From the NCBI RefSeq assembly GCF_004360225.1, contig NZ_SNUA01000001.1, positions 310,001-374,000 on the forward strand: a stretch of 64,000 nucleotides of DNA, written 5' to 3'. This document shows, one piece after another, positions 1 through 64,000 of the stretch (position 1 is the first letter of the stretch; each line of letters starts with the position of its first letter). Below the pieces are notes generated by a model. It saw only the letters and a program-made list of their open reading frames with translations, made no database searches and had not been told where the DNA came from. This DNA comes from Alcanivorax sp. 24. Lineage in GTDB: Bacteria; Pseudomonadota; Gammaproteobacteria; Pseudomonadales; Alcanivoracaceae. The translations under genes and the position numbers were made by a program.

Positions 1-22
1 CGTCCCGGATCCGGAGAACGCT

Positions 23-397
23 ATGAGCAAGGCGCTGGTCGTCATGGCCCATGGCAGCCGCGCCGCGGCCGCCAACGATGAATTCCGCGCACAGGTGGAA
101 CAACTGGCGCGGCGTTGCCCCGGGTTTGTCGCCGTCGTGCCCTGCTTCCTGGAGTTGGCGAGCCCGTCGTTGAATGAAGCGATTCAACAGCTTGCCCGCC
201 AGCCGGTGGAACAGGTCTTCGTTTACCCCATGTTCTTCAACGGCGGCAAACATGTTTCCCGGGATATTCCCGCCCAGGTGCGTGAAGCGCGGGAAGGTTA
301 TCCGGAATTGAAGATTGAGCTGCTGGACTATCTCGGCAGCACCCCGGATCTGGCGGACCTCATGGCTCGCCATGTGAAAGAACAGACAGTCTCGTGA
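23..397 (+). CDS. CbiX/SirB-type sirohydrochlorin chelatase domain protein
   Basis: A 124-residue protein of the short, single-domain CbiX/SirB class, which inserts cobalt or ferrous iron into sirohydrochlorin on the way to cobalamin or siroheme. The N-terminal strand ends in AHGSR (His10), and a second conserved histidine lies in GGKHVSRDIP (His77); these are the usual metal-handling histidines of the family. A GGAG-type ribosome site (GGAGAACGCT) sits just upstream of the ATG. The start of the window cuts off the upstream context, so operon membership is unknown. Some short CbiX homologues have no proven chelatase activity, so the exact metal is inference. Confidence 0.8.
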   Translation: MSKALVVMAHGSRAAAANDEFRAQVEQLARRCPGFVAVVPCFLELASPSLNEAIQQLARQPVEQVFVYPMFFNGGKHVSRDIPAQVREAREGYPELKIELLDYLGSTPDLADLMARHVKEQTVS

Positions 398-417
398 CTC
401 AATCCTTGCGGGCTGAC

Positions 418-519
418 CAGGCTACAATGCCGCTGTGGGAAGCTTGCTTGCAAGCGAATCCGGGGGGGCAGGAGCCCATTCGCTTGCAAGCAAGCTTCCC
501 ACGGCGGCTTCGTGGCATG
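418..519. repeat. REP-like palindromic element, copy 1 (25-bp perfect arms)
   Basis: Arms at 435-459 and 478-502 are perfect 25-bp inverted repeats (core AGCTTGCTTGCAAGCGAAT) around an 18-nt spacer. The flanks GCTACAATGC...GGCTTCGTGGC recur at the copy near 24770. It lies between convergent genes (chelatase and TRAP binding protein), a typical REP/BIME position; it may also slow 3' exonucleases or terminate transcription. Confidence 0.85.
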
Positions 520-523
520 ATCT

Positions 524-577
524 GTGGGAGCCAGCCTGTTGGCGAATGGCGCGCTAGAGCTTGCAAGAAGCTCCCAC
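524..577. repeat. REP-like palindrome, copy 2 (diverged)
   Basis: Arms GTGGGAGC (524-531) and GCTCCCAC (570-577) close a longer imperfect stem that keeps pieces of the same core (GGCGAAT, GCTTGCAAG). It lies directly beside copy 1, so the pair resembles a BIME, and it ends about 10 nt from the stop codon of the leftward TRAP binding protein. Confidence 0.6.
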
Positions 578-587
578 GAAGATCGGA

Positions 588-1745
588 TCACAACCCGTAT
601 CGGCTTACATCCACCTTGGAATAGGCTTCCTTCCAGTACAGCTCCGCCAGTGCCTCGGTGCTGTCAATGTCTTGTACCAGATCGACCCAGCGTTCCAGGA
701 TCGGGAGGAATTCATCGAGCATTTCCTGGCCTCGTTCCACGCCGTGCTTGTCCTTGTAATAGTCGACGATGGTATTGAGATCCTCGCGGACGAAGTCGCG
801 AGTCGCCGCCACCAGCTCCGGGCTGGCGTCGTGGATTCTGGCGTCGTACTCATCGCGGGCCTTGGCGAGCACGTCATCCTGGCGCTGATGGTAGATATAC
901 GGAATTTGTGCCGCCATCACCGCGCCGGCGCGGATCATGGCACGGCGTTCGTGCTCGCTGAGTGAGCGCCACACTTCCAGGTTGACGTTGGTGGTGCCGG
1001 TGCCGGCGAAGATGCCGCCGGGCACGGCCATGGTGATGTCGGTGACGGCGTCAATCAGGCCGAGGTTGGTCAGTTCCGGCGCGGAGATGATGACACAATC
1101 CACCACGCCCTGATTCAGTGCTTCCAGGGCTTCGTTGGAGGACATGGTGATGGGCGTGGCGCCAAAATGCTGGGCCCAGCGGGACCAGTGGGAACCGGCC
1201 ACGCGTAGCCGTTTTCCTTTCAGCTCCGCCTGATTGGTAACCGGTTGCGTGCAGGTCAGGCCGTAGGGGGTGCTGCCGGCGTTGCTGGTGAAGACTTGCT
1301 TCTGCGCGGCGAATTCCTGGTGACATTCGGGGCAGTGCAGAAAGAGGTACTCCGCCATGGCGCCGACATAGGCCATGCCTTCCCGGCCGCGTACTTTATC
1401 GCCGATCAGCTGCAGCATCATCGAGGATTCGGCGAGCAGGTTCATGTGGGGGAATTCGGCGGGAAAATAGGGCGCCAGCACATAGCCGACCTGGGCGATG
1501 CCATCGCGCAGGCCGGCGGAGGTCTCGGCGAAGTTGAGCAGCGACAAGGGGTAGATTTTGACGGTCAATTCGCCGTCGGTGTATTCGGAGAGCGCTTTGG
1601 CGTACGCCTGGGCCGCCACGTCGGAATCGGATCCTGGAGGGAATCCCATGGCATAACGCAGTTCGCGGGCCTGGAGGGTTGTCGTCAAAACCAGCAGCAG
1701 CAAGGCGAGACAGAGTTGAACCGGAGTGTTTGTTGTTGTGTTCAT
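588..1745 (-). CDS. TRAP-type (DctP family) periplasmic substrate-binding protein, orphan
   Basis: A 385-residue DctP-fold solute receptor. Residues 1-26 form a Sec signal peptide (hydrophobic LALLLLVLTTT, then ALQ/QA-R region). The body carries the family pattern: a strand with R-Y-A-M-G-F-P, ELKGKRLRVAGS, and the second-lobe N-x-G-V-V-D-C segment. The ATG at 1745 is chosen over one nine codons upstream because GGGAGGTG sits four bases before it. No DctQ/DctM membrane genes are adjacent, so it must share a permease elsewhere or act as a sensor. Oddity: a CPEC motif (Cys138-Cys141) plus Cys165, unusual in a TRAP receptor. The ligand cannot be told. Confidence 0.8.
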   Translation of the reverse strand: MNTTTNTPVQLCLALLLLVLTTTLQARELRYAMGFPPGSDSDVAAQAYAKALSEYTDGELTVKIYPLSLLNFAETSAGLRDGIAQVGYVLAPYFPAEFPHMNLLAESSMMLQLIGDKVRGREGMAYVGAMAEYLFLHCPECHQEFAAQKQVFTSNAGSTPYGLTCTQPVTNQAELKGKRLRVAGSHWSRWAQHFGATPITMSSNEALEALNQGVVDCVIISAPELTNLGLIDAVTDITMAVPGGIFAGTGTTNVNLEVWRSLSEHERRAMIRAGAVMAAQIPYIYHQRQDDVLAKARDEYDARIHDASPELVAATRDFVREDLNTIVDYYKDKHGVERGQEMLDEFLPILERWVDLVQDIDSTEALAELYWKEAYSKVDVSRYGL

Positions 1746-1861
1746 GGACACCTCCCGATGACGGGTCGGCATGTTGTTGGGGGAATTAGGTGCCGACCGC
1801 GAGCTCTGACGCTAACAACGGAAGAATGGAAGGGTCTTGTGTGAACTGGCTGCGCGGGTGA

Positions 1862-3013
1862 TCAGAACGTATGGGCGATGACCATGCCGCCCCACAGCAG
1901 AGGGCGGTCGCCGGGGCCGTCTTTCAGTTCAGAGCTCTGCGCGCGCAGCACGTAACTGAGCCGCCAGCCGTTCCGCCAGGCCAGGGTGTAGCCGAGCCAG
2001 GCCTCGCCGACCAGGTGGCGGACTTCGTCGTGATCGTAGGTCAAATCACTGTCACGGAATTGCCCTTGCAGGAACGCGTTGTAGGCGCGTCCGACGGTGC
2101 TGATGCCACCCCACACATAGTGTTCCTGAACGCCGCCGGGCGGGCTGGCGTAACTGGCGCCCTCACCATAGCGGGCCAGTTCCGGGTTGAACCGCCACCA
2201 CGGGCTGCGTAGCCGGCCGGCGCGGAAGCTGAGGCTCCAGCGCGCCTCGGTCAGATAGCCGACGGATCCTTGCAGCGTGCTTTTCACTTCCAGATTGGGG
2301 CGGCCTGGTGTCAGGTACTTTTGCCGGGCCACGGTGTAGCGGGCGGTGGGTTCGCCGCCGTCGCTGATCTGATGATCCCAACCCCGCGCCCGGTTGCTGC
2401 CGGTGATTCGATGCACGGTGTTCTGCGCCTCGCCCACCAGTGGCAGGCCGAGGGCGCCAAGGGTGAAGCTGGTGTGCCAGGCCAGGTCGCGGGCACGGTC
2501 GATCTGCTCCCGGTGGGAAGACAAATACACCAGGCTGGCGTAGGGGCGATCACCGGGCAGCAGGTCCTTTATCTTGACCTCTTCCGGAGTGAACGCCTGC
2601 ATGCCGAACTCAATGCTGTGTCCGTCAATACCTTCCGGTGATCGATCGTCCACCCCCACCAGCCGGTCCAGCCAGCCCAATGGGTGGTCCAGGGAGAACC
2701 AGGCATCAGCGGCCCGGGCGCCGGTATAGGAAACGCTCAGTCCGTAGGTGTAATCCTGATCCCGGGAACCGGGCATGAGAATGTCGTTGTCCAGTGCCAC
2801 CGACCAGGACGCGGCCGGGCGCTCTTGTCGGGGCTCGGGGCGTGGACGGCGTGGACGTTGTTCTTCGCCAGGCAACATGGCCAGGCGCGGTTCGCTATCA
2901 AGACCGGGCACGGACACGGCGGGTTGGGCGTGGGCGGCGGCGGTCAGCAGGGCAAGGCTGGACGCGGCGATAAGCAATAGGGAGCCTCGCCGCGTTGAGG
3001 GCAACACGGTCAT
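1862..3013 (-). CDS. LpxR-family lipid A 3'-O-deacylase (outer membrane)
   Basis: A 383-residue outer-membrane beta-barrel of the LpxR/DUF2219 family, which removes the 3'-acyloxyacyl group of lipid A. A signal peptide ends at AHA, then a proline/arginine-rich linker (about 30-65). The barrel begins with SVALDND, holding the Asn-Asp pair that matches the catalytic N-D of Salmonella LpxR, and QNTVHRITGS holds the expected catalytic histidine. The ATG has GGAG ten bases upstream. The protein ends in a hydrophobic strand with C-terminal Phe (AHTF), the usual barrel-assembly signal. Together with the LpxO-like gene at 41.2 kb it suggests lipid A remodelling. Family assignment is firm; regiospecificity is inferred. 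Confidence 0.82.
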   Translation of the reverse strand: MTVLPSTRRGSLLLIAASSLALLTAAAHAQPAVSVPGLDSEPRLAMLPGEEQRPRRPRPEPRQERPAASWSVALDNDILMPGSRDQDYTYGLSVSYTGARAADAWFSLDHPLGWLDRLVGVDDRSPEGIDGHSIEFGMQAFTPEEVKIKDLLPGDRPYASLVYLSSHREQIDRARDLAWHTSFTLGALGLPLVGEAQNTVHRITGSNRARGWDHQISDGGEPTARYTVARQKYLTPGRPNLEVKSTLQGSVGYLTEARWSLSFRAGRLRSPWWRFNPELARYGEGASYASPPGGVQEHYVWGGISTVGRAYNAFLQGQFRDSDLTYDHDEVRHLVGEAWLGYTLAWRNGWRLSYVLRAQSSELKDGPGDRPLLWGGMVIAHTF

Positions 3014-3209
3014 GGCGTCGTTTCTCCAGGGTTCATGGCCGGACGATGCCGGCGACAGGCACTATAGGCGCTGGTCGGATGCGGGCGGTAGAACGGATCC
3101 GGAAGATCATTGCCCGATTCTGCGCAGCACCATGCTCACTTCGGCAACAGAGTATGGTTACCGGGATGGCTATAAGATGGGGGCGGGCAAGGATAAGAAA
3201 AATAGAAAA

Positions 3210-3232
3210 AACCCGACCGGTATGATCGGGTT
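3210..3232 (-). terminator. intrinsic terminator after the siderophore receptor
   Basis: On the minus strand AACCCGA - 9-nt loop - TCGGGTT is followed by TTTTC, a normal rho-independent terminator about 60 nt after the receptor stop codon. The rest of 3014-3292 holds the lpxR upstream region and no convincing gene. Confidence 0.8.
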
Positions 3233-3292
3233 TCTTAATCGATGCGCGCCCTCTTGAGAAAAAACCGGAAAGGAGGACGTGTCGAACGGAGG

Positions 3293-5620
3293 TTAACGCA
3301 GGCGATAAGTGAGTGTGGCCATGACGCTGCGTTCGGCGCCCATGTAGCAGTAATCGAGAGAATAGCAGGACGCCACGTATTCCTTGTCCGTCAGGTTGTT
3401 GACGTTGACACGCAGGTCCATGCCGCGCAGGCCGATACGGCCCAGGTCGTAGCCCAGGGAAGCGTCGAACAGGGTGTAGGATGGCACCGTTCGAGTGTTG
3501 GCGCGATCCGCCACGATGTCGGTGACGACCCGGGCACCCAGCCCCACATCAAGACTTTCCAAAGCACCGTCGTTGAAGCGGTATTGCCCCCACAGAGCAG
3601 CTTGGTGACGGGGTGCCTGATTGACCCGGTTGCCCTCGATGTCCTGTTCCGCGTCCTGGTAGCGTATATCCGTATAGGTGTAGCTGGCCTGCAGCGCCAA
3701 CTGGTCGGTGACCATGGTCTGGGCTTCCAGCTCCACGCCGCGGGAACGGATCTGGCCTATGGGCAGATAGATTGCCGCCTGCGGTTCACGAATGGCCACG
3801 TTCTCCTGGTCGATATGGAACAGTGACAGGGTGTAGATTCCACGGCCGTCACGCGGTTGGTATTTCACCCCGGTTTCGTACTGGGTGCCTTCGGTGGGTT
3901 TGAGCGGATTGCCGTCTTCATCGGTGTAGACGCTGGGATTGAACGACTCCGAGTAACTGACGTAAGGTGCCAGACCGTTATCAAACAGGTAGAGCACGCC
4001 GGCACGGCCACTGAAGCGGCTGCGGTTCTGGCTGGAGCGGGCACCGCTGGCGACATCCACATTGGCGGTCCGTACCCAGTCCTGACGACCGCCCAATGAG
4101 AAGCGCCAATTGTCGAGGCTCATGGTGTCCTGCAGATAAACACCGGTCTGGATCAGTTTGCGATCGTTGTCGCTGGCGGTGAACGGTGCCAGCGGGGCCG
4201 AACCGTATACCGGATCGAAGGCGTCGATGGGCGGGAAGGCGCCATTCAGCCACAGGGCGTCCACGTCACGATGCTGGTAGTCGAAACCCAGCAGCAGGGT
4301 ATGGCGCAGCCCCCATTTATCGAAGTCCGCCTGCAACTGTGTATCCACGGCATGGGCGCTGAGGTGCTCGTCGGCGCCGGAGAAATAACGGTTCAATTCA
4401 TTGGTGTCGCCGACCCAGCCATAGGCGTAGACCTGCTGCAATTGCACGTCGCTTTCCAGGTAGCGGTAGTTCTGCCGGAACCGGAAGGTATCGTTGATCA
4501 CGTGTTCCAGGCGATAGCCAATCATTTTCTGGGTGCGTTCATACTGCTCATAGTCCGGCTCTCCCTCGAAGAAATGCCGGGAAACATAGAGTCCGTTGTG
4601 GCGGTACAGGGTACCTTCCGCGGGCAGGCCGCTGTGACTGCCGCCTTCCGGGTCGTCCTGGTAATAGGCCATCAGATCCAGTGTGGTGCGGTCGCTCAGA
4701 TCAATGGTGAACGACGGCGCGATGGCATGGCGCTTTTGCTCCACGTGATCGAACTGGGTATCGCCGCCTTCGGTGAGGCCGATGATGCGGTAAGCGGCAC
4801 GGTCGCCAAGAGGTCCGGCGAAATCGAAGGCGGCGCCCAGCGTATCATTGCTGCCGGCACGGAACTGGATTTCCTGGCGGGTCTCGAACAGCGGCTGCTT
4901 GCTGGTCAGGTTCACCAGACCGCCGGGCGAGGCGCGGCCGTACAGCACCGAAGAGGGCCCCTTGACCACCCCCACCCGCTCCAGGAAGTACGGATCGACC
5001 TGGATCGAATTGAAGGTGCCCGGGTCGCCCATGGTCTTGAGGCCATCCAGGTAAATGTTGTCGATGCTGTCATCGGAGAAGCCGCGCATCACCACATAGT
5101 CGTAGCGCTTGGAAGCGCCGATCTGATCAGTGAACACGCCGGGCGTATAGCGCAGGGCCTGCTGCACGGTTTCCGAGCCCTGGGACTCGATCTGTTCGCG
5201 GCGCACCACGGAGATGGACTGCGGTGTTTCCAGGGTGGGCTGGTCGATTTTGGTGGCGGCCTGAGCGGTCACCGCCACCGGAGCCAGCACGTTGGGCCGG
5301 GCCGGGGAGTGGGCCCGGGAGCTTTGGGCCGGAGCCGCTTCCAGGGTGTAGCTGCCGTCGTCGTTGCGCCGGTAGCGCAGTCCGCTGCCGGCCAGCAGCT
5401 GGTCCAGCGCCGCCGTGGCGGAATAATTGCCGCGCAGGGCCGGGCTTTGTTTGTCCTGGGTCAGGACGGTGTCGTAGATCAGGGTGACGCCGGTGGCGTC
5501 GGCCAGATCCAGCAGCGCCTGGTCGAGGGACTGGGCGGGCAGATTCAAAGGCGCCGCCTGGGCGGCGCAGGTCAGAATAACCGCGCCGAACAGGGCGGCG
5601 CGCAAAGGGTTCAGACGCAT
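3293..5620 (-). CDS. TonB-dependent ferric-siderophore receptor with signalling domain
   Basis: A 775-residue outer-membrane transporter. Order: signal peptide (1-22, cleavage near AQA), STN signalling domain (about 25-95, LNLPAQSLDQALLDLADATG), TonB-box region, plug domain (about 125-235, with QSISVVRREQIESQG and RGFSDDSIDNIYLDG), and a 22-strand barrel ending in LTYRLR. The VLYGRASPGGLVN plug motif and the C-terminal CYSLDYCYMGAERSV place it in the FhuA/FoxA-like hydroxamate receptor group. The STN domain is what contacts a FecR protein, and fecR- and fecI-like genes lie directly upstream on the same strand, so ligand binding should induce its own transcription. The siderophore cannot be read from sequence. 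Confidence 0.92.
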   Translation of the reverse strand: MRLNPLRAALFGAVILTCAAQAAPLNLPAQSLDQALLDLADATGVTLIYDTVLTQDKQSPALRGNYSATAALDQLLAGSGLRYRRNDDGSYTLEAAPAQSSRAHSPARPNVLAPVAVTAQAATKIDQPTLETPQSISVVRREQIESQGSETVQQALRYTPGVFTDQIGASKRYDYVVMRGFSDDSIDNIYLDGLKTMGDPGTFNSIQVDPYFLERVGVVKGPSSVLYGRASPGGLVNLTSKQPLFETRQEIQFRAGSNDTLGAAFDFAGPLGDRAAYRIIGLTEGGDTQFDHVEQKRHAIAPSFTIDLSDRTTLDLMAYYQDDPEGGSHSGLPAEGTLYRHNGLYVSRHFFEGEPDYEQYERTQKMIGYRLEHVINDTFRFRQNYRYLESDVQLQQVYAYGWVGDTNELNRYFSGADEHLSAHAVDTQLQADFDKWGLRHTLLLGFDYQHRDVDALWLNGAFPPIDAFDPVYGSAPLAPFTASDNDRKLIQTGVYLQDTMSLDNWRFSLGGRQDWVRTANVDVASGARSSQNRSRFSGRAGVLYLFDNGLAPYVSYSESFNPSVYTDEDGNPLKPTEGTQYETGVKYQPRDGRGIYTLSLFHIDQENVAIREPQAAIYLPIGQIRSRGVELEAQTMVTDQLALQASYTYTDIRYQDAEQDIEGNRVNQAPRHQAALWGQYRFNDGALESLDVGLGARVVTDIVADRANTRTVPSYTLFDASLGYDLGRIGLRGMDLRVNVNNLTDKEYVASCYSLDYCYMGAERSVMATLTYRLR

Positions 5621-5653
5621 GGGCGGTTCGGTTTCCTGTGCTGTGACAACTAT

Positions 5654-5671
5654 GCAAATGGAAATGATTCG
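5654..5671 (-). promoter_or_regulatory. possible weak Fur site upstream of receptor
   Basis: GCAAATGGAAATGATTCG is an array of GATAAT-like hexamers with several mismatches, 34 nt upstream of the receptor ATG. Iron control of such receptors is the rule, but the match is poor and activation by the ECF sigma factor may be the main control. Confidence 0.35.
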
Positions 5672-5825
5672 GATTGCGTTCCGGAAGAAGACGAAGCCGG
5701 TCTGGATTTCTGAACCAAGGGAGAGGAAATTTTTGCTTTATCTTGGTTTGGAGGAGGAGCTTCCTCTCCATCGGAGGCTGCGGAGCAGCGTCGTCATGGA
5801 GGTATGAATTTGCGCTGTATTCGCC

Positions 5826-5884
5826 GGCAAGCCAGCTTCCCACAGAAGAAGGACTACGAAGCCGCTGTGGGAAGCCGGCTTGCC
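5826..5884. repeat. REP-like palindrome, copy 3
   Basis: Arms at 5826-5845 and 5865-5884 match at 19 of 20 positions (core GGCAAGCCAGCTTCCCACAG). It belongs to the variant with GGCTTGCC in place of TGCTTGCA and sits between the fecR-like stop and the receptor promoter. Confidence 0.85.
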
Positions 5885-5972
5885 AGCGAGTCACTATGGG
5901 CGTGCCGGTGTGATGCGTATAAGTGTGCCTGCGAATGGTGAGGCCGCATTGGTGTACCAACCTGATCTGGTG

Positions 5973-6926
5973 TCAGCGCAGGATGATCAGGCCCGGCAGC
6001 CGGTACTGGTGGATCGACAGGCTGGCGGCGAGCGCGGTGAGCATGGCTGCCGGATCAGCGGTGTCGAACACGCCGCTGACCCGTCGATGGCGGGCGTCGC
6101 CGAGTACCCAGATCGGGGTGTCCTGGTAGCGCTCCAGACGGCGGGCCACCGCCTCCAGGGGGAGATCGCGCACGATCAGACGCCCGCGTGTCCAGGCCTC
6201 GGCCTGTGCCGCGTCGACGGCGATCGGGGGCCGCAGCCCACCGTCTTTCCAGCGCACCGCCTGACCGGGGGTGAGGGTTTCCCGGCGCTTTGGGCCGCTG
6301 GCCACTACCTGCCCCTCGATAACGGTAAGCAGGACATCATCACCGTCGCGGGTGACATTGAAGCGGGTCCCGGTGACGCGAATGCGGGCGTCCCCGGCTT
6401 GGACCGTGAACGGCCGTTGGTGATCGGCCGCCACCTGGAACAGGGCCTCGCCGCGCAGCAGCTCCATGCGCCGGCTGTCGGCGTCCAGGTGCCAGTTGGC
6501 GGCGCTGTTGCCATTAAGAACCAGGTGGCTGCCATCGGCCAGGTCCAGGGAAAGCTGTTCGCCGGCGGCGGTGCGCAGGTCCGCCTGCCACTGCCGCCAC
6601 GGGGACTGCCCGAGCACCACCAGAGCCAGCATCACGGCGGCGGCCAGCGCCAGCGGGAACGCCCGAGGATGGCGTGACGGGGGCGCTGCTTCTCTGTGGT
6701 CCGGAGGGCGTATATCGGTGCTCACCTGCTCGGCGGTAAGGGCGCCCAGTTGCCGCCAAAGGGTCTCGGCGCGCTGGTAGGCAGCCTCGTGGGCCGGGCT
6801 GCGCCGGCGCCAGCGGTCCAGGTCCCGGTGATCCTGTTCCCGGGCCCGGCCGGAATGCAGGTGCGTGAGCCAGCGGTTGGCTTCCTGATCCAACGGGGAC
6901 GGGCGGTGCTCCGGCATCGGGCTCAT
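5973..6926 (-). CDS. FecR-family anti-sigma regulator
   Basis: A 317-residue inner-membrane sigma regulator. Domains: N-terminal DUF4880 (about 8-50, EANRWLTHLHSG...RRSPAHEAAYQRAETLW), which binds the sigma factor; one membrane helix near residues 85-105 (FPLALAAAVMLALVVLG); a periplasmic FecR domain (LSLDLADGSHLVLNGNSAANW, RGEALFQVAADHQRPFTV, GTRFNV); and a C-terminal STN-like domain that meets the receptor. The ATG at 6926 overlaps the sigma-factor stop as ATGA, so the two are translationally coupled; a start 11 codons upstream lies inside the sigma gene and is less likely. It relays siderophore occupancy of the receptor at 3293-5620. Confidence 0.9.
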   Translation of the reverse strand: MSPMPEHRPSPLDQEANRWLTHLHSGRAREQDHRDLDRWRRRSPAHEAAYQRAETLWRQLGALTAEQVSTDIRPPDHREAAPPSRHPRAFPLALAAAVMLALVVLGQSPWRQWQADLRTAAGEQLSLDLADGSHLVLNGNSAANWHLDADSRRMELLRGEALFQVAADHQRPFTVQAGDARIRVTGTRFNVTRDGDDVLLTVIEGQVVASGPKRRETLTPGQAVRWKDGGLRPPIAVDAAQAEAWTRGRLIVRDLPLEAVARRLERYQDTPIWVLGDARHRRVSGVFDTADPAAMLTALAASLSIHQYRLPGLIILR

Positions 6927-7432
6927 CCTTGTGTTTCCCAGGCCAGGCGCGCCTGACAATGGTTGAGGGCGCGCAGAATATACTTGCCGACCATCCGTTC
7001 GGATACCCCCAGCCGGCCGGCGATCTCCTTTTGCGTGAGTCCCTCCAGGCGATTCCAGAGCAGTGCCTGGCGCACATGATGGGGTAATTCGCCGAGCGCT
7101 TCCCGCAGGCTGTCGAGCACCTGGGCATCGCTGGCGGCGGTCTCCGGGTCCGGGGCGGGACTTTCCAGGTCATCGACGGCCTCTTGCAGGGTGATGGAGG
7201 CGGGTTGGCTGTTTTGCTGGCGCAGGTGATCGATGAGCAGGTTGCGGGCGATGCGGAACAGAAAGGCGCGGGGGTTATCCAGTGCCTGATGACGCGGCAT
7301 CCGGCGCAGACGCAGATAGACCTCCTGGCATAACTCGGCGGCCAGTTCCGGTGACTGCAGACGCCGGTTCAGATAGCCGGTGAGTTCAGCCGCATGTTGC
7401 TGGAACAAATGGTCGCGGGGATCCGCTTGCAT
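6923..7432 (-). CDS. FecI-like ECF sigma factor
   Basis: A 169-residue extracytoplasmic-function sigma factor of the iron-starvation group. Region 2 is seen in LCQEVYLRLRRM and NPRAFLFRIARNLLIDHLRQ; region 4 in LWNRLEGLTQKEIAGRLGVSERMVGKYILRALNHC. Order sigma - FecR - receptor on one strand is the standard cell-surface signalling module. A Fur-like site lies about 30 bp upstream. It should direct RNA polymerase to the receptor promoter in the 5621-5972 gap once the siderophore is bound. Confidence 0.92.
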   Translation of the reverse strand: MQADPRDHLFQQHAAELTGYLNRRLQSPELAAELCQEVYLRLRRMPRHQALDNPRAFLFRIARNLLIDHLRQQNSQPASITLQEAVDDLESPAPDPETAASDAQVLDSLREALGELPHHVRQALLWNRLEGLTQKEIAGRLGVSERMVGKYILRALNHCQARLAWETQG

Positions 7433-7458
7433 GAAGGTCCGCCCGGATCGCGTTAAAT

Positions 7459-7477
7459 GATAATGATTCCGAATCAG
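7459..7477 (-). promoter_or_regulatory. Fur-box-like site
   Basis: GATAATGATTCCGAATC reads as one perfect GATAAT hexamer followed by an imperfect GATTCC and an inverted partial AATC, close to the 19-bp Fur consensus. It lies 27 bp upstream of the sigma-factor start, the position expected for iron repression of a fecIR pair. Confidence 0.65.
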
Positions 7478-7552
7478 GGCGCAATTATGCCGATATCCCC
7501 GCCTGGGCGCCAGCGGCGCCCAGGCGGGGGAGAGGGGAGAGAGCGGACAGCG

Positions 7553-8713
7553 TCAACGGGGGGCGTGATAGGTGCGGGAGCGCTGGCCGGGTTTGCTGAA
7601 CACCCATTGCCACAGTTGAAGGTGGCGGGCGCGGAAGCCGCCGGCGCAGACATTCAGGTAATAGTGCCACATGCGGAAGAAGCGATCGTCGTAACGGTCC
7701 TTGAGCTGATCCCAGTTGGCCAGGAAGTTGGCGTCCCAGGCTTTCAGGGTCTTGGCGTAGTCGGGGCCGAAGTTCTGTACATCCTCCACCACATAGAAGG
7801 GCTCGACGGCGCGGGCGATCTGTTTGATCGAGGGCAGCTCGCCGTTGGGGAAAATATACTTGTCGATCCAGGCATCATGGGCGGCGCTGCTGAGGTTGTT
7901 GCCAATGGTGTGCAGCAGCATCAGGCCGCGGTCCTTGAGCAGGTTGGCGGCGGTTTTCATGAAGGTGTGATAGTTGCGGCGCCCGACGTGTTCGAACATG
8001 CCCACCGACACTACCCGATCGTAGTGCCCGGTGACGGTGCGGTAATCCTTGAGCATGATCTCCACCGGCAGTGCCTTGCAGCGCTCACGGGCCAGACCCG
8101 CCTGTTCGCTGGAGACCGTGACGCCATGGGCGCGCACGCCGTAGTGGCGGGTGGCATGCTCCACCAGTGACCCCCAGCCGCAACCGATATCCAGCAGGGT
8201 CATGCCGGGCTCCAGCTCCAGTTTTCGGCAGATCAGGTCGAGCTTGGCCTGCTGGGCCTGGTGCAGGGTTGAGGCGTCCTTCCAGTAGCCGCAGCTGTAG
8301 GCCATGGTCGGGTCCAGCATCAGTTGAAACAGGTGGTTGTCCAGATCGTAGTGCTTCTCCGCCACCTGCCGGGAGCGGCGCAGGCTTTGCCGGTTGCGTA
8401 GTGCATAGCCCGCCAGTTGCACCGCCACCATCCAGCGCGGTTGGCTGATGCCGTCGGCGCCGGCGCGCAGGATGCGGGTAATGAATTCATCTATGGCGTC
8501 GCAATCCCACCAGCCGTCCATATAGGACTCGCCGAGCCCGAGGGAACGTTGCGCGGCGAATCGGGACAAAGTATCTGGATGGTGAACGTGCAGATCCCAG
8601 GGGCGCCGGCCATTGATCTGAATGTCGGCGCTGGCGAGGATTTCTGAAATCATCGCGTCGATGGAGCGGGAACCGGTGTGGGTGGTGGTGTCCCGGCTGT
8701 GTGAACCTAACAT
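7553..8713 (-). CDS. cfa: cyclopropane-fatty-acyl-phospholipid synthase
   Basis: A 386-residue SAM-dependent methyltransferase that adds a methylene bridge to unsaturated phospholipid acyl chains at the membrane. It aligns through its whole length with E. coli Cfa: LGLGESYMDGWWDCD near the N-terminus, EKHYDLDNHLFQLMLDP, the SAM-binding LDIGCGWGSL, VSVGMFEHVG, DKYIFPNGELPS, and NVCAGGFRARHLQLWQ with the active-region cysteine near the C-terminus. The ATG at 8713 is preceded by GGGAGGCAC; the reading frame stays open 85 codons further upstream but without homology. It is transcribed alone; stationary-phase or acid/solvent control is usual for the family but not visible here. Confidence 0.95.
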   Translation of the reverse strand: MLGSHSRDTTTHTGSRSIDAMISEILASADIQINGRRPWDLHVHHPDTLSRFAAQRSLGLGESYMDGWWDCDAIDEFITRILRAGADGISQPRWMVAVQLAGYALRNRQSLRRSRQVAEKHYDLDNHLFQLMLDPTMAYSCGYWKDASTLHQAQQAKLDLICRKLELEPGMTLLDIGCGWGSLVEHATRHYGVRAHGVTVSSEQAGLARERCKALPVEIMLKDYRTVTGHYDRVVSVGMFEHVGRRNYHTFMKTAANLLKDRGLMLLHTIGNNLSSAAHDAWIDKYIFPNGELPSIKQIARAVEPFYVVEDVQNFGPDYAKTLKAWDANFLANWDQLKDRYDDRFFRMWHYYLNVCAGGFRARHLQLWQWVFSKPGQRSRTYHAPR

Positions 8714-9136
8714 ACAGTGCCTCCCTTCGGGTGATGAACTGCATGGGTCACGGGCTGCAGCTTCGCTGCCCATTGCCCTGATTATTGTGCGACGATGAAG
8801 CGTGTTTCCCTGTCGGATATCACCGTCATCCGGGAACGGCGGATGCAGTACTACACGGCTCCGGCCTTTCCGGGGTCGTGCCAATCGTCGATTGGCGGTG
8901 GCTCGTCCCTGCGCCATGGCGCAATAATCCGGTTCTTCGCACGGGCGGATTAAACGCGCGTTCCCCATTCTTCGACGGTCTGATCACGGGTGCAAGTCCC
9001 CGGTTATCGCTTCTCTGTTTGAGTGCCTGATTTTTCATTAATTAATTCATGGGGTTATCGTCGTTATGTGTCAAAACTATGGAGTTCATAGGCGGGGGCG
9101 TCCGGGGCCGCAAGTGAAATGGTGGAAGGAGACACA
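8714..9136. other. intergenic region, no gene seen
   Basis: Divergent upstream region of cfa (left) and the membrane hydrolase (right). The only clear compositional feature is an AT-rich patch near 9027-9060 (TTTTTCATTAATTAATTCAT) that could hold a rightward promoter. Short frames here have no family signature. Confidence 0.5.
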
Positions 9137-10180
9137 ATGGATTCTCTGACTCAGGCGGTTCTGGGGGGCGCCCTGGGTGGCACCGTTTTGGGGCGCCGTT
9201 TCCCGCGTGGCGCGATCTTCGGAGGGGCCCTGCTGGCGACCTTGCCGGATCTGGATGTGCTGATCGATTACGGCAGCGCGGTGGCGAATTTTTCCGAGCA
9301 TCGCGGTTTCAGCCATTCTTTGCTGGTGCTGACGCCTTTTTCGTTGTTGCTGGCGATTCTGTTGTCTCGCCGTTGGCGTGATCCGTCACTGGCGCGTTGG
9401 TGGGCATTCACCGCCCTGGTGTTGCTGACCCACCCCTTGTTGGATGCCTTCACCACTTACGGCACCCAATTGTGGTGGCCCCTTGGTGAACCGGTGGCGT
9501 TGAGCAGTGTGTTCATCATCGACCCGTTATACACCCTGCCATTGCTATTGGCGGTGCTGGTGGCGCTGTGGCGGCCGCCGTCGCGGCGGGCGTTGGCGTT
9601 GGGGCTGACCTTGTCCAGCGCCTATCTGATCTGGAGCCTGGCCGCCCAGCAGTGGATGACGCAGCGGGTGCGCGCCGAACTGGCTGGTATCGGTGTCACA
9701 CCGCAACGGTTGCTGGTGCAGCCCATGCCATTCTCGACTCTGCTTTGGCGGGCCACCGCGCTGACCGATGATCAGCGCCTGGAAATGGTGACCGGTGTAT
9801 TGGATCACCCAGGCAGCATGACGTTGGAACGGTTTCCGCGTCATCGGGAGCTTGAGGCGGTCGCCGCCGGGCTGCCGGAAGCGCGACGGCTGGCCTGGTT
9901 TACCGGCGGTCTGCTGGATTATCAGCGCGAGCAGGAACAACTGGTGGTGACGGACGTCCGCCTTGGGGTTCCGGGCGCCCATCCGTTCCGTTTTGTGCTG
10001 GCGGCATTTGATGGTGATGACTGGCGGCCTTTGCCAAGCACTCGTCTGAGCGATGTCAGAATCCATGATGGAATGTGGTCCAAGTTATGGCGGCGTACGT
10101 TCGCCATCAAGCCGGTGCTTTGTCTGCGTACCCTGCAACTGGGGGAGGCACCGGCGGATTGCCTGGACACGGCGTTATAG
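9137..10180 (+). CDS. YdjM/DUF457-family membrane metal-dependent hydrolase
   Basis: A 347-residue inner-membrane protein of the DUF457/YdjM family, annotated as putative metal-dependent hydrolases. The diagnostic start MDSLTQAVLGGALGG, the PDLDVLIDYG motif and HRGFSHSLL supply the conserved Asp and His residues thought to bind metal. About four to five membrane helices occupy residues 70-185, followed by a soluble C-terminal domain. The start at 9137 follows AAGGAGACACA. It overlaps the AraC gene on the other strand by six bases tail to tail. The physiological substrate of the family is unknown; some members are SOS-regulated, but no LexA box was seen. Confidence 0.8.
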   Translation: MDSLTQAVLGGALGGTVLGRRFPRGAIFGGALLATLPDLDVLIDYGSAVANFSEHRGFSHSLLVLTPFSLLLAILLSRRWRDPSLARWWAFTALVLLTHPLLDAFTTYGTQLWWPLGEPVALSSVFIIDPLYTLPLLLAVLVALWRPPSRRALALGLTLSSAYLIWSLAAQQWMTQRVRAELAGIGVTPQRLLVQPMPFSTLLWRATALTDDQRLEMVTGVLDHPGSMTLERFPRHRELEAVAAGLPEARRLAWFTGGLLDYQREQEQLVVTDVRLGVPGAHPFRFVLAAFDGDDWRPLPSTRLSDVRIHDGMWSKLWRRTFAIKPVLCLRTLQLGEAPADCLDTAL

Positions 10181-11242
10181 CGGTTTTAGCGCGGTCATGG
10201 CGCGGTCCACCAGCTGTTGGCAGGCGCTCGGGGTGAGGCCGGTCCAGCGCTTGAACGAGCGGCGGAAATTGGTGTTGTCGTTGAAGCGCAAATAGCGCGC
10301 CACCTGTTCACTGTTGTAGCCATAAAACTGCAAAAGATGCAGAGCGGTATGCTTGCGCGCCCGGTCCAGCAGGTCCTGAAAGTGAGTGCCATGGTGTTTG
10401 AGTTTGCGTTTTAACGTGGCCGGACTCAGGCCCAGTTCCCGCGCTGCGGTATCCAGGGATGGCGGCTCGCGGATGCGTTCGATCAGCGCCAGATAGAGTT
10501 GGTGAACCAGACTGGTGTCGCATCCCAGGGCCAACTGTTGTTCTTGGCATTGTTGCTCGGAAACCGCCCGCGCGGTGTGCGAGCCCCTGGGCCAGGGCTG
10601 ATTCAGATAATGGGCGGGAATCAGCATGGCATCCATTTGCGCTTCGAAGTACAGCTGGGAGCCGAGGTAGACCTGATAGTGCTCCGGATAGTCCGGTTGC
10701 GGGTAGCTGAATTGGAAGGTCCACGGCAACGGTCCGCCGCTGAGCCAGCGGGTCACCGAGGCCAGGGCCGACATCATGCTCTCCACCAGAAACCGGTACT
10801 CATTCCCCGCGCCACAGCTGTCCAGCCACTGCACGCAACAATATTCGCCGGTACGGATGATGCGGGGCGCCAGTAGTGGTGTGATCAAAGGCTGATAATC
10901 CTCCAGCGTGATGAGCGCTTGATCCAGATGGGCGGCGTTGCCGAGCAGCGTGCTGATCGCGCCATAGTGGCCGGGAAGCAGTGTCTGCCCATAGCGGAAG
11001 CCGAGCTCGGGATCCGGGTGCAGGCGGCGAATGTTGTGCACCAATTGCAGGTATTGGCGTGGCGACAAACGCGCGCTGGTATCCAGAAGATCATCGGGAA
11101 ACAAGCCGGTATGTCTGAGCGCCTTGTGATCGTCCAGCCCCTGTTCGCGCACCATCTCCAGCAGCAGTGCCGGGTGATGGTGACAGGGGACGAAGCGGTC
11201 GTCCCGCTGATAACCGATATGGTGGTGAGAGCCGCCGCGCAT
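10175..11242 (-). CDS. AraC-family transcriptional regulator (arabinose_bd N-domain type)
   Basis: A 355-residue regulator of the OruR/ArgR-like AraC group. The N-terminal part (about 20-210) resembles the ligand domain found with this class (ARLSPRQYLQLVHNI, GHYGAISTLLGNAAHLDQAL). The C-terminal double HTH occupies about 255-345 (LDTAARELGLSPATLKRKLKHHGTHF and SEQVARYLRFNDNTNFRRSFKRWTGLTPSACQ). Its ATG lies two bases after the stop of the upstream degenerate GGDEF gene, with no ribosome site of its own, so translation is probably coupled. Target genes are unknown. Confidence 0.85.
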   Translation of the reverse strand: MRGGSHHHIGYQRDDRFVPCHHHPALLLEMVREQGLDDHKALRHTGLFPDDLLDTSARLSPRQYLQLVHNIRRLHPDPELGFRYGQTLLPGHYGAISTLLGNAAHLDQALITLEDYQPLITPLLAPRIIRTGEYCCVQWLDSCGAGNEYRFLVESMMSALASVTRWLSGGPLPWTFQFSYPQPDYPEHYQVYLGSQLYFEAQMDAMLIPAHYLNQPWPRGSHTARAVSEQQCQEQQLALGCDTSLVHQLYLALIERIREPPSLDTAARELGLSPATLKRKLKHHGTHFQDLLDRARKHTALHLLQFYGYNSEQVARYLRFNDNTNFRRSFKRWTGLTPSACQQLVDRAMTALKPL

Positions 11243-11244
11243 GA

Positions 11245-12147
11245 TCAGGCCGCGACGTTCGCCGCCCGCCGCCGGCGGACTTCATCCAGGTCCCGGTTGG
11301 CGCGCTCCAGCCAGGCCTCCGGCGTATCCGCGCCGGCCTCGGTGATGGCCACCACCAGCTGTGAATAATGCGTGCGGCCCTGACCGCTCTTGAAGGCGAA
11401 AGCCGCCACCGCTTGTTCCAGTTCCCGCGCCAGATCCAGTGCCTGTCTGGCGTCGATATCGGTCAGTAGGGCGGCGAAACGGTGGCCGGCGTAGCGGCAC
11501 AGCAGGTCGTCGCGGCGCAGATTCAGCAACAGCAACTCCGCCACTTCCTGCAGCAGACGCTGGCCGTCCTGTTCGCCAAGATGGCGGCGGTCGGCGTCGA
11601 AGTCCGGCAACTCCATCATCAACAGAAGCGGGGGCGTGGCGCGGCGGGAAGCGAGGGCCAGATGTTCGCGCAGATAACCGGCCCGGGTGAGCGGGGTCAG
11701 ACGATCAAAATCCCGATGCTCCCGGAACAGCTTTTCCCGCTTACGCAGCTGATCGCAGATCGCCTGTTGCTCCTTGTGCCAGTGATACAGACCCAGTGTC
11801 AGCAGCAACATGCCCACCGGCATGGCCCCGGATTCCAGCCAGTGGTCCCAGACGATGGTGGTCGGCAGTTGAATGACCTCGTCCATGACGTCCTGCCAGT
11901 AGGCCACGAAGATACCGCTGAGCCCCAGCGACAGAAGATTGGTGACACGGCCGGCGGGCCGGCTGTTGAGCATCAGGGCCAGCCAGATCAGCACCAGCAG
12001 GGCGGCGCCGCCTTCGCCGGCGATATCCAGCCAGACCACCTCGGCCATCGGTTTCAGGGTGCCGGTCAATGCATTGAGCGCCAGTATCGCCGAGGCGATG
12101 GTCAGCAGAGCAAACCACTTCCATCGATGTAGTGCGAATCCCCACAT
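11245..12147 (-). CDS. membrane protein with degenerate GGDEF domain
   Basis: A 300-residue protein with about four membrane helices (residues 10-30, 40-60, 70-87, 108-123) and a cytoplasmic GGDEF-fold domain from about 145. The fold landmarks are present (DFDRLTPLTRAGYL, LGEQDGQRLLQEVA, RRDDLLCRYAG), but the catalytic GGDEF signature is replaced by AGHRF at 220-224, so diguanylate cyclase activity is not expected. An AAGGAG ribosome site lies nine bases before the ATG. It is co-transcribed with the AraC regulator, suggesting the membrane part senses something and passes the signal on. Function is inference. Confidence 0.78.
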   Translation of the reverse strand: MWGFALHRWKWFALLTIASAILALNALTGTLKPMAEVVWLDIAGEGGAALLVLIWLALMLNSRPAGRVTNLLSLGLSGIFVAYWQDVMDEVIQLPTTIVWDHWLESGAMPVGMLLLTLGLYHWHKEQQAICDQLRKREKLFREHRDFDRLTPLTRAGYLREHLALASRRATPPLLLMMELPDFDADRRHLGEQDGQRLLQEVAELLLLNLRRDDLLCRYAGHRFAALLTDIDARQALDLARELEQAVAAFAFKSGQGRTHYSQLVVAITEAGADTPEAWLERANRDLDEVRRRRAANVAA

Positions 12148-12493
12148 CCGTTATTACTCCTTTTTGAACTAGGCTGAACAGGCCCTACCACCCTTCCTAC
12201 GCCGTGGGCATTGCACCGGCGTGACAGAAGTGGCGCCGTCACCGCGGGGGGTCGGATCAGCTCATGGCATCGGTGTTTTTTTCGTGCCGTGCCGGGCTGG
12301 TGCGCCGCGACCGATGGCTTCAGTGCCGGTAAATCGTCCGGGCAAGAGGGTGTGATCAGCTCAACAAGGGGCGTAAATGGCGTTCGAAGCCCTGATGGCA
12401 AGAGGCCAGGCCAAGGGGTGTAACGGAAGTGACATGGCCCCTCCCTAGGTTCCGTGCAACGCGGATGACGTTGCTGACTGCCTTGGGGGACCC
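12148..12493. other. divergent promoter region of GGDEF and phytase operons
   Basis: No gene seen. It must hold the promoter of the rightward receptor-phytase-phoX operon and of the leftward GGDEF-AraC pair. A poor Pho-box-like sequence at about 12418-12434 is in the wrong orientation for the phytase operon. No obvious sigma70 promoter stands out. Confidence 0.45.
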
Positions 12494-14983
12494 ATGACCC
12501 GCTATCAACTGAATACACCTGTTTTTAAACGTACGTTACTGGCCTCGGTGATCGGTGCCCTGGCGCAGGGCGCCGGCGCTGAAGAGAGCGTGGAGAGCCA
12601 CCGTCTGCAGGCGGTGGAAGTGGTCGGCCAAAGCGCCAGTGTGGAAGAGGCGCTGGCCAGCCAACGCGCGGCCGACAACATCCAGACCACGGTGAGCGCC
12701 GATGCCATCGGTCAATTGCCGGATACCAACGTGTCGGAATCACTGCAACGCCTGCCCGGTGTGTCCATCGAACGGGACCAGGGCGAGGGCCGCTTCGTGC
12801 GGGTGCGTGGTCTGGCGCCGGACTACAACGCGGTGGATGTGGATGGCGTGCGGATTCCGGCGCCGGAGGCGGGGCGCCGGGCGGTGGCTCTGGATGTGGT
12901 GCCGGCGGATCTGTTGGAATCGCTCACCGTGGTGAAGACGCTGACCCCGGACATGGACGCCAATTCCCTCGGCGGGACGGTACAGGTGCGCAGCCTGTCC
13001 GCCTTCGACCGCCCGGGCCTTTACTATTCGGTGACCGGAAAGGGCAGTTACAACGAACTGATGGATGAAACCAGCCCGGAATTGTCCGCCGCTTTCAGCA
13101 ATCGCTTCAGTATCGGCTCCGGTGAGGATAATTTCGGCGTGGCGGCGGCGTTCAGCTGGTCCGAGCGCGACTTCGGTTCCGATAACGTGGAAACCGGTGG
13201 CGGCTGGGACTTCGATGACGGTGATGCGCGGCTGGAGGAATTCGAACAGCGGGATTACACCATCACTCGGGAACGGCTCGGTCTGGCGTTGAACTTCGAT
13301 TACCTGCCCAACGACAACAGCCGCTATTACTTGCGTACCCTGCACAGCCGTTTCCGGGATGAGGAAATCCGTCAGGCCAACGTGTTCGGCTTCGAGGAAG
13401 CCATGGCGCCCAACGAAACCGGCGCCGTGGAAGTACAGAAAGAGCTGAAGAACCGCGAGGAAACCCAGAAGATCACCTCGGTGGTGTTCGGCGGTGAGCA
13501 ACGCTGGAATGACTGGGCCATGGAGTACCGTATCGGTCACAGCCGGGCCAGCGAGGACGAGCCCCGCCATACCGGTGGCGCCGTGTTTGCCGCCGAGTTC
13601 GACGATGGTGGCTATTATGGTAGTCGTAAACCTCGCCCGGTTTTCCCGTCCGGTTTTTTTGACGATGCCTTGTATGAGCTGGACGAAGTGGAGGTCGCCC
13701 AGAGTGACACCAAGGACCGGCAAACCGACCTGAAGTTGGATTTCACCCGTGATCTGATGTGGAACCAGCACTTTGCCACCCTCAAGTTCGGCGGCAAGGT
13801 GGCCCGCCGGGACAAGGAGTCCGACGCCGAAACCTGGATCTACGAGCCCGATGGCAATCTGTCGGATTTTGCCAAGGACGTGGATTATGGGCTGGGTGAG
13901 ATGGGATCGGGCATCGATACCAGCGTGGACAATCTACTCAGTGGACCTGGCGAGCGGGACGACGAGGCGTCCGCCATCGAGGACTACGACATCTCCGAGG
14001 ACAGCCGGGCGGCCTATGTGATGGGCACCGTGGACGTGGGGGATCTGCGTGTCCTGGGTGGGGTGCGGTACCAGAGCACCGACTTTTCCGCCCGAGGGTA
14101 CGGCGTGGAAGATGGCGATATCGTCGCCAATCGCTTCAACGAGGATGAACAGCACTGGTTGCCGGCGCTGCATCTGCGTTACCGGGTGGGGCCGGATACT
14201 CAGATCCGGGCGGCGTTCACCCAGAGTGTAGTGCGACCCACCTTCGAGCAATTATCGCCGGGTTATGAAATCGATGGTGACGAGGCCAGTTTCGGCAATC
14301 CGGGGCTCAAGTCCCTGGAAGCGGACAACTACGATCTGGGCATCGAGCATTACATGGGGCGCGCCGGCGTGGTCTCCGCCTTCCTGTTCTATAAGGATCT
14401 GAAGAATTTCGTTTATCGCACCGATGTGGGCGGCGCCAGCGGTTACGAAATGTACGATGAGGCGGAGACATTTGAAAATGGCGACAGTGCTTCCCTGTAC
14501 GGTCTGGAGCTGGCCTACTCGAAAACCTTCAGCGGCTTGCCGGCGCCGTTCAATGGCCTGTTGGTCGGTGCCAACGCCACTCTGGTTGATTCCGAGGCGC
14601 GCATTCGCGCTTATGACGAGGATGCCGGGGGGTACCGGGATCGCACCATCGCCTTGCCGAGCCAGTCGGACCTTACCGCCAATCTTATGGTGGGGTACGA
14701 GACCCGCAAGCTCAGCCTGCGGCTGGCCGCCAACTACACCGGAAACTATCTTCAGGAAGTGCAGGATCCTTTGGACAAGCGCTACGACATTCACGTGGAC
14801 GATCACGTTCAACTGGATTTCACCGGCCATTATTTCCTGACCGAACAGCTGCAACTGACCTTCGAGGCGATCAACCTGACCGACGAACCCTTCTATGCCT
14901 ACACCGGCAGGGAACGCTACAACGCGCAGTACGAAGAGTACGGTGCCACCTACAAACTGGGCCTGTCCCTGAAGCATTACTGA
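12494..14983 (+). CDS. TonB-dependent receptor, probable phytate or organophosphate uptake
   Basis: An 829-residue outer-membrane transporter: signal peptide (cleavage near AGA, residue 30), TonB-box-like LQAVEVVGQ, plug domain (about 55-165: ADNIQTTVSADAIGQLPDTNVSESLQRLPGVSIERDQGEGRFVRVRGL) and a barrel to the C-terminal KHY. The plug motif is that of the large receptor group found with polysaccharide and phosphate-ester utilisation in Caulobacter and Xanthomonas, not of siderophore receptors. No STN domain is present. GGGGGA precedes the ATG. The next gene, 11 bases away, is a phytase, so the cargo is most likely phytate or its partly dephosphorylated products; this is inference from context. 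Confidence 0.85.
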   Translation: MTRYQLNTPVFKRTLLASVIGALAQGAGAEESVESHRLQAVEVVGQSASVEEALASQRAADNIQTTVSADAIGQLPDTNVSESLQRLPGVSIERDQGEGRFVRVRGLAPDYNAVDVDGVRIPAPEAGRRAVALDVVPADLLESLTVVKTLTPDMDANSLGGTVQVRSLSAFDRPGLYYSVTGKGSYNELMDETSPELSAAFSNRFSIGSGEDNFGVAAAFSWSERDFGSDNVETGGGWDFDDGDARLEEFEQRDYTITRERLGLALNFDYLPNDNSRYYLRTLHSRFRDEEIRQANVFGFEEAMAPNETGAVEVQKELKNREETQKITSVVFGGEQRWNDWAMEYRIGHSRASEDEPRHTGGAVFAAEFDDGGYYGSRKPRPVFPSGFFDDALYELDEVEVAQSDTKDRQTDLKLDFTRDLMWNQHFATLKFGGKVARRDKESDAETWIYEPDGNLSDFAKDVDYGLGEMGSGIDTSVDNLLSGPGERDDEASAIEDYDISEDSRAAYVMGTVDVGDLRVLGGVRYQSTDFSARGYGVEDGDIVANRFNEDEQHWLPALHLRYRVGPDTQIRAAFTQSVVRPTFEQLSPGYEIDGDEASFGNPGLKSLEADNYDLGIEHYMGRAGVVSAFLFYKDLKNFVYRTDVGGASGYEMYDEAETFENGDSASLYGLELAYSKTFSGLPAPFNGLLVGANATLVDSEARIRAYDEDAGGYRDRTIALPSQSDLTANLMVGYETRKLSLRLAANYTGNYLQEVQDPLDKRYDIHVDDHVQLDFTGHYFLTEQLQLTFEAINLTDEPFYAYTGRERYNAQYEEYGATYKLGLSLKHY

Positions 14984-14994
14984 GGAGCCGTTGA

Positions 14995-16854
14995 ATGAAA
15001 CGGATGGGAACGAGAAGACGGTTTGCGATATTGCTTTGTGGTGGTCTGGGATTGGCGGGTTGCGCCGTGGATAGTGTGGCGGAATCGGACTGGCGGAGCT
15101 GGGAGCCGGAGCGGCGATTTCAGGATCTCTGGTATGCGCCGGGCACCACGCAGTGGGCGGCGCTGGATCAACGGGGCGGTCTCTGGATCAACGGCGAACG
15201 GCAGTCAAACGCCGCCCAGGGCTATCAGCATCTGGATGGCCGGGTTGTCGCTTCGGGAGATTGGCGCCTGGCGTTGGCGGAGCAGAGCAGCAATGAAGTG
15301 CATGTGCTGACCGTCCGCGATGGTCAGGTCATGGCAGGCAATACCATCCCCGCCCCGGACTATGAAGTGGCCGGTCTCTGTTTGTATCAGGACCGGGACG
15401 GCCTGTTGTCGGTGTTTCTGCTGGACGAGCGGGGCGGTGCCGATCAGTGGTTGATCAACGAGATGGTGGCGCCGCTGCGCCATCTGGTATTGCCGCCGGA
15501 GGTTCAGGCCTGCCGGGTGGACGACGACGATGGCGACCTCTACGTCAGTGAGGAGCGAGTTGGTGTCTGGCGTTATGCCGCCAATGCCGAGCGGGATCCC
15601 GAACGCCGGGTGGTGGACATGGTGGCGCCCCGAGGCGGGCTGCGGCTGGGCGCCGCCGGTCTGGCGGTGATTCCGGATGGGCTGGCGGTACTGGACAAGG
15701 ACGCCGGGACCTTGCACCTGTATCGCGACGGCGAACCGGTGGGAGCGGCGATAACGGTGCCGGCTCAGAAGGAACCGGAAAAACTGGCGGCGCTTTGGCG
15801 GAACGGAGAGTTGACTCTGGTGGTATTGGACGACGAAGGAAGTGCCGCTCGGACCATGACGCTGCCCTGGCGGGCGGCGAACCCAACGTTCGGGAACACG
15901 GATATGGCGGTGGTGCACGCGGCGGCACAAACCGATCCGGTGGCCCGTTTCGGTGACGCCGCGGATGATCCGGCGATTTGGTTGCACCCGGAAAAACCGG
16001 AACACGGCCGTGTGCTCGGTACCGACAAAAAAGCGGGTTTGTACGTTTACGATCTGCTCGGCCGAACCCGGCAGTTTCTGCCCGTGGGGCGGCTCAACAA
16101 TGTGGACGTGCGCGGTGACTGGGCGGTGGCCAGCAACCGGGATCATGACAGCCTCCAGGTGTTTCGTATCGACACCGAAGGCAACGTCTCCAACGCCGGT
16201 GAAATCGAAACCACGCTCAAGGACATTTACGGGGTGTGCCTTTATCTGGCCGGTGCCGATGAGCTGCATGCCATCGCCAACGGCAAGAATGGCGAGTTCG
16301 AACAATACCGCCTGGACCTCACCGGCGAGGCGCCCTCGGCGACCCTGGCGCGGCGTTTCCGGGTGGACAGCCAGCCGGAAGGGTGCGTGGCCGATGAAGT
16401 GACCGGCCAGTTGTTTGTCGGCGAGGAAGATCAGGCGGTGTGGACTCTGCCCGCCGACCCCGAAGTGCCCGCCACGCTGACCAAGGTCATGGCCGTGGGG
16501 GAGAAACTGGTGGCCGATATCGAAGGGCTGGCGATCTACGCCGGCGAGGACCACCGTTACCTGGTGATTTCCAGTCAGGGCAACGACAGCTATGTGGTCC
16601 TGGATGCCTTGCCGCCTTATGCCTACCGGGGACGATTCCGTATTGCTTTGGATTCACGGCGTGGCGTGGACGGGGTGTCGGAAACCGATGGCCTGGAAGT
16701 GACATCCGTCAACCTGGGGGGCGCTTACGAAGAAGGGCTGTTGGTGGTTCAGGATGGGCGCAACCGGTTGCCGCAGGCGCCGCAGAACTTCAAGTACGTG
16801 CCCTGGTCAGCGGTACGTGAGGCGTTGAACCTGACCAGAGAGGCGCGGCCATGA
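14995..16854 (+). CDS. two-domain beta-propeller phytase, lipoprotein
   Basis: A 619-residue 3-phytase of the BPP type, which removes phosphate from calcium-phytate outside the inner membrane. Residues 1-23 form a lipoprotein signal with lipobox LAGC (Cys23). The C-terminal half (about 300-615) holds the propeller signatures DDPAIWLHPEKPEHGRVLGTD, VGRLNNVDVRGDWAVASNR, DIYGVCLY, QPEGCVADEVTGQLFVGEE and DIEGLAIY. The N-terminal half (about 35-295) shows the same repeat rhythm (GDWRLALAEQ, EVAGLCLYQD, VQACRVDDDDGDLYVSEE) but lacks the DDPAIW and NNVDVR residues, so it looks like a degenerate second propeller, as in known dual-domain BPPs. GAGGAG precedes the ATG. It overlaps phoX by four bases. 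Confidence 0.9.
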   Translation: MKRMGTRRRFAILLCGGLGLAGCAVDSVAESDWRSWEPERRFQDLWYAPGTTQWAALDQRGGLWINGERQSNAAQGYQHLDGRVVASGDWRLALAEQSSNEVHVLTVRDGQVMAGNTIPAPDYEVAGLCLYQDRDGLLSVFLLDERGGADQWLINEMVAPLRHLVLPPEVQACRVDDDDGDLYVSEERVGVWRYAANAERDPERRVVDMVAPRGGLRLGAAGLAVIPDGLAVLDKDAGTLHLYRDGEPVGAAITVPAQKEPEKLAALWRNGELTLVVLDDEGSAARTMTLPWRAANPTFGNTDMAVVHAAAQTDPVARFGDAADDPAIWLHPEKPEHGRVLGTDKKAGLYVYDLLGRTRQFLPVGRLNNVDVRGDWAVASNRDHDSLQVFRIDTEGNVSNAGEIETTLKDIYGVCLYLAGADELHAIANGKNGEFEQYRLDLTGEAPSATLARRFRVDSQPEGCVADEVTGQLFVGEEDQAVWTLPADPEVPATLTKVMAVGEKLVADIEGLAIYAGEDHRYLVISSQGNDSYVVLDALPPYAYRGRFRIALDSRRGVDGVSETDGLEVTSVNLGGAYEEGLLVVQDGRNRLPQAPQNFKYVPWSAVREALNLTREARP

Positions 16855-18794
16855 GCAGGCAATGGCGAACCGATCCCGAGGATTGGGAAGCGCAGGACGA
16901 TCACCCGGTGCCCCGCGATACCGGGGGCCACTGGCTCAGCCTGACCCGGCGTGGTGTGCTCAAGGGTGGCCTGGGGCTGGCGGCGGTTTTTGTCGGTGGC
17001 TGCGCGGTGACTGGTGGCGCGCGGCCACGCATCGGGTTCACGCCGCTGCCGGTGCAAACCGACTCCGGTTTCGATACGGTGCGGGTGCCGGCGGGATATC
17101 GCGCGGTGCCTTTCTACAGTTGGGGAGATCCGATTGATGCCGAGGCGCCACGGTGGCGCGCGGATGCCGGTAACGATTGGCGCGATCAATTGCGGCAGGC
17201 CGGGGATAACCATGACGGGATGCACTATTTCCCGTTTGCGGATAATCCCAACGGGCACGGCCTGCTGGTGATCAATCATGAAAAAGTGGCGACGGATTTC
17301 CTGCATCCACGGGGGGCCACGATGCGGCATGATGAGCAGGGAAGGCCGCGTCGCCCCGGTGAAGAAGTGAACAAGGAACTGGCCGCCCACGGCGTCAGCG
17401 TCATCGACATCGCCAAGAACCGCGATGGCCAGTGGCGGCGAATCATGACGTCTTCCTATAACCGTCGCATCAGCGGTTTGACGCCGATGATACTGAGCGG
17501 TCCGGCGGCGGGCGCCGAAGCCATGCGCACCGCCTCGGACCCCACCGGGCGCCGGGTGATTGGCACGTTCGCCAATTGCGCGCTGGGCTATACCCCCTGG
17601 GGCACGTATCTGGCCTGTGAGGAAAACTGGCCGAACTACTTCGTCAATCGAGACGCGGAGGACTACCCGCGCCGTCCGCAACAGGCCCGCTACCGCGTCA
17701 GTCAGGGCGAGCGCAGCAACTACTATTCATGGGAAACCGTGGAGCCCCGCTTCGATGCCACGCCGGATCACTCCCGGCCTCACCAGGGGGAGGTCAATGA
17801 GCCGAACCGGTTCGGCTGGGTGGTGGAAATCGATCCCTTCGACCCGAACAGCACACCGGTGAAGCGTACCGCCATGGGGCGGCTGGTGCGCGAATGCGCC
17901 ACGCCTTCGGTGGCCGACGACGGACGCATGGCGTTTTACTTCGGAGATGACACCCGGGGAGAGTACATCTACAAATTCGTGCCCCGTGACCGCTATCGCG
18001 CCGATGATCCCGGCGCCAACCGGGACCTGCTCGACCACGGCACTTTGTACGTGGCGGTATTCCATGACGACGGCCGTGGTGAGTGGCGGCCCTTGCGGCA
18101 CGGTCAGGGGCCGCTCACCGCCGCCAATGGGTTCCCGGATCAGGCAGCGGTGCTGATCAACGCGCGCGGCGCCGCCGATCTGCTCGGAGCCACCCGCATG
18201 GATCGGCCCGAATGGGTGGCGGTGCGACCCGGCAGCCGCGAGGTTTACGTCACGCTGACCAATAACGATGAGCGCGGTGTCGATAACGGGCAGCCAGTGA
18301 ACGCCGCCAATCCCAGGCCCAGGAATCTGCACGGACAGATTCTGCGCTGGCGGGAACGGGATAATGAGCCCACTGCCACGGTTTTTGATTGGGAGCTGTT
18401 TTTATTGGCGGGTTACCCTGCTGGCGGCGAGGCACCTGTCCATCAGTGGGGTAGCACCCAGGGCGACCTGTTCTCTTCGCCGGACGGACTGTGGTTCGAT
18501 CCGGCGGGACGGCTCTGGATCGAGACCGATTACGACGATCAAAGCCCGGACCACCAGGCCATGGGAACCAACCAGCTGTTGTGCGCGGACCCGGACAGCG
18601 GTGAGGTGCGCCGTTTCCTGGTCGGGCCGAGGGGGTGTGAAATCACCGGTATTACCGGCACGCCGGACGGGCGGACCTTGTGGATCAACGTGCAGCATCC
18701 GGGAATCAGCTATCCGGCCAGCGATGGTCGCACCCGCCCCCGTTCCACCACGGTGCTGATCACACGCGACGACGGTGGCGAGATCGGCACTTAG
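16851..18794 (+). CDS. phoX: PhoX-family (DUF839) alkaline phosphatase, copy 1
   Basis: A 647-residue PhoX-type phosphatase, a calcium/iron enzyme exported folded by Tat. Twin Arg33-Arg34 in LTRRGVLKGG is followed by a hydrophobic stretch and VGGC (Cys51), so a Tat lipoprotein is possible. Diagnostic segments: DNHDGMHYFPF, LLVINHEKV, NCALGYTPWGTYLACEENWPNYF (containing the cysteine and glutamates of the metal cluster), NRFGWVVEIDPFDPNS, and the C-terminal GPRGCEITGITGTPDGRTLWINVQHPG. The ATGA overlap with the phytase stop indicates one operon: receptor, phytase, PhoX. It would strip phosphate from lower inositol phosphates or other esters. Confidence 0.92.
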   Translation: MSRQWRTDPEDWEAQDDHPVPRDTGGHWLSLTRRGVLKGGLGLAAVFVGGCAVTGGARPRIGFTPLPVQTDSGFDTVRVPAGYRAVPFYSWGDPIDAEAPRWRADAGNDWRDQLRQAGDNHDGMHYFPFADNPNGHGLLVINHEKVATDFLHPRGATMRHDEQGRPRRPGEEVNKELAAHGVSVIDIAKNRDGQWRRIMTSSYNRRISGLTPMILSGPAAGAEAMRTASDPTGRRVIGTFANCALGYTPWGTYLACEENWPNYFVNRDAEDYPRRPQQARYRVSQGERSNYYSWETVEPRFDATPDHSRPHQGEVNEPNRFGWVVEIDPFDPNSTPVKRTAMGRLVRECATPSVADDGRMAFYFGDDTRGEYIYKFVPRDRYRADDPGANRDLLDHGTLYVAVFHDDGRGEWRPLRHGQGPLTAANGFPDQAAVLINARGAADLLGATRMDRPEWVAVRPGSREVYVTLTNNDERGVDNGQPVNAANPRPRNLHGQILRWRERDNEPTATVFDWELFLLAGYPAGGEAPVHQWGSTQGDLFSSPDGLWFDPAGRLWIETDYDDQSPDHQAMGTNQLLCADPDSGEVRRFLVGPRGCEITGITGTPDGRTLWINVQHPGISYPASDGRTRPRSTTVLITRDDGGEIGT

Positions 18795-18801
18795 AGGAAC
18801 T

Positions 18802-18821
18802 GGACGCCGGACGCCAGACGC
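18802..18821. repeat. inverted partner of the 7-bp tandem array
   Basis: GGACGCC GGACGCC AGACGC is the reverse complement of two GGCGTCC units plus most of one GGCGTCT unit, and lies 158 bp before the array at 18980. It could pair with the array to form a large hairpin between the convergent phoX and paaX-like genes. Between the two lie a GGAGCAA/TTGCTCC stem-loop (near 18868-18890) and no gene. Confidence 0.8.
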
Positions 18822-18979
18822 TAAAGTCAAAACCGGGGGCTGCGGGATTGCGGAAAAAAATTGCCGGGAGCAATGTTTAACGTTGCTCCGCGGTGGCCCG
18901 AAGGGTGACCGCCATGGGCGGCGGAAACAAAAAGCGTTTTTAGTGCTTGCCAGGGTGTTAGGTCTGGTTTCGCATTATC

Positions 18980-19070
18980 GGCGTCCGGCGTCCGGCGTCC
19001 GGCGTCCGGCGTCCGGCGTCCGGCGTCCGGCGTCCGGCGTCCGGCGTCCGGCGTCCGGCGTCCGGCGTCT
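18980..19070. repeat. tandem array of 13 heptamers (GGCGTCC)
   Basis: Twelve perfect GGCGTCC units followed by one GGCGTCT unit, with no spacer, ending exactly on the stop codon of the leftward PaaX-like gene. The unit is not a multiple of three and the array is outside both neighbouring genes. Confidence 0.95.
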
Positions 19071-19902
19071 AGTCTATGCCCAGATAACGAAACCACAGCG
19101 CGCGTCCGGTGCTGATGAAGTGCGGCAACAGGCGGACCACTTCGCCACGCGGGGACGGCCCGGTCCACTCTTCCGGCAGTAACGGGTCGGTGTTGAGAAT
19201 TTTGGTGGCGGCCCGGCCCACGCGCAAAAAACGCGCGCACAGCACTTTGTCGGGAGCGGTGCCGGCGGGGGCCTGGTCGAGCAGCCGGCACATTTCATCA
19301 CGGACCTTCTCGAGCAGGGTGTGACGGCGCCGAAAATCCCACAAGCCGGGCCTTGGGGTGACTGATAACTGATCGGCTCGCAGTAGCACGGTTTGCGGGG
19401 CCATGCCCAAGGCCCGCAATTCCTGCCGCAGGGCGGAAAAAGCCAGTGACAGGTTGGCGGGGCGGGCGAACAGATCCCGTTGCACCTCGGCGAAACCCCT
19501 TTGCCGGAGGGCTCTCTCATGTCCCCGCCAGCCGCTACGGTTGGAACGCGATACCTGGTGGGTGACCGCCACCCACCAGTTTTCTCTCCAGGGACACAGC
19601 AACTCGCTCAGACCCTGCCAGCGACCCTGCTCCCGGGCCCAGGGGGCGTTTTCCGCCAATTGCCAGCTGCCGCGTTGAGGGCTGATGATGGCGCCTTGCG
19701 TGGACAGGCGGCTCACCGCCACGCGAACGGCTCCGGCCTTGAACCCCATGATGTCGCCACCCTGGGCCAGGGCCACCGAGGTCAGAGCGGTATCCGCGGC
19801 CACGGCGAGCATATCCAGGACCAGTGTTCTGGGGGTCAATTCCGCCAGTTTGGTGAGCGAGGGGATTGACGGTCGTCCCTGGGGAGTTACATCATCTTTC
19901 AT
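19069..19902 (-). CDS. PaaX-like transcriptional repressor
   Basis: A 277-residue regulator with the PaaX layout: N-terminal winged helix (about 10-85, TPRTLVLDMLAVAADTALTSVALAQGGDIMGFKAGAVRVAVSRLSTQGAI), a central domain with WRENWWVAVTHQV, and a C-terminal domain with LLDQAP and HFISTGRALWFRYLG. PaaX represses phenylacetate catabolism and binds phenylacetyl-CoA. The ATG at 19902 is chosen because homology begins soon after it; the 54 codons upstream overlap the region ahead of the divergent ligase. Its divergent partner is an acyl-CoA synthetase, so it probably senses an acyl-CoA made by that enzyme. No paa genes are nearby. Its stop codon overlaps the last heptamer of the tandem array. Confidence 0.8.
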   Translation of the reverse strand: MKDDVTPQGRPSIPSLTKLAELTPRTLVLDMLAVAADTALTSVALAQGGDIMGFKAGAVRVAVSRLSTQGAIISPQRGSWQLAENAPWAREQGRWQGLSELLCPWRENWWVAVTHQVSRSNRSGWRGHERALRQRGFAEVQRDLFARPANLSLAFSALRQELRALGMAPQTVLLRADQLSVTPRPGLWDFRRRHTLLEKVRDEMCRLLDQAPAGTAPDKVLCARFLRVGRAATKILNTDPLLPEEWTGPSPRGEVVRLLPHFISTGRALWFRYLGID

Positions 19903-20092
19903 TGATTCCACTTTTGAGTAACAAGTTAAGGGGTGACCAGTGGGCATTATTTCATGAAACCCAACCGTCTTACTTACCTGCTTGAAGGCCTGGTTGCCAC
20001 TTGGAATTGAAACAACGTGCCGGAGTTCGCGTTCCAATTCGACCAGCAGCGCGGCGCTGGCCAAGGGAGTATGTCAACAACAGGATGTGGTG

Positions 20093-21892
20093 ATGGAACC
20101 TGCTATCGCGAACACCAGTGACGCGGTTCGGACTTGTCTGGAGCAGGCGCCGACGCCGTTGCGATTATTGCGTCAGGCCGCGGCCCGCCACCCGGATCAT
20201 CCGGCGCTGGTGTACCTGTGCGATGCCGATACCGGCCATCGGATGACGGTCAGTTATGCCCGTTTGCTGGCCGAGACCGAGGCGGTGGCCCGCGCTCTGC
20301 GCGCCAGCGGTGTGACTCCGGAAGATGGCGTGGCCATGTTCCTGCCCCTGGTGCCGGAGGCGGTTTCCACGCTGATCGCCGCCTGTTCGGTGGGGGTGGC
20401 GTTTCCGGTGAACCTGCTGATGTCGGAACAGGCGATCGCCTCCCAACTGGCGCTGGCCCGATGCAAAGTGGTGATCACCGTGGGCCCCCATGTGGAGTCG
20501 GACTTGAGCGAACGGGTCCTCGCCGCCGCCGCGAGCTTGCCGCGACCGCCTCATGTCGTGGTCTTGCCGGTAACCGAGGCAGAGCGGGCCGTAAGCGGCG
20601 GGGAGCTTTGGCCGGCGTTCTTGGCGAAGGCGGAGAACACCGACCTGGCCGCGGATGACGACCCGGAGCGTGTGGCCGCTCTGCTGCACACCGGGGGGAG
20701 CACTTATGCGCCGAAACTGGCGGAACTGACCCTGGGTAATCTGGCCGCCGGCGCGGTGCTGACCTGTGCGGGGTGCGGCTACAGTCAGAGTGACCGTCTG
20801 CTGAACGGCTTGCCCCTGTTTCATGTGGGCAGCTCGGTGGACGCGGTGCTGGCGATCATCGCAGGCGGTGCCACTTCGGTGCTGCCCACTGCCTTGGGAC
20901 TAAAGAATCCGGCGGTGATCCAGCATTTCTGGTCCCTGCTGGAGACGCTGGAGGTAACGTTGGTGGGCGGCGTGCCGACGCTGCTGTCGACCCTGGCCGA
21001 TGCTCCCCGGCAGCCGTCGCGATGCGCTTCACTGAGAGCTTTCCTCACTGGTGGTTCGGCGCTCAATCCGCGGTTGGCCCAGCGGCTGGAAACGCTAAGC
21101 GGGGCGCCGGTGTATCAGCTTTACGGCATGACCGAGTCCGCCGGTATCATCACCGCTCAATTCATCGACGGGATGTTCCGGCCGCCCTTGGCCGGGCACC
21201 CGGTGCCGCTGGTGGAGGTGGCCATCGAGGAGCCGGGGCGGCCGCTCCGGGCCGGCCAGCGGGGCGAGCTGTGGGTCCGGGGTCCCAATGTCTTCGCCGG
21301 TTATCGCACCGCCACGGGCACGCAGGACCGGCCGCACAACGGCTGGGTCCCGTCCGGGGATCGGGTGGCGGTCACCGATGATGGGCAGCTGCGGATTGTC
21401 GGTCGCACCAAGGAAGTGATTATCCGCAGCGGCCATAATATCGATCCACAAATGCTGGAGCAGGTGGCGGAAGAACACCCGTCGGTCCTGGAGGCGGCGG
21501 TGGTGGCGATGCCGGATCAGCACGCCGGAGAATTGCCAGTGCTGTATGTGACGCTGCGCGCCGGGGCGGAGGCGTCCTGCATCGAGAGCATCGACGCCTT
21601 CGTGCGTGATCGTATCGCCGTGCCGCAGGCGCGCCCCCGCCATGTCTTCGTACTGCCTTCGATGCCGATGACACCGCTGGGCAAGGTGGCGCGTTATCAA
21701 TTGCGGCAGAAAGCGGTGAGCTATCGGGCCGGGCAATTGATCGCCGAGCTGGATACCGGCGCCCGGGTAAGCTGCCCGCAGCCGGACGCCAAATCAATCA
21801 TTATCGACTGGTCCTCATCGTCGGCCGCGGCCATGCAGGATCGGGCGCGGGAGCGGCTGGCGGAACTCGGGCTGGTGCTGATGTCCGCCTGA
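20093..21892 (+). CDS. acyl-CoA synthetase / AMP-dependent ligase
   Basis: A 599-residue class I adenylate-forming enzyme that activates a carboxylic acid as acyl-AMP and then acyl-CoA. Motifs: phosphate-binding loop HTGGSTYAPKLAEL (near 200, with Tyr where Gly is usual), GLPLFHVG, LYGMTESAG, WVPSGDRV, GRTKEVIIRSGHNI, and PLGKVARYQL with the catalytic lysine. A C-terminal tail of about 50 residues (from 545) follows the ligase fold. The ATG at 20093 is the first start with homology after it. It faces the PaaX-like gene head to head. Substrate chain length cannot be read; a GenBank-style long-chain assignment would be a guess. Confidence 0.85.
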   Translation: MEPAIANTSDAVRTCLEQAPTPLRLLRQAAARHPDHPALVYLCDADTGHRMTVSYARLLAETEAVARALRASGVTPEDGVAMFLPLVPEAVSTLIAACSVGVAFPVNLLMSEQAIASQLALARCKVVITVGPHVESDLSERVLAAAASLPRPPHVVVLPVTEAERAVSGGELWPAFLAKAENTDLAADDDPERVAALLHTGGSTYAPKLAELTLGNLAAGAVLTCAGCGYSQSDRLLNGLPLFHVGSSVDAVLAIIAGGATSVLPTALGLKNPAVIQHFWSLLETLEVTLVGGVPTLLSTLADAPRQPSRCASLRAFLTGGSALNPRLAQRLETLSGAPVYQLYGMTESAGIITAQFIDGMFRPPLAGHPVPLVEVAIEEPGRPLRAGQRGELWVRGPNVFAGYRTATGTQDRPHNGWVPSGDRVAVTDDGQLRIVGRTKEVIIRSGHNIDPQMLEQVAEEHPSVLEAAVVAMPDQHAGELPVLYVTLRAGAEASCIESIDAFVRDRIAVPQARPRHVFVLPSMPMTPLGKVARYQLRQKAVSYRAGQLIAELDTGARVSCPQPDAKSIIIDWSSSSAAAMQDRARERLAELGLVLMSA

Positions 21893-21897
21893 AGGCG

Positions 21898-21918
21898 ATG
21901 CCGGATCAAGTCCGGCAT
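21898..21918 (+). terminator. stem-loop after the acyl-CoA synthetase
   Basis: ATGCCGGA - TCAAG - TCCGGCAT is an 8-bp perfect stem with a 5-nt loop, five bases after the stop codon, followed by GATGTTTT. It may work as a weak intrinsic terminator; the same stem sequence is also a common dispersed palindrome in proteobacteria. Confidence 0.6.
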
Positions 21919-22021
21919 GATGTTTTCAGGCTTTTGAATTTGGCGTGCCAGCGAGCCCTGGAACCAGTGGCTTACCAGCCGCGCTATCCGTTTGAAGCAA
22001 CGCCAGTCCCTGGGTGATGGG

Positions 22022-23035
22022 TCATTCCTCCCAGCCGGCCAGCACCAGTTTGCCGATGGTCCGGCCATCCTCAATACGGCGGTGTGCCTGTTTCAGGTTG
22101 GTGGCGTTGATCGGGCCCAGGGATTCGCCCAGTGTGGTTTGCAGTATGCCGTCATCCACCAGTTTGGCGGCCTGGGACAGAATCTCCCCTTGGCGCTGCA
22201 TATCCACGCCGAACATGGCCCGGGTAAACATGAACTCCCAGGCGAAGCGGGCGCTTTTGGGCTTCAGCGCGTTCAGGTCCAGAGGGCCGCGGGCATCGAC
22301 AATGGTAACGATGCCGCCCAGCGGGTTAATCAACTCGCAGGCTTGGGTCCAGTACGGATCCGGTTCCTGGGCCAGCAGAATGGCATCCACGCCATTGATG
22401 CCGAGAGCTTTCACCGGCTCCACCAGCCCCTGGCGGTAATCGATGGTGTGGGCGGCGCCCATGGATTGGCACCAACGGGCGGATTCGTCACGGCCGGCGG
22501 TGGCGATCACCGTCATGCCAAAATGGCGGGCGGCCAGTTGAATGCCGATGGAACCGACACCGCCGGCGCCGCCCACCACTAACAGGGTCTTGCCCTTGGC
22601 GGTGTCCGGGGTCAGGCCGAGCTGGTCTTCCAGGGCTTCCCAGACCGTCAGGGTGGTCAGTGGCAAAGCGGCGGCTTCCTGCATGCCCAGACTGTCGGGT
22701 TTGTGTGCCACCAGCCTTTCATCAACGCATTGGAACTGGGCGTTGCTGCCCTGGCGTTGCATGGCGCCGGCGTACCAGACCCGGTCGCCGGGTTTGAAAC
22801 CTTGAACCTCATCACCCACCGCCTGCACCCGGCCGGCGGCGTCATACCCGAGCACGCGGAAACCGGGTTCGGCCAATGGCCGTTGTCGCACTTTGGTGTC
22901 CACCGGATTCACCGACACCGCTTCCACCGCGATCAACAGATCGCGGGGACCGGGAACCGGTGTCTCCAGCTCGATATCCTGTAACGCGTGCAGGTCTTCA
23001 ATGGCTCGGGGGCGGTCGAAACCGACAGCTTTCAT
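22022..23035 (-). CDS. zinc-type alcohol dehydrogenase-like / quinone oxidoreductase family protein
   Basis: A 337-residue medium-chain reductase of the zinc-free quinone-oxidoreductase group. The GroES-like N-terminal half has VNPVDTKVRQ and VLGYDAAGRVQAVGDEV; the nucleotide-binding half has VVGGAGGVGSIGIQLA. The cysteine and histidine ligands of true zinc alcohol dehydrogenases are missing, so it should be an NADPH-dependent enone or quinone reductase. Converges with the acyl-CoA synthetase and is divergent from the amidase. Physiological substrate unknown. Confidence 0.85.
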   Translation of the reverse strand: MKAVGFDRPRAIEDLHALQDIELETPVPGPRDLLIAVEAVSVNPVDTKVRQRPLAEPGFRVLGYDAAGRVQAVGDEVQGFKPGDRVWYAGAMQRQGSNAQFQCVDERLVAHKPDSLGMQEAAALPLTTLTVWEALEDQLGLTPDTAKGKTLLVVGGAGGVGSIGIQLAARHFGMTVIATAGRDESARWCQSMGAAHTIDYRQGLVEPVKALGINGVDAILLAQEPDPYWTQACELINPLGGIVTIVDARGPLDLNALKPKSARFAWEFMFTRAMFGVDMQRQGEILSQAAKLVDDGILQTTLGESLGPINATNLKQAHRRIEDGRTIGKLVLAGWEE

Positions 23036-23166
23036 CCTCTCCTCCTGGTAACGCAGTTTGGCGCAAAGTGAGCCCGCGCGGACCGGTCGCCGCCGTGTAG
23101 GATGACAAGCGGGTCTCGGGGCGGCATGGCAATGGGCCGCGGGTTTCAGAACACAAGGATACCATC

Positions 23167-24654
23167 ATGAATTTCGACGAATACCGTAAGTTGGATGGCG
23201 TGGCCCTGGCCGGGCTGGTGGCCCGGGGGGAAGTCAGCGCGGCGGAATTGCTGGAACTGGCCATAGCCCGGGCGGAGCAGGTCAATCCGAAGCTCAACGG
23301 CTTGGTCATTCCGCTTTACGAGGAAGGCCGGCGCACGGCGGCGGGACCGCTTTCCGGGCCGTTGGCGGGGGTGCCCATGCTGGCCAAGGACCTGTTCCAG
23401 GAAATGGCCGGGGCGCCCTGTTATATGGGTAACAAGGCGCTCAAGAGAATGGGCTTTCGCGCCCCCCACGATTCGGAACTGGTGAGGCGCTGGCGCGAGG
23501 CTGGCCTGGTGTTGTTCGGGCGTACCAACACGCCGGAGTTTGGCGCCAAGGGTATCACCGAGCCGGATTCGTTCGGCGCCTGCCGCAACCCCTGGAATCC
23601 CGAGCACACCCCCGGCGGCTCTTCCGGCGGCTCGGCGTCGCTGGTGGCCGCCGGGGTGGTGCCGTTCGCCGGCGCCAATGACGGCGGCGGCAGTATCCGT
23701 ATTCCGGCGGCCTGCTGCGGCCTGTTCGGGCTCAAGCCCGGCCGCGGCCGCACGCCCTGGGGGCCGGATTTCGGCGAAGCCCTGCACGGACTGTCGGTGA
23801 ATCACGCGGTGACCCGTTCCGTGCGCGATTGCGCGGTGTTGCTGGAGGCGGTGGCCGGAGACGAACTCGCCAGTCTCTATCCGCTGGCGCCGCCCGCGCG
23901 GCCATACCGTGAAGAGGTTGAACGTGACCCGGGGGCCTTGCGTATCGCCTTCACCAGTCGCTCGCCCATAGGCACGGCGGTGGATCCGGAGGCGGTGAAG
24001 GCGGTGGAGAACACGGCTCGTCTGCTGGAATCCCTCGGTCACCAGGTGGAGGAAGCGGAACCGGAGATCGACGTCATGGCCATGAGTATGGACTGGCTGA
24101 TGGTCTGGTTCACCAAGTGCGCCGACAGCGTCAACGAAATGCGCCGGCTCACTGGCGCCGGTGACGACGGATTTGAGCTGGATACCCTGGGGATGGCGGC
24201 GTTCGGGCGCAGCTTGAGCGCGCCGGATTACCTGCGGTGCTACCAGCACTGGCAGACCTATACACATCAGCTGATGGCGTTTCTTCAAGGGTATGACTTC
24301 TTGATGACGCCGACCCTGGCCATGCCACCGGCGCGTATCGGTGCCATGGCGACCCCGCCCTTGCAGCAAGCGGCACTGAAGCTGGTACTGAAAACCGGTG
24401 CGCAAAAACTGCTGATGAAAACCGGGCTGGTGGAGCAGATGGCGCGGGAAAACCTGAAATACACGCCGTTCACGCAACTGGCCAATGTCACTGGTGTGCC
24501 GGCCATGTCGGTGCCGCTGCACTGGTGTGACAACGGTTTGCCGCTGGGTGTGCAGTTTGTCGGCGGTCATGGCGACGAAGGCAAGCTGTTGTCTCTGGCG
24601 GCACAGTTGGAACGGGCCGAGCCGTGGTTTGATCGGGTGCCACCGGAGTTATAA
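23167..24654 (+). CDS. amidase signature family hydrolase
   Basis: A 495-residue amidase that cleaves carboxamide bonds in the cytoplasm. The Ser-cisSer-Lys triad is visible: Lys74 in VPMLAKDLF, the cis-serine in GGSSGGSAS (about 152-153) and the nucleophile Ser176 in NDGGGSIRIPAACCG. Length is normal for the family. It lacks signs of GatA (no gatB or gatC nearby), so it is a catabolic amidase or hydrolase of a cyclic or aryl amide. No operon partner is adjacent; the next gene is on the other strand beyond a REP element. Confidence 0.88.
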   Translation: MNFDEYRKLDGVALAGLVARGEVSAAELLELAIARAEQVNPKLNGLVIPLYEEGRRTAAGPLSGPLAGVPMLAKDLFQEMAGAPCYMGNKALKRMGFRAPHDSELVRRWREAGLVLFGRTNTPEFGAKGITEPDSFGACRNPWNPEHTPGGSSGGSASLVAAGVVPFAGANDGGGSIRIPAACCGLFGLKPGRGRTPWGPDFGEALHGLSVNHAVTRSVRDCAVLLEAVAGDELASLYPLAPPARPYREEVERDPGALRIAFTSRSPIGTAVDPEAVKAVENTARLLESLGHQVEEAEPEIDVMAMSMDWLMVWFTKCADSVNEMRRLTGAGDDGFELDTLGMAAFGRSLSAPDYLRCYQHWQTYTHQLMAFLQGYDFLMTPTLAMPPARIGAMATPPLQQAALKLVLKTGAQKLLMKTGLVEQMARENLKYTPFTQLANVTGVPAMSVPLHWCDNGLPLGVQFVGGHGDEGKLLSLAAQLERAEPWFDRVPPEL

Positions 24655-24776
24655 GCGCTCCTCGGGGTTTAGTGATCTCTTCATCGAGGGCAGCGAAGCC
24701 GTGTTAGGTCTCGAGGTAACCGGCAAACTCGGGGGCTGGCCTTGGAGACATAAATCTGGAGGCCGCTACAATGCTG

Positions 24777-24848
24777 CTGTGGGAAGCTTGCTTGCAAGCG
24801 AATGGGCCTCTGGATCCCGAGATTCGCTTGCCAGCAAGCTTCCCACAG
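24777..24848. repeat. REP-like palindrome, copy 4
   Basis: Arms at 24777-24803 and 24822-24848 match at 26 of 27 positions (CTGTGGGAAGCTTGCTTGC...). The upstream flank GCTACAATGC is shared with copy 1. The right arm has CCAGC instead of CAAGC, so it mixes the two arm variants. It lies between convergent amidase and fusion genes. Confidence 0.88.
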
Positions 24849-24917
24849 TGGCTTCGTAGTCCCGTCTGTGCCAGCGGTTGACGTTGCTGGTGCCCGGAAG
24901 GCCTCCGAGCAATCGGT

Positions 24918-26537
24918 TTAAAAACCGTAAAGGCGGGCAGGGTTGTCGACCAGAATCTTGCGAATGATGGTCTCGTCATGCCCGGCCCATTGGAAGAATT
25001 CTTCCAGCAGCGTGGTGTCATCCGGCATCGGCACGGAAATACACACGTGGGGCCAGTCACTGGCCCACAGGATCTGATCGGGATTGGCTTTGATCAGTGC
25101 CTTGGCATAGGGCGTGACGTCGGAGTAGGGAGTGTCCGGCTGGTTGGTGAAGCGATAAGCGCCGGATAGTTTCACCCAGGCCTTGCCGTCCCGGGCCAGA
25201 CGCAGCAGATCACGGAATCCCGGATGCTTCACGCCGATGCTGGCCGGCATGTGTCCCATGTGATCGATCACCACCTCCACTGGCAGGTTGGCCACGGTGT
25301 CGTAGAGATCGGCGAATTCCGAGATGTCGATCAGCAACTGCAGATGCCAGCCCAGCGGCGCCACCTTGCGGGCCAGACTGGTCACGTCCGAGACCTCGAC
25401 ACCACTCTTGTAGATCAGGTTGACGCGCACGCCGCGTACCCCGAGGGCATCCATTTCCCGGAGTTCCCGTTCACTGGTCTGGTCACTGATCACCACCACG
25501 CCGCGATAGTTGTCGCCGCCTTGACGCAGGGCTTCCAGGGCCACCCGGTTGTCGTAGCCGTAGACGCTGGGTTGCACGATAACCCCCCGGCTCAGCCCCA
25601 GTGTGCCCTGCATTTTTCGGTAGTCGTCCAGTGATGCCGGCGGTGGCGTATAGGAACGATGTGGCGTGAAAGGGTGGACCGCCGCATCCCCGATAATGTG
25701 AAAGTGGCAGTCGCAGGCGCCTTCGGGAAGTGGCATTGATGGCGCGCGACAGCTTGATACCGGTGGTGCGCAGGGCGGGGCGTAGGTTTCGCCAAGTGAC
25801 GTCATGCGGGTCACTTCCCAACCCTGAAGACCACGCAGCCCGTTGCGCTCGGCGGAATTGATGATCTGGGTCCAGGCGGCGCGGCGGGCCAGGTCCGGGT
25901 CGCCCACGGTGATCGCCTCGAGGATCGCCTCGTATTCGGTCAGCACGGTTTCACGCAGTGCCTCGGAAGTGGCGATGCGCCGTTCGAAAGAGGCGGCCTC
26001 AAAGATATGGGCGGTCAGAAACAGCACGAAATTCTTGAAGTATTCGTTGCCGGTGGCGTCGGCGATGGCGCGTTTGAAAGCCAGGCTGCTCTCGACCATG
26101 CCCTGGCCAGTGGCAAGGGCGTCGCGTAACGCGGACAGGGCGGCCCGGATTGCCGCGAGCTGGCTGCGGGAACGGCGGCGGGCCGCCATGCCGGCGGCGG
26201 AGACTTCGAGGTCAAGACGCAACTCATAGAGCTGGCGGAGCTTGGGTAGATGGCTGAGCTCATCGTGGTCGATGCGAAAGCTGTTGCGATGGGCCTTGTT
26301 GGACACGAAAGCGCCCAGACCCTGATGGCTCTCCACCAACCCTTCCGACTTGAGTCGCGCTATTGCTTCCCGGACCACGTTACGCCCGACACCAAACCGC
26401 GCCGTCAGTTGTGACTCACTGGGAATACGGTCGCCGGGCTTGAGGCGGCCGGCGGAAATCTCCGCTTCCAGATGGCGGGAGATCTTGACGGAAAGCTGGC
26501 TGCGTCCTGCAGCGGCAGCTTGTTTCATAAGGCTCAT
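24918..26537 (-). CDS. FadR-family regulator fused in frame to a PDC-lactonase-type amidohydrolase
   Basis: A 539-codon open frame with two complete modules. Residues 10-80 are a GntR winged helix (KPGDRIPSESQLTARFGVGRNVVREAIARL); about 100-230 is an FCD ligand domain whose usual metal histidines are replaced (SLAFKRAI, TEYEAI, AAWTQI). Residues about 270-539 are a COG3618-type amidohydrolase barrel like 2-pyrone-4,6-dicarboxylate lactonase or galactarolactone isomerase: GACDCHFH (His278, His280), VQPSVYGYDN, GVRGVRVNL, VIDHMGHMP, WASDWPH. The linker has no stop codon, but Met245 (25805) has GGGAAG eight bases upstream, so a 295-residue enzyme could also be made alone. Start 26537 or, with a better AGGA, 26528. 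Divergent to a TRAP operon with a paralogous amidohydrolase. A natural fusion, stop-loss or sequence error are all possible. Confidence 0.82.
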   Translation of the reverse strand: MSLMKQAAAAGRSQLSVKISRHLEAEISAGRLKPGDRIPSESQLTARFGVGRNVVREAIARLKSEGLVESHQGLGAFVSNKAHRNSFRIDHDELSHLPKLRQLYELRLDLEVSAAGMAARRRSRSQLAAIRAALSALRDALATGQGMVESSLAFKRAIADATGNEYFKNFVLFLTAHIFEAASFERRIATSEALRETVLTEYEAILEAITVGDPDLARRAAWTQIINSAERNGLRGLQGWEVTRMTSLGETYAPPCAPPVSSCRAPSMPLPEGACDCHFHIIGDAAVHPFTPHRSYTPPPASLDDYRKMQGTLGLSRGVIVQPSVYGYDNRVALEALRQGGDNYRGVVVISDQTSERELREMDALGVRGVRVNLIYKSGVEVSDVTSLARKVAPLGWHLQLLIDISEFADLYDTVANLPVEVVIDHMGHMPASIGVKHPGFRDLLRLARDGKAWVKLSGAYRFTNQPDTPYSDVTPYAKALIKANPDQILWASDWPHVCISVPMPDDTTLLEEFFQWAGHDETIIRKILVDNPARLYGF

Positions 26538-26721
26538 CCTGTGGTCTGTGCGAACGGTGTCGGGTAAACGGCGCCGAGGCCGTGGGCAGTAATAGTACCT
26601 CTCCGGGGGGCTGCACGCTCCATGCACGGGTCGGTGGTGGTTCGGCCACGGGAAAGGCAGCCCGGGTTGTTTCGCGGGGGAGGCACGATGACCGACTTTA
26701 CAGCACTGGTAAATTTATGAT

Positions 26722-26740
26722 CAACTTGTAGGACAAGTTG
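26722..26740. promoter_or_regulatory. FadR-family operator (perfect palindrome)
   Basis: CAACTTGTAGGACAAGTTG is a perfect 8-bp inverted repeat around a 3-bp spacer and fits the FadR-family core TNGTNNNACNA exactly. It lies in the intergenic region between the divergent regulator-enzyme fusion and the TRAP operon, 68 bp before dctP. It is the expected binding site of the fused regulator, giving autoregulation and control of transport together. Confidence 0.82.
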
Positions 26741-26807
26741 GGTGGGCGCTTCTCATTCCGCCTGCCCCCACGCCATCAACTCCATCAAAACAAACAGGAA
26801 AGCCGTG

Positions 26808-27812
26808 ATGACGTCTTTACCCAGATCCGTCAAAACGTTGATGACCGCTGCCATTCTGGCGACGACCCTGGCCGCGGCGAGCGTGACTCAGGCCGCCACC
26901 GTGATCCGCCTGGGCTGGACCACCGCCGACAGCGAAGTGGATCCCTACGCCATTGCCGCGCACTACTTCCAGGAAGAACTGGAAGCCGCGGCACCGGGAC
27001 AGTTCGAAATCAAATTCTTCCCCAACAACCAGTTGGGTAATGACACGGACATGCTGCAGGGGATGCAATTCGGAACGCTGGATGCCGGCGTTATCACCGG
27101 CACCCAGTTAGGGACCCTGGACAAGAGCTTCCAACTCCTTGACCTGCCTTTCCTGTTCAAGGATCGGGCCCAGGCCCACGAGGTGCTGGATGGCGAAGTG
27201 GGGCAGGAGTTGTTCGCACGGTTGGAAAAGCAGGGGCTGATCGGCCTGGGATTCGGCGAGGCCGGTTTCCGGCATGTCATCAACAACAAGCGGGAAGTGC
27301 TGGAGCCCGGTGACTTGCAGGGGGTGAAGCTGCGCGTACAACCAAGCGATCTGTTTATCGCCAGCTTCCGTGCCCTGGGCGCCAACCCGGTCCCGATGGC
27401 CTGGAGCGACGCCTACATGGCGGTGCAGCAAGGCACGGTGGACGGTCTCGAGATTCCGCTGGCGGTGATTTACGCCAACAAATACGCCGACGTGGTGAAG
27501 TACCTGTCGCTGACCAACCACACCTATAACGCCTTGCCGCTGCTGATGTCCAAGCAGGCCTTCTCCCGTTTGTCGTCCGAACAGCAGGAAGCGGTGCGTA
27601 CCGCCGCGCGGAAAGCCATCGAGCGGCAACGCGCCGAGGTGGCGAAGAACGAGCAGGCGCTGATCGAGAAGATCAAGGCCAAAGGCATGGCGGTTACCGA
27701 GATTGCCGACACCGGCGCTTTCCGTGATGAGGTGCGCCCCGTCTATGAAGAATATCGGCCAAGAATCGGCGAAGACCTGGTCGACCGCGCTATGGAACTG
27801 GTCACGGAATAA
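26808..27812 (+). CDS. dctP: TRAP transporter substrate-binding protein
   Basis: A 334-residue periplasmic receptor of the DctP family with a signal peptide ending ASVTQA. It carries FFPNNQLGNDTDMLQGMQFGTLD, GLGFGEAGFRHVINNKREV, DLQGVKLRVQPSDLF and the ligand arginine region typical of organic-acid receptors. The ATG at 26808 is preceded by AGGAAAG; an earlier start has no ribosome site. First gene of an operon with dctQ, dctM and an amidohydrolase. By the enzymes around it, the ligand is probably a sugar acid, aldarate lactone or aromatic-derived dicarboxylate. Confidence 0.92.
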   Translation: MTSLPRSVKTLMTAAILATTLAAASVTQAATVIRLGWTTADSEVDPYAIAAHYFQEELEAAAPGQFEIKFFPNNQLGNDTDMLQGMQFGTLDAGVITGTQLGTLDKSFQLLDLPFLFKDRAQAHEVLDGEVGQELFARLEKQGLIGLGFGEAGFRHVINNKREVLEPGDLQGVKLRVQPSDLFIASFRALGANPVPMAWSDAYMAVQQGTVDGLEIPLAVIYANKYADVVKYLSLTNHTYNALPLLMSKQAFSRLSSEQQEAVRTAARKAIERQRAEVAKNEQALIEKIKAKGMAVTEIADTGAFRDEVRPVYEEYRPRIGEDLVDRAMELVTE

Positions 27813-27814
27813 CG

Positions 27815-28366
27815 GTGGTACAGGGCTCTGGCAAGGTCGCGGAGCCCAATCCTCAGAGCCTTGGTATGTACAGATATCTCGAAGCAGGCAGCAAATACCT
27901 TGCCGCCGCGACGGCCGCGCTCGGCGCGGCCTGCGCGTTGATCATGACTCTGGCCTTGCTGGCGGGTGTGTTCTGCCGATACGTACTGAATTCCTCTTTG
28001 TCCTGGAGCGACGAGGTCGCGTTGCTGGCGTTCAGTTGGACGGTATTCCTGTTCGCCAGTGTACTGACGCGGGAGTTCGGACACGTGCGCGTTTCCATCG
28101 TGGTGGACGCCTTGCCCGGCTTGCTCAAACACGCTCTTGAGCGGGGCAGCGTGCTATTGATCCTGCTGTTCGGCGGGTTGATGTTCTGGGCCGGTTGGCA
28201 GTTCACCGCTTTCACCGCGCACCAGGTGTCACCGGCGCTGCGCTACCCGTTGTGGCTGCAAGGCGCGGCGGTGCCGGCCTGCGGCGCCTTGATGGTCTTC
28301 CATGCCTTGGTGCTGCTGTTCCGCCCCGGGCCGCTTGACGAGCAGGGAGGTGCCGTCGATGAGTGA
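27815..28366 (+). CDS. dctQ: TRAP transporter small permease
   Basis: A small four-helix membrane subunit (183 codons from a GTG two bases after dctP; an ATG at 27866 would give 166). Helices at about 30-55, 65-85, 100-125 and 145-165. Contains the family pattern FCRYVLNSSLSWSDEVALLAFSW and REFGHVRVSIVVDALP. It overlaps dctM by eight bases. It pairs with DctM in sodium-driven uptake of the acid bound by DctP. Confidence 0.9.
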   Translation: MVQGSGKVAEPNPQSLGMYRYLEAGSKYLAAATAALGAACALIMTLALLAGVFCRYVLNSSLSWSDEVALLAFSWTVFLFASVLTREFGHVRVSIVVDALPGLLKHALERGSVLLILLFGGLMFWAGWQFTAFTAHQVSPALRYPLWLQGAAVPACGALMVFHALVLLFRPGPLDEQGGAVDE

Positions 28367-29639
28367 GATTGGCATTGTTCTGATCGTCGGGTTGTTTGTT
28401 CTGCTGCTGTTGGGCGTCCCCATCGCCTTTACCCTGGGCCTGCTCACCGCCGTTGGTATCTGGATGGCGGACTATAATCCGATGATCCTGGCCCAGCGTC
28501 TGATCGCCGGGAGCACCATCACCAGCCTGCTGGCCATACCCGGTTTCATCCTGGTTGGGGACCTGATGAGCGCGGGTGGGTTGTCCAAGCGCCTGGTCAG
28601 GGTGGCCTCGGTCTGTTTCGGTCATCTGACCGGCGGGCTTTCCATGTCCACCGTGGCGGCGGGTACGTTTTTTGGCGCGATTACCGGATCCGCGCCGGCC
28701 ACCACCGCCGCGGTGGGGTCGGTGATGATCGATGAGCTGGAGAAACGGGGTTACTCGCGCGGTTACGGCGCGGCGCTGTCCACCTCCATCGGACCGCTGG
28801 GGCAGATGATTCCGCCTTCCATCCCCATGATCATCTGGGGGGTACTGTCGGAAGAATCGATTTCCAAATTGTTCCTGGCGGGTGTCCTGCCCGGTCTGAT
28901 CGCCGCGGCGGGGTTCTGCGTCGTCGGTTATGTCCATGCCCGGCGCCTGGGTATCGCCCGGGAGAAGCGGCCCGGTGTCCGGGAGATCCTGGCGGCGATC
29001 CGGGAAGGGATATGGGCGTTGTTGGCGCCGGTGGTGATCCTCGGAGGTATTTACGGGAGCGTGTTCACGCCCACCGAAGCGGCCATGGTGGGCGCGTTGT
29101 ACAGCCTTGTCATTGGCCTGTTCATTTACAAGGATCTGCAGTGGAAATCGCTGATACCGTTATTCATAAAGTCGATGCGCACCACCACGGTGATCATGTT
29201 CATTATCGTGGTGGCTTACGGCTTTGCCTGGATCATCGCCAGTGAGCAGATTCCCTCCCAGGTCACGCAAGTGCTGCTGAGTCTCACCTCGAACCCGTTC
29301 CTGATCCTGCTGTTGCTGAACATCATGTTGCTGGTGCTTGGCGCGGTCATGGACACCGTGTCCGCCATGGTCATCCTCAGCGGGGTGCTGACCGCCGTGG
29401 GTACTCAGGTGGGTCTGGATCCGATTCAACTGGGCGCCATGGTGGTGATTAATTTCGCCGTGGGGATGATCACCCCGCCGCTGGGGTATTCCCTGTTCGT
29501 CGCCTCCACCATCAGTGGTTTGAGTATCGAGAAAGTGGCCCGCAATCTCTGGCCGTTCTTCCTGGTCCTCATTGGCGTGGTGGCACTGACCGCCTATGTA
29601 CCGGCGGTGACGCTTTGGCTTCCGGGCCTGTTGGGGTAG
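28359..29639 (+). CDS. dctM: TRAP transporter large permease
   Basis: A 426-residue multi-helix permease of the DctM/YiaN family. The start ATGAGTGAG overlaps the dctQ stop and follows GGGAGG. Recognisable segments: GVPIAFTLGLLTAVGIWMADYNPMILAQRLIAG, the first helical hairpin with GSAPATTAAVGSVMIDEL, and GPLGQMIPPSIPMIIWGVLSEESISKLFLAGVLPGL; a second repeat holds DPIQLGAMVVINFAVGMITPPLGYSLFVAS. These are the two inverted repeats with the substrate and sodium-binding hairpins. It is the pump of the cluster. Confidence 0.93.
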   Translation: MSEIGIVLIVGLFVLLLLGVPIAFTLGLLTAVGIWMADYNPMILAQRLIAGSTITSLLAIPGFILVGDLMSAGGLSKRLVRVASVCFGHLTGGLSMSTVAAGTFFGAITGSAPATTAAVGSVMIDELEKRGYSRGYGAALSTSIGPLGQMIPPSIPMIIWGVLSEESISKLFLAGVLPGLIAAAGFCVVGYVHARRLGIAREKRPGVREILAAIREGIWALLAPVVILGGIYGSVFTPTEAAMVGALYSLVIGLFIYKDLQWKSLIPLFIKSMRTTTVIMFIIVVAYGFAWIIASEQIPSQVTQVLLSLTSNPFLILLLLNIMLLVLGAVMDTVSAMVILSGVLTAVGTQVGLDPIQLGAMVVINFAVGMITPPLGYSLFVASTISGLSIEKVARNLWPFFLVLIGVVALTAYVPAVTLWLPGLLG

Positions 29640-29646
29640 AGATGGT

Positions 29647-30561
29647 ATGACCGTGAATCAGAAACCGATGTCCGGGATCAGTGCACCGACGATCCCGGGA
29701 CCCCACCCGGCGCCAAGCAAGCCGGCAAGCGCCTTGCCCCGGGGGGCGTGTGATACCCATGCCCATCTGTTCGGGCCGCAAAGTCGCTACCCGTATCAGC
29801 CCAATCGCAGCTACACGCCGCCGGACGCTTCCGAGGAAACCTATCGGGAGCTGTTGCACACCCTGGGGTTTCAGCGTGCCGTGCTGGTGCAGCCCAGCGT
29901 TTACGGCACCGATAACCGGCGCATGCTGGATACACTGGCTCGCCGGCGCGCTGACGACGATATCCAGTGGCGTGGCATCGCCGTGGTGGATAACAGCATC
30001 ACCGATGCCGAACTGGAACGTATGCATGAGGCCGGGGTGCGGGGCGTGCGTGTCAATCTGGTGTTTCCCGGTGGCCTGACTTTCGCGGATATCGAACTGC
30101 TGTCCCGTCGCATCGCCGGCCTGGGATGGCACGTTCAATTCCTGGTGGACGTATCGCGGTTCGAACGGCTGGTTGAGCGTCTGGAGCGGTTACCCACCGA
30201 CAGTGTGGTCGATCATATGGGGCATATTCCCACCCATCGCGGGATCGAACATCCTGGATTCCGGGCGCTCCAGGAACTTATGGAAGGCGGGCGCACCTGG
30301 GTCAAACTGACCGGACCGAATCGCATTACCGCTCTGGATCGGGCGCCTTATCACGATGTGGATCCGTTCTTCACCACACTGCTGGAGACACGGGCGGATC
30401 GTTGCCTGTTCGGCACGGATTGGCCCCATGTGCAACTGCCCGGGCCGATCCCGGATGATGGGGAACTGGTCGATGAGTTTCTGCGTCTGGTTCCGGATCC
30501 GGCGACAAGGAAGCAGGTGCTGACTGACAACCCCGCCGCTCTTTACCGTTTTGATGACTAA
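29647..30561 (+). CDS. PDC-lactonase-type amidohydrolase, stand-alone paralogue
   Basis: A 304-residue TIM-barrel hydrolase of the COG3618 group, closely parallel to the C-terminal half of the fusion at 24918-26537: PRGACDTHAHLFG, YPYQPNRSYTPPDAS, VLVQPSVYGTDNRR, GVRGVRVNLVFPGGL, VVDHMGHIPTHRGIEHPGF, VKLTGPNRIT, LFGTDWPHVQLPGP. The family opens lactone rings of dicarboxylates (2-pyrone-4,6-dicarboxylate, sulfomuconolactone, aldarolactones). It begins seven bases after dctM, so uptake and ring-opening are co-expressed. Having two paralogues under one operator suggests two consecutive or alternative substrates. Confidence 0.88.
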   Translation: MTVNQKPMSGISAPTIPGPHPAPSKPASALPRGACDTHAHLFGPQSRYPYQPNRSYTPPDASEETYRELLHTLGFQRAVLVQPSVYGTDNRRMLDTLARRRADDDIQWRGIAVVDNSITDAELERMHEAGVRGVRVNLVFPGGLTFADIELLSRRIAGLGWHVQFLVDVSRFERLVERLERLPTDSVVDHMGHIPTHRGIEHPGFRALQELMEGGRTWVKLTGPNRITALDRAPYHDVDPFFTTLLETRADRCLFGTDWPHVQLPGPIPDDGELVDEFLRLVPDPATRKQVLTDNPAALYRFDD

Positions 30562-30604
30562 GGGAAGCCGGGGCTCCCGTGCTTCCCGGTCGTGATCGTG
30601 GCGA

Positions 30605-31780
30605 TCAGTGTTCCAGCGCGAATCGCAGCCCGGCGTTTTGTTCCAGGCGTTGGATCAGCTTGTCGCCCATGGCCGGCGCCGTGGTCCAGATGCCGCCGGG
30701 GGTGTCAGTGGCGTCCCGCAGCAGGCACAAGGCGCTTTCGGTGATCATGCGTGAAGTGGAACCGTAGCCGGGGTCCTTGTCGCCGGAGACGCTGGCGGAC
30801 AGGGTCCGGCCGTCGGCGGTTTCGCCCAGGAACAGCACGTCGTAGAAGCCGTTTTCCCGTTCCTCCTTGCCTGGTCCCTCACCGGGTTTGGGCGCTTTGT
30901 CACCGGTCAGCGAGCGGTCGTTGGCCACCGCCTGGGCGGTGGCTTCGCCCTTGTCGCCGGGGCCGGTGAGGATCATTTCATCGTAGACGAAGTCCTCGCC
31001 ATAGGGGTGGCCGAGCAGGAAGTTGGAGCGGTGCACATTACGGGTATTGATGGCGGCCATGATGAACGGTGCCGCCCAGCTTCCCAGAGCCTGGTCGTAC
31101 TCAATCTCGGCGGCGGGTGGTTGCATCGGACCCTCGAAGCCCGGGGTCAGCGCGAATGGATTGACCAGCAGTTTGCGGACTTCCGCGTCCCGCGCGGCGG
31201 CCAGAGTGGCTTGCAGGCTGGCGGCGGTGCCGCCGGAGAAGGTGCCCTTCATCCGCCGTACCCGTCCCTTGATGCGCGACAGCGGCGCGCCCAGCCTGGC
31301 CCGGGCCTGTTCTTGCAGGAACCACACGCCGAGGTCGAAGGGGATGGAGTCGAAGCCGCAGGAAAAAACGATGCGCGCGCCGCTGTCTTGCGCCTGTTCC
31401 TGGTATTTGTCCACCATGCGGCGCATCCACGCCACTTCGCCGCACAGATCCACATAGTCGGTGCCGGCGCCGACGCAGGCCGCCACCAGCGGCTCGCCGT
31501 AGAGCTGATAAGGACCGACCGTGGTCAGCACGACCCGGGCCCGACGCGCCAGAGCGCGCAGGCTGTCCGCATCGGTGACATCGGCTTTGAGGATCGCCAC
31601 GCCGGGGTCGATACCCAGTTCGTCGCGCACTTGCTCCAGTTTGCTTTCGTTGCGGCCGGCCAGAGCCCAGCGCAGCCCGCCATCAGTGCCATAGCGCTGC
31701 TGTAGATACTCCGCCACCAGCCGACCGGTAAAGCCGCTGGCGCCGAATACAATCAGATCAAACTCCCGTGCCTCGCTCAT
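30605..31780 (-). CDS. saccharopine dehydrogenase-like / trans-acting enoyl reductase family protein
   Basis: A 391-residue NAD(P)-binding protein. The Rossmann start FDLIVFGASGFTGRLVAEYLQQRYG, GPYQLYGEPLVAACVGAGTDYVDLCGE, FSCGFDSIPFDLGVWF and the GSTSRMITESALCLL C-terminus are those of the saccharopine-dehydrogenase-like family that includes mycobacterial lipid enoyl reductases. Start 31780 has GGGAAG upstream. It is unlikely to make saccharopine; a role in lipid reduction is likely but unproven. Divergent from creB with about 140 bp between. Confidence 0.85.
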   Translation of the reverse strand: MSEAREFDLIVFGASGFTGRLVAEYLQQRYGTDGGLRWALAGRNESKLEQVRDELGIDPGVAILKADVTDADSLRALARRARVVLTTVGPYQLYGEPLVAACVGAGTDYVDLCGEVAWMRRMVDKYQEQAQDSGARIVFSCGFDSIPFDLGVWFLQEQARARLGAPLSRIKGRVRRMKGTFSGGTAASLQATLAAARDAEVRKLLVNPFALTPGFEGPMQPPAAEIEYDQALGSWAAPFIMAAINTRNVHRSNFLLGHPYGEDFVYDEMILTGPGDKGEATAQAVANDRSLTGDKAPKPGEGPGKEERENGFYDVLFLGETADGRTLSASVSGDKDPGYGSTSRMITESALCLLRDATDTPGGIWTTAPAMGDKLIQRLEQNAGLRFALEH

Positions 31781-31916
31781 GATGCTTCCCATTCTGTTGT
31801 TTGCTGGCGGGCGCTCGGCCCTCGCGAGCCCCAACGGTAAGCCGTTCGCGGCACCCAGGGCAACCGATAGCGATGTCGATGGTATGATGGGCGCGATCCA
31901 GAAAGGGGGATGCCCG

Positions 31917-32591
31917 GTGACGGAACACATTCTGATTGTTGACGATGAGCCACGGGTGGCGGAGCCGCTGATCTTTGCTCTGCGGCGGGAGCACTTCCAG
32001 GTCACCCATGTGGAACGGGGTGAGCAGGCGCTGGCGCAACTGGCCGGCGACAACCCGGCGCTGGTGGTGTTGGACGTGGGGCTGCCGGATCTCAACGGTT
32101 TCGAGGTTCTCAAGCAGCTGCGCCGTTCCAGCGAGGTGCCGGTGTTGTTCCTCACCGCCCGCCAGGATGAGGTGGATCGCATTCTCGGCCTGGAGCTGGG
32201 CGGTGATGATTACGTCACCAAACCTTTCAGTCCGCGCGAAGTGGTGGCACGTATTCGCGCCATTCTCAAGCGTCTGGATAAAGGCACACCGGCGCCCGTG
32301 GCGGAAGGCAGGGAATGGCGGGTGGACCAGCAGGCGGCGAAAGCCTGGTTTCGGGATCAGGCGTTATCGTTGACCCGCTCCGAATTTCTTATTCTCGAAG
32401 CGCTGATAAAACATCCGGGCCAGGTATTCAGCCGGGGTCGGCTGCTGGATATTTGTGGCAGTGACGAGGACAGTTTCGAGCGTGCCGTGGATACCCATAT
32501 CAAAACGCTGCGCGCCAAGCTGCGCCCGATGGGGGGGGACGCCTGGATTGTCACCCGCCGCGGCCTCGGTTACGTGCTGGAGCGGCCATGA
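31917..32591 (+). CDS. creB: two-component response regulator CreB
   Basis: A 224-residue OmpR-class regulator. Receiver: ILIVDDEP, phospho-acceptor Asp in VVLDVGLPDLNGF, LTARQDEVDRILGLELGGDDYVTKPFSPRE. Winged helix: LSLTRSEFLILEALIKHPGQVFSRGRLLDI and VDTHIKTLRAKL. The start is a GTG at 31917 with GGGGGA upstream; no in-frame ATG fits. The ATGA overlap with the kinase gene and creD downstream identify it as the CreBC system, which responds to central-carbon state and, in some species, to beta-lactams and envelope stress. Confidence 0.92.
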   Translation: MTEHILIVDDEPRVAEPLIFALRREHFQVTHVERGEQALAQLAGDNPALVVLDVGLPDLNGFEVLKQLRRSSEVPVLFLTARQDEVDRILGLELGGDDYVTKPFSPREVVARIRAILKRLDKGTPAPVAEGREWRVDQQAAKAWFRDQALSLTRSEFLILEALIKHPGQVFSRGRLLDICGSDEDSFERAVDTHIKTLRAKLRPMGGDAWIVTRRGLGYVLERP

Positions 32592-34003
32592 AGCTCAGCG
32601 GCCAGTTCCTGCTGATTTTCTTCCTGATCATGGGACTGGTGAGCTGGTTCACCATGGATCTGGTGCTGGATGAGGCCCAGCCGCTGGTGCGCCAGTCGGC
32701 GGAGGAAACGCTGGTGGACGCCGCCAACCTGCTGGCGGAGGTGATCGCCGCGGACACTCACGGAGACGAGCTGGTGGTCACCCCGGCGCTGCGTTCGGCG
32801 CTGAGGCGCTATGCTCAGCGGCTTCCAGGGGCCAATATCTGGGGGTTGAGCAAGAATCGCATTGATACCCACATTTATATCACCAGTGCCGATGGCATCG
32901 TCCTGTTCGATTCCCGGGGGGAGAATGAGGGCAAGGATTTTTCCCGCTGGAACGACGTGCATCTGACCTTGCAGGGCAAATACGGCGCCCGCACCACCCG
33001 CACGGATCCCAATGATCCGGCCTCCTCGGTGTTGTACGTGGCGGCGCCGGTGCGCCACAAGGGCACTTTGATTGGCGTGGTGACACTGGGCAAGCCGGGG
33101 GCCGCCATCGAGCCATTCATCGAGCAGGCGGAACAGCGCCTGATCCGCTACGGCTGGCAGGCGCTGGTTGCCTGTCTGTTGTTGGGCATTGGTCTGGCCT
33201 GGTGGATCAGTCACCGGGTCGGACGGCTGCGTGGCTACGCTCTGGCGGTGGCCGATGGCGGCAGACCGTCGCCGCCGCGCTTTCGCGTCCATGACGAGAT
33301 TCGTGAACTGGCCGATGCCGTCACCGCCATGCGTCGCCGCCTGGAAGAGCGGGCGCGGCTGGAAAACCACATCACCATGCTGACCCACGAAATGAAGAGT
33401 CCGTTGGCGGCCATTCGGGGCGCCGGGGAGATTCTGGCCGAGGAGATCAGCGAGCCTGCCTTGAGTCGGCTGACCGGTAATGTAGTACACGAGAGTCAGC
33501 GGCTCAGTGATTTGCTGGATCGGATGCTGGCTCTGGCGCGGCTGGAAAAACTGGAAAGTCTGCCACCCAGGGAACAACAGCGGTTGGCGGCCTTGCTGGA
33601 GGAATGGCAACTCAGCCGTGAAGTGCTATTGGATGAGAAACGGCTGAGCGTGAACTTGAGCGGCGAGCCGGTACTGCGGGTGGAGCCGGACACCACCCGG
33701 CTGGCCCTGTTCAATATGCTGGACAATGCGCTGCGCTTTGCCAAACCGGGCTCCACCATTGAGGTCGAAGGCTGGCGCGAGGAGGGACAGCAGGGCGTAG
33801 ACGTCAGCAACCAGGGGCCGTGTATCCCGGACTACGCGCTGGCCCGGGTCACCGAGCGATTTTACTCGTTGCCGGCGCCGGGGGAGGAAAAAAGCTCAGG
33901 CCTCGGGCTCGCCATGGTGGAGGAAATCGGTCAACTGCACGGCGGCTGGTTGCGGGTGGAGAACCTGGAGCAGGGCGTGCGGGTGCGGTTATGCCTGGGA
34001 TAG
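32588..34003 (+). CDS. creC: sensor histidine kinase CreC
   Basis: A 471-residue inner-membrane kinase. One N-terminal helix (5-25), a periplasmic PAS-like sensor (about 30-180, THIYITSADGIVLFDSRGENEGKDFSRWNDVHLTLQGKYGARTTR), a second helix (about 185-205), a HAMP-like region, the H-box TMLTHEMKSPLAAIRGAGEIL, N-box NMLDNALRFA, and G-box SSGLGLAMVEE. The periplasmic motif is characteristic of CreC. E. coli CreC (formerly PhoM) can phosphorylate PhoB, which is of interest given the phosphate genes nearby. Confidence 0.92.
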   Translation: MKLSGQFLLIFFLIMGLVSWFTMDLVLDEAQPLVRQSAEETLVDAANLLAEVIAADTHGDELVVTPALRSALRRYAQRLPGANIWGLSKNRIDTHIYITSADGIVLFDSRGENEGKDFSRWNDVHLTLQGKYGARTTRTDPNDPASSVLYVAAPVRHKGTLIGVVTLGKPGAAIEPFIEQAEQRLIRYGWQALVACLLLGIGLAWWISHRVGRLRGYALAVADGGRPSPPRFRVHDEIRELADAVTAMRRRLEERARLENHITMLTHEMKSPLAAIRGAGEILAEEISEPALSRLTGNVVHESQRLSDLLDRMLALARLEKLESLPPREQQRLAALLEEWQLSREVLLDEKRLSVNLSGEPVLRVEPDTTRLALFNMLDNALRFAKPGSTIEVEGWREEGQQGVDVSNQGPCIPDYALARVTERFYSLPAPGEEKSSGLGLAMVEEIGQLHGGWLRVENLEQGVRVRLCLG

Positions 34004-34056
34004 GCTGCTGATACGGCAAGCCATGGCTGTAGCCAGGAGATCGGGATTAGCGCGGT

Positions 34057-34127
34057 ATTCGCTGGCAAGCCAGCTTCCCACAGCGGGGGCTACGGAGCCG
34101 CTGTGGGAAGCTGGCTTGCCAGCGAAT
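34057..34127. repeat. REP-like palindrome, copy 5 (27-bp perfect arms)
   Basis: Arms at 34057-34083 and 34101-34127 are perfect 27-bp inverted repeats (core CTGGCAAGCCAGCTTCCC) around a 17-nt loop. It lies between creC and creD and could partly insulate the two transcription units. Confidence 0.9.
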
Positions 34128-34153
34128 TGGTAAGTCAGGTCCAGCGTGGAATC

Positions 34154-34169
34154 CTCACAAAACCCCCAC
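34154..34169 (+). promoter_or_regulatory. candidate CreB box (cre tag) before creD
   Basis: CTCAC - 6 nt - CCCAC matches the cre tag TTCACN6TTCAC at 7 of 10 positions with exact spacing, 54 bp upstream of the creD start, the location where CreB activates creD in E. coli and relatives. Confidence 0.5.
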
Positions 34170-34222
34170 ACTCCTCTCAAACAGGGCCGGCAAGCTGGTC
34201 ACTCCAAAGAGGGGAGTGACCC

Positions 34223-35572
34223 ATGGCTTCTTATAGTCCACTAACGAAAATCCTGATGATCTGCGGTCTGATGCTGGTGCTGGTCGGTCCGCTGTTGATG
34301 ATTCAGCTGAAGATCGATGAACGCCAGGATCGTGCGCGGCTGGTGAGCTACGAAATCAGCAACCAGTTCGCCAAGGAACAGACCTTATCCGGGCCGCTGC
34401 TGATGGTGCCGCGTGTGCGGGAATACTGGGCGACGGAGAGCACTCGCGATGCTGTCGAGGAAGAAGCCGCGAGCCCGCGCCGCAAGCTGCGCCGTGATCT
34501 GGATCGTTATCTGCCGGATACCCTGAACATCGAGGGTAATCTGCAAAGCCGCATGCTGTACCGTGGTATTTACGGTACGCCAGTGTATCGAAGCGTGCTT
34601 GAACTGGAGGCGCATTTTCCGGAGGAATGGCTGCGGGCCGCCAAGGCCGATGCTTCCATCATGTCGTCCGGCACACCACTGCTGGTGTTTCGGATTGGTG
34701 ACTTGCGTGGCCTGGTGGAGCGTCCGGTATTACGTGTCGGCGGGCGGACGTTGCCGCTGGTGGAACCCGCGTCGATGCCGCCCATTCTGCAAGGCGGTGG
34801 CGTGGTGGCGGCGCCATTGCCGGAGGACCTTTCCGGCCCTTTCACGGTCCATCTGCGCTTGAATTTGAACGGTAGCACCAGCCTGGCGGCGTTGCCCATG
34901 GCCAAGGAAACGCGCATGACCCTGCGTGGCGACTGGGCGCATCCGAGCTTCTCCGGATTGATGCTGCCGGCGGAGCGGGAAGTCAGCGAGAACGGTTTCA
35001 TCGGCCGCTGGCAGACCAACAGCCTGGCCGCCTCAAGCGCCATCGACTGTATTCAAGGCAACGGCCATTGCGGGGATCACAACCAGTACCTGCGTGTCGA
35101 TCTGGTACAGCCGGTCACTGGTCTTCTCTCCAGCGAACGGGCTTTGAAATACAGCTTTCTGATCGTCGGACTGACCTTCGCCGCCTTCTTCCTGTTTGAA
35201 GTGATGCGCCGGGTGGCCATGCACCCGATGCAATACATGCTGGTGGGGTTGGCGCTGGCGATGTTCTACCTGCTGCTGGTGGCGCTGGGCGAGCATGTGG
35301 ATTTCGTCTGGGCTTATGTGTCGGGCGCGGTGGCCTGCGTGGGGTTGATCGGGGTGTATCTGAGCGCGGTGTTGAAATCGAAAGCGGCGGGCTGGGGATT
35401 TGCCCTGGCGCAGCTGATCGTGCTGGGGTTGTTGTTCGGCATCCTGATGGCCGAGGACTACGCGCTGCTGATGGGCTCGTTGTTGCTGTTCGCGGCACTG
35501 GCGGCGGTTATGATCCTGACCCGCCGGGTCGACTGGCATGGGCTGGCTCAACGCGAAGGAGCATCATCATGA
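34223..35572 (+). CDS. creD: inner membrane protein CreD
   Basis: A 449-residue membrane protein of the CreD family. One N-terminal helix (8-28), a large periplasmic domain (about 35-300, with FAKEQTLSGPLLMVPR, LNIEGNLQSRMLYRGIYGTPVYRS, and DYLRVDLVQPVTGLLSSERALKYSFL), then five to six helices. CreD is the strongest target of CreBC and affects envelope integrity and colicin/beta-lactam response, with unclear mechanism. Start has AGAGGGGAG upstream. It overlaps the next small gene as ATGA. A family feature is loss of a C-terminal conserved stretch, not seen here. Confidence 0.93.
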   Translation: MASYSPLTKILMICGLMLVLVGPLLMIQLKIDERQDRARLVSYEISNQFAKEQTLSGPLLMVPRVREYWATESTRDAVEEEAASPRRKLRRDLDRYLPDTLNIEGNLQSRMLYRGIYGTPVYRSVLELEAHFPEEWLRAAKADASIMSSGTPLLVFRIGDLRGLVERPVLRVGGRTLPLVEPASMPPILQGGGVVAAPLPEDLSGPFTVHLRLNLNGSTSLAALPMAKETRMTLRGDWAHPSFSGLMLPAEREVSENGFIGRWQTNSLAASSAIDCIQGNGHCGDHNQYLRVDLVQPVTGLLSSERALKYSFLIVGLTFAAFFLFEVMRRVAMHPMQYMLVGLALAMFYLLLVALGEHVDFVWAYVSGAVACVGLIGVYLSAVLKSKAAGWGFALAQLIVLGLLFGILMAEDYALLMGSLLLFAALAAVMILTRRVDWHGLAQREGASS

Positions 35573-35991
35573 GCGTGCGCCGCGAACACGCGCTGCGCCT
35601 GCGCGGCCTGATCGACGGTGGGGTCTGGCAACAGACTGAAGACGAGTTGCAGGGGCTGCGGCGGCGCTACCCGGGAAACGCCGCCCTGTGCAGTATCGAG
35701 GGGATCTATTGGGCACGGCGCGGGGACTGGCCCCGCGCTCTGTGTCGCTTCCAACGCGCGCTGGTATGGGATCGGGATGACGCCAACACGGTGTTCAACC
35801 TGGGCGTGACCTGGTGCCAACTGGGCGCGCCGTTACGGGGGCGGCTGTTGATGGATTACGCGGAACAGTTGGCGCATGAGCAGCCTCGTTCGGTGCCGAT
35901 CACATGGCGTCTGCCCGACCCGGCGCCGGAATCGTTTCCGTCCGTTGTGGAAAGGGCGGCCACCAGGCGAGTACCCGGCCTTGTTCGATAA
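35569..35991 (+). CDS. small TPR-like protein downstream of creD
   Basis: A 140-residue protein with tetratricopeptide-type helical repeats at about 25-105 (YPGNAALCSIEGIYWARRGDWPRALCRFQRAL and DDANTVFNLGVTWCQLG). No signal peptide. Its ATG overlaps the creD stop (ATGA), so it is probably part of the CreB regulon. The last 31 codons overlap the antisense end of the PLP enzyme gene, so the C-terminus may be less constrained. Function unknown; a protein-protein adaptor is likely for the fold. Confidence 0.65.
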   Translation: MSVRREHALRLRGLIDGGVWQQTEDELQGLRRRYPGNAALCSIEGIYWARRGDWPRALCRFQRALVWDRDDANTVFNLGVTWCQLGAPLRGRLLMDYAEQLAHEQPRSVPITWRLPDPAPESFPSVVERAATRRVPGLVR

Positions 35992-37204
35992 TCGCCAGGT
36001 CACCGAATTGCAGCAACACGAACTCGCTCTGGGTGGGACGGAAGAAGATCTGGTCGTCCTCGCGCAGGGCGGTGGTGGGAGGGCCGTTGAACATCATCTG
36101 ATTGGTGCTGATACCGTACACCGGATTGGCACTGATGCCTTCCGGTGAGGCCGGCAAGGCCTTCCAGGCGCCGCCGTAGATGAAATAGGTTTCCCGCCGG
36201 TTCGGGTTCCACCAGGACCAGGCCTCTCCGAGCGGCAGTGGTCCCGGCAAATTCAGCCCCGGTAGCCGTTTCAAAACCGGGGCGGCGATAAAGGCGGCGG
36301 GCTGGAAATCCGTCAGAGTATCCAGGTCGAAGTCGGTGGGCTTGAGCAGACAAGAGCCGGCGGCCAGTTCATTGAGCGGCGAGTCCTCACCGTGCAGGCG
36401 CAGTGTGGGGCTGCCGGCGCCGTTGAAGGTCAGCGATTGTGCCCGGTAGGCCGGTTCCAATTGGTACAGGCGGTCGATAAAGGCGCGATAGCGGTCCTGG
36501 GACTCGCGCAGGCTGGTATCGCGCCCCTCGATCCAGCCCGGCAGCTTGCCCACCTGGGCGTCGTAACCCATGAAGCCGCTGAAGGCCAGATGTTCGGGAT
36601 GGGCGTGGATCAACGTCAGCAGCTCGTCCAGTTGTTCGGCTTCGGTGAGGCCGCCACGATGCAGCCCCACGTCGATTTCCACATTGATAAGCAGTCGCCG
36701 GTCCAGACGTTGGGCCAGGGCCAAATACTGCCGCAGACGGCCCATGTCATCAATCAGCCACTGTAATTGCCGATCCGGATCAAAACCGTTCTCGGGGAGC
36801 GTCTGATAAAACAACGCCGCGGCACTTACGGGCATCGGTTTGCCCAGCAGCAGATCGCAGTCCGGCTCCGCCGCCGCCATGGCGGTGATGAAAGGTTGGT
36901 GAAACACCATCACCCGGCGTGTTCCGGTCAGCGCCATGACTTCGCGTACCAGCGGGATACTGGGCAGGGACTTGGCGACGATACGATAGTGCCGGCCTGC
37001 TGGCAGCCCGGCCACCAGTTGCGCGCAGTTGGCGGCCAGCCGTTCCCGGTCAATCAGCAGCAAAGGCCGCCCCGGTCCGTCGCGCAAGGTGTCGTTGAGC
37101 TTCTGAAAGTAGGGCGCATGGGGGTGGCCCTGCTCTCCGGGTTTCAGCCACCTGGCGAGGATAGCGGTGCCGGCGAGGCCGATGAGGAAATGGCGCCGTT
37201 TCAT
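35900..37204 (-). CDS. Tat-exported DSD1-type PLP-dependent enzyme (alanine-racemase fold)
   Basis: A 434-residue PLP fold-type III enzyme like D-threonine aldolase/D-serine dehydratase. Residues 1-20 read as a Tat-type leader (Arg3-Arg4, HFLIGLAGTAIL). The PLP lysine is Lys78 in RIVAKSLPSIPL; other landmarks are LINVEIDVGLHRGGL, LAFSGFMGYDAQVGK and the C-terminal metal-binding region with EFVLLQFGDLAIIEQG. Its ATG overlaps the stop of the upstream oxidase gene, so the pair is translated together. An exported PLP enzyme of this class is uncommon (broad-spectrum racemases are the known case). Substrate unknown; a D-amino acid or hydroxy-amino acid is likely. Confidence 0.8.
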   Translation of the reverse strand: MKRRHFLIGLAGTAILARWLKPGEQGHPHAPYFQKLNDTLRDGPGRPLLLIDRERLAANCAQLVAGLPAGRHYRIVAKSLPSIPLVREVMALTGTRRVMVFHQPFITAMAAAEPDCDLLLGKPMPVSAAALFYQTLPENGFDPDRQLQWLIDDMGRLRQYLALAQRLDRRLLINVEIDVGLHRGGLTEAEQLDELLTLIHAHPEHLAFSGFMGYDAQVGKLPGWIEGRDTSLRESQDRYRAFIDRLYQLEPAYRAQSLTFNGAGSPTLRLHGEDSPLNELAAGSCLLKPTDFDLDTLTDFQPAAFIAAPVLKRLPGLNLPGPLPLGEAWSWWNPNRRETYFIYGGAWKALPASPEGISANPVYGISTNQMMFNGPPTTALREDDQIFFRPTQSEFVLLQFGDLAIIEQGRVLAWWPPFPQRTETIPAPGRADAM

Positions 37205-38571
37205 ACAGGCTTCTCCGTGCCGCCGAAGATTCGGTGCAGATAGGGGTTAAGCATCCTGCCCTTGGGGTCGAAGTGACGACGCAATGCCAGGAAATCGTCG
37301 AAGCGCGGGTAAAGCCTGCGTAGTTGATCGGCGCCCAGACTGTGCAATTTGCCCCAGTGTGGCCGTCCGGCGTAACGATGGAAAACCGGTTCCACGGCAT
37401 CGAACAGTGGGCGGTGATCCTGCTTGTAATACTGGTGCACGGAAATACTGGCGCCGGCCCGTTCGCTGAACATGGACAACAGGGTGTCATCGGCGGCGGT
37501 ATAGCGGTACTCGATCGGAAAGAACACGTTGATGTCCTGATCTCGGATTCGCTCACATACCTCGCGCAGGCAGTCCAGGCCATCGTCGGCGGGCACCGTG
37601 TACTCCATCTCATTGAACCGCACTGTGCGGCGATTGGCGTAGATCTGATGGGCCGGCCCCTGGCGTTCCTCATCGCTGACGAACAGCGTCACCAGTTTCT
37701 GCAGAGTGGCGGTGAGCCAGGGAGCCCGCAGGCTCAGCTCACAGACCATTTCCAGCAGATCATTGCTGTCATCCTGAAGCAGCGGCTGATCTTCCTGATC
37801 GGTGAGCTCCATGGTCTTGACGATGGCGGTGCGGCCAAGGGGGAAGGCGAAAAACTCGATATTGCGATAGCGGTCCCGATTGGCACCGACGAAGTCGATG
37901 GCGTTGTCCAGTGGCAGGGTCCAGGTATGTTCCCGCAAACGGTAGGCCGGCTCGCTATGCAGGGTGACCCGGGTCACCACCCCAAGGGCGCCGAGGCCAC
38001 AACAGGCGGCCTGGAAAACGTCACCGTCCCGCGCGCTCAGGGACACCGTTTCACCATCCGGACGCACCACCCGCAATGCGCTTACCTGGGCGCTGAGGCA
38101 AGGCAGGGTGATGCCGGTGCCATGGGTGCCGGTGGCGATGGCACCGGCCAGGGACTGCAGGTTGATATCCGGTTCATTGCGGAAGCTGCGACCAGCCTGC
38201 CAGGCCTGGGCCGCCGCCGCGCCCAGCCGGGTGCCGGCACCGAAGGACAAGTGGCCGTTGTCGTCCTGGTCACTCAGGCCGTTGATGGCTTCCAGGGATA
38301 TCAGGGTGTCATCGGTGGGCACAATGGGGCTGAAGGAGTGGCTACCGCCGAAGGCACGCACGGTGCCGCTGCTTTGGCGCAGCAAATCGATCAACTGGTC
38401 TTCGGCGGTCGGAAAGAGCAGTTGTTCCGGTGTCACGCTCTGGTTGCCGGACCAATTACTCCAGGACGGGGGTTGTCCGGCCCGGCCGCGGGCGGGAAGC
38501 GGCAGAACGGCGGCGCCGGTGGTGGTGAGCAGGGCCTTCAGCAGGGCGCGACGCGATAAGGGTGGCAACAT
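37201..38571 (-). CDS. Tat-exported alditol / D-arabinono-lactone oxidase-type flavoenzyme
   Basis: A 456-residue VAO-family oxidase. Leader with twin arginines (LSRRALLKALLTTTGAAVLPLPARG, residues 5-30) indicates Tat export. FAD domain: RAFGGSHSF (His78 matches the covalent FAD histidine of alditol oxidase), AGAIATGTHGTG, and the C-terminal ALO domain with FFPIEYRYTA, GRPHWGKLHS and DPKGRMLNPYLHRIFG. Family members oxidise sugar alcohols, aldonolactones or gulonolactone with release of peroxide. It is the first gene of a two-gene operon with the PLP enzyme; a palindrome sits 25 bp upstream. Confidence 0.85.
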   Translation of the reverse strand: MLPPLSRRALLKALLTTTGAAVLPLPARGRAGQPPSWSNWSGNQSVTPEQLLFPTAEDQLIDLLRQSSGTVRAFGGSHSFSPIVPTDDTLISLEAINGLSDQDDNGHLSFGAGTRLGAAAAQAWQAGRSFRNEPDINLQSLAGAIATGTHGTGITLPCLSAQVSALRVVRPDGETVSLSARDGDVFQAACCGLGALGVVTRVTLHSEPAYRLREHTWTLPLDNAIDFVGANRDRYRNIEFFAFPLGRTAIVKTMELTDQEDQPLLQDDSNDLLEMVCELSLRAPWLTATLQKLVTLFVSDEERQGPAHQIYANRRTVRFNEMEYTVPADDGLDCLREVCERIRDQDINVFFPIEYRYTAADDTLLSMFSERAGASISVHQYYKQDHRPLFDAVEPVFHRYAGRPHWGKLHSLGADQLRRLYPRFDDFLALRRHFDPKGRMLNPYLHRIFGGTEKPV

Positions 38572-38595
38572 GAATGATCCTTACTGTTCTTTTTA

Positions 38596-38611
38596 TGGTA
38601 CCAACGTACCA
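38596..38611. promoter_or_regulatory. palindromic operator candidate before the oxidase-PLP operon
   Basis: TGGTAC - CAAC - GTACCA, a perfect 6-bp inverted repeat with 4-bp spacer, 25 bp upstream of the oxidase ATG, in an AT-richer patch. The size suits a TetR- or LacI-type repressor, but no regulator gene is adjacent. Confidence 0.5.
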
Positions 38612-38681
38612 CAAAAGAGGCTCTGCATGTCAACGTAAGGCTTTCACGGCATTGGCGGCCTCGGCCGCGGGTAATGGTATC

Positions 38682-39608
38682 TCAGGGATAGCGGACGCCG
38701 GTGAGTGCTTCGGATTGCTCCCACAAGCGTGCCGCATCGGCGGCGTCACGGGCCCGCTGGCTGGGGTGGACCAGTGTGGGCGGGCCCACGGCTTCCCTGA
38801 GGTAAGCGGGGCCGTAGTAGCCGCCGCCCTGAACCTGTGGGCTGGTGGCGGCATAGAGGGTGGGGGCGGCGCCGCGGGCGGCGCTCTGGGTGAACAGGGG
38901 CCACAGCCAGCGGGCAACATAGCCGACCCCGAACGGACTCTCCCGGGCAACCCCGGACTCCGCCAGATTGGTGCTGGCGAGCCCCGGGTGACAGGCTACG
39001 GAGAGCGTTTCCGCTTCCGTCGCGCGCAAGCGCCGCTCCAGTTCCAGAGCGAACACCAGATTCGCCAGCTTGGCCTGGGCATAGGCCCGTTGCCGGCCAT
39101 AGCGGCCGTCCAGTTGCAGGTTATCCAGGTGCAGACGTCCGGCTTTGTGAGCCAGGCTGCTGACGGTGACGATGCGGGAATCCGGTACTTCGCGCAGGGC
39201 CGGTAACAACAGACCGGTCAAGGCGAAGTGGCCCAGGTGATTGACGCCGAGCTGGCGCTCAAAACCATCCTCGGTGTGGCCCTGGCGCAGCCACATGACG
39301 CCGGCGTTGTTGATCAGCAGATCCAGGCGTGAGTAACGCTCGCGCAGCGTATCGGCGGCGCGACGCACGCTGTCGAGGCTGGCCAGATCCAGTGCCACGA
39401 TCTGTACTTCGCCGCGCCCGCCGGTCTGTTCCCGGATTCGTTCCCGGGCGGCTTCCGCCTTGGTCGGATTACGACAGGCCATCACCACCCGCGCCCCCTT
39501 GTCGGCCAGCGCCAGGGCGGTTTCGAAGCCGATGCCGCTGTTGGCGCCGGTAATCACCACGGTGCGGGCCTGTTGGTCCGGAATGTCTTGCGGGCTCCAG
39601 CTCATCAT
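38682..39608 (-). CDS. short-chain dehydrogenase (retinol dehydrogenase-like)
   Basis: A 308-residue classical SDR. TGANSGIGFETA binds the nucleotide, NNAG the ring, and YAQAK carries the catalytic Tyr and Lys, with TVSSLAHKAG giving the serine. The extended C-terminus and the MACRNPTKAEAARERI segment match the WW-oxidoreductase/retinol dehydrogenase/protochlorophyllide-reductase-like branch, which prefers NADPH (Arg after the second strand). It lies 22 bases downstream of ubiD. The substrate is likely a hydrophobic alcohol or ketone; not established. Confidence 0.85.
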   Translation of the reverse strand: MMSWSPQDIPDQQARTVVITGANSGIGFETALALADKGARVVMACRNPTKAEAARERIREQTGGRGEVQIVALDLASLDSVRRAADTLRERYSRLDLLINNAGVMWLRQGHTEDGFERQLGVNHLGHFALTGLLLPALREVPDSRIVTVSSLAHKAGRLHLDNLQLDGRYGRQRAYAQAKLANLVFALELERRLRATEAETLSVACHPGLASTNLAESGVARESPFGVGYVARWLWPLFTQSAARGAAPTLYAATSPQVQGGGYYGPAYLREAVGPPTLVHPSQRARDAADAARLWEQSEALTGVRYP

Positions 39609-39630
39609 CGCATCCTCCGGGGACAGATCG

Positions 39631-41097
39631 CTAATTGATGCCGAGGCTGTCCCAGATTTCGTCCACCCGTGCTTTCACGGTTTCGCTCATGGTAATGGCG
39701 CGGCCCCATTCCCTGTCGGTCTCGCCGGGCCATTTGCTGGTGGCGTCCAGTCCCATCTTCGAGCCCAGTCCCGCCACCGGGGAGGCGAAATCCAGATAGT
39801 CGATGGGCGTATTGTCCACCAATACGGTATCGCGCCGGGGGTCCATGCGGGTGGTGATCGCCCAGATCACATCCTTCCAATCGCGGGCATTGACGTCATC
39901 GTCGCAGACAATGACGAATTTGGTGTACATGAACTGCCGCAGGAACGACCACACCCCCATCATTACCCGCTTGGCATGGCCGGGGTACTGCTTCTTCATG
40001 GTCACCACCGCCATGCGGTAGGAGCAGCCTTCCGGCGGCAAGTAGAAGTCCTCGATCTCCGGGAATTGCTTCTTCAGGATCGGTACGAAAATCTCGTTCA
40101 TCGCCAAGCCCAGCACCGCCGGCTCATCCGGGGGGCGGCCGGTGTAGGTGCTGTGATAGATCGGGTCGCGGCGGTGGGTGATGCGTTCCACCGTGAACAC
40201 CGGGAAACGCTCCACCTCATTGTAATAGCCGGTGTGATCGCCGAAGGGGCCCTCGTCGGCGTATTCGTTGGGATGGATGTGGCCTTCCAGCACGAACTCG
40301 GCGCTGGCGGGAACCTGCAGGTCCGAACCGATGGCTTTGATCAGCTCGGTCTTACCGCCGCGCAATAGTCCGGCGAAAGCGTACTCACTGAGAGTATCCG
40401 GTACCGGTGTCACCGCGCCGAGGATGGTGGCCGGATCGGCGCCCAGCGCCACCGCCACCGGGAACGGTTTCCCCGGGTGGGCCTGGCGCCATTCCTGGAA
40501 GTCCAGGGCGCCGCCACGATGGCTCAGCCAGCGCATGATCAGCTTGTTGCGGCCGATCAGTTGCTGGCGGTAGATGCCCAGATTCTGGCGTTCCTTGTTG
40601 GGCCCCCGGGTGATCACCAGCGGCCAGGTCACCAACGGGCCGGCGTCCTCCGGCCAGCAGGTCTGGATCGGCAGTTGGAACAGGTCCACGTCGCCGCCTT
40701 CAAGGACCTGTTCCTGGCAGGGCGCGCTGCTCAGCAGCTTCGGCCCCATGCTCAGGACCTTGCGGAAGATCGGCAGTTTGCTCCAGGCGTCACGGAATCC
40801 CTTGGGTGGCTCCGGTTCCTTGAGAAAAGCCAGCAATTCACCCAGTTCACGCAACTCCGCGACGGAATCCCGGCCCATGCCCAGGGCCACGCGCCGTTCA
40901 GTGCCGAACAGGTTGCCCAAAACCGGAATCGAGAACCCCTTGGGGTTTTCGAACAGCAAAGCCGGGCCGCCGGCTTTGAGAGTGCGGTCGCAGATTTCGG
41001 TCATCTCCAGGCGTGGATCCACGGCGGCCTTGATCCGCTTCAGTTCGCCATGTTGTTCCAGTTGCTGAATGAAGTCGCGCAGATCGCGGTATTTCAT
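39631..41097 (-). CDS. ubiD: 4-hydroxy-3-polyprenylbenzoate decarboxylase UbiD
   Basis: A 488-residue prenyl-FMN dependent decarboxylase of ubiquinone synthesis. It starts [22 protein letters not shown], the normal UbiD N-terminus, so the 15 codons upstream are left out. [28 protein letters not shown] carries the catalytic glutamates, and [22 protein letters not shown] lies near the C-terminus; [21 protein letters not shown] is the cofactor-binding part. Single gene with an SDR behind it; ubiX is not in this window. Confidence 0.95.
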
Positions 41098-41209
41098 GGG
41101 TGATTTACTTTTCCGGTCAAAGTGATAGAAAAATGTGAACACTATGTTGCCACAGTCCGGGTGTACAATAACGCTTCATACGCCCTCACCCACAACGGGA
41201 GGATGAATC

Positions 41210-42127
41210 GTGGCATGGTTATGGTCAGGGAAGATGCTGGTGCTGTACACCTTCATCGTGTGCGGGACCTATGTGCACTTCCGCGGTCGGATCCGGCATT
41301 CATTCAGCCGCCAGTTGTTGGATCATTCCACCATCATGGGGCCCTATAACTGCTTCGTTTACGCCACCAGTGATGTGGACAATACCCCGTTGCTGGATCG
41401 TTCCGCCTTCCCCGATCTGGATCTGCTGCGCGACAACTGGGAAGTATTCCGCGACGAGGCCATGAGGCTGTTCGACGAGGGTTATATTCGCCAGGCCGCC
41501 AGCGATAATGATCTGGCGTTTCATTCGTTTTTCCGTACCGGCTGGAAACGCTTCTATCTCAAATGGTACGACGATTCCCAGCCTTCCGCCGAGGCGCTCT
41601 GCCCCCGTTCGGTGGCGCTGGTCAACCAGGTGCCCAGCGTCAACGCCGCCATGTTCGCGATGCTGCCCGCCGGCGCCAAGCTGGGAAAACACCGTGACCC
41701 GTTCGCGGGCTCCCTGCGTTACCACCTGGGCCTGGTGACCCCCAACGACGATCGTTGCGCGATTTACGTCGACGGCGAGCGGCACGTCTGGCACGACGGC
41801 GAGGACGTGGTGTTCGATGAGACCTTCATCCATTGGGCGGAAAACAACACCGATCAGGATCGGCTGATTCTGTTTTGCGATGTGGAGCGTCCGCTACGCT
41901 ACCGGTTCGCCACGGCGATTAACCGGATATTCAAGAACGTGGTAGTGCGCGCCACCAGCACGGAAAATGTGGAAGGCGACCGCGTTGGTGTCTTGAACAA
42001 GGTCTTTGACGTGGTTTACAAGGCCCGGGCCAAAGCCAAGGATCTGAAAAAGCGCAACCGCGGTCTCTACTATATTCTCAAGTGGCTGATGATCGGAGCC
42101 TTGTTCTACTGGCTGTTCGTCCGCTGA
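41210..42127 (+). CDS. lpxO: LpxO-like lipid A / aspartyl beta-hydroxylase
   Basis: A 305-residue Fe(II)/2-oxoglutarate dioxygenase that adds a 2-hydroxyl to lipid A acyl chains. N-terminal membrane anchor (8-22), catalytic domain with AMLPAGAKLGKHRDPFAGSLRYHLGL (His and Asp iron ligands) and ETFIHWAENNT (distal His), then a C-terminal helix ending in the membrane (YILKWLMIGALFYWLFVR). The start is a GTG at 41210 with GGGAGG at proper distance; no upstream ATG fits. With the LpxR-like deacylase at 1862 it points to outer-membrane lipid modification. Confidence 0.88.
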   Translation: MAWLWSGKMLVLYTFIVCGTYVHFRGRIRHSFSRQLLDHSTIMGPYNCFVYATSDVDNTPLLDRSAFPDLDLLRDNWEVFRDEAMRLFDEGYIRQAASDNDLAFHSFFRTGWKRFYLKWYDDSQPSAEALCPRSVALVNQVPSVNAAMFAMLPAGAKLGKHRDPFAGSLRYHLGLVTPNDDRCAIYVDGERHVWHDGEDVVFDETFIHWAENNTDQDRLILFCDVERPLRYRFATAINRIFKNVVVRATSTENVEGDRVGVLNKVFDVVYKARAKAKDLKKRNRGLYYILKWLMIGALFYWLFVR

Positions 42128-42144
42128 ATCCGGCTGCAACGTCT

Positions 42145-42162
42145 CTGTCATGAAACTGGCAC
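42145..42162 (+). promoter_or_regulatory. Pho box upstream of phoX copy 2
   Basis: CTGTCAT GAAA CTGGCAC matches the PhoB box (CTGTCAT-N4-CTGTCAC) at 13 of 14 half-site positions with exact 11-bp phasing. It is 116 bp before the phoX2 start and in the right orientation for rightward activation. Confidence 0.82.
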
Positions 42163-42179
42163 GATTCCGACATCGTGCC
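42158..42179. terminator. stem-loop after lpxO, overlapping the Pho box
   Basis: GGCACGAT - TCCGAC - ATCGTGCC, a perfect 8-bp stem 30 bp after the lpxO stop, without a clear T tract. Its left arm shares five bases with the second Pho half-site, so it may be a terminator or an additional protein site. Confidence 0.45.
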
Positions 42180-42277
42180 TTCACCTCTCCTGCCTAGCCT
42201 CCTAGCGAACCCAGGCTCGCCCCGCGCGTCGGCATGCCGGTCGCGCGGGTCCCAGGAACTCCAGAGAGGCGACGATC

Positions 42278-44332
42278 ATGTCTGACAAAGTCGTGGATAG
42301 AACGATCGAGAACAACCCCGAAGAACCGGTATCCAACTTCACTTCCAATCGCTATTTCGCCGATATCATCCAGGCCCGTTACTCCCGGCGCACCATGCTC
42401 AAGGGCTCTCTGGGCGCCGCCGCCGTGACGTTCCTGGGGGCGGGCCTGGTCGGCTGCGGGGGTGACAGTGACAACGACGATGATAATGGTGGCGATGGTG
42501 GTGACGGCACCCCGCCGCGCCTGTCCTTCGACGCCATCGCCACCAGCCGCCAGGATGCGGTGGTGGTGCCCGAGGGGTATACCGCCAAGGCGTTCGTGCC
42601 CTGGGGAACACCGATTCTCGGTAGCTATCCGGCTTATATGGATGACGGCGGCAACACCGGTGCCGATCAGTCCATGCAGGTGGGTATGCACCATGACGGC
42701 ATGCATTTCTTCCCCTTGGAAGGCAGCTCCGAGCATGGCTTGCTGGTGATGAATCACGAGTATGTTGATCAAATCACCCTGCACCCCAATGGCCCGTCGG
42801 AGAGGCCTCGTCCGCTTGATGAAGTGCGCAAGGAAATGGCCGCCCATGGGGTGTCGGTCATTGAAGTACAGAAAAGCAGCAACGGTGATTGGGAAGTGGT
42901 GCCTTCCGCTTTGAACCGCCGTATCAACGCGTTTACCGTGATGGCGCTGCGTGGCCCCGCACGCGGTCATGACCTGGTGAAGACCGCCTTCTCTCCGGAA
43001 GGAACCCGTACCCGGGGCACCATCAATAACTGCGCCAATGGCTTCACGCCCTGGGGCACCTACCTGACCTGTGAGGAGAACTGGCCGGGTTATTTCCATG
43101 TGCGGATGGATCCGCAGCCCCGTCATTTGGCCCGTTACGGTGTCACTGGCTGGCAGGGATACCATTGGTACGACGTTCTGGACGAGGACAGTGATCTGTA
43201 CACCCGGTTCCAGCCCAGCGAATCCGGTGACGATGCTACCCAGGATTTTCGCAACGAGCCCAACGGCTTTGGCTGGATCGTTGAGATCGACCCTCACGAT
43301 CCGGACGCCATGCCGATCAAACGGACCGCATTGGGGCGTTTCTCCCACGAAGGGGTGGTGTTCGCCGAGCCCAAGGTGGGCGAGCCGATGGTGTTCTACT
43401 CCGGTGACGATGCCCGTTTTGAATACATCTACAAGTTCGTTTCCAAGAATCTGTATCAGGAAGGGATGACCGGCAACGATCTGATGGACGAAGGCACCCT
43501 GTACGTGGCCCGTTTCAATGACGACGGCAGCGGTGAATGGCTGCCTCTGTCCATGGGGGATGACGGCTTCGTCGCCAAAATGAACGCCGCGGTGGGCACC
43601 ACCGTGGGCAGCATCGAATTCGATGAGCCGTTCGCGGATCAGGGCGAGCTTCTGATCAATACCCGTCTGGCGGCGGACATTGCCGGTGCCACCCGCATGG
43701 ATCGCCCGGAGTGGGGCGCGGTGTGTCCGCGTACCGGCATGGTGTACTTCACGCTGACCAACAATTCCAATCGCACGGAAGACGATACCGACGCGGCCAA
43801 CCCGAGAGCGGCCAACCAGGTGGGCCAGATCATTCGCTGGCAGGAAGATGGCGCGGCCTCGGCCTCCACCTTCCAATGGGATCTGTTCGCGCTGGGTGGC
43901 CACCTCGAGGGCTCCGAGCAGGAGGGGCGCAGTCTGGTGGCCGATGCCGCGCTGACCGCGGAGAACATCTTCTCCTGCCCGGATGGGTTGTGGTTCGACG
44001 GCCGTGGTCTGCTGTGGATTCAGACCGATATGTCCGGTTCCATGCAGGACGGTTCCAGCGACCATGGGGATTTCGGCAATAACCAGATGCTGGTGGCGGA
44101 ACCGGATACCGGCCTGATCAAGCGCTTCCTGGTCGGGCCGACGGAGTGCGAGGTCACCGGCATTACCATGACGCCGGACCATAAGACGCTGTTCGTCAAC
44201 ATCCAGCATCCCGGTGATCGCTCCGAGCCGGGTGACTTCACCAGCCACTGGCCGGATGGGGGCAGCAGCCGGCCGCGCTCCTCCACGGTGGTGGTCACCC
44301 GCGATGATGGCGGGGAGATCGGCATCGCCTGA
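42278..44332 (+). CDS. phoX: PhoX-family (DUF839) phosphatase, copy 2
   Basis: A 684-residue PhoX-type enzyme, paralogous to the one at 16851. Twin Arg37-Arg38 (SRRTMLKGSLGAAAVTF) and a lipobox LVGC (Cys60) followed by an Asp/Gly-rich linker indicate a Tat-exported, membrane-anchored lipoprotein. The catalytic segments are kept: HHDGMHFFPLEGSSEHGLLVMNHEYV, NCANGFTPWGTYLTCEENWPGYF, NGFGWIVEIDPHDPDA, GPTECEVTGITMTPDHKTLFVNIQHPG. A good Pho box lies upstream, so it should be induced by phosphate starvation. It stands alone. Confidence 0.92.
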   Translation: MSDKVVDRTIENNPEEPVSNFTSNRYFADIIQARYSRRTMLKGSLGAAAVTFLGAGLVGCGGDSDNDDDNGGDGGDGTPPRLSFDAIATSRQDAVVVPEGYTAKAFVPWGTPILGSYPAYMDDGGNTGADQSMQVGMHHDGMHFFPLEGSSEHGLLVMNHEYVDQITLHPNGPSERPRPLDEVRKEMAAHGVSVIEVQKSSNGDWEVVPSALNRRINAFTVMALRGPARGHDLVKTAFSPEGTRTRGTINNCANGFTPWGTYLTCEENWPGYFHVRMDPQPRHLARYGVTGWQGYHWYDVLDEDSDLYTRFQPSESGDDATQDFRNEPNGFGWIVEIDPHDPDAMPIKRTALGRFSHEGVVFAEPKVGEPMVFYSGDDARFEYIYKFVSKNLYQEGMTGNDLMDEGTLYVARFNDDGSGEWLPLSMGDDGFVAKMNAAVGTTVGSIEFDEPFADQGELLINTRLAADIAGATRMDRPEWGAVCPRTGMVYFTLTNNSNRTEDDTDAANPRAANQVGQIIRWQEDGAASASTFQWDLFALGGHLEGSEQEGRSLVADAALTAENIFSCPDGLWFDGRGLLWIQTDMSGSMQDGSSDHGDFGNNQMLVAEPDTGLIKRFLVGPTECEVTGITMTPDHKTLFVNIQHPGDRSEPGDFTSHWPDGGSSRPRSSTVVVTRDDGGEIGIA

Positions 44333-44392
44333 TCGGAAGAGGTCTCTTGCCAGCCGCGACGCCCCGCTTGCCGGGGCGTTGCTGCTTCTGGG

Positions 44393-45298
44393 TCAGCGTT
44401 CCTCGAAGGACTGGTAGAACAAAGCCAGTTCGTCGATCAGGGTCCGCACCGCCGGCAGCAGCCCCCGCCGTGATGGAAACACCGCGTGGATGATATCCCG
44501 GCGCGGTGCCCAGTCCGGCAGCAGATGAATCAGACTGCCTTCTTCCAACTGCTGGCGCACGGCCAGCAGCGGTAACTGCACCACGCCCACTCCCGCCACC
44601 GCGGCCCAGCGCAAGGCGATCATGTCGGTGGTGACGAAGCGGGGATGGTGAGGCACGGTGGCTTTGTGTTCACCGGGGCCGTACAGCACCCAGACATAGC
44701 TGGGTCGCGGACTACTCAGTGCCAGACTCGGCCATTCGCCCAGGGCCTCTGGCGCTGCCGGCAGCCCGTGGCGTGCCACCAGTGCCGGCCCGGCCACCAT
44801 TGCCGGGTGGCGGTCCGACAGCACCTTCAGCACCAGATCGCTGTCTTCCAATGGCGGTGGCCGTACCCGGATCGCCACATCGATGCCCTCGTTGATCACA
44901 TCCACGCGCCGGTTGGTGGCTTCCAGATGTACGGTGATCTCCGGATAACGGGTCATGAAATCGGCCAGGAAGGTGCCGATGTGCACGTGCAGAAGGGTGA
45001 CCGGACAGGTCAGCCGGATCACGCCTCTGGGGCTGGCCCGAACACTATCAATGGCGTCCTGGGCCGCCTCCGCTTCCACCAGCATGGCCTTGCAGTGGTC
45101 GTAGTAGGTGCGCCCGATTTCCGTGACGGAGAAGTGCCGGGTGGAGCGGTGTAGCAGGCGCACGCCCAGGCGTTCCTCCAGCGCCGCCACGCGTCGGCTG
45201 AGTTTTGATTTGGGCTGTCCGATGGCGCGGCCGGCGGGGGCGAAACCGCCGTGCTCCACGGTCTTCACGTAGTAATAGAGGTCGTTGAGGTTTTCCAA
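44393..45298 (-). CDS. LysR-family regulator
   Basis: A 301-residue LTTR. HTH: LNDLYYYVKTVEHGGFAPAGRAIGQPKSKLSRRVAALEERLGVRLLHRSTR; effector domain from about 90 (GVIRLTCPVTLLHVHIGTFLADFMTRYPEITVHLEATNRRVDVINEGIDVAIRV). Homology begins at a TTG (45298) directly before the HTH; upstream ATGs in frame would extend it into the divergent gene, so TTG is preferred. Divergent from an isochorismatase-like hydrolase, the arrangement of a regulator and its target. A perfect dyad with T-N11-A lies just upstream. Confidence 0.85.
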   Translation of the reverse strand: MENLNDLYYYVKTVEHGGFAPAGRAIGQPKSKLSRRVAALEERLGVRLLHRSTRHFSVTEIGRTYYDHCKAMLVEAEAAQDAIDSVRASPRGVIRLTCPVTLLHVHIGTFLADFMTRYPEITVHLEATNRRVDVINEGIDVAIRVRPPPLEDSDLVLKVLSDRHPAMVAGPALVARHGLPAAPEALGEWPSLALSSPRPSYVWVLYGPGEHKATVPHHPRFVTTDMIALRWAAVAGVGVVQLPLLAVRQQLEEGSLIHLLPDWAPRRDIIHAVFPSRRGLLPAVRTLIDELALFYQSFEER

Positions 45299-45313
45299 AA
45301 TCAGGCTCGCTAC

Positions 45314-45331
45314 TGTTCCAATAATGGAACA
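45314..45331. promoter_or_regulatory. LTTR-box palindrome
   Basis: TGTTCCA - ATAA - TGGAACA is a perfect 7-bp inverted repeat that contains the LysR T-N11-A signature. It is 15 bp from the LysR start and about 150 bp from the hydrolase, suiting autorepression. Confidence 0.7.
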
Positions 45332-45481
45332 CTGAGTGGCAAATTTGCTATCTACACGGCTTGGAGTCCTATTAATAGCATGATCGTCAAGATGTTCGCA
45401 CTCGCGACATCTTGATCCTTCGACGAGGTTGTCGACAGCGATAACCCAACGGGCAAGACAAACCAATTGAGGAGATTGATC

Positions 45482-46108
45482 ATGGGTAAGCAATACAACC
45501 GTTTGAATAAAGACGATGCCGCCGTGTTATTGGTTGATCATCAGGCGGGCTTGTTGTCGCTGGTTCGGGACATCGAGCCGGACAAGTTCAATAACAACGT
45601 GCTGGCACTGGCGGATCTGGCCAAGTACTTCAATCTGCCCACCATCCTGACCACCAGCTTCGAGGACGGTCCCAATGGCCCGCTGATCCCGGAGTTGAAA
45701 GCACTGTTTCCGGAAGCGCCGTACATCGCCCGGCCGGGTCAGATCAATGCCTGGGATAACGAGGATTTCGTCAAGGCGGTGAAAGCCACCGGCAAGAAGC
45801 AGCTGATCATCGCGGGCGTGGTGACGGAGGTCTGTGTGGCCTTTCCCGCGCTGTCGGCGCTGGAGGAGGACTTCGAGGTGTTCGTGGTCACCGACGCTTC
45901 CGGCACCTTTGATCCGCTTACCCGGGACGCGGCCTGGGATCGGATGTCCGCCGCCGGTGCTCAGCTGATGACCTGGTTCGGTACCGCCTGCGAATTGCAC
46001 CGGGACTGGCGTAATGATGTTGAAGGTCTGGGGACGTTGTTCTCGAAACATATTCCGGATTACCGGAACCTGATGACCAGCTACAACACGCTCACCGCCG
46101 GCAAATAA
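45482..46108 (+). CDS. YcaC-like isochorismatase-family hydrolase
   Basis: A 208-residue cysteine hydrolase of the YcaC branch. The triad is visible as Asp in VLLVDHQAGLL, Lys in KATGKKQLII and Cys in VVTEVCVAFPALSA. FNLPTILTTSFEDGPNGPLIPEL and WDRMSAAGAQLMTWFGTACEL are YcaC hallmarks. The ATG at 45482 follows GAGGAGATTG. YcaC enzymes act on unknown amides or esters; they are often induced by LysR regulators and oxidative stress. A strong terminator follows, shared with rho. Confidence 0.88.
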   Translation: MGKQYNRLNKDDAAVLLVDHQAGLLSLVRDIEPDKFNNNVLALADLAKYFNLPTILTTSFEDGPNGPLIPELKALFPEAPYIARPGQINAWDNEDFVKAVKATGKKQLIIAGVVTEVCVAFPALSALEEDFEVFVVTDASGTFDPLTRDAAWDRMSAAGAQLMTWFGTACELHRDWRNDVEGLGTLFSKHIPDYRNLMTSYNTLTAGK

Positions 46109-46122
46109 CCCGGTATGAAAAC

Positions 46123-46166
46123 ACGAAAGGCCCGCTTCCGCTGTTTGGAACGGGCCTTTCGTCGTT
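46123..46166. terminator. bidirectional intrinsic terminator between ycaC-like gene and rho
   Basis: ACGAAAGGCCCG (46123-46134) pairs perfectly with CGGGCCTTTCGT (46151-46162); an inner TTCC/GGAA extends the stem. It is followed by GTTTTTT on the plus strand and preceded by an A-rich run on the other, so it can end transcription from both sides. Confidence 0.92.
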
Positions 46167-46187
46167 TTTTCTCGAGGTGTGCGCGGG

Positions 46188-47447
46188 TTATTTGCGCTTC
46201 ATGGACTCGAAGAATTCCAGATTGGTTTTGGTCTGTTTCATGCGATCCAGAAGGAACTCCATGGCGCCGATCTCATCCATCGGATGCAGCACTTTGCGCA
46301 GGATCCACATTTTCTGCAGCTCGTCTTCACTGACCAGACGTTCTTCACGGCGGGTGCCGGACTTCTTGATGTTGATGGCCGGGAACACGCGTTTCTCGGA
46401 GACCTTGCGGTCCAGGTGCAGTTCCATGTTGCCGGTGCCCTTGAACTCCTCGTAGATCACTTCATCCATCTTGGAGCCGGTTTCCACCAGTGCCGTGGCG
46501 AGGATGGTCAGGCTGCCGCCTTCCTCGATGTTCCGGGCGGCGCCGAAGAAGCGTTTCGGTTTTTCCAGGGCGTGGGCATCCACACCGCCGGTCAGGACCT
46601 TGCCGGAGCTGGGCTGCACGGTGTTGTAGGCGCGTGCCAGACGGGTGATGGAATCCAGCAGGATGATCACGTCCTGCTTGTGCTCGACCAGACGCTTGGC
46701 TTTCTCGATCACCATTTCCGCTACCTGAACGTGGCGGGCCGGCGGCTCGTCGAAGGTGGAGGCGACAACTTCACCACGGACCGTGCGCGACATCTCCGTC
46801 ACCTCTTCGGGACGCTCGTCGATCAGCAGCACGATCATGTGGGATTCGGGGTTGTTGCGGGCGATGGAGTGGGCGATGTTCTGCAGGAGCATGGTTTTAC
46901 CGGCTTTCGGCGGGGCCACGATCAGGCCGCGTTGCCCTTTGCCGATCGGGGCCACCAGATCGATCACCCGGGCGGTGATGTCCTCGGTGGAGCCGTTGCC
47001 CACTTCCATGACCAGACGCTCGGTGGGGAACAGAGGCGTCAGGTTTTCAAACAGAATCTTGTTCTTGGCGTTTTCCGGTTTATCGAAGTTGATCTCGTTG
47101 ACCTTGAGCATGGCGAAATAGCGTTCGCCATCCTTGGGAGGTCGGATCTTGCCGGAAATGGTATCGCCGGTGCGCAGATTGAAGCGGCGAATCTGGCTCG
47201 GTGACACATAGATGTCATCCGGTCCCGCCAGATAGGAGCCTTCGGCGGAACGTAAAAAGCCGAAGCCATCCTGAAGAATCTCCAAGACGCCGTCGCCGTA
47301 AATGTCCGAGCCGTTTTTGGCGGCTCTCTTCAGAATCGAGAAGATGACGTCTTGTTTGCGGGTACGGGCCAGGTTTTCCAGGCCCAGTTCCTTGGCGATG
47401 TCCAGGAGTTCGCCAATAGGCTTCTGCTTCAGTTCGGTCAGATTCAT
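46188..47447 (-). CDS. rho: transcription termination factor Rho
   Basis: A 419-residue RNA-dependent ATPase. N-terminal NHB and cold-shock domain ([48 protein letters not shown] and [18 protein letters not shown]), Walker A APPKAGKT, Walker [18 protein letters not shown]-loop region [10 protein letters not shown]. Full length and highly conserved. The 447-bp upstream region has several hairpins, which fits a long leader as in the autoregulated E. coli rho. Confidence 0.98.
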
Positions 47448-47894
47448 TGGTGTGTTGGGTGTCTAGAGAATGAATGATTGGAAAACACCTGGGGGCGGTG
47501 TTGTTTTATGAAAGTCCGATTATCGGATTCGTTGTCCCTACGATAAGGGACGTCGTTCTGGAGCGCTTAGCCGGCAAAGCCGTGGAAATCTCTAATTGAT
47601 TGGTTCGTGAGGTTTCGGTGGGAAATATCGGGACATCCGGCCGGTGTACTCAGGCCCGTCGTCGAATCATGGGTAATGAAGGGATGCCCCTCCCGAAAAT
47701 CACCCACCGATACCGCCCCTGACGCGAGGCCATGGGTGAATCTTAACTCAAGAACAAATGAATTAGAGATCCCCTGCTTGAGGGTGCGAAAACGCTGGTT
47801 TCGGAATGTACCACCGTGAGTCGGCGCCTGTCCAGCCCATAATCAAACGGATAGGAGATGAATTGATCATGGGCTGGCCGGGATTGACAGCGTA
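47448..47894. other. rho leader region and trxA 3' region, no gene seen
   Basis: Holds several dyads: TCCGAT-T-ATCGGA (47515-47527), GTCCCT-ACGATA-AGGGAC (47534-47551) and an imperfect AAAACACC/GGTGTTGTTTT (47482-47507), all on the rho leader side. A 70-codon frame on the plus strand at 47607 has no family signature and no ribosome site. Confidence 0.55.
47832..47877. terminator. stem-loop after trxA
   Basis: CCAGCCCAT (47832-47840) pairs with ATGGGCTGG (47869-47877), extended by ATCAA/TTGAT after one mismatch. It lies 17 bp after the trxA stop on the minus strand. There is no T tract, so it may be a 3' stabilising hairpin rather than an intrinsic terminator. Confidence 0.55.
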
Positions 47895-48221
47895 CTACAG
47901 GGTGCTGTCCAGGAAAGCGGAGAGCTGGGATTTGGACAGCGCGCCCACCTTGGTGGCTTCGACGTCGCCGTTCTTGAACACGGTGAGTGTCGGAATGCCA
48001 CGTACGCCGTATTTGCGCGGGGTATCCGGGTTCTCATCAATGTTCAGCTTGGCGATGGTCAGCTTGTCGGCGTATTCCTTGGACAGGTCCTCCAGGATCG
48101 GCGCCACCATCTTGCACGGGCCGCACCACGGTGCCCAGTAGTCCACCAGAACCGGACCGTCGGCCTTGAGGACCTTGTCCTCGAAGTCGGCGTCGGTCAC
48201 GTTGATAATCTCGCCGCTCAT
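47895..48221 (-). CDS. trxA: thioredoxin 1
   Basis: A 108-residue thioredoxin with the redox centre WCGPCK in [17 protein letters not shown] and the cis-proline in GIPTL. Cytosolic disulfide reductase that reduces ribonucleotide reductase and many other targets. GGAGATATTC precedes the ATG. Order trxA-rho is standard in gammaproteobacteria. It is divergent from ppx. Confidence 0.98.
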
Positions 48222-48428
48222 GAATATCTCCTGCTTAAGGGTTTCGCGAGATTGATACTATCGGGCCGGCAACGCGGGATTTCAAGCGTGAGGGGCGATT
48301 ACGCCGACAGCCGGACCCTATGGCGGGATCGATTGCCGGTTGCGGCGTGCCCTCGCGGCGCGGAAAATCAATCCATGGGCGCGTCGGGGACGGCCGCCGT
48401 TTCCGCAGCTTGGCAGAGAGGGAACAAT

Positions 48429-49919
48429 TTGCGACAAGGCGAGCAACTGGCGGCCATTGATCTGGGCTCCAATAGTTTTCATATGGTGGTGGCGCGTCAG
48501 GATCAGGGAGAAGTACGCCTGCTGGAAGGTCTCTCGGAAAAAGTGCAGTTGGGCAGCGGTCTGGACAAGGAGAATCGGCTGGATGAGGAAACCCAGCAGC
48601 GGGCGCTGGAATGCCTGGCCCGGTTTGCCCAGCGGATCACCGGCGTGCGCAGGGGCAACGTCCGGGTAGTGGGGACCAATACCCTGCGCATGGCGCGTAA
48701 CGCCAAGGCGTTTATCGCCCGCGCCGAGCAGGTTCTTGGCCATGACATCGAGGTGGTGGCCGGCCGTGAAGAAGCCCGGCTGATTTACCTTGGCGTGGCT
48801 CACAGTCTGGCCGCCAATGGCGGCAGCCGGCTGGTGGTGGATATTGGCGGCGGTTCCAGTGAGTTGATCATCGGTGAAGGGTTTGAGGCGGTGGAAACCG
48901 AGTCCCTGCATATGGGCTGTGTCAGTTTCCGCCAGCGCTTCTTCGCCGATGGCCGTATCACCGAGGCGGGCATGGCCCGGGCAGTCACCGCCGCCCGCCA
49001 GGAAGTACTGTCGATCGAGGCCAACTACCGGCGGATGGGCTGGACCCAGGCGGTGGGTGCCTCCGGCACCATCAAGGCCATCGCTCAGGTGTGTGAGGAA
49101 AGCGGCCTGACCGATCAGGGCATTACTCTGGAGGCGCTGGAGAAAATCGCCCGCAAGGTGGTGAAAGCCGGTTCCGCGGACGCCTTGTCCCTGAAAGGTC
49201 TTCGTGAGGATCGCAAGCCGATTTTCGCCTCCGGGCTGGCCATCCTGCTGGGGATCTTCCGGCAACTGGGCATTACCCATATGACGGTATCCGGCGGCGC
49301 CCTGCGTGAAGGGTTGCTCTACGACTTGCTGGGACGTTTTACCCATGAGGATGTCCGGGAGCGCAGCGTACAGGCGGTAATGGATCGTTACCGGGTGGAG
49401 CCGGCCCAGGCGCGTCGGGTGCACGACACCGTGCTGGCGTTGCACCAGTCGGTGGCGGAGGCGTGGTCACTGAATGATGAGGCGCTGCTGGATACCCTGC
49501 GTTGGGCGGCGTTACTGCATGAAGTGGGTCTGACCGTCTCCCACAGCCAATTCCACAAGCATGGCGCCTATATGCTTTCCAACGCCGATCTGCCCGGCTT
49601 TTCGCGCCAGGAACAGGCGGCGGTGGCGCTGCTGGTGCGCGGCCATCGCCGCAAACTGCCGCTGTCGGCCCTATCGGAATGGGACGAGGAAGAGCGGGAG
49701 CCGCTGTTGCGACTGTGCCTGCTGCTGCGTCTGGCCTGTCGTCTGCATCATGCGCGTAGTGACGAGCCGTTGCCGTCGCTAAGCCTGGTCGCCGACGGCA
49801 AGGTATTGACGCTGAGCTTCCCGCCAGGCTGGCTGGCGGAACACCCGCTGACCCAGGCGGATCTGGAGCAGGAGCAGGAGTTCTTCCAGAGCAGCGATTA
49901 TCAGCTGGCAGTGACCTGA
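48429..49919 (+). CDS. ppx: exopolyphosphatase
   Basis: A 496-residue Ppx/GppA phosphatase that removes terminal phosphate from polyphosphate. ASKHA-fold signatures: LAAIDLGSNSFHMVVA, LVVDIGGGSSELIIGEG, GASGTIKAIAQV and TVSGGALREGLLYDLL, then a C-terminal HD-like helical domain (LLHEVGLTVSHSQFHKHGAYMLSNA). The TTG at 48429 is preferred as the start because GAGGGA lies just upstream and homology begins ten residues later; an ATG at 48375 is the alternative. ppk1 follows convergently at 50113, the usual neighbourhood. Confidence 0.93.
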   Translation: MRQGEQLAAIDLGSNSFHMVVARQDQGEVRLLEGLSEKVQLGSGLDKENRLDEETQQRALECLARFAQRITGVRRGNVRVVGTNTLRMARNAKAFIARAEQVLGHDIEVVAGREEARLIYLGVAHSLAANGGSRLVVDIGGGSSELIIGEGFEAVETESLHMGCVSFRQRFFADGRITEAGMARAVTAARQEVLSIEANYRRMGWTQAVGASGTIKAIAQVCEESGLTDQGITLEALEKIARKVVKAGSADALSLKGLREDRKPIFASGLAILLGIFRQLGITHMTVSGGALREGLLYDLLGRFTHEDVRERSVQAVMDRYRVEPAQARRVHDTVLALHQSVAEAWSLNDEALLDTLRWAALLHEVGLTVSHSQFHKHGAYMLSNADLPGFSRQEQAAVALLVRGHRRKLPLSALSEWDEEEREPLLRLCLLLRLACRLHHARSDEPLPSLSLVADGKVLTLSFPPGWLAEHPLTQADLEQEQEFFQSSDYQLAVT

Positions 49920-49999
49920 AGCGCGATCCGTGCCTCCCCGCTATCCCAAATTCTGGCGGGTCTCGGGAACATGGATTCAGCGATTGCTACAAGGCCACC

Positions 50000-50075
50000 G
50001 TGGAGCTTGCCCCGCAAGCGAATTACGGCGGGGCATCGCAAGAGGTACGCCAGCGGGGCTGGCTCCCACACCGGG
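50000..50075. repeat. REP-like palindrome, copy 6 (degenerate)
   Basis: TGGAGCTTGCCCCGCAAGCGAAT is a diverged left arm; the right side (CGCAAGAGGTACGCCAGCGGGGCTGGCTCCCACA, in part) pairs imperfectly. It occupies the ppx-ppk1 convergent gap. Confidence 0.5.
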
Positions 50076-50112
50076 GGCGTAGCCCTATCCGCGGGAAGCT
50101 GCCGGCACACGT

Positions 50113-52197
50113 TCAACCGTTGCTCAGTGCTTCCAGCAAGGCCTGCTGGGCCAGGAACGGCTCCTCGTCGGCGGCCGGCGCGGCGCGTTGATAGCTGCCG
50201 TCCGCGTTCAACAGCCAGGCCTGGGTGTTGTCGCGCAGATAGAAGTACAATCCCTCTTCCAGTATCTGTTTCTTGAGCTTGGGATCATTGACCGGGAAGC
50301 AGGTCTCCACCCGATTGAACAGATTGCGATCCATCCAGTCGGCGCTGGCGCAGTACACCAGGTCCTCGCCCGCGTGGTGGAAATGGTAAATGCGGGTGTG
50401 TTCCAGGAAGCGGCCGATGATGGAGCGCACCCGAATGTTTTCCGACAGACCGGGGATGCCCGGCCGCAGACAACAAATCCCGCGCACGATCAGATCAATC
50501 TCCACCCCCGCCTGACTGGCCCGGTACAGCGCCTGCATGATGCGTTCCTCGGTGAGGGAGTTGAACTTGGCGATGATCCGCGCCGGTTTGCCGGCACGGG
50601 CCTGCTCGGTCTCGAACTCGATCCACTCCATCAGACTGGGGTGCAGGGTGAACGGCGCATGCTTGAGCTGCTTGAGCCGCGCCGCCTTACCCATGCCGGT
50701 GAGTTCCTGAAAGATCTTGTGCACGTCCTGGCAGATACCCGGTTCGGCGGTGAGCATCCCGTAGTCGGTGTAGAACTTGGTGGTTTTAGTATGGTAATTG
50801 CCGGTACCCAGATGAGCGTAACGCTTCATGCCGTCGCCGTCCCGGCGCAGCACCAACAGCATTTTTGAGTGGGTTTTATAGCCCACCACGCCATACACCA
50901 CGATGGCGCCGGCTTCCTGCAAGCGACGGGCCCCCTCGATGTTGGACTCCTCGTCGAAGCGGGCGCGCAGCTCGACCACCGCGATCACTTCCTTGCCGTT
51001 GCGGGCGGCGGTTTCCAGATGATCCAGGATTTCCGAGTTGGTGCCGGTACGGTACAGCGTTTGTTTGATCGCCAGAACCTTGGGGTCCCGCGCCGCTTCC
51101 GCCAACAGATTGACCACCGGACTGAAACTCTCGAACGGATGGTGCAGCAGGATGTCACCCTGGTCGATGGCGTCGAAAATGCTCTCGTATTTCCTCACCG
51201 GCGCCGGTACCCGGGGAGTGAAAGGCGGATAGTGCAGACGCGGCCGGTTGACGCTGGTGAACATGCGCGCCAGGTTCACCGGGCCGTTGGCTTTGTAAGC
51301 GTCTTCCGGGCCCAGTTCGAACTGTTCCAGCAGATACTCGATCAGGTGCTGGGGGCAGTTGTCGGCCACTTCCAATCGCACTTCGTCACCGTAGCGCCGG
51401 GACAGCAGCTCCCCTTTGAGCGCGCTGGCCAGATCCTCCACGTCCTCGTCCACTTCCAGATCCGCGTTCCGGGTGACGCGGAACTGATAGCAACCGGTGG
51501 CTTTCATGCCCGGAAACAGATCGCTGACATGGGCATGGATCATGGACGAAAGAAAGATGAAGTTATCGTCGCCGTTTTCGCACACTTCGTCGGGCAGCCG
51601 GATCAGACGAGGCAGTGATCGCGGCGCCGGCACGATGGCAAGCCCGGTGGAACGGCCGAAAGCGTCCTTGCCATCCAGAGGCACGATGAAATTGAGGCTC
51701 TTGTTGACCAGGCGCGGGAAAGGGTGGGCCGGATCCAGGGCAATGGGCGTGAGCACAGGATAGACCTGGTCCCGGAAATACTTCTTCACCCACTCGGCCT
51801 GGACTTCGGTCAAATGCTCGCGGCGCAGGAAATGGACGCCTTCCGCGGCCAGTGCTGGCAGCAGGATGTCCTGCAGGATGTGATACTGGCGCTGCACCGC
51901 TTCATGGGTAATGCGCGAAATTTCCGGCAATACCTCCTGGGGAAGCATGCCATCCGGTCCCGGCGTGCCGGTGCCGGTTTCCATCTGATTACGCAATCCC
52001 GCCACCCGGATCTCGAAGAACTCGTCCATATTGGAGGAGAAAATCAACAGGAAGTTGAGGCGTTCCATCAGGGGATGGCGCTCATCCATGGCCTGTTCCA
52101 GCACCCGCAGATTGAACTGCAGCAGGCTCAGTTCACGGTTGATGTAATTGTCGGGACTGCTCAAGTCCATGGACGGCGGATTGGCGTTGGCGTTCAT
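50113..52197 (-). CDS. ppk1: polyphosphate kinase 1
   Basis: A 694-residue membrane-associated kinase making polyphosphate from ATP. N-domain [51 protein letters not shown]; phospho-histidine motif [21 protein letters not shown]; second histidine region [34 protein letters not shown] in the ATP site. The ATG at 52197 follows CAGGATGTCATC; two in-frame upstream ATGs lie in or beyond the promoter. Three Pho half-sites with 11-bp spacing are 36-64 bp upstream, so it should be a PhoB target. Confidence 0.96.
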
Positions 52198-52232
52198 GAT
52201 GACATCCTGGGCCTGGGAGAGGCACTTATTGG

Positions 52233-52261
52233 ATGACATTAACGTGACAAGCGAATGACAG
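52233..52261 (-). promoter_or_regulatory. Pho box, three half-sites, before ppk1
   Basis: Read leftward: CTGTCAT (52261-52255), TTGTCAC (52250-52244), ATGTCAT (52239-52233), each 11 bp apart, giving two overlapping PhoB boxes in correct orientation for ppk1. A -10-like AATAAG follows at about 52230-52225. Confidence 0.88.
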
Positions 52262-52341
52262 GAAGAGGGGGAGGCAGTTAACCGTGGATAGTGGACAGTT
52301 GACAGCGAAAAGCAAAAGACATGGAGATTGCGATGAAGCCG

Positions 52342-52410
52342 CTGTGGGAAGCTTGCTTGCAAGCGAATCGTTTGGGGCCGAAAGCCCTTTCGTTTGCAGG
52401 CAAGCTACAG
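52342..52410. repeat. REP-like palindrome, copy 7
   Basis: Left arm CTGTGGGAAGCTTGCTTGC... (52342-52367) is identical to copy 4; right arm TTCGTTTGCAGGCAAGCTACAG (52389-52410) is diverged and truncated. It lies between the hemB stop and the ppk1 promoter. Confidence 0.75.
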
Positions 52411-52420
52411 CGGCGGTTAT

Positions 52421-53440
<1,020 letters not shown>

Positions 53441-53624
53441 TTACCTTACTGTGGGCGTCGTGTTTGCGAGCCTCGGCTCATCAGCCCCGATGGGGGGCTT
53501 GGTAAGCCGGCCGGTGTCAGGCCCGGGGGTGCCGCTGGCCGTGACGTGGCAATCGCGAGATGATAGCGCGATGCGCGCCGGGCAGTTTACCAATGCCGGC
53601 AAGGTTGATCCATTGAGGCAGGCT

Positions 53625-54140
53625 ATGGGACGTTGGCGACCCCGGGGTAATCCGGGTTCCAAATACATCACGCCAGAAGGCTATCAGGCCATGAACCGGG
53701 AATTGCAGACCCTGTGGAAGGAAACCCGCCCTCAGGTGACGCAGGCGGTGCAGGAAGCCGCCGCCCAGGGAGACCGTTCGGAGAACGCCGAATATATCTA
53801 CGGCAAGAAGCAACTGCGCGAAATTGACCGCCGGATTCGCTTTCTCAGCAAACGCCTGGACGGCATGGTGGTGGTGGACCGGCCGCCGGAGGATACCGGC
53901 AAGGTGTTCTTTGGCGCCTGGGTGGAAGTGGAGGATGAGGACGGTGAAAACCACCGTTACCGTTTGGTTGGGCCGGATGAGGCCGACGGCGGGCGTGGCT
54001 ATATCAGCGTTGATGCGCCCCTGGCCCGGGCTTTGCTTGGTAAACGGGAAGACGATGAGGCCTGGGTGAGAACCCCCACCGGGGAACGTTGTCTTTACGT
54101 CAACAAAATCTGGTATCAGTTTCCGGAAGCAGCCCCATGA
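53625..54140 (+). CDS. greB: transcript cleavage factor GreB
   Basis: A 171-residue Gre factor. Coiled coil with the acidic tip: YITPEGYQAMNRELQTLWKETRPQVTQAVQEAAAQGDRSENAEYIYGKKQLREIDRRIRFLSKRL (Asp-Arg-Ser-Glu-Asn tip), then the FKBP-like domain ending GERCLYVNKIWYQF. IYGKKQLREIDRR marks GreB rather than GreA. The ATG at 53625 with GAGGCAGG upstream starts the conserved region; the frame stays open further upstream without homology. Overlaps the DUF502 gene by ATGA. Confidence 0.94.
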   Translation: MGRWRPRGNPGSKYITPEGYQAMNRELQTLWKETRPQVTQAVQEAAAQGDRSENAEYIYGKKQLREIDRRIRFLSKRLDGMVVVDRPPEDTGKVFFGAWVEVEDEDGENHRYRLVGPDEADGGRGYISVDAPLARALLGKREDDEAWVRTPTGERCLYVNKIWYQFPEAAP

Positions 54141-54790
54141 AAGCGGACCGAGGTTTCTGGTTTTTCGTGCGCAAATCGCTGATCGGCGGTGTCATCATTC
54201 TGCTGCCGATCTCGATCATCGCGTTCTTCTTCAAGTGGCTTTACGATGCGGTCACCAGCCTGATCGCGCCGTTCACCCGGTTCGTGGTGCACACTTTCGG
54301 GTTGCCGAAGTTCGCCGCCGACTGGGTGGTGGTGGCGGTGCTGGTGGTGTTTTGTTTCCTGGTCGGCACCCTGGTGGCGACCCGCCTGGGAAGCTGGTTG
54401 TGGCAGCGCTTCGAGGCGCGCACCATGGTCCGTCTGCCGGGCTACCGGCTGGTCAAGGAGATCATTCTTCAGGTCTTTGGCAAGGATGAGGACAGCCCTT
54501 TTCATCGGGGTGAGGTGGCCCAGATATGGCTGTACGGACGTCAGGCGGACGTCTCGGTGATGGGTTTGATAACCTCGCACCACGGCAACGGCCGGGTGAC
54601 CGTGTTCGTGCCCACCGGGCCCAATCCCACCACCGGTTTTATATACCATGTGAACGAAGAGCTGGTGACCCGGCACCCGGAAGTGGGTGTCGAGCAGATG
54701 ATGAAATCCGTAGTGGCCTGTGGCGCTGGTAGTGGTCAGTTGCTGCGGGGTGACGGTAACGGATCCGAAATACGAGGAGAGCAATCATGA
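54137..54790 (+). CDS. DUF502-family membrane protein
   Basis: A 217-residue inner-membrane protein of DUF502. Two helices (about 12-35 and 58-82) precede a soluble domain with PGYRLVKEIILQVFGKDEDSPFHRGEVAQIWLYGRQADVSVMGLITS and VFVPTGPNPTTGFIYHVNEELV, the family hallmark. The start overlaps the greB stop and it overlaps elbB by four bases. Function in bacteria is not established; the plant homologue (LCV1/COV1) is a membrane trafficking protein. Confidence 0.9.
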   Translation: MKADRGFWFFVRKSLIGGVIILLPISIIAFFFKWLYDAVTSLIAPFTRFVVHTFGLPKFAADWVVVAVLVVFCFLVGTLVATRLGSWLWQRFEARTMVRLPGYRLVKEIILQVFGKDEDSPFHRGEVAQIWLYGRQADVSVMGLITSHHGNGRVTVFVPTGPNPTTGFIYHVNEELVTRHPEVGVEQMMKSVVACGAGSGQLLRGDGNGSEIRGEQS

Positions 54791-55437
54791 AAGTGGCCGT
54801 ATTACTGGCGGGCTGTGGCGTCTATGACGGCAGTGAAATCTATGAAACCACCATTACCTTGCTGGCCCTGGACCGGGCGGGTGTGACCTATCAATGCATC
54901 GCGCCGGACATCGACCAGGCGCATGTGATCAATCACCTCACCGGTGAGGTGGATGAAGGTGAGACCCGCAATGTGCTCAAGGAAGCGGCGCGGTTGGCGC
55001 GCGGTGAGGTGATCGAGCTGGGTCAGGCGAAAGCGGAAGACTACGACGCCCTGATCGTGCCCGGCGGCTTCGGTGTCGCCAAGAATCTGTGCGACTTCGC
55101 CTTCAAGGGGGCGGAAATGACCATCCATCCGCCGGTGAAGGACTTCATTCAGGCCGTGCACAAGGCCGGCAAGCCGGTGGGCCTGATCTGCATTTCCCCG
55201 ACCATGACCGGGCTGTTATTCGGTGACGCCACCTGCACCATCGGTTCCAACACTGAAGTGGCCGCCGCCATTGAGCAGATGGGAGGGCGCCACCAGCCGT
55301 GTCCGGTGGACGACTTTGTCGTCGACGAGGAAAACCGTCTGGTGACCACGCCGGCCTACATGGAAGCCGGTAGCATCAAGGAAGCCGCCGCCGGTATCGA
55401 GAAACTGGTGGACAAGATCCTGTCCATGGCGGGTTAG
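54787..55437 (+). CDS. elbB: ElbB-type DJ-1/PfpI glyoxalase
   Basis: A 216-residue DJ-1/PfpI superfamily protein (ElbB, previously SCRP-27A), reported to have glyoxalase III-like activity. AVLLAGCGVYDGSEIYETTITLLALDRAG, FGVAKNLCDFAFKG and the reactive-cysteine elbow GLICISPTMTG are diagnostic. ATGA overlap with the DUF502 gene places it in the greB operon. Ribosome site GAGGAGAGCA lies inside the upstream gene. Confidence 0.93.
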   Translation: MKVAVLLAGCGVYDGSEIYETTITLLALDRAGVTYQCIAPDIDQAHVINHLTGEVDEGETRNVLKEAARLARGEVIELGQAKAEDYDALIVPGGFGVAKNLCDFAFKGAEMTIHPPVKDFIQAVHKAGKPVGLICISPTMTGLLFGDATCTIGSNTEVAAAIEQMGGRHQPCPVDDFVVDEENRLVTTPAYMEAGSIKEAAAGIEKLVDKILSMAG

Positions 55438-55462
55438 CCCCGGGAGTGGCTCCCGCATTGAT

Positions 55463-55556
55463 GCGAAGCCGCTGTGGGAAGCTTGCTTGCAAGCGAAGTT
55501 CTTCCAGTATTTTGGAAACGCCTTCGCCGGCAAGCCGGCCTCTCGCAGTGGCTTCG
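55463..55556. repeat. REP-like palindrome, copy 8
   Basis: Left arm GCGAAGCCGCTGTGGGAAGC... (55463-55498) and right arm CTTCGCCGGCAAGCCGGCC...GTGGCTTCG (55522-55556) pair imperfectly. It lies between convergent elbB and yqcC. Confidence 0.75.
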
Positions 55557-55578
55557 TCGCCATGCTGAGGGATCGGTT

Positions 55579-55902
55579 CTACCCCGGAAAGTGGCCGTCG
55601 AATTCCTTCAGCATCGTCACCAGCGCCTCGGTGTCCTCAGGCAGATCCTTCAGCGCTTCTTCGGCCATTGGCGCCACGTCGCACCGTGACGGCAACGGAT
55701 AATCCCCGTCCAGCAAGGCCCGGAAACGGGCGATGAACACCCATTGCAGCCACTGGCTGAACACCATGGTGTCGGCGAAAAACGGCGTGACGCTGTCGAA
55801 CGCCTCGGGGCCGGGCGGTTGCGTTTCCCACAGATCCAGCCGTTGTAGTTCCCGTTGCAGTTGGTCGAGCAGAGTGGTGAGACGTTGCGTTTGATCAGTC
55901 AT
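55579..55902 (-). CDS. yqcC: YqcC-family protein
   Basis: A 107-residue helical protein of the YqcC (DUF446) family. LLDQLQRELQRLDLWETQPPGPEAFDSVTPFFADTMVFSQWLQWVFIARFRALLDG is the conserved core. The ATG at 55902 overlaps the HAD gene stop by eight bases, so the two are co-translated. Function unknown; in enterobacteria it neighbours truC. Confidence 0.9.
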   Translation of the reverse strand: MTDQTQRLTTLLDQLQRELQRLDLWETQPPGPEAFDSVTPFFADTMVFSQWLQWVFIARFRALLDGDYPLPSRCDVAPMAEEALKDLPEDTEALVTMLKEFDGHFPG

Positions 55903-56602
55903 CGAACAGAGGCAGAAGGTCGGTGAGTTCATGAAGGTTGTGGATGTAGTGATTCGGCTGATCCAGATCCGATGGCCAGGACAAGTCGATCAGGTTGGCC
56001 CACACCGCATGGAAGCCATGCTGGCGGGCCGCGTCCACATCCTCCAGCGGATGGTCGCCCACATGCACTGCCTGGGTGGCGGTGACGCCGGCGCTGTGCA
56101 GGGCGGCATGGAACATGTCCGCCTCCGGCTTGCGTTTGCCGATGCTTTCCGCTGAATGGTGGAAGGCAAAGAGATCGCGAATGCCGATTTGCTCCAGGTC
56201 GGCGTTACCGTTGCTGAGTGCCCCCAGGGTGTAGCTGTCCGCCAGGGTTTCCAGTACCTCCAGCGCGCCAGGGAAGAAACTGACCTTATTGCGTGCTTCG
56301 TGGAACACCAGAAAGGCGTCCTGGGCGATGTGGCGGGCCTCGCGTTCGGCGAATCCGGCTTCAATGAAGGCCTGGGCCATGGCGTCCCGGCGCAGCCGGG
56401 TCAGATTATTCAGATAGTCCGGCTGCTCGCCGATCAGCCGGTCGCGCACCGAGCGGATGCGCTCGGCGGTGAGCGCCGCGGACGCGTCCGGATGATGCTC
56501 GGCGATCCAGGCGCTGCAGGCGCGTTCCGCCTGACGAATCACCTCGTCCACTGGCCAGAGGGTATTATCCAGGTCGAAGGTGATCAGTTTCAGTCCAGTC
56601 AT
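55895..56602 (-). CDS. HAD-family hydrolase (YigB-like)
   Basis: A 235-residue HAD phosphatase. Motif I FDLDNTLWPVDEVI, motif II LSNGN, motif III KPEADMF, motif IV HVGDHPLEDVDAA. The gene order dapF - DUF484 - xerC - HAD matches E. coli yigB, which acts on FMN and sugar phosphates. A four-helix cap inserts after motif I. Last but one of the leftward operon. Confidence 0.92.
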   Translation of the reverse strand: MTGLKLITFDLDNTLWPVDEVIRQAERACSAWIAEHHPDASAALTAERIRSVRDRLIGEQPDYLNNLTRLRRDAMAQAFIEAGFAEREARHIAQDAFLVFHEARNKVSFFPGALEVLETLADSYTLGALSNGNADLEQIGIRDLFAFHHSAESIGKRKPEADMFHAALHSAGVTATQAVHVGDHPLEDVDAARQHGFHAVWANLIDLSWPSDLDQPNHYIHNLHELTDLLPLFDD

Positions 56603-56671
56603 AGGGAATCGGCGAACAGCGGGTTGATCGGGGTGACGGACTTTCCACTATCCCCGATCACTCCGCCGCGA

Positions 56672-57580
56672 TCAATCGTCTTTCTTGCGCTGGGCGCGCG
56701 GGTGGGCGTCGTCGTAGATCCGCGCCAGATGCTGGAAATCCAGATGGGTATAGACCTGGGTGGTGCTGAGATTGGCGTGGCCGAGCAACTCCTGCACCGC
56801 GCGCAGATCGCCGGAAGACTCCAGCAGATGGGTGGCGTAGGAATGGCGCAGCTTGTGGGGGTGCAGATGCTCGCCGAGACCTCGCTTGATCGCCGCCTGA
56901 CGCAGTCTTTGCTGCACCGTGGCGGGTGATACCCGCCGCCCGCGCTGGCTGACGAACAGGGCCGGCTGGTCCGCGGAGGTGAACTGGCCCCGCACAGACA
57001 GCCAGCGACGCAGGGCGGCCAGGGCCGGTTTGCCCACGGGCAGCAGGCGGGTCTTGTTGCCCTTGCCGGTGACGCGCACCTGGGCGGCTCGGACGTCGAT
57101 GCTGTCCAGATCCAGGCTGATCAGCTCCGCCAGCCGCAGGCCGCAGCCATAGAGCAGTTCCATCATGGCCTGGTCACGCCTGTCCAGGGGGGTGCCGCTG
57201 GCTTCCTCGCTGTCGAGCAGGTGCCGGGTCTGGTCGGCGTCCAGCGCTTTGGGGAGCCGTTGGCCGCTTTTCGGAGCACGGATATCCAGGGCGGGATTAT
57301 CGTTGATTCGCCCTTCTCGAATCAGAAAATGAAAAAAAGTGCGCATTGTGGACAGCAAGCGCTGCAGGCTGCGGCCTCCGAGACCGTCCCGGTGCAGCCG
57401 TGCCACCAGGGCGCGGAGGTCGTGTACCGTGACACGGCGCCAGTCGAGATTGTCCAGGGCCCGCCGGGCACGTTCGAGGTCACGGCGGTAATGTTTGACG
57501 GTGTTGGCGGAAAGCCGCCGTTCGCTGCCGAGATGGCGGATAAAATCCGCCACCCAGTCCGCGTCGTCGGCGGTGGTCAC
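56672..57580 (-). CDS. xerC: tyrosine recombinase XerC
   Basis: A 302-residue site-specific recombinase resolving chromosome dimers with XerD at dif. Core-binding domain with LSANTVKHYRRDLERARRALD; catalytic residues in MELLYGCGLRLAEL (Arg), VTGKGNKTR (Lys), HPHKLRHSYATHLL (His, Arg), GHANLSTTQVYTHLDF (His, Tyr nucleophile). Start is a GTG four bases after the DUF484 stop. Part of the dapF operon. Confidence 0.95.
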   Translation of the reverse strand: MTTADDADWVADFIRHLGSERRLSANTVKHYRRDLERARRALDNLDWRRVTVHDLRALVARLHRDGLGGRSLQRLLSTMRTFFHFLIREGRINDNPALDIRAPKSGQRLPKALDADQTRHLLDSEEASGTPLDRRDQAMMELLYGCGLRLAELISLDLDSIDVRAAQVRVTGKGNKTRLLPVGKPALAALRRWLSVRGQFTSADQPALFVSQRGRRVSPATVQQRLRQAAIKRGLGEHLHPHKLRHSYATHLLESSGDLRAVQELLGHANLSTTQVYTHLDFQHLARIYDDAHPRAQRKKDD

Positions 57581-57584
57581 GGCG

Positions 57585-58298
57585 TCAGGCCCGCTGCGCC
57601 TGGCGGCTGCTACCGGAACGGCTCACTTCGCTGAGGCGGCGTGCCAGGATGTCGCCCAGGTGGTTGATGAACAGGGTATCCATGCCGCTGCGGAAGTGCA
57701 TGGCGTCACGGCTGCCGATCGCCAGCAGGCCAACCGGGCCATGGAAATCCAGCGGGATCAGGGCGGCGGATTGCACTTGTTCGCCCTGCTCCTGGAACAG
57801 TGCCTTCAGTTCTTCCTGGCGGAATACGCCGCACACCGATTTGCCCGGACGCAGCATTGGCGACAGCCCGGGAGGCAAGGCGTCATCGTCGATCAGCCGC
57901 ACTTGTCGGCGCAGCTCACCGAGAATCGGGATCTCCCGATCGTGCAACAGCAGAGCAACGGCGTCGCACTGGAAATCGTCCTCCAGGGTGCGCACCAGGC
58001 CCCGGAACAGTTTGTCCGGAGTGCGCGCTTCCAGCAGGGCCAGGGTCAGGCTTCGCGTCAGCTCGAACAGACGGTCATTTTCCCGTGCCACGTCAAGCAG
58101 GCCGTTCAGCCGTTCGCGCAATTCCTGATTGCGTTCGCGCAGGATCGCCGCCTGGCGTTCCAGTAAAGACACCGCCTGGCCGCGAGCGTCCGGCAGACGC
58201 AGCAACTCGAGCAGTTCCGGTCGCTGTTGGAAATAATCCGGATGCTGGCGCAGGAAAGCGGCGACCTGGTCGGCGCTGGTGGGTTTTTGCTCGCTCAT
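57585..58298 (-). CDS. DUF484-family protein
   Basis: A 237-residue protein of DUF484 (YigA group), with an N-terminal ADQVAAFLRQHPDYFQQRPELLELLRLPDARGQAVSLLERQAAILRERNQELRERLNGLLDVARENDRLF (in pieces: helix and coiled coil at about 10-80) and a C-terminal GAF-like domain. The ATG at 58298 follows GGGGATGA. Conserved between dapF and xerC in many gammaproteobacteria; role unknown. Confidence 0.9.
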   Translation of the reverse strand: MSEQKPTSADQVAAFLRQHPDYFQQRPELLELLRLPDARGQAVSLLERQAAILRERNQELRERLNGLLDVARENDRLFELTRSLTLALLEARTPDKLFRGLVRTLEDDFQCDAVALLLHDREIPILGELRRQVRLIDDDALPPGLSPMLRPGKSVCGVFRQEELKALFQEQGEQVQSAALIPLDFHGPVGLLAIGSRDAMHFRSGMDTLFINHLGDILARRLSEVSRSGSSRQAQRA

Positions 58299-58320
58299 GA
58301 AATCATCCCCGTGGGTTGGC

Positions 58321-59199
58321 TCAACGGGCTTTGTTTGGCTGCGGAATATCGATGGCGCCATCATAGACACGGCTTGCCGGGCCTGTCATCAACACGCCGC
58401 TCTGGCTGTCCTGGCCGCCATGGGGATAGTGGACCTGCAGGGCGCCGCCGAGCAGGTGCACGGTGACGGTATCATCGAGCAGGCCGCGGCGCTGGCCGCA
58501 CAACACCGCGGCGCAGGCGCCGGAGCCGCAGGCCAGGGTTTCACCGGCGCCGCGTTCATAGACCCGCAGCCGGATCTCGCTGCGACTGATCACCTGCATG
58601 AAGCCCACATTGACCCGCTCGGGAAACTGCTCGTGGCTTTCCAGCAACGGCCCGACGGTGTCCACCGGGGCGTTGTCCACATTTTCCACCAACAGGACGC
58701 AATGGGGGTTGCCCAGTCCCACGGCGGAGACTTCATAGCCGTTGTTGCCGGCCACCAGGAAATAGCTGTCCGCTTCCGCCTTGGCGGTGAAGGGAATGGC
58801 TCGCGGAGCCCAGCGCGGCGCGCCCATGTCCACGGTCACCAGGCCATCGTCGGTGACCCGCAAGGTCATTTCGCCGGCGGCGGTCTCCACGCGGATTTCG
58901 TGTTTGTCGGTGAGTTCCTCGTCACGGACGAAACGCGCGAAGCAGCGGGCGCCGTTGCCGCACTGGCTCACTTCGGAACCATCGCTGTTGAAAATACGGT
59001 AGCGGAAGTCAACGCCTTCTTTGCGGGCCGGTTGCACCACCAGCATCTGATCGAAACCGATACCGAAATGCCGGTCGCCCAGACGTTGCAACTCTTCCGT
59101 CGGTAGCGGCGGGCCGTTTTCCGGCAAAGGCTGGCGCACGCCGTCCACGACCACGAAGTCGTTACCAAGCCCGTGCATTTTGGTGAATTTCAGTCGCAT
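58321..59199 (-). CDS. dapF: diaminopimelate epimerase
   Basis: A 292-residue two-cysteine epimerase making meso-diaminopimelate for cell wall and lysine. MRLKFTKMHGLGNDFVVVD is the standard N-terminus (start 59199). The catalytic cysteines are in SQCGNGARCFARF and LACGSGACAA. First gene of the leftward dapF - DUF484 - xerC - HAD - yqcC operon. lysA and the small lipoprotein gene often found upstream are absent; a heptamer array is there instead. Confidence 0.96.
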   Translation of the reverse strand: MRLKFTKMHGLGNDFVVVDGVRQPLPENGPPLPTEELQRLGDRHFGIGFDQMLVVQPARKEGVDFRYRIFNSDGSEVSQCGNGARCFARFVRDEELTDKHEIRVETAAGEMTLRVTDDGLVTVDMGAPRWAPRAIPFTAKAEADSYFLVAGNNGYEVSAVGLGNPHCVLLVENVDNAPVDTVGPLLESHEQFPERVNVGFMQVISRSEIRLRVYERGAGETLACGSGACAAVLCGQRRGLLDDTVTVHLLGGALQVHYPHGGQDSQSGVLMTGPASRVYDGAIDIPQPNKAR

Positions 59200-59385
59200 G
59201 CGACGCATCCGCGCGGATAACGAAAACCACCATTGTACGGGGATTTTCCAGGGAGCAGTAGGGTGGGAAGGGGACGCGCCAGACGCTTGGCGCCGGACGC
59301 CTTGGAACATGGGGCCCTGAAACACTGGGGATATAATTGGCGCTTTCAGGTCTTGCCGGGGCGGTGGGGCCGGTTTTTCATCTCT

Positions 59386-59434
59386 GGCGTCTGGCGTCTG
59401 GCGTCTGGCGTCTGGCGTCTGGCGTCTGGCGTCT
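59386..59434. repeat. tandem array of seven heptamers (GGCGTCT) with inverted partner
   Basis: Seven perfect GGCGTCT units end four bases from the stop codon of the leftward TetR gene. An inverted partner (AGACGC 59281-59286 and GGACGCC 59295-59301) lies 85 bp before it. The layout mirrors the array at 18980, which has GGCGTCC and also abuts a regulator stop codon. Confidence 0.93.
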
Positions 59435-59438
59435 GTTC

Positions 59439-60047
59439 TTATTCCAGCAGGGCGGCGCAAATCTTCAACGCGGTTTCCGTCACTGCGTCCACCGGCTGGG
59501 CGTAGCCGGTGGCCATCCAATACAGCGCGATATGAATGAAGCCGCCCTGGATGCCGGCCTGAAGCATGGGGTCGAAGGTCTGACCGGGCCGGGCCAGGGC
59601 CTGGGTCATGTTCTGAATGCCGGCTCGCAGAGCGTCGTTGATGGCCCGGTCCACCGCCGGGCTGATGCCGCGAATATCGATCAGCAACAGCCGGGCCACG
59701 TTCGGCTTGTCCTTCAGCTCCTGGAAATAGGAGCGCAGCATGGCGCGGCAGCGGGCCAGCGAGTCGCCCCCCGCGGCCTCGGCGGCGGCCATGTTGTGCT
59801 CGCGCAGGCGTCGGGTGGCCTGCTCGTAACAGGCGATCAGCAATTCATCGCTGTGGCCGAAGGACTCATAGAAATAGCGCTGGGTCAGGCCGGCGGCGTC
59901 GCACACCTGTTTGACGCTGGAATGCCGGTAGCCGTTGTGGCCATAGACCTCGGTCGCGGCGTCGATCAACTGCTGGCGGCGCTGCGCGCGCCGTTCCCGT
60001 GCGGCGGTGCCCCGGTACGGTCGCTTGCTTGTGGTTTCTGTGGCCAT
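59439..60047 (-). CDS. TetR-family regulator
   Basis: A 202-residue TetR repressor. HTH at about 15-65 (RRQQLIDAATEVYGHNGYRHSSVKQVCDAAGLTQRYFYESFGHSDELL); the C-terminal half is an all-helical ligand and dimer domain with the TetR_C pattern RCRAMLRSYFQELKDKPNVARLLLIDI. The ATG at 60047 starts the conserved basic tail. Divergent from the AlmA-like monooxygenase operon, with dyads between them. Probably represses that operon until a long-chain alkane product or ketone binds. Confidence 0.88.
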   Translation of the reverse strand: MATETTSKRPYRGTAARERRAQRRQQLIDAATEVYGHNGYRHSSVKQVCDAAGLTQRYFYESFGHSDELLIACYEQATRRLREHNMAAAEAAGGDSLARCRAMLRSYFQELKDKPNVARLLLIDIRGISPAVDRAINDALRAGIQNMTQALARPGQTFDPMLQAGIQGGFIHIALYWMATGYAQPVDAVTETALKICAALLE

Positions 60048-60067
60048 GGGCTTTCTGAAAATCAGCG

Positions 60068-60100
60068 TTGTCAAATTGTAAGTGACAATATAAATTGTCA
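60068..60100. promoter_or_regulatory. operator region between TetR and monooxygenase
   Basis: Three alternating half-sites: TTGTCA (60068-60073), TGACAA (60083-60088), TTGTCA (60095-60100). The last two form TGACAAT-ATAA-ATTGTCA, a perfect 7-bp inverted repeat. Size and position suit TetR dimers bound side by side over both promoters. Confidence 0.8.
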
Positions 60101-60178
60101 TTCATGCCCGCCAGCGGAGAGCCCGTGGCCGTTGAGGCGCGGGAGTCCGTCCTGATGCGTGGCGCAGAGGATATCAGC

Positions 60179-61654
60179 ATGAATAAACAACAAGAACAAT
60201 TCCAACCCCTTCCCCTGGATGTCCTGATCATCGGCGCGGGACTGTCCGGCATCGGCGCGGCCCGGGCCTTGAGCGACAAGTGTCCGGACAAGCGGTATCT
60301 GATCCTGGAGCGGCGGGAGGCCATTGGCGGGACCTGGGATCTGTTCCGCTATCCCGGGATCCGATCGGACTCGGACATGTACACCCTGGGCTACAGCTAC
60401 AAACCCTGGACCGGCCGCAAGGCGATCGCCGACGGGCCGGACATCAAGCGCTATATCGAGGAAATCGCTGAAGAGTCCGGAGCCATTCACAACATTCGCT
60501 TCCGCCATCAGGTGGTGTCGGCCAGTTGGTCCACTGACGACGCGCTGTGGACAGTGGAGGTCAGGATTACCGGCGAGGACGGAACGACGCGGGAGGAACG
60601 CATCCGGACCCGCTTCATCGCCTCCTGCTCCGGCTACTACAGTTACGATGAGGGCTACCGGCCGGAGTTTCCCGGTGAGTCGGACTTTAACGGCCAGATC
60701 ATTCATCCGCAGTTCTGGCCGGAGCAACTGGACTGCCAGGGCAAGCGAATCGTCGTCATCGGCAGCGGCGCCACCGCCGTTACGCTGGTGCCGGCGCTGG
60801 CCGAGCAGGGCGCGCGGGTCACCATGCTGCAGCGCTCCCCCAGCTATATCTTCGCCCGCCCCCTGGTGGACCGGCTTGCCCACGCCCTGCAGCGTTGGTT
60901 GCCGCTGCCGCTGGCGTATCGTCTGACCCGCTGGAAGAACGTGTTGCTCGGCCAGCGCTTCTTCCGCAATGCCCGCACCCGGCCCGGCCCCACCCGGGAC
61001 TACCTGCTGCATCTGGCGCAGCGTCAGGTCGGCTCGGAAGTGGACATGAAACACTTCTCACCAGACTACCGTCCCTGGGATCAGCGTGTTTGCGCGGTAC
61101 CCGACGGTGACCTGTTCCATATGCTGCGCTCCCGCCGGGTGAACATCGTCACCGACACCATCGACCGCTTCACGCCGGGCGGTATCCGGCTTGCTTCCGG
61201 CCAGGAGTTGGAGGCGGACATCATCGTTACCGCCACCGGTTTGAAGTTGAACGCCCTGGGCGATGTGCGGCTGGAAGTGGATGGCAAGGAGACGGCGGCG
61301 GCCGACTGCATGGCCTACAAAGGCATGATGCTCAGTGACGTGCCGAACCTGATGCTGACTTTCGGCTATACCAATGCATCCTGGACGTTGAAGGCCGAGC
61401 TGACCTGCAACTATATGACCCGCCTGCTGCGCCATATGGACAAGAAGGGCGTCCGGATAGCGGTGGCGCGGCGCGATCCGACCGTCAAGGCGTTGCCCTT
61501 TCTCGACTTCAGTTCCGGTTATGTCCAGCGCGGCGTGGACGTCATGCCGCAACAGGGCGATCGGGATTGCTGGCGCGTGCATCAGAATTATCTGAAAGAC
61601 AAATATATGATCCAGTACGGCAGACTGGATGACGGCGTGCTGCGGTTCCAATGA
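60179..61654 (+). CDS. almA: AlmA-like flavin-containing monooxygenase
   Basis: A 491-residue flavoprotein monooxygenase. FAD site VLIIGAGLSGIGAARAL, ERREAIGGTWDLFRYPGIRSDSDMYTLGYSYKPW (the FMO/BVMO fingerprint area), NADPH site VVIGSGATAVTLVPAL, and ATGLKLNALGDVRLEVDGK. It matches the Acinetobacter/Alcanivorax AlmA group of long-chain alkane oxidation. It may alternatively act as a Baeyer-Villiger enzyme, because SDR and hydrolase genes follow. The ATG at 60179 has AGAGGAT upstream. Under a divergent TetR. Confidence 0.87.
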   Translation: MNKQQEQFQPLPLDVLIIGAGLSGIGAARALSDKCPDKRYLILERREAIGGTWDLFRYPGIRSDSDMYTLGYSYKPWTGRKAIADGPDIKRYIEEIAEESGAIHNIRFRHQVVSASWSTDDALWTVEVRITGEDGTTREERIRTRFIASCSGYYSYDEGYRPEFPGESDFNGQIIHPQFWPEQLDCQGKRIVVIGSGATAVTLVPALAEQGARVTMLQRSPSYIFARPLVDRLAHALQRWLPLPLAYRLTRWKNVLLGQRFFRNARTRPGPTRDYLLHLAQRQVGSEVDMKHFSPDYRPWDQRVCAVPDGDLFHMLRSRRVNIVTDTIDRFTPGGIRLASGQELEADIIVTATGLKLNALGDVRLEVDGKETAAADCMAYKGMMLSDVPNLMLTFGYTNASWTLKAELTCNYMTRLLRHMDKKGVRIAVARRDPTVKALPFLDFSSGYVQRGVDVMPQQGDRDCWRVHQNYLKDKYMIQYGRLDDGVLRFQ

Positions 61655-61679
61655 CCGCGATAAGAGCAAGGAACCGGAT

Positions 61680-62486
61680 ATGAAGATCGAGGGGAAGGTC
61701 GCGGTGCTGACCGGAGCGGGTAGCGGCATAGGCCGCGCGCTGGCTCTGGCGTTGGCGGATCGGGGTTGCCACCTGGCGCTGGCGGATATCAATGCGGACA
61801 GTCTTGAGGACATCGCCAGTCAGGCACGGGAGCGCGGTGTCACGGTGACGGCGCATCCTCTGGATGTGGCGGACCGGACCGCCGTCGCGGTGCTGCCGGA
61901 GCAGGTGGTGGCCGCGCACGGTCAGGTCGATCTGCTGATCAACAACGCCGGTGTGGCGCTCGGCGGCCATTTCGAACAGGTGTCGGTGGAAAATTTCGAC
62001 TGGCTGATGGCGATCAACTTCGATGCGGTGGTGTGCATGACCCGGGCTTTCCTGCCTCTGCTGCGGCAGCGGCCGGCGGCCAGGATCGTCAATGTGTCCA
62101 GCCTGTTCGGTTTGATCAGCCCGGCCGGACAGACCGCCTACTGTGCCAGTAAATTCGCGGTGAGGGGGTTTTCCAATGCGCTGCGTCTGGAATTGAACGG
62201 CGGCCCCGTCGGTGTAACGGTGGTGCACCCCGGTGGTATCGCCACCGCCATTGCCGACAGCGCCAGGGTGCCGGAAGGGATCACTGAACGGGAGTGGACG
62301 ATCCGGCGGGAGCGCGCCCGCAAGCTGCTGCGCATGCTGCCCTCGAAAGCGGCGCGAATCATCGTCAACGGCATTCTCAAGGACAAAGCCCGGGTGATCG
62401 TCGGCAATGACGCGCTTGTCCTGTCCTGGCTGGAGCGTTTGATGCCGGTGAGTTACTGGCGGTTGATTCCGGGACTGAGTGGCTGA
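61680..62486 (+). CDS. short-chain dehydrogenase in the monooxygenase operon
   Basis: A 268-residue classical SDR: TGAGSGIGRALALALAD, NNAGVALGG, VNVSSLFGLISPAGQTAYCASKFA (Ser, Tyr, Lys). It begins 25 bases after almA with AAGGAACC before the ATG. It fits oxidation of a secondary alcohol to a ketone or of a fatty alcohol formed by the monooxygenase. Confidence 0.9.
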   Translation: MKIEGKVAVLTGAGSGIGRALALALADRGCHLALADINADSLEDIASQARERGVTVTAHPLDVADRTAVAVLPEQVVAAHGQVDLLINNAGVALGGHFEQVSVENFDWLMAINFDAVVCMTRAFLPLLRQRPAARIVNVSSLFGLISPAGQTAYCASKFAVRGFSNALRLELNGGPVGVTVVHPGGIATAIADSARVPEGITEREWTIRRERARKLLRMLPSKAARIIVNGILKDKARVIVGNDALVLSWLERLMPVSYWRLIPGLSG

Positions 62487-62553
62487 GGAACCTCATGCCG
62501 GACTGGAACCGGCCTCTCTCCATATACTAAGTGGTGCTCCCCCAGAGGGGATT

Positions 62554-62569
62554 CCGGGGCTCGCCCCGG
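62554..62569. repeat. GC-rich stem-loop between SDR and hydrolase
   Basis: CCGGGGC - TC - GCCCCGG, a 7-bp stem with a 2-nt loop within a G/C-rich stretch (62538-62582) that also has CCCCAGAGGGG. No T tract, so it is an attenuating hairpin or a dispersed repeat rather than a clear terminator. Confidence 0.45.
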
Positions 62570-62616
62570 GGTGACGGGGCGGTTGCCAGAAACGCCCAGG
62601 AAAAAAGGAAACGGAT

Positions 62617-63576
62617 ATGGGATACCTGCTGAGTGGCGTGTTGATCCTGGTGCTGCTGATCGCGTTGGGACTTTTCGTGTTTACCGTGATGACAGTGCGC
62701 AAAGTACGGTTCGGCTTGCCGCCGGAGGGTCGTTTCATCACGGTCATGGGCAACCGCATTCACTACATCGAGCAAGGCAGTGGACCGGAAACCCTGTTGC
62801 TGATCCATGGGCTGAGCGGGGTTTCCCAGCACTTCTCCTACAAAGTGCTGGGAGAGCTGGCCAAGGACTACCGGGTGGTGGCCATTGACCGCCCTGGCAG
62901 CGGTTATTCGGAGCGCGCGGCGCGCTCTTCCGCGTCCCTGGTGGTTCAGGCCGATGTGGTGGCTGGTGTCATCGACGCCTTGCAACTGGGTAAGCCGATG
63001 CTGGTGGGGCACTCGCTGGGCGGAGCCCTGTCGCTGGCCACCGCGTTGCGGCATCCGGACAAGGTGCGGGGGCTGGCACTGATCGCGCCGTTGACCCATA
63101 TGCCCGCCGCGGGGCCCTCCAAGGCGTTTGCCGCCCTGGGCATACGCCCGTCCTGGTTGCGCCAATTGGTGGCCTGGACCTTGATGGTGCCGATGGCCAT
63201 GCGTTATCGCGAAAAGGTGCTGGATATCGTGTTCGGGCCGGAAACGGTGCCGGCCGACTATGCCATACGCGGCGGTGGAGCGCTCGGCCTGAGACCCAGC
63301 CATTTCATCGCGGCGTCACAGGATTTGCTGGCACTGGATGGCGTGGTGCCGGCGCTGCAGCAGCGCTACGCTGATCTGCAAGTGCCGGTGCGGATTCTCT
63401 ATGGTCGTGGCGACCGCATTCTCGATCCCCGGGAGCAGGGGCAGGGGATGGTGGACCGATTCCCGGACAGAGTGGAGCTGGAACTCATCGAAGGCGGCCA
63501 CATGTTGCCGCTGACCCAGCCGGATGTGACCACGGATTTCATCCAGCGCAGCATGCGGGCCTTGCCGCCGGTCTGA
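62617..63576 (+). CDS. alpha/beta hydrolase with membrane anchor
   Basis: A 319-residue hydrolase. An N-terminal helix (3-25) anchors it. Oxyanion HGLSGVSQHFSY, nucleophile elbow GHSLGG (Ser), acid in RILYGRGDRILDP and His in EGGHMLPLTQPD complete the triad. It is third in the almA operon; as an esterase it would split an ester made by Baeyer-Villiger oxidation. GAAAC before the ATG is a weak ribosome site. Confidence 0.88.
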   Translation: MGYLLSGVLILVLLIALGLFVFTVMTVRKVRFGLPPEGRFITVMGNRIHYIEQGSGPETLLLIHGLSGVSQHFSYKVLGELAKDYRVVAIDRPGSGYSERAARSSASLVVQADVVAGVIDALQLGKPMLVGHSLGGALSLATALRHPDKVRGLALIAPLTHMPAAGPSKAFAALGIRPSWLRQLVAWTLMVPMAMRYREKVLDIVFGPETVPADYAIRGGGALGLRPSHFIAASQDLLALDGVVPALQQRYADLQVPVRILYGRGDRILDPREQGQGMVDRFPDRVELELIEGGHMLPLTQPDVTTDFIQRSMRALPPV

Positions 63577-63660
63577 GGCCGGGAAAGCCGGGGTGGTCCG
63601 AAGATAGGCGCATTGGTTGCTCCCCGCGTACAATGCCGGTTTACCGCCTCGGGATCCGCC

Positions 63661-64000
63661 ATGCTCAGTTACCGTCACAGTTATCACGCCGGCAGTTTCG
63701 CCGATGTCCTCAAGCATCTGGTGGAAGTGGCGATCCTCGATTATCTGCGGCTCAAACCCAAGCCGTTCACGGTGCACGATACCCACGGCGGCGCCGGGCG
63801 CTATGCCATTGACGATGCGCACATGCAAAAAACCGGCGAGTATGTGGACGGTATCGCCCGTCTGTTCGGTATGCGTACCGGCGTGGCGGCGGTGGACCGT
63901 TATCTGTCGGTGGTGGCGCAACTCAATCCGGTGGGGCGTCTGAGCCATTACCCCGGATCCCCCCTGATTGCCGCCCACCTGCTGCGTGAGCAGGACCGCC
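63661..64000 (+). CDS. rlmJ: 23S rRNA (adenine-2030-N6)-methyltransferase RlmJ, partial
   Basis: The first 113 residues of RlmJ, cut by the window end. MLSYRHSYHAGSFADVLKHLVEVAILDYLRLKPKPFTVHDTHGGAGRY is diagnostic; HDTHGGAGRY is the SAM-binding loop. The ATG is the natural start; the NPPY catalytic motif is beyond the end. It lies 84 bp after the hydrolase and is probably independent. Confidence 0.95.
   Translation, partial: MLSYRHSYHAGSFADVLKHLVEVAILDYLRLKPKPFTVHDTHGGAGRYAIDDAHMQKTGEYVDGIARLFGMRTGVAAVDRYLSVVAQLNPVGRLSHYPGSPLIAAHLLREQDR

Follow-up and report, generated by a model that had tools for sequence, protein, structure and literature searches.

An in-frame fusion of a GntR/FCD regulator and a COG3618-type amidohydrolase in Alcanivorax, a conserved single-clade protein that may sense and consume its own inducer

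The window analysed here, a 64,000-nucleotide stretch of DNA from Alcanivorax sp. 24, carries on its minus strand a single open frame encoding 539 amino acids, in which a GntR winged-helix domain, an FCD domain and an Amidohydro_2 domain follow one another (Table 1). These domains score 74.9, 73.5 and 180.9 bits, respectively, against Pfam cut-offs of 27, 24.3 and 26.4, which bears out the preliminary description of this DNA, where a full FadR-family regulator and a full COG3618 amidohydrolase were proposed to share one frame and no strand was named. The winged helix and the FCD domain place the protein in the FadR/FCD subfamily of the GntR superfamily, while the score of the third domain and its HxH, His and Asp residues place it among the COG3618/Amidohydro_2 lactonases, lactone hydrolysis being a predicted activity. 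A GTG farther upstream, at 26627, could also begin the frame. As was also described earlier, the gene faces a divergent TRAP operon, dctP-dctQ-dctM, that is followed by a stand-alone amidohydrolase paralogue.

Table 1. Genes, domains and sites at the fused locus (window positions)
Feature	Position	Strand	Basis and remarks
Fused gene, GntR/FCD repressor and COG3618-type amidohydrolase (predicted lactonase)	24918..26537	-	ORF, Pfam, 20 open homologous rows; ATG at 26528 is a possible alternative start
GntR winged-helix domain, residues 17-78	26304..26489	-	Pfam
FCD domain, residues 102-222; four metal-site positions S, K, Y, Q	25872..26234	-	Pfam and alignment
Conserved junction, residues 210-256, ending ...RNGLRGLQGWEVTRMTSLGETYAPPC	25770..25910	-	21/47 columns invariant, 20 rows
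Internal ATG, Met245, followed by A (ATGA)	25803..25805	-	ATG and A in 20/20 rows; roughly where split relatives begin the enzyme
Amidohydro_2 domain, residues 275-539; catalytic-type H278, H280, H426, D494 present	24921..25715	-	Pfam and alignment
Candidate operator CAACTTGT-AGG-ACAAGTTG, inner ACTTGTNNNACAAGT	26722..26740		Divergent intergenic region, palindrome search
dctP, TRAP solute-binding protein	26808..27812	+	Pfam; start codon chosen, longest ORF from 26742
dctQ, TRAP small permease	27815..28366	+	Pfam
dctM, TRAP large permease	28302..29639	+	Pfam; longest ORF, true start probably ~28356
Stand-alone amidohydrolase paralogue, 304 aa	29647..30561	+	Pfam; other clade than the fused domain

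Convergent with the fused gene is an amidase gene (23167-24654, plus strand), which also adjoins the fused gene in two Alloalcanivorax relatives (L032/L117 and L037; L-numbers are our handles for loci) and is not listed at the other fused loci. Between the ends of the two convergent genes, at 24766-24859, lies a 38-nt inverted repeat, a 25-nt piece of which has 9 matches in the window at up to 3 mismatches (0 expected), with three close inverted pairs. By its sequence, this repeat is a REP-like element.

The simplest challenge to a fusion of this kind is an assembly or sequencing error that joins two genes, and a +1-frame TGA does exist at GGGAAGTGA, just upstream of Met245 in the window, as the preliminary description had pointed out. 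However, all 20 homologous rows, from 18 genomes (L003/L037 and L004/L032 are apparently the same genomes), are open through the junction, and the fusion is intact down to about 50% overall identity, with a junction of equal length and free of gaps. Protein-level conservation spans the junction: relative to L033 it contains 20 synonymous and 4 other codon changes, and synonymous changes are plentiful across the rows. These comparisons exclude a one-base error for practical purposes, and the earlier concern that a base had been gained or lost is settled in favour of the fusion. In the source genome, a 201-base query across the junction matches a single place, at 100%. The L046 protein is fused as well; a run of N separates its two halves in the assembly, and it was kept outside the 20-row alignment.

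The preliminary description had named full-length homologues with both domains as a check on its proposal, and such homologues were found. Stop-free over their full length, they are present in 4 of 46 genomes of the family, the source genome included; three other genomes of the source's genus encode the fused protein at 97-98%, as do the rows named A. balearicus and A. xenomutans, and the source is probably an Alloalcanivorax. Further full-length homologues with open frames occur in the contig-collection loci L032-L045, a count that is a lower bound given that the scan relies on short peptide patterns. At the level of the order, a match over nearly the entire query was found in 5 of 390 genomes (the source genome and G146 among them). 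A Tistrella mobilis plasmid encodes a full-length fused homologue and is the one record, among 149 plasmid records with a match, to cover at least 80% of the query. Because scans of the class (369 genomes) and phylum (398 genomes) gave a full-length match at the strict limit of 1e-70 only in the source genome, the fusion seems rare. In a tree of 98 enzyme domains, a single clade (support 99/99) unites the 17 fused domains with the C-terminal piece of L046, and the Tistrella plasmid fusion, from the Alphaproteobacteria, is its first branch.

It had also been envisaged that all close relatives might carry two genes. The close relatives are fused, and it is some of the more distant ones that have adjacent regulator and enzyme genes. 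In the split pairs L060 and L105/L116, the regulator stop and the enzyme start share a 4-base ATGA overlap; in L063 the overlap is one base, and in L078 and L081 the genes are 32 bases apart. We infer that the fused gene arose from such an overlapping pair through a frame change upstream of the overlap. The same overlaps and short spacings would suit a plain co-expression fusion, in which an overlapping pair lost its stop and no signal passes between the halves. This reading appears rather improbable, as a passive linker would not be expected to stay as strongly conserved across 18 genomes as this junction has, and the FCD metal site discussed below is lost in fused rows and kept in split ones. 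Over the 20 rows, 21 of 47 junction columns are invariant, as compared with 19 of 71 in the GntR domain, 18 of 112 in the FCD domain, 97 of 269 in the enzyme domain and 0 of 14 in the true linker (residues 257-270). The junction is thus the most conserved part of the fused protein, and of the three domains the FCD is the most variable. Every row carries the motif G-(L/I)-x-G-L-(Q/N)-G-W-E-x-(T/S)-R-M at the junction.

In all rows a +1-frame TGA overlaps the Met245 ATG, and the Shine-Dalgarno-like bases that were earlier assigned to this internal ATG are present, with TGGGAAG upstream. The anti-Shine-Dalgarno pairing energy at Met245 is -4.9 kcal/mol for the window; across rows it spans -4.2 to -11.5 kcal/mol, the strongest values being those of L003/L005/L037 (-10.9) and L043 (-11.5). 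It is therefore conceivable that one gene gives two products, with a start at Met245 also yielding the free enzyme, an arrangement that would be compatible with the other readings and that draws on the invariant ATG and A, on their position about where split relatives start the enzyme, and on the strong pairing in some rows. However, 14% of in-gene sites pair as strongly as that of the window, and because the Trp-Glu codons are invariant, the ribosome-site-like bases are fixed and show no visible independent selection. On balance, a second product is possible and rather doubtful.

The divergent intergenic region contains a palindrome whose stricter form, ACTTGTNNNACAAGT, has its single occurrence in the 4.76 Mb source genome at 26724-26738. 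The form TTGT-N3-ACAA is found at 19 of 19 fused loci (an 18 kb slice of the window and 18 further loci; 306,756 bases), which hold 22 sites in total, including three additional ones at other positions in L034 and L035; the expectation per locus from shuffles within 50-base blocks is 0.00-0.30. In the controls, one of five split loci (L116) has it, and the 46 stand-alone loci, 643,829 bases in all, contain three sites, at three loci. At TRAP loci the palindrome lies in the divergent promoter region, in Pseudomonas close to where the paralogue gene, the first of a paralogue-MFS-fusion series, begins, and in L045, L115 and L110 near the fused-gene start. In five of seven Pseudomonas MFS loci (L038, L040, L041, L043 and L046) and in L115 it falls within the 5' end of the longest ORF, and, if it is the operator, the true starts there must be downstream of it. 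A consensus scan of 26300-27000 found no sigma-70 promoter near the palindrome. Overall, the palindrome is a well-supported candidate operator to which the fused protein would bind. L034 and L035, Paenalcaligenes-type loci that are almost identical, each have a second TTGT-N3-ACAA within the fused gene (2465-2483 and 9113-9131, respectively).

The linkage to a transporter and a paralogue extends beyond the window. A stand-alone lactonase gene is also present at 15 of 18 fused loci examined and is not in view at L034, where the contig ends, or at L115 and L110. The paralogues that accompany fused genes belong to three different clades, found respectively with TRAP genes, with an MFS transporter in Pseudomonas, and in Zobellella. 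TRAP genes adjoin the Tistrella fusion (L110) and the split pairs L060, L063 and L116, and an MFS gene adjoins the split pairs L078 and L081. On the Sphingobium plasmid L112, a stand-alone amidohydrolase of 297 aa (5034-5927) is named "GntR family transcriptional regulator", as are matches in other Sphingobium plasmids; the L112 protein has no match to the regulator half of the fused protein, and the label was probably carried over from fused proteins.

An AlphaFold2 model built from 15 sequences (mean pLDDT 77, pTM 0.57) falls below a pLDDT of 50 at junction residues 238-252 and, as a single chain, gives nothing on the dimer. Foldseek relates the C-terminal half to LigI-type enzymes and the N-terminal half to DhdR and NanR; none of the best 50 matches listed spans both halves. 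LigI, a 2-pyrone-4,6-dicarboxylate hydrolase (PDB 4d8l, 4di8-4dia) that is not fused, has the same fold as the enzyme half, and its residues H31, H33, H180 and D248, which we take to be of catalytic type, map to H278, H280, H426 and D494; D248 mutants of LigI have been solved as complexes, according to PDB entry titles. At LigI Arg130 and Tyr156, presumably substrate-binding residues, the fused protein has Lys377 and Leu402, and an assignment as LigI was rejected on this ground. The best NCBIfam model for the enzyme half is 4-sulfomuconolactone hydrolase (NF042924), which was likewise rejected (206.3 bits against a cut-off of 500).

Among solved structures, DhdR of Achromobacter denitrificans (PDB 9jpj) matches the regulator half best (111.6 bits) and, plausibly like the fused protein, is linked to 2-hydroxy acid catabolism. 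DhdR is described as a GntR-family repressor of D-2-hydroxyglutarate dehydrogenase that responds to D-2-hydroxyglutarate and recognizes a short palindromic site (PMC8651671). It is a separate regulator (a 238-residue chain in 9jpj), whereas the fused protein carries a lactonase domain; its alignment shows the D-x3-H...H...H motif that the fused protein lacks, and it binds GTTATCAGATAAC, whereas the fused protein has another candidate site. The fused protein was rejected as a DhdR orthologue for its fusion, its lost FCD motif, and the absence from its genome of a YdiJ match above cut-off. MocR/GabR regulators combine a GntR domain with an aminotransferase-like domain, and so resemble the fused protein in joining a GntR head to an enzyme-derived domain, the enzyme fold being different. 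Classification as MocR was rejected, since the enzyme half is Amidohydro_2 and MocR-type models match the N-terminal part only. Trigger enzymes such as PutA and BirA unite catalysis and DNA binding in one chain, as the fused protein is predicted to do, with unrelated domains and ligands. Taken together, the locus encodes a real, conserved, single-clade regulator-enzyme fusion that is a variant among known enzyme-regulator proteins. A literature search, judged by title and abstract opening and with most subscription papers outside its coverage, found no paper on such a regulator-lactonase fusion.

Four FCD positions, D/N-x3-H...H...H, are taken here as the metal site, a motif that is common and not universal. 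The window protein, which reads S, K, Y and Q, lacks this motif, which subfamily membership does not require. None of 19 fused rows has a complete site, and 13 of them read S/K/Y/Q or S/K/H/Q. All five split regulators, which come from four lineages, have it complete, as D/H/H/H. Among the nine other FCD regulators of the source genome, five have a complete site, with D in two and N in three, one has three positions with the fourth unaligned, two are without the site and one is unaligned; in other genomes, 11 read D/H/H/H, five D/H/H/M (L013-L017), two N/H/H with the fourth position unaligned and one H/H/H/H, and four are gapped. The residues matching LigI His31, His33, His180 and Asp248 are present in 17 of 17 fused rows, and in all seven TRAP-context genomes the fused enzyme domain is closer to that of the window than the stand-alone paralogue is to its counterpart (79.6% and 73.0% identical, respectively, in L033). 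Since the FCD metal site is lost, the catalytic-type residues are kept, and the fused enzyme domain has diverged less than the paralogue, these alignments favour the enzyme domain as the sensor, with the FCD serving dimerization.

Several observations weigh against sensing by the enzyme domain. FCD domains can work without the metal site, as in FadR, and two other FCD regulators of the source genome are also without it. The loss is also partial in some rows, as seven Pseudomonas rows retain the second His and L110 retains the first and last. Lys155, at the first lost His, is nearly invariant in alignment A1 and could hold a carboxylate. Nor is the FCD everywhere the faster domain: in comparison with L033, it is as conserved (80.5% identical) as the enzyme domain.

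Evidence on the substrate comes from neighbouring genes. After matches both short and weak were dropped, YdiJ-type proteins were found near 5 of 18 fused loci (L035, L036, L040, L045 and L115), 7 of 46 stand-alone loci (L047, L048, L049, L056, L057, L058 at 44% identity, and L086) and 1 of 5 split loci (L116, 41% identity). All five proteins near fused loci score above the NCBIfam cut-off for the D-2-hydroxyglutarate dehydrogenase YdiJ; for E. coli and Pantoea, PMC9504171 reports that ydiJ has this activity. In L115, the dehydrogenase gene (10488-13535) overlaps the fused gene by 4 bases, and because of this overlap the two probably form one translation-coupled operon; a 4-base overlap likewise joins the stand-alone lactonase gene of L112 to a gene for an alpha-hydroxy-acid oxidase. 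Because genes for YdiJ-type dehydrogenases and an alpha-hydroxy-acid oxidase adjoin lactonase genes, the product of the enzyme is plausibly a 2-hydroxy acid and the substrate its lactone, and the stand-alone lactonases near YdiJ-type dehydrogenases may belong to a pathway from lactone to 2-hydroxy acid. The source genome has no YdiJ match above cut-off, which counts against 2-hydroxyglutarate in particular, and a literature search found nothing on D-2-hydroxyglutarate lactone as a substrate, which is kept as a lead only. Pantoate and erythronate are 2-hydroxy acids that form lactones. Structure matches to the DctP of the window include 4p47 (match 2) and 4pfr (match 20); within a set of related TRAP binding proteins, 4P47 and 4PFR are described as open and the rest as holding pantoate or erythronate (PMC11668362).

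If the product is a 2-hydroxy acid, the FCD could still be the sensor, responding to the acid made on the spot by the attached lactonase, with Lys155 replacing the metal. Such product channelling would agree with the ligand of DhdR, with the near invariance of Lys155 and with the dehydrogenase near five of the fused loci. It nevertheless seems unlikely, given that the FCD is the least conserved domain, that the DhdR motif is complete in none of the fused rows, and that L045, L097 and L110 have Ser, Ile or His in place of Lys155.

The reading preferred here, to which we assign a probability of slightly under one half, is that of a one-chain repressor-lactonase in which the enzyme domain has taken over sensing and both binds and hydrolyses its own inducer. 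The GntR domain would bind TTGT-N3-ACAA between the fused gene and the TRAP operon, and the bound repressor would shut off the transporter, the stand-alone lactonase and probably its own gene. The FCD, its metal-dependent effector site decayed, would act mainly in dimerization and as a relay, and the lactonase domain, with its intact active site, would be the sensor: imported lactone would bind there and free the repressor from DNA. Slow hydrolysis by the fused lactonase would then reset the switch once the lactone is consumed, while the stand-alone paralogue would perform bulk hydrolysis to what is probably a 2-hydroxy acid, to be oxidized by a dehydrogenase. The preliminary description had suggested that ligand removal is coupled to derepression, an idea that gains indirect support from the lost FCD metal site, the kept active site and the conserved palindrome. 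The low confidence of the model at the junction and the lack of a paralogue in view near L115 and L110 count against the preferred reading. A fuller version, in which a ligand-consuming repressor measures lactone by binding and destroying it and an ancestral internal start additionally releases free enzyme, is doubtful.

To our knowledge, few regulators detect a substrate by means of a catabolic enzyme that is part of the same chain and still active, and the fusion may act as a switch that breaks down the very signal it detects. Likely evolutionary intermediates are available, in the form of overlapping gene pairs with an intact FCD site and then a fused clade without it, and, given these intermediates and the candidate operator, a sensor swap by gene fusion becomes directly testable. 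The association of this lactonase family with YdiJ-type D-2-hydroxyglutarate dehydrogenases offers a lead to the substrate, and the fusion may also explain wrong names such as that of the Sphingobium stand-alone lactonase called a GntR regulator.
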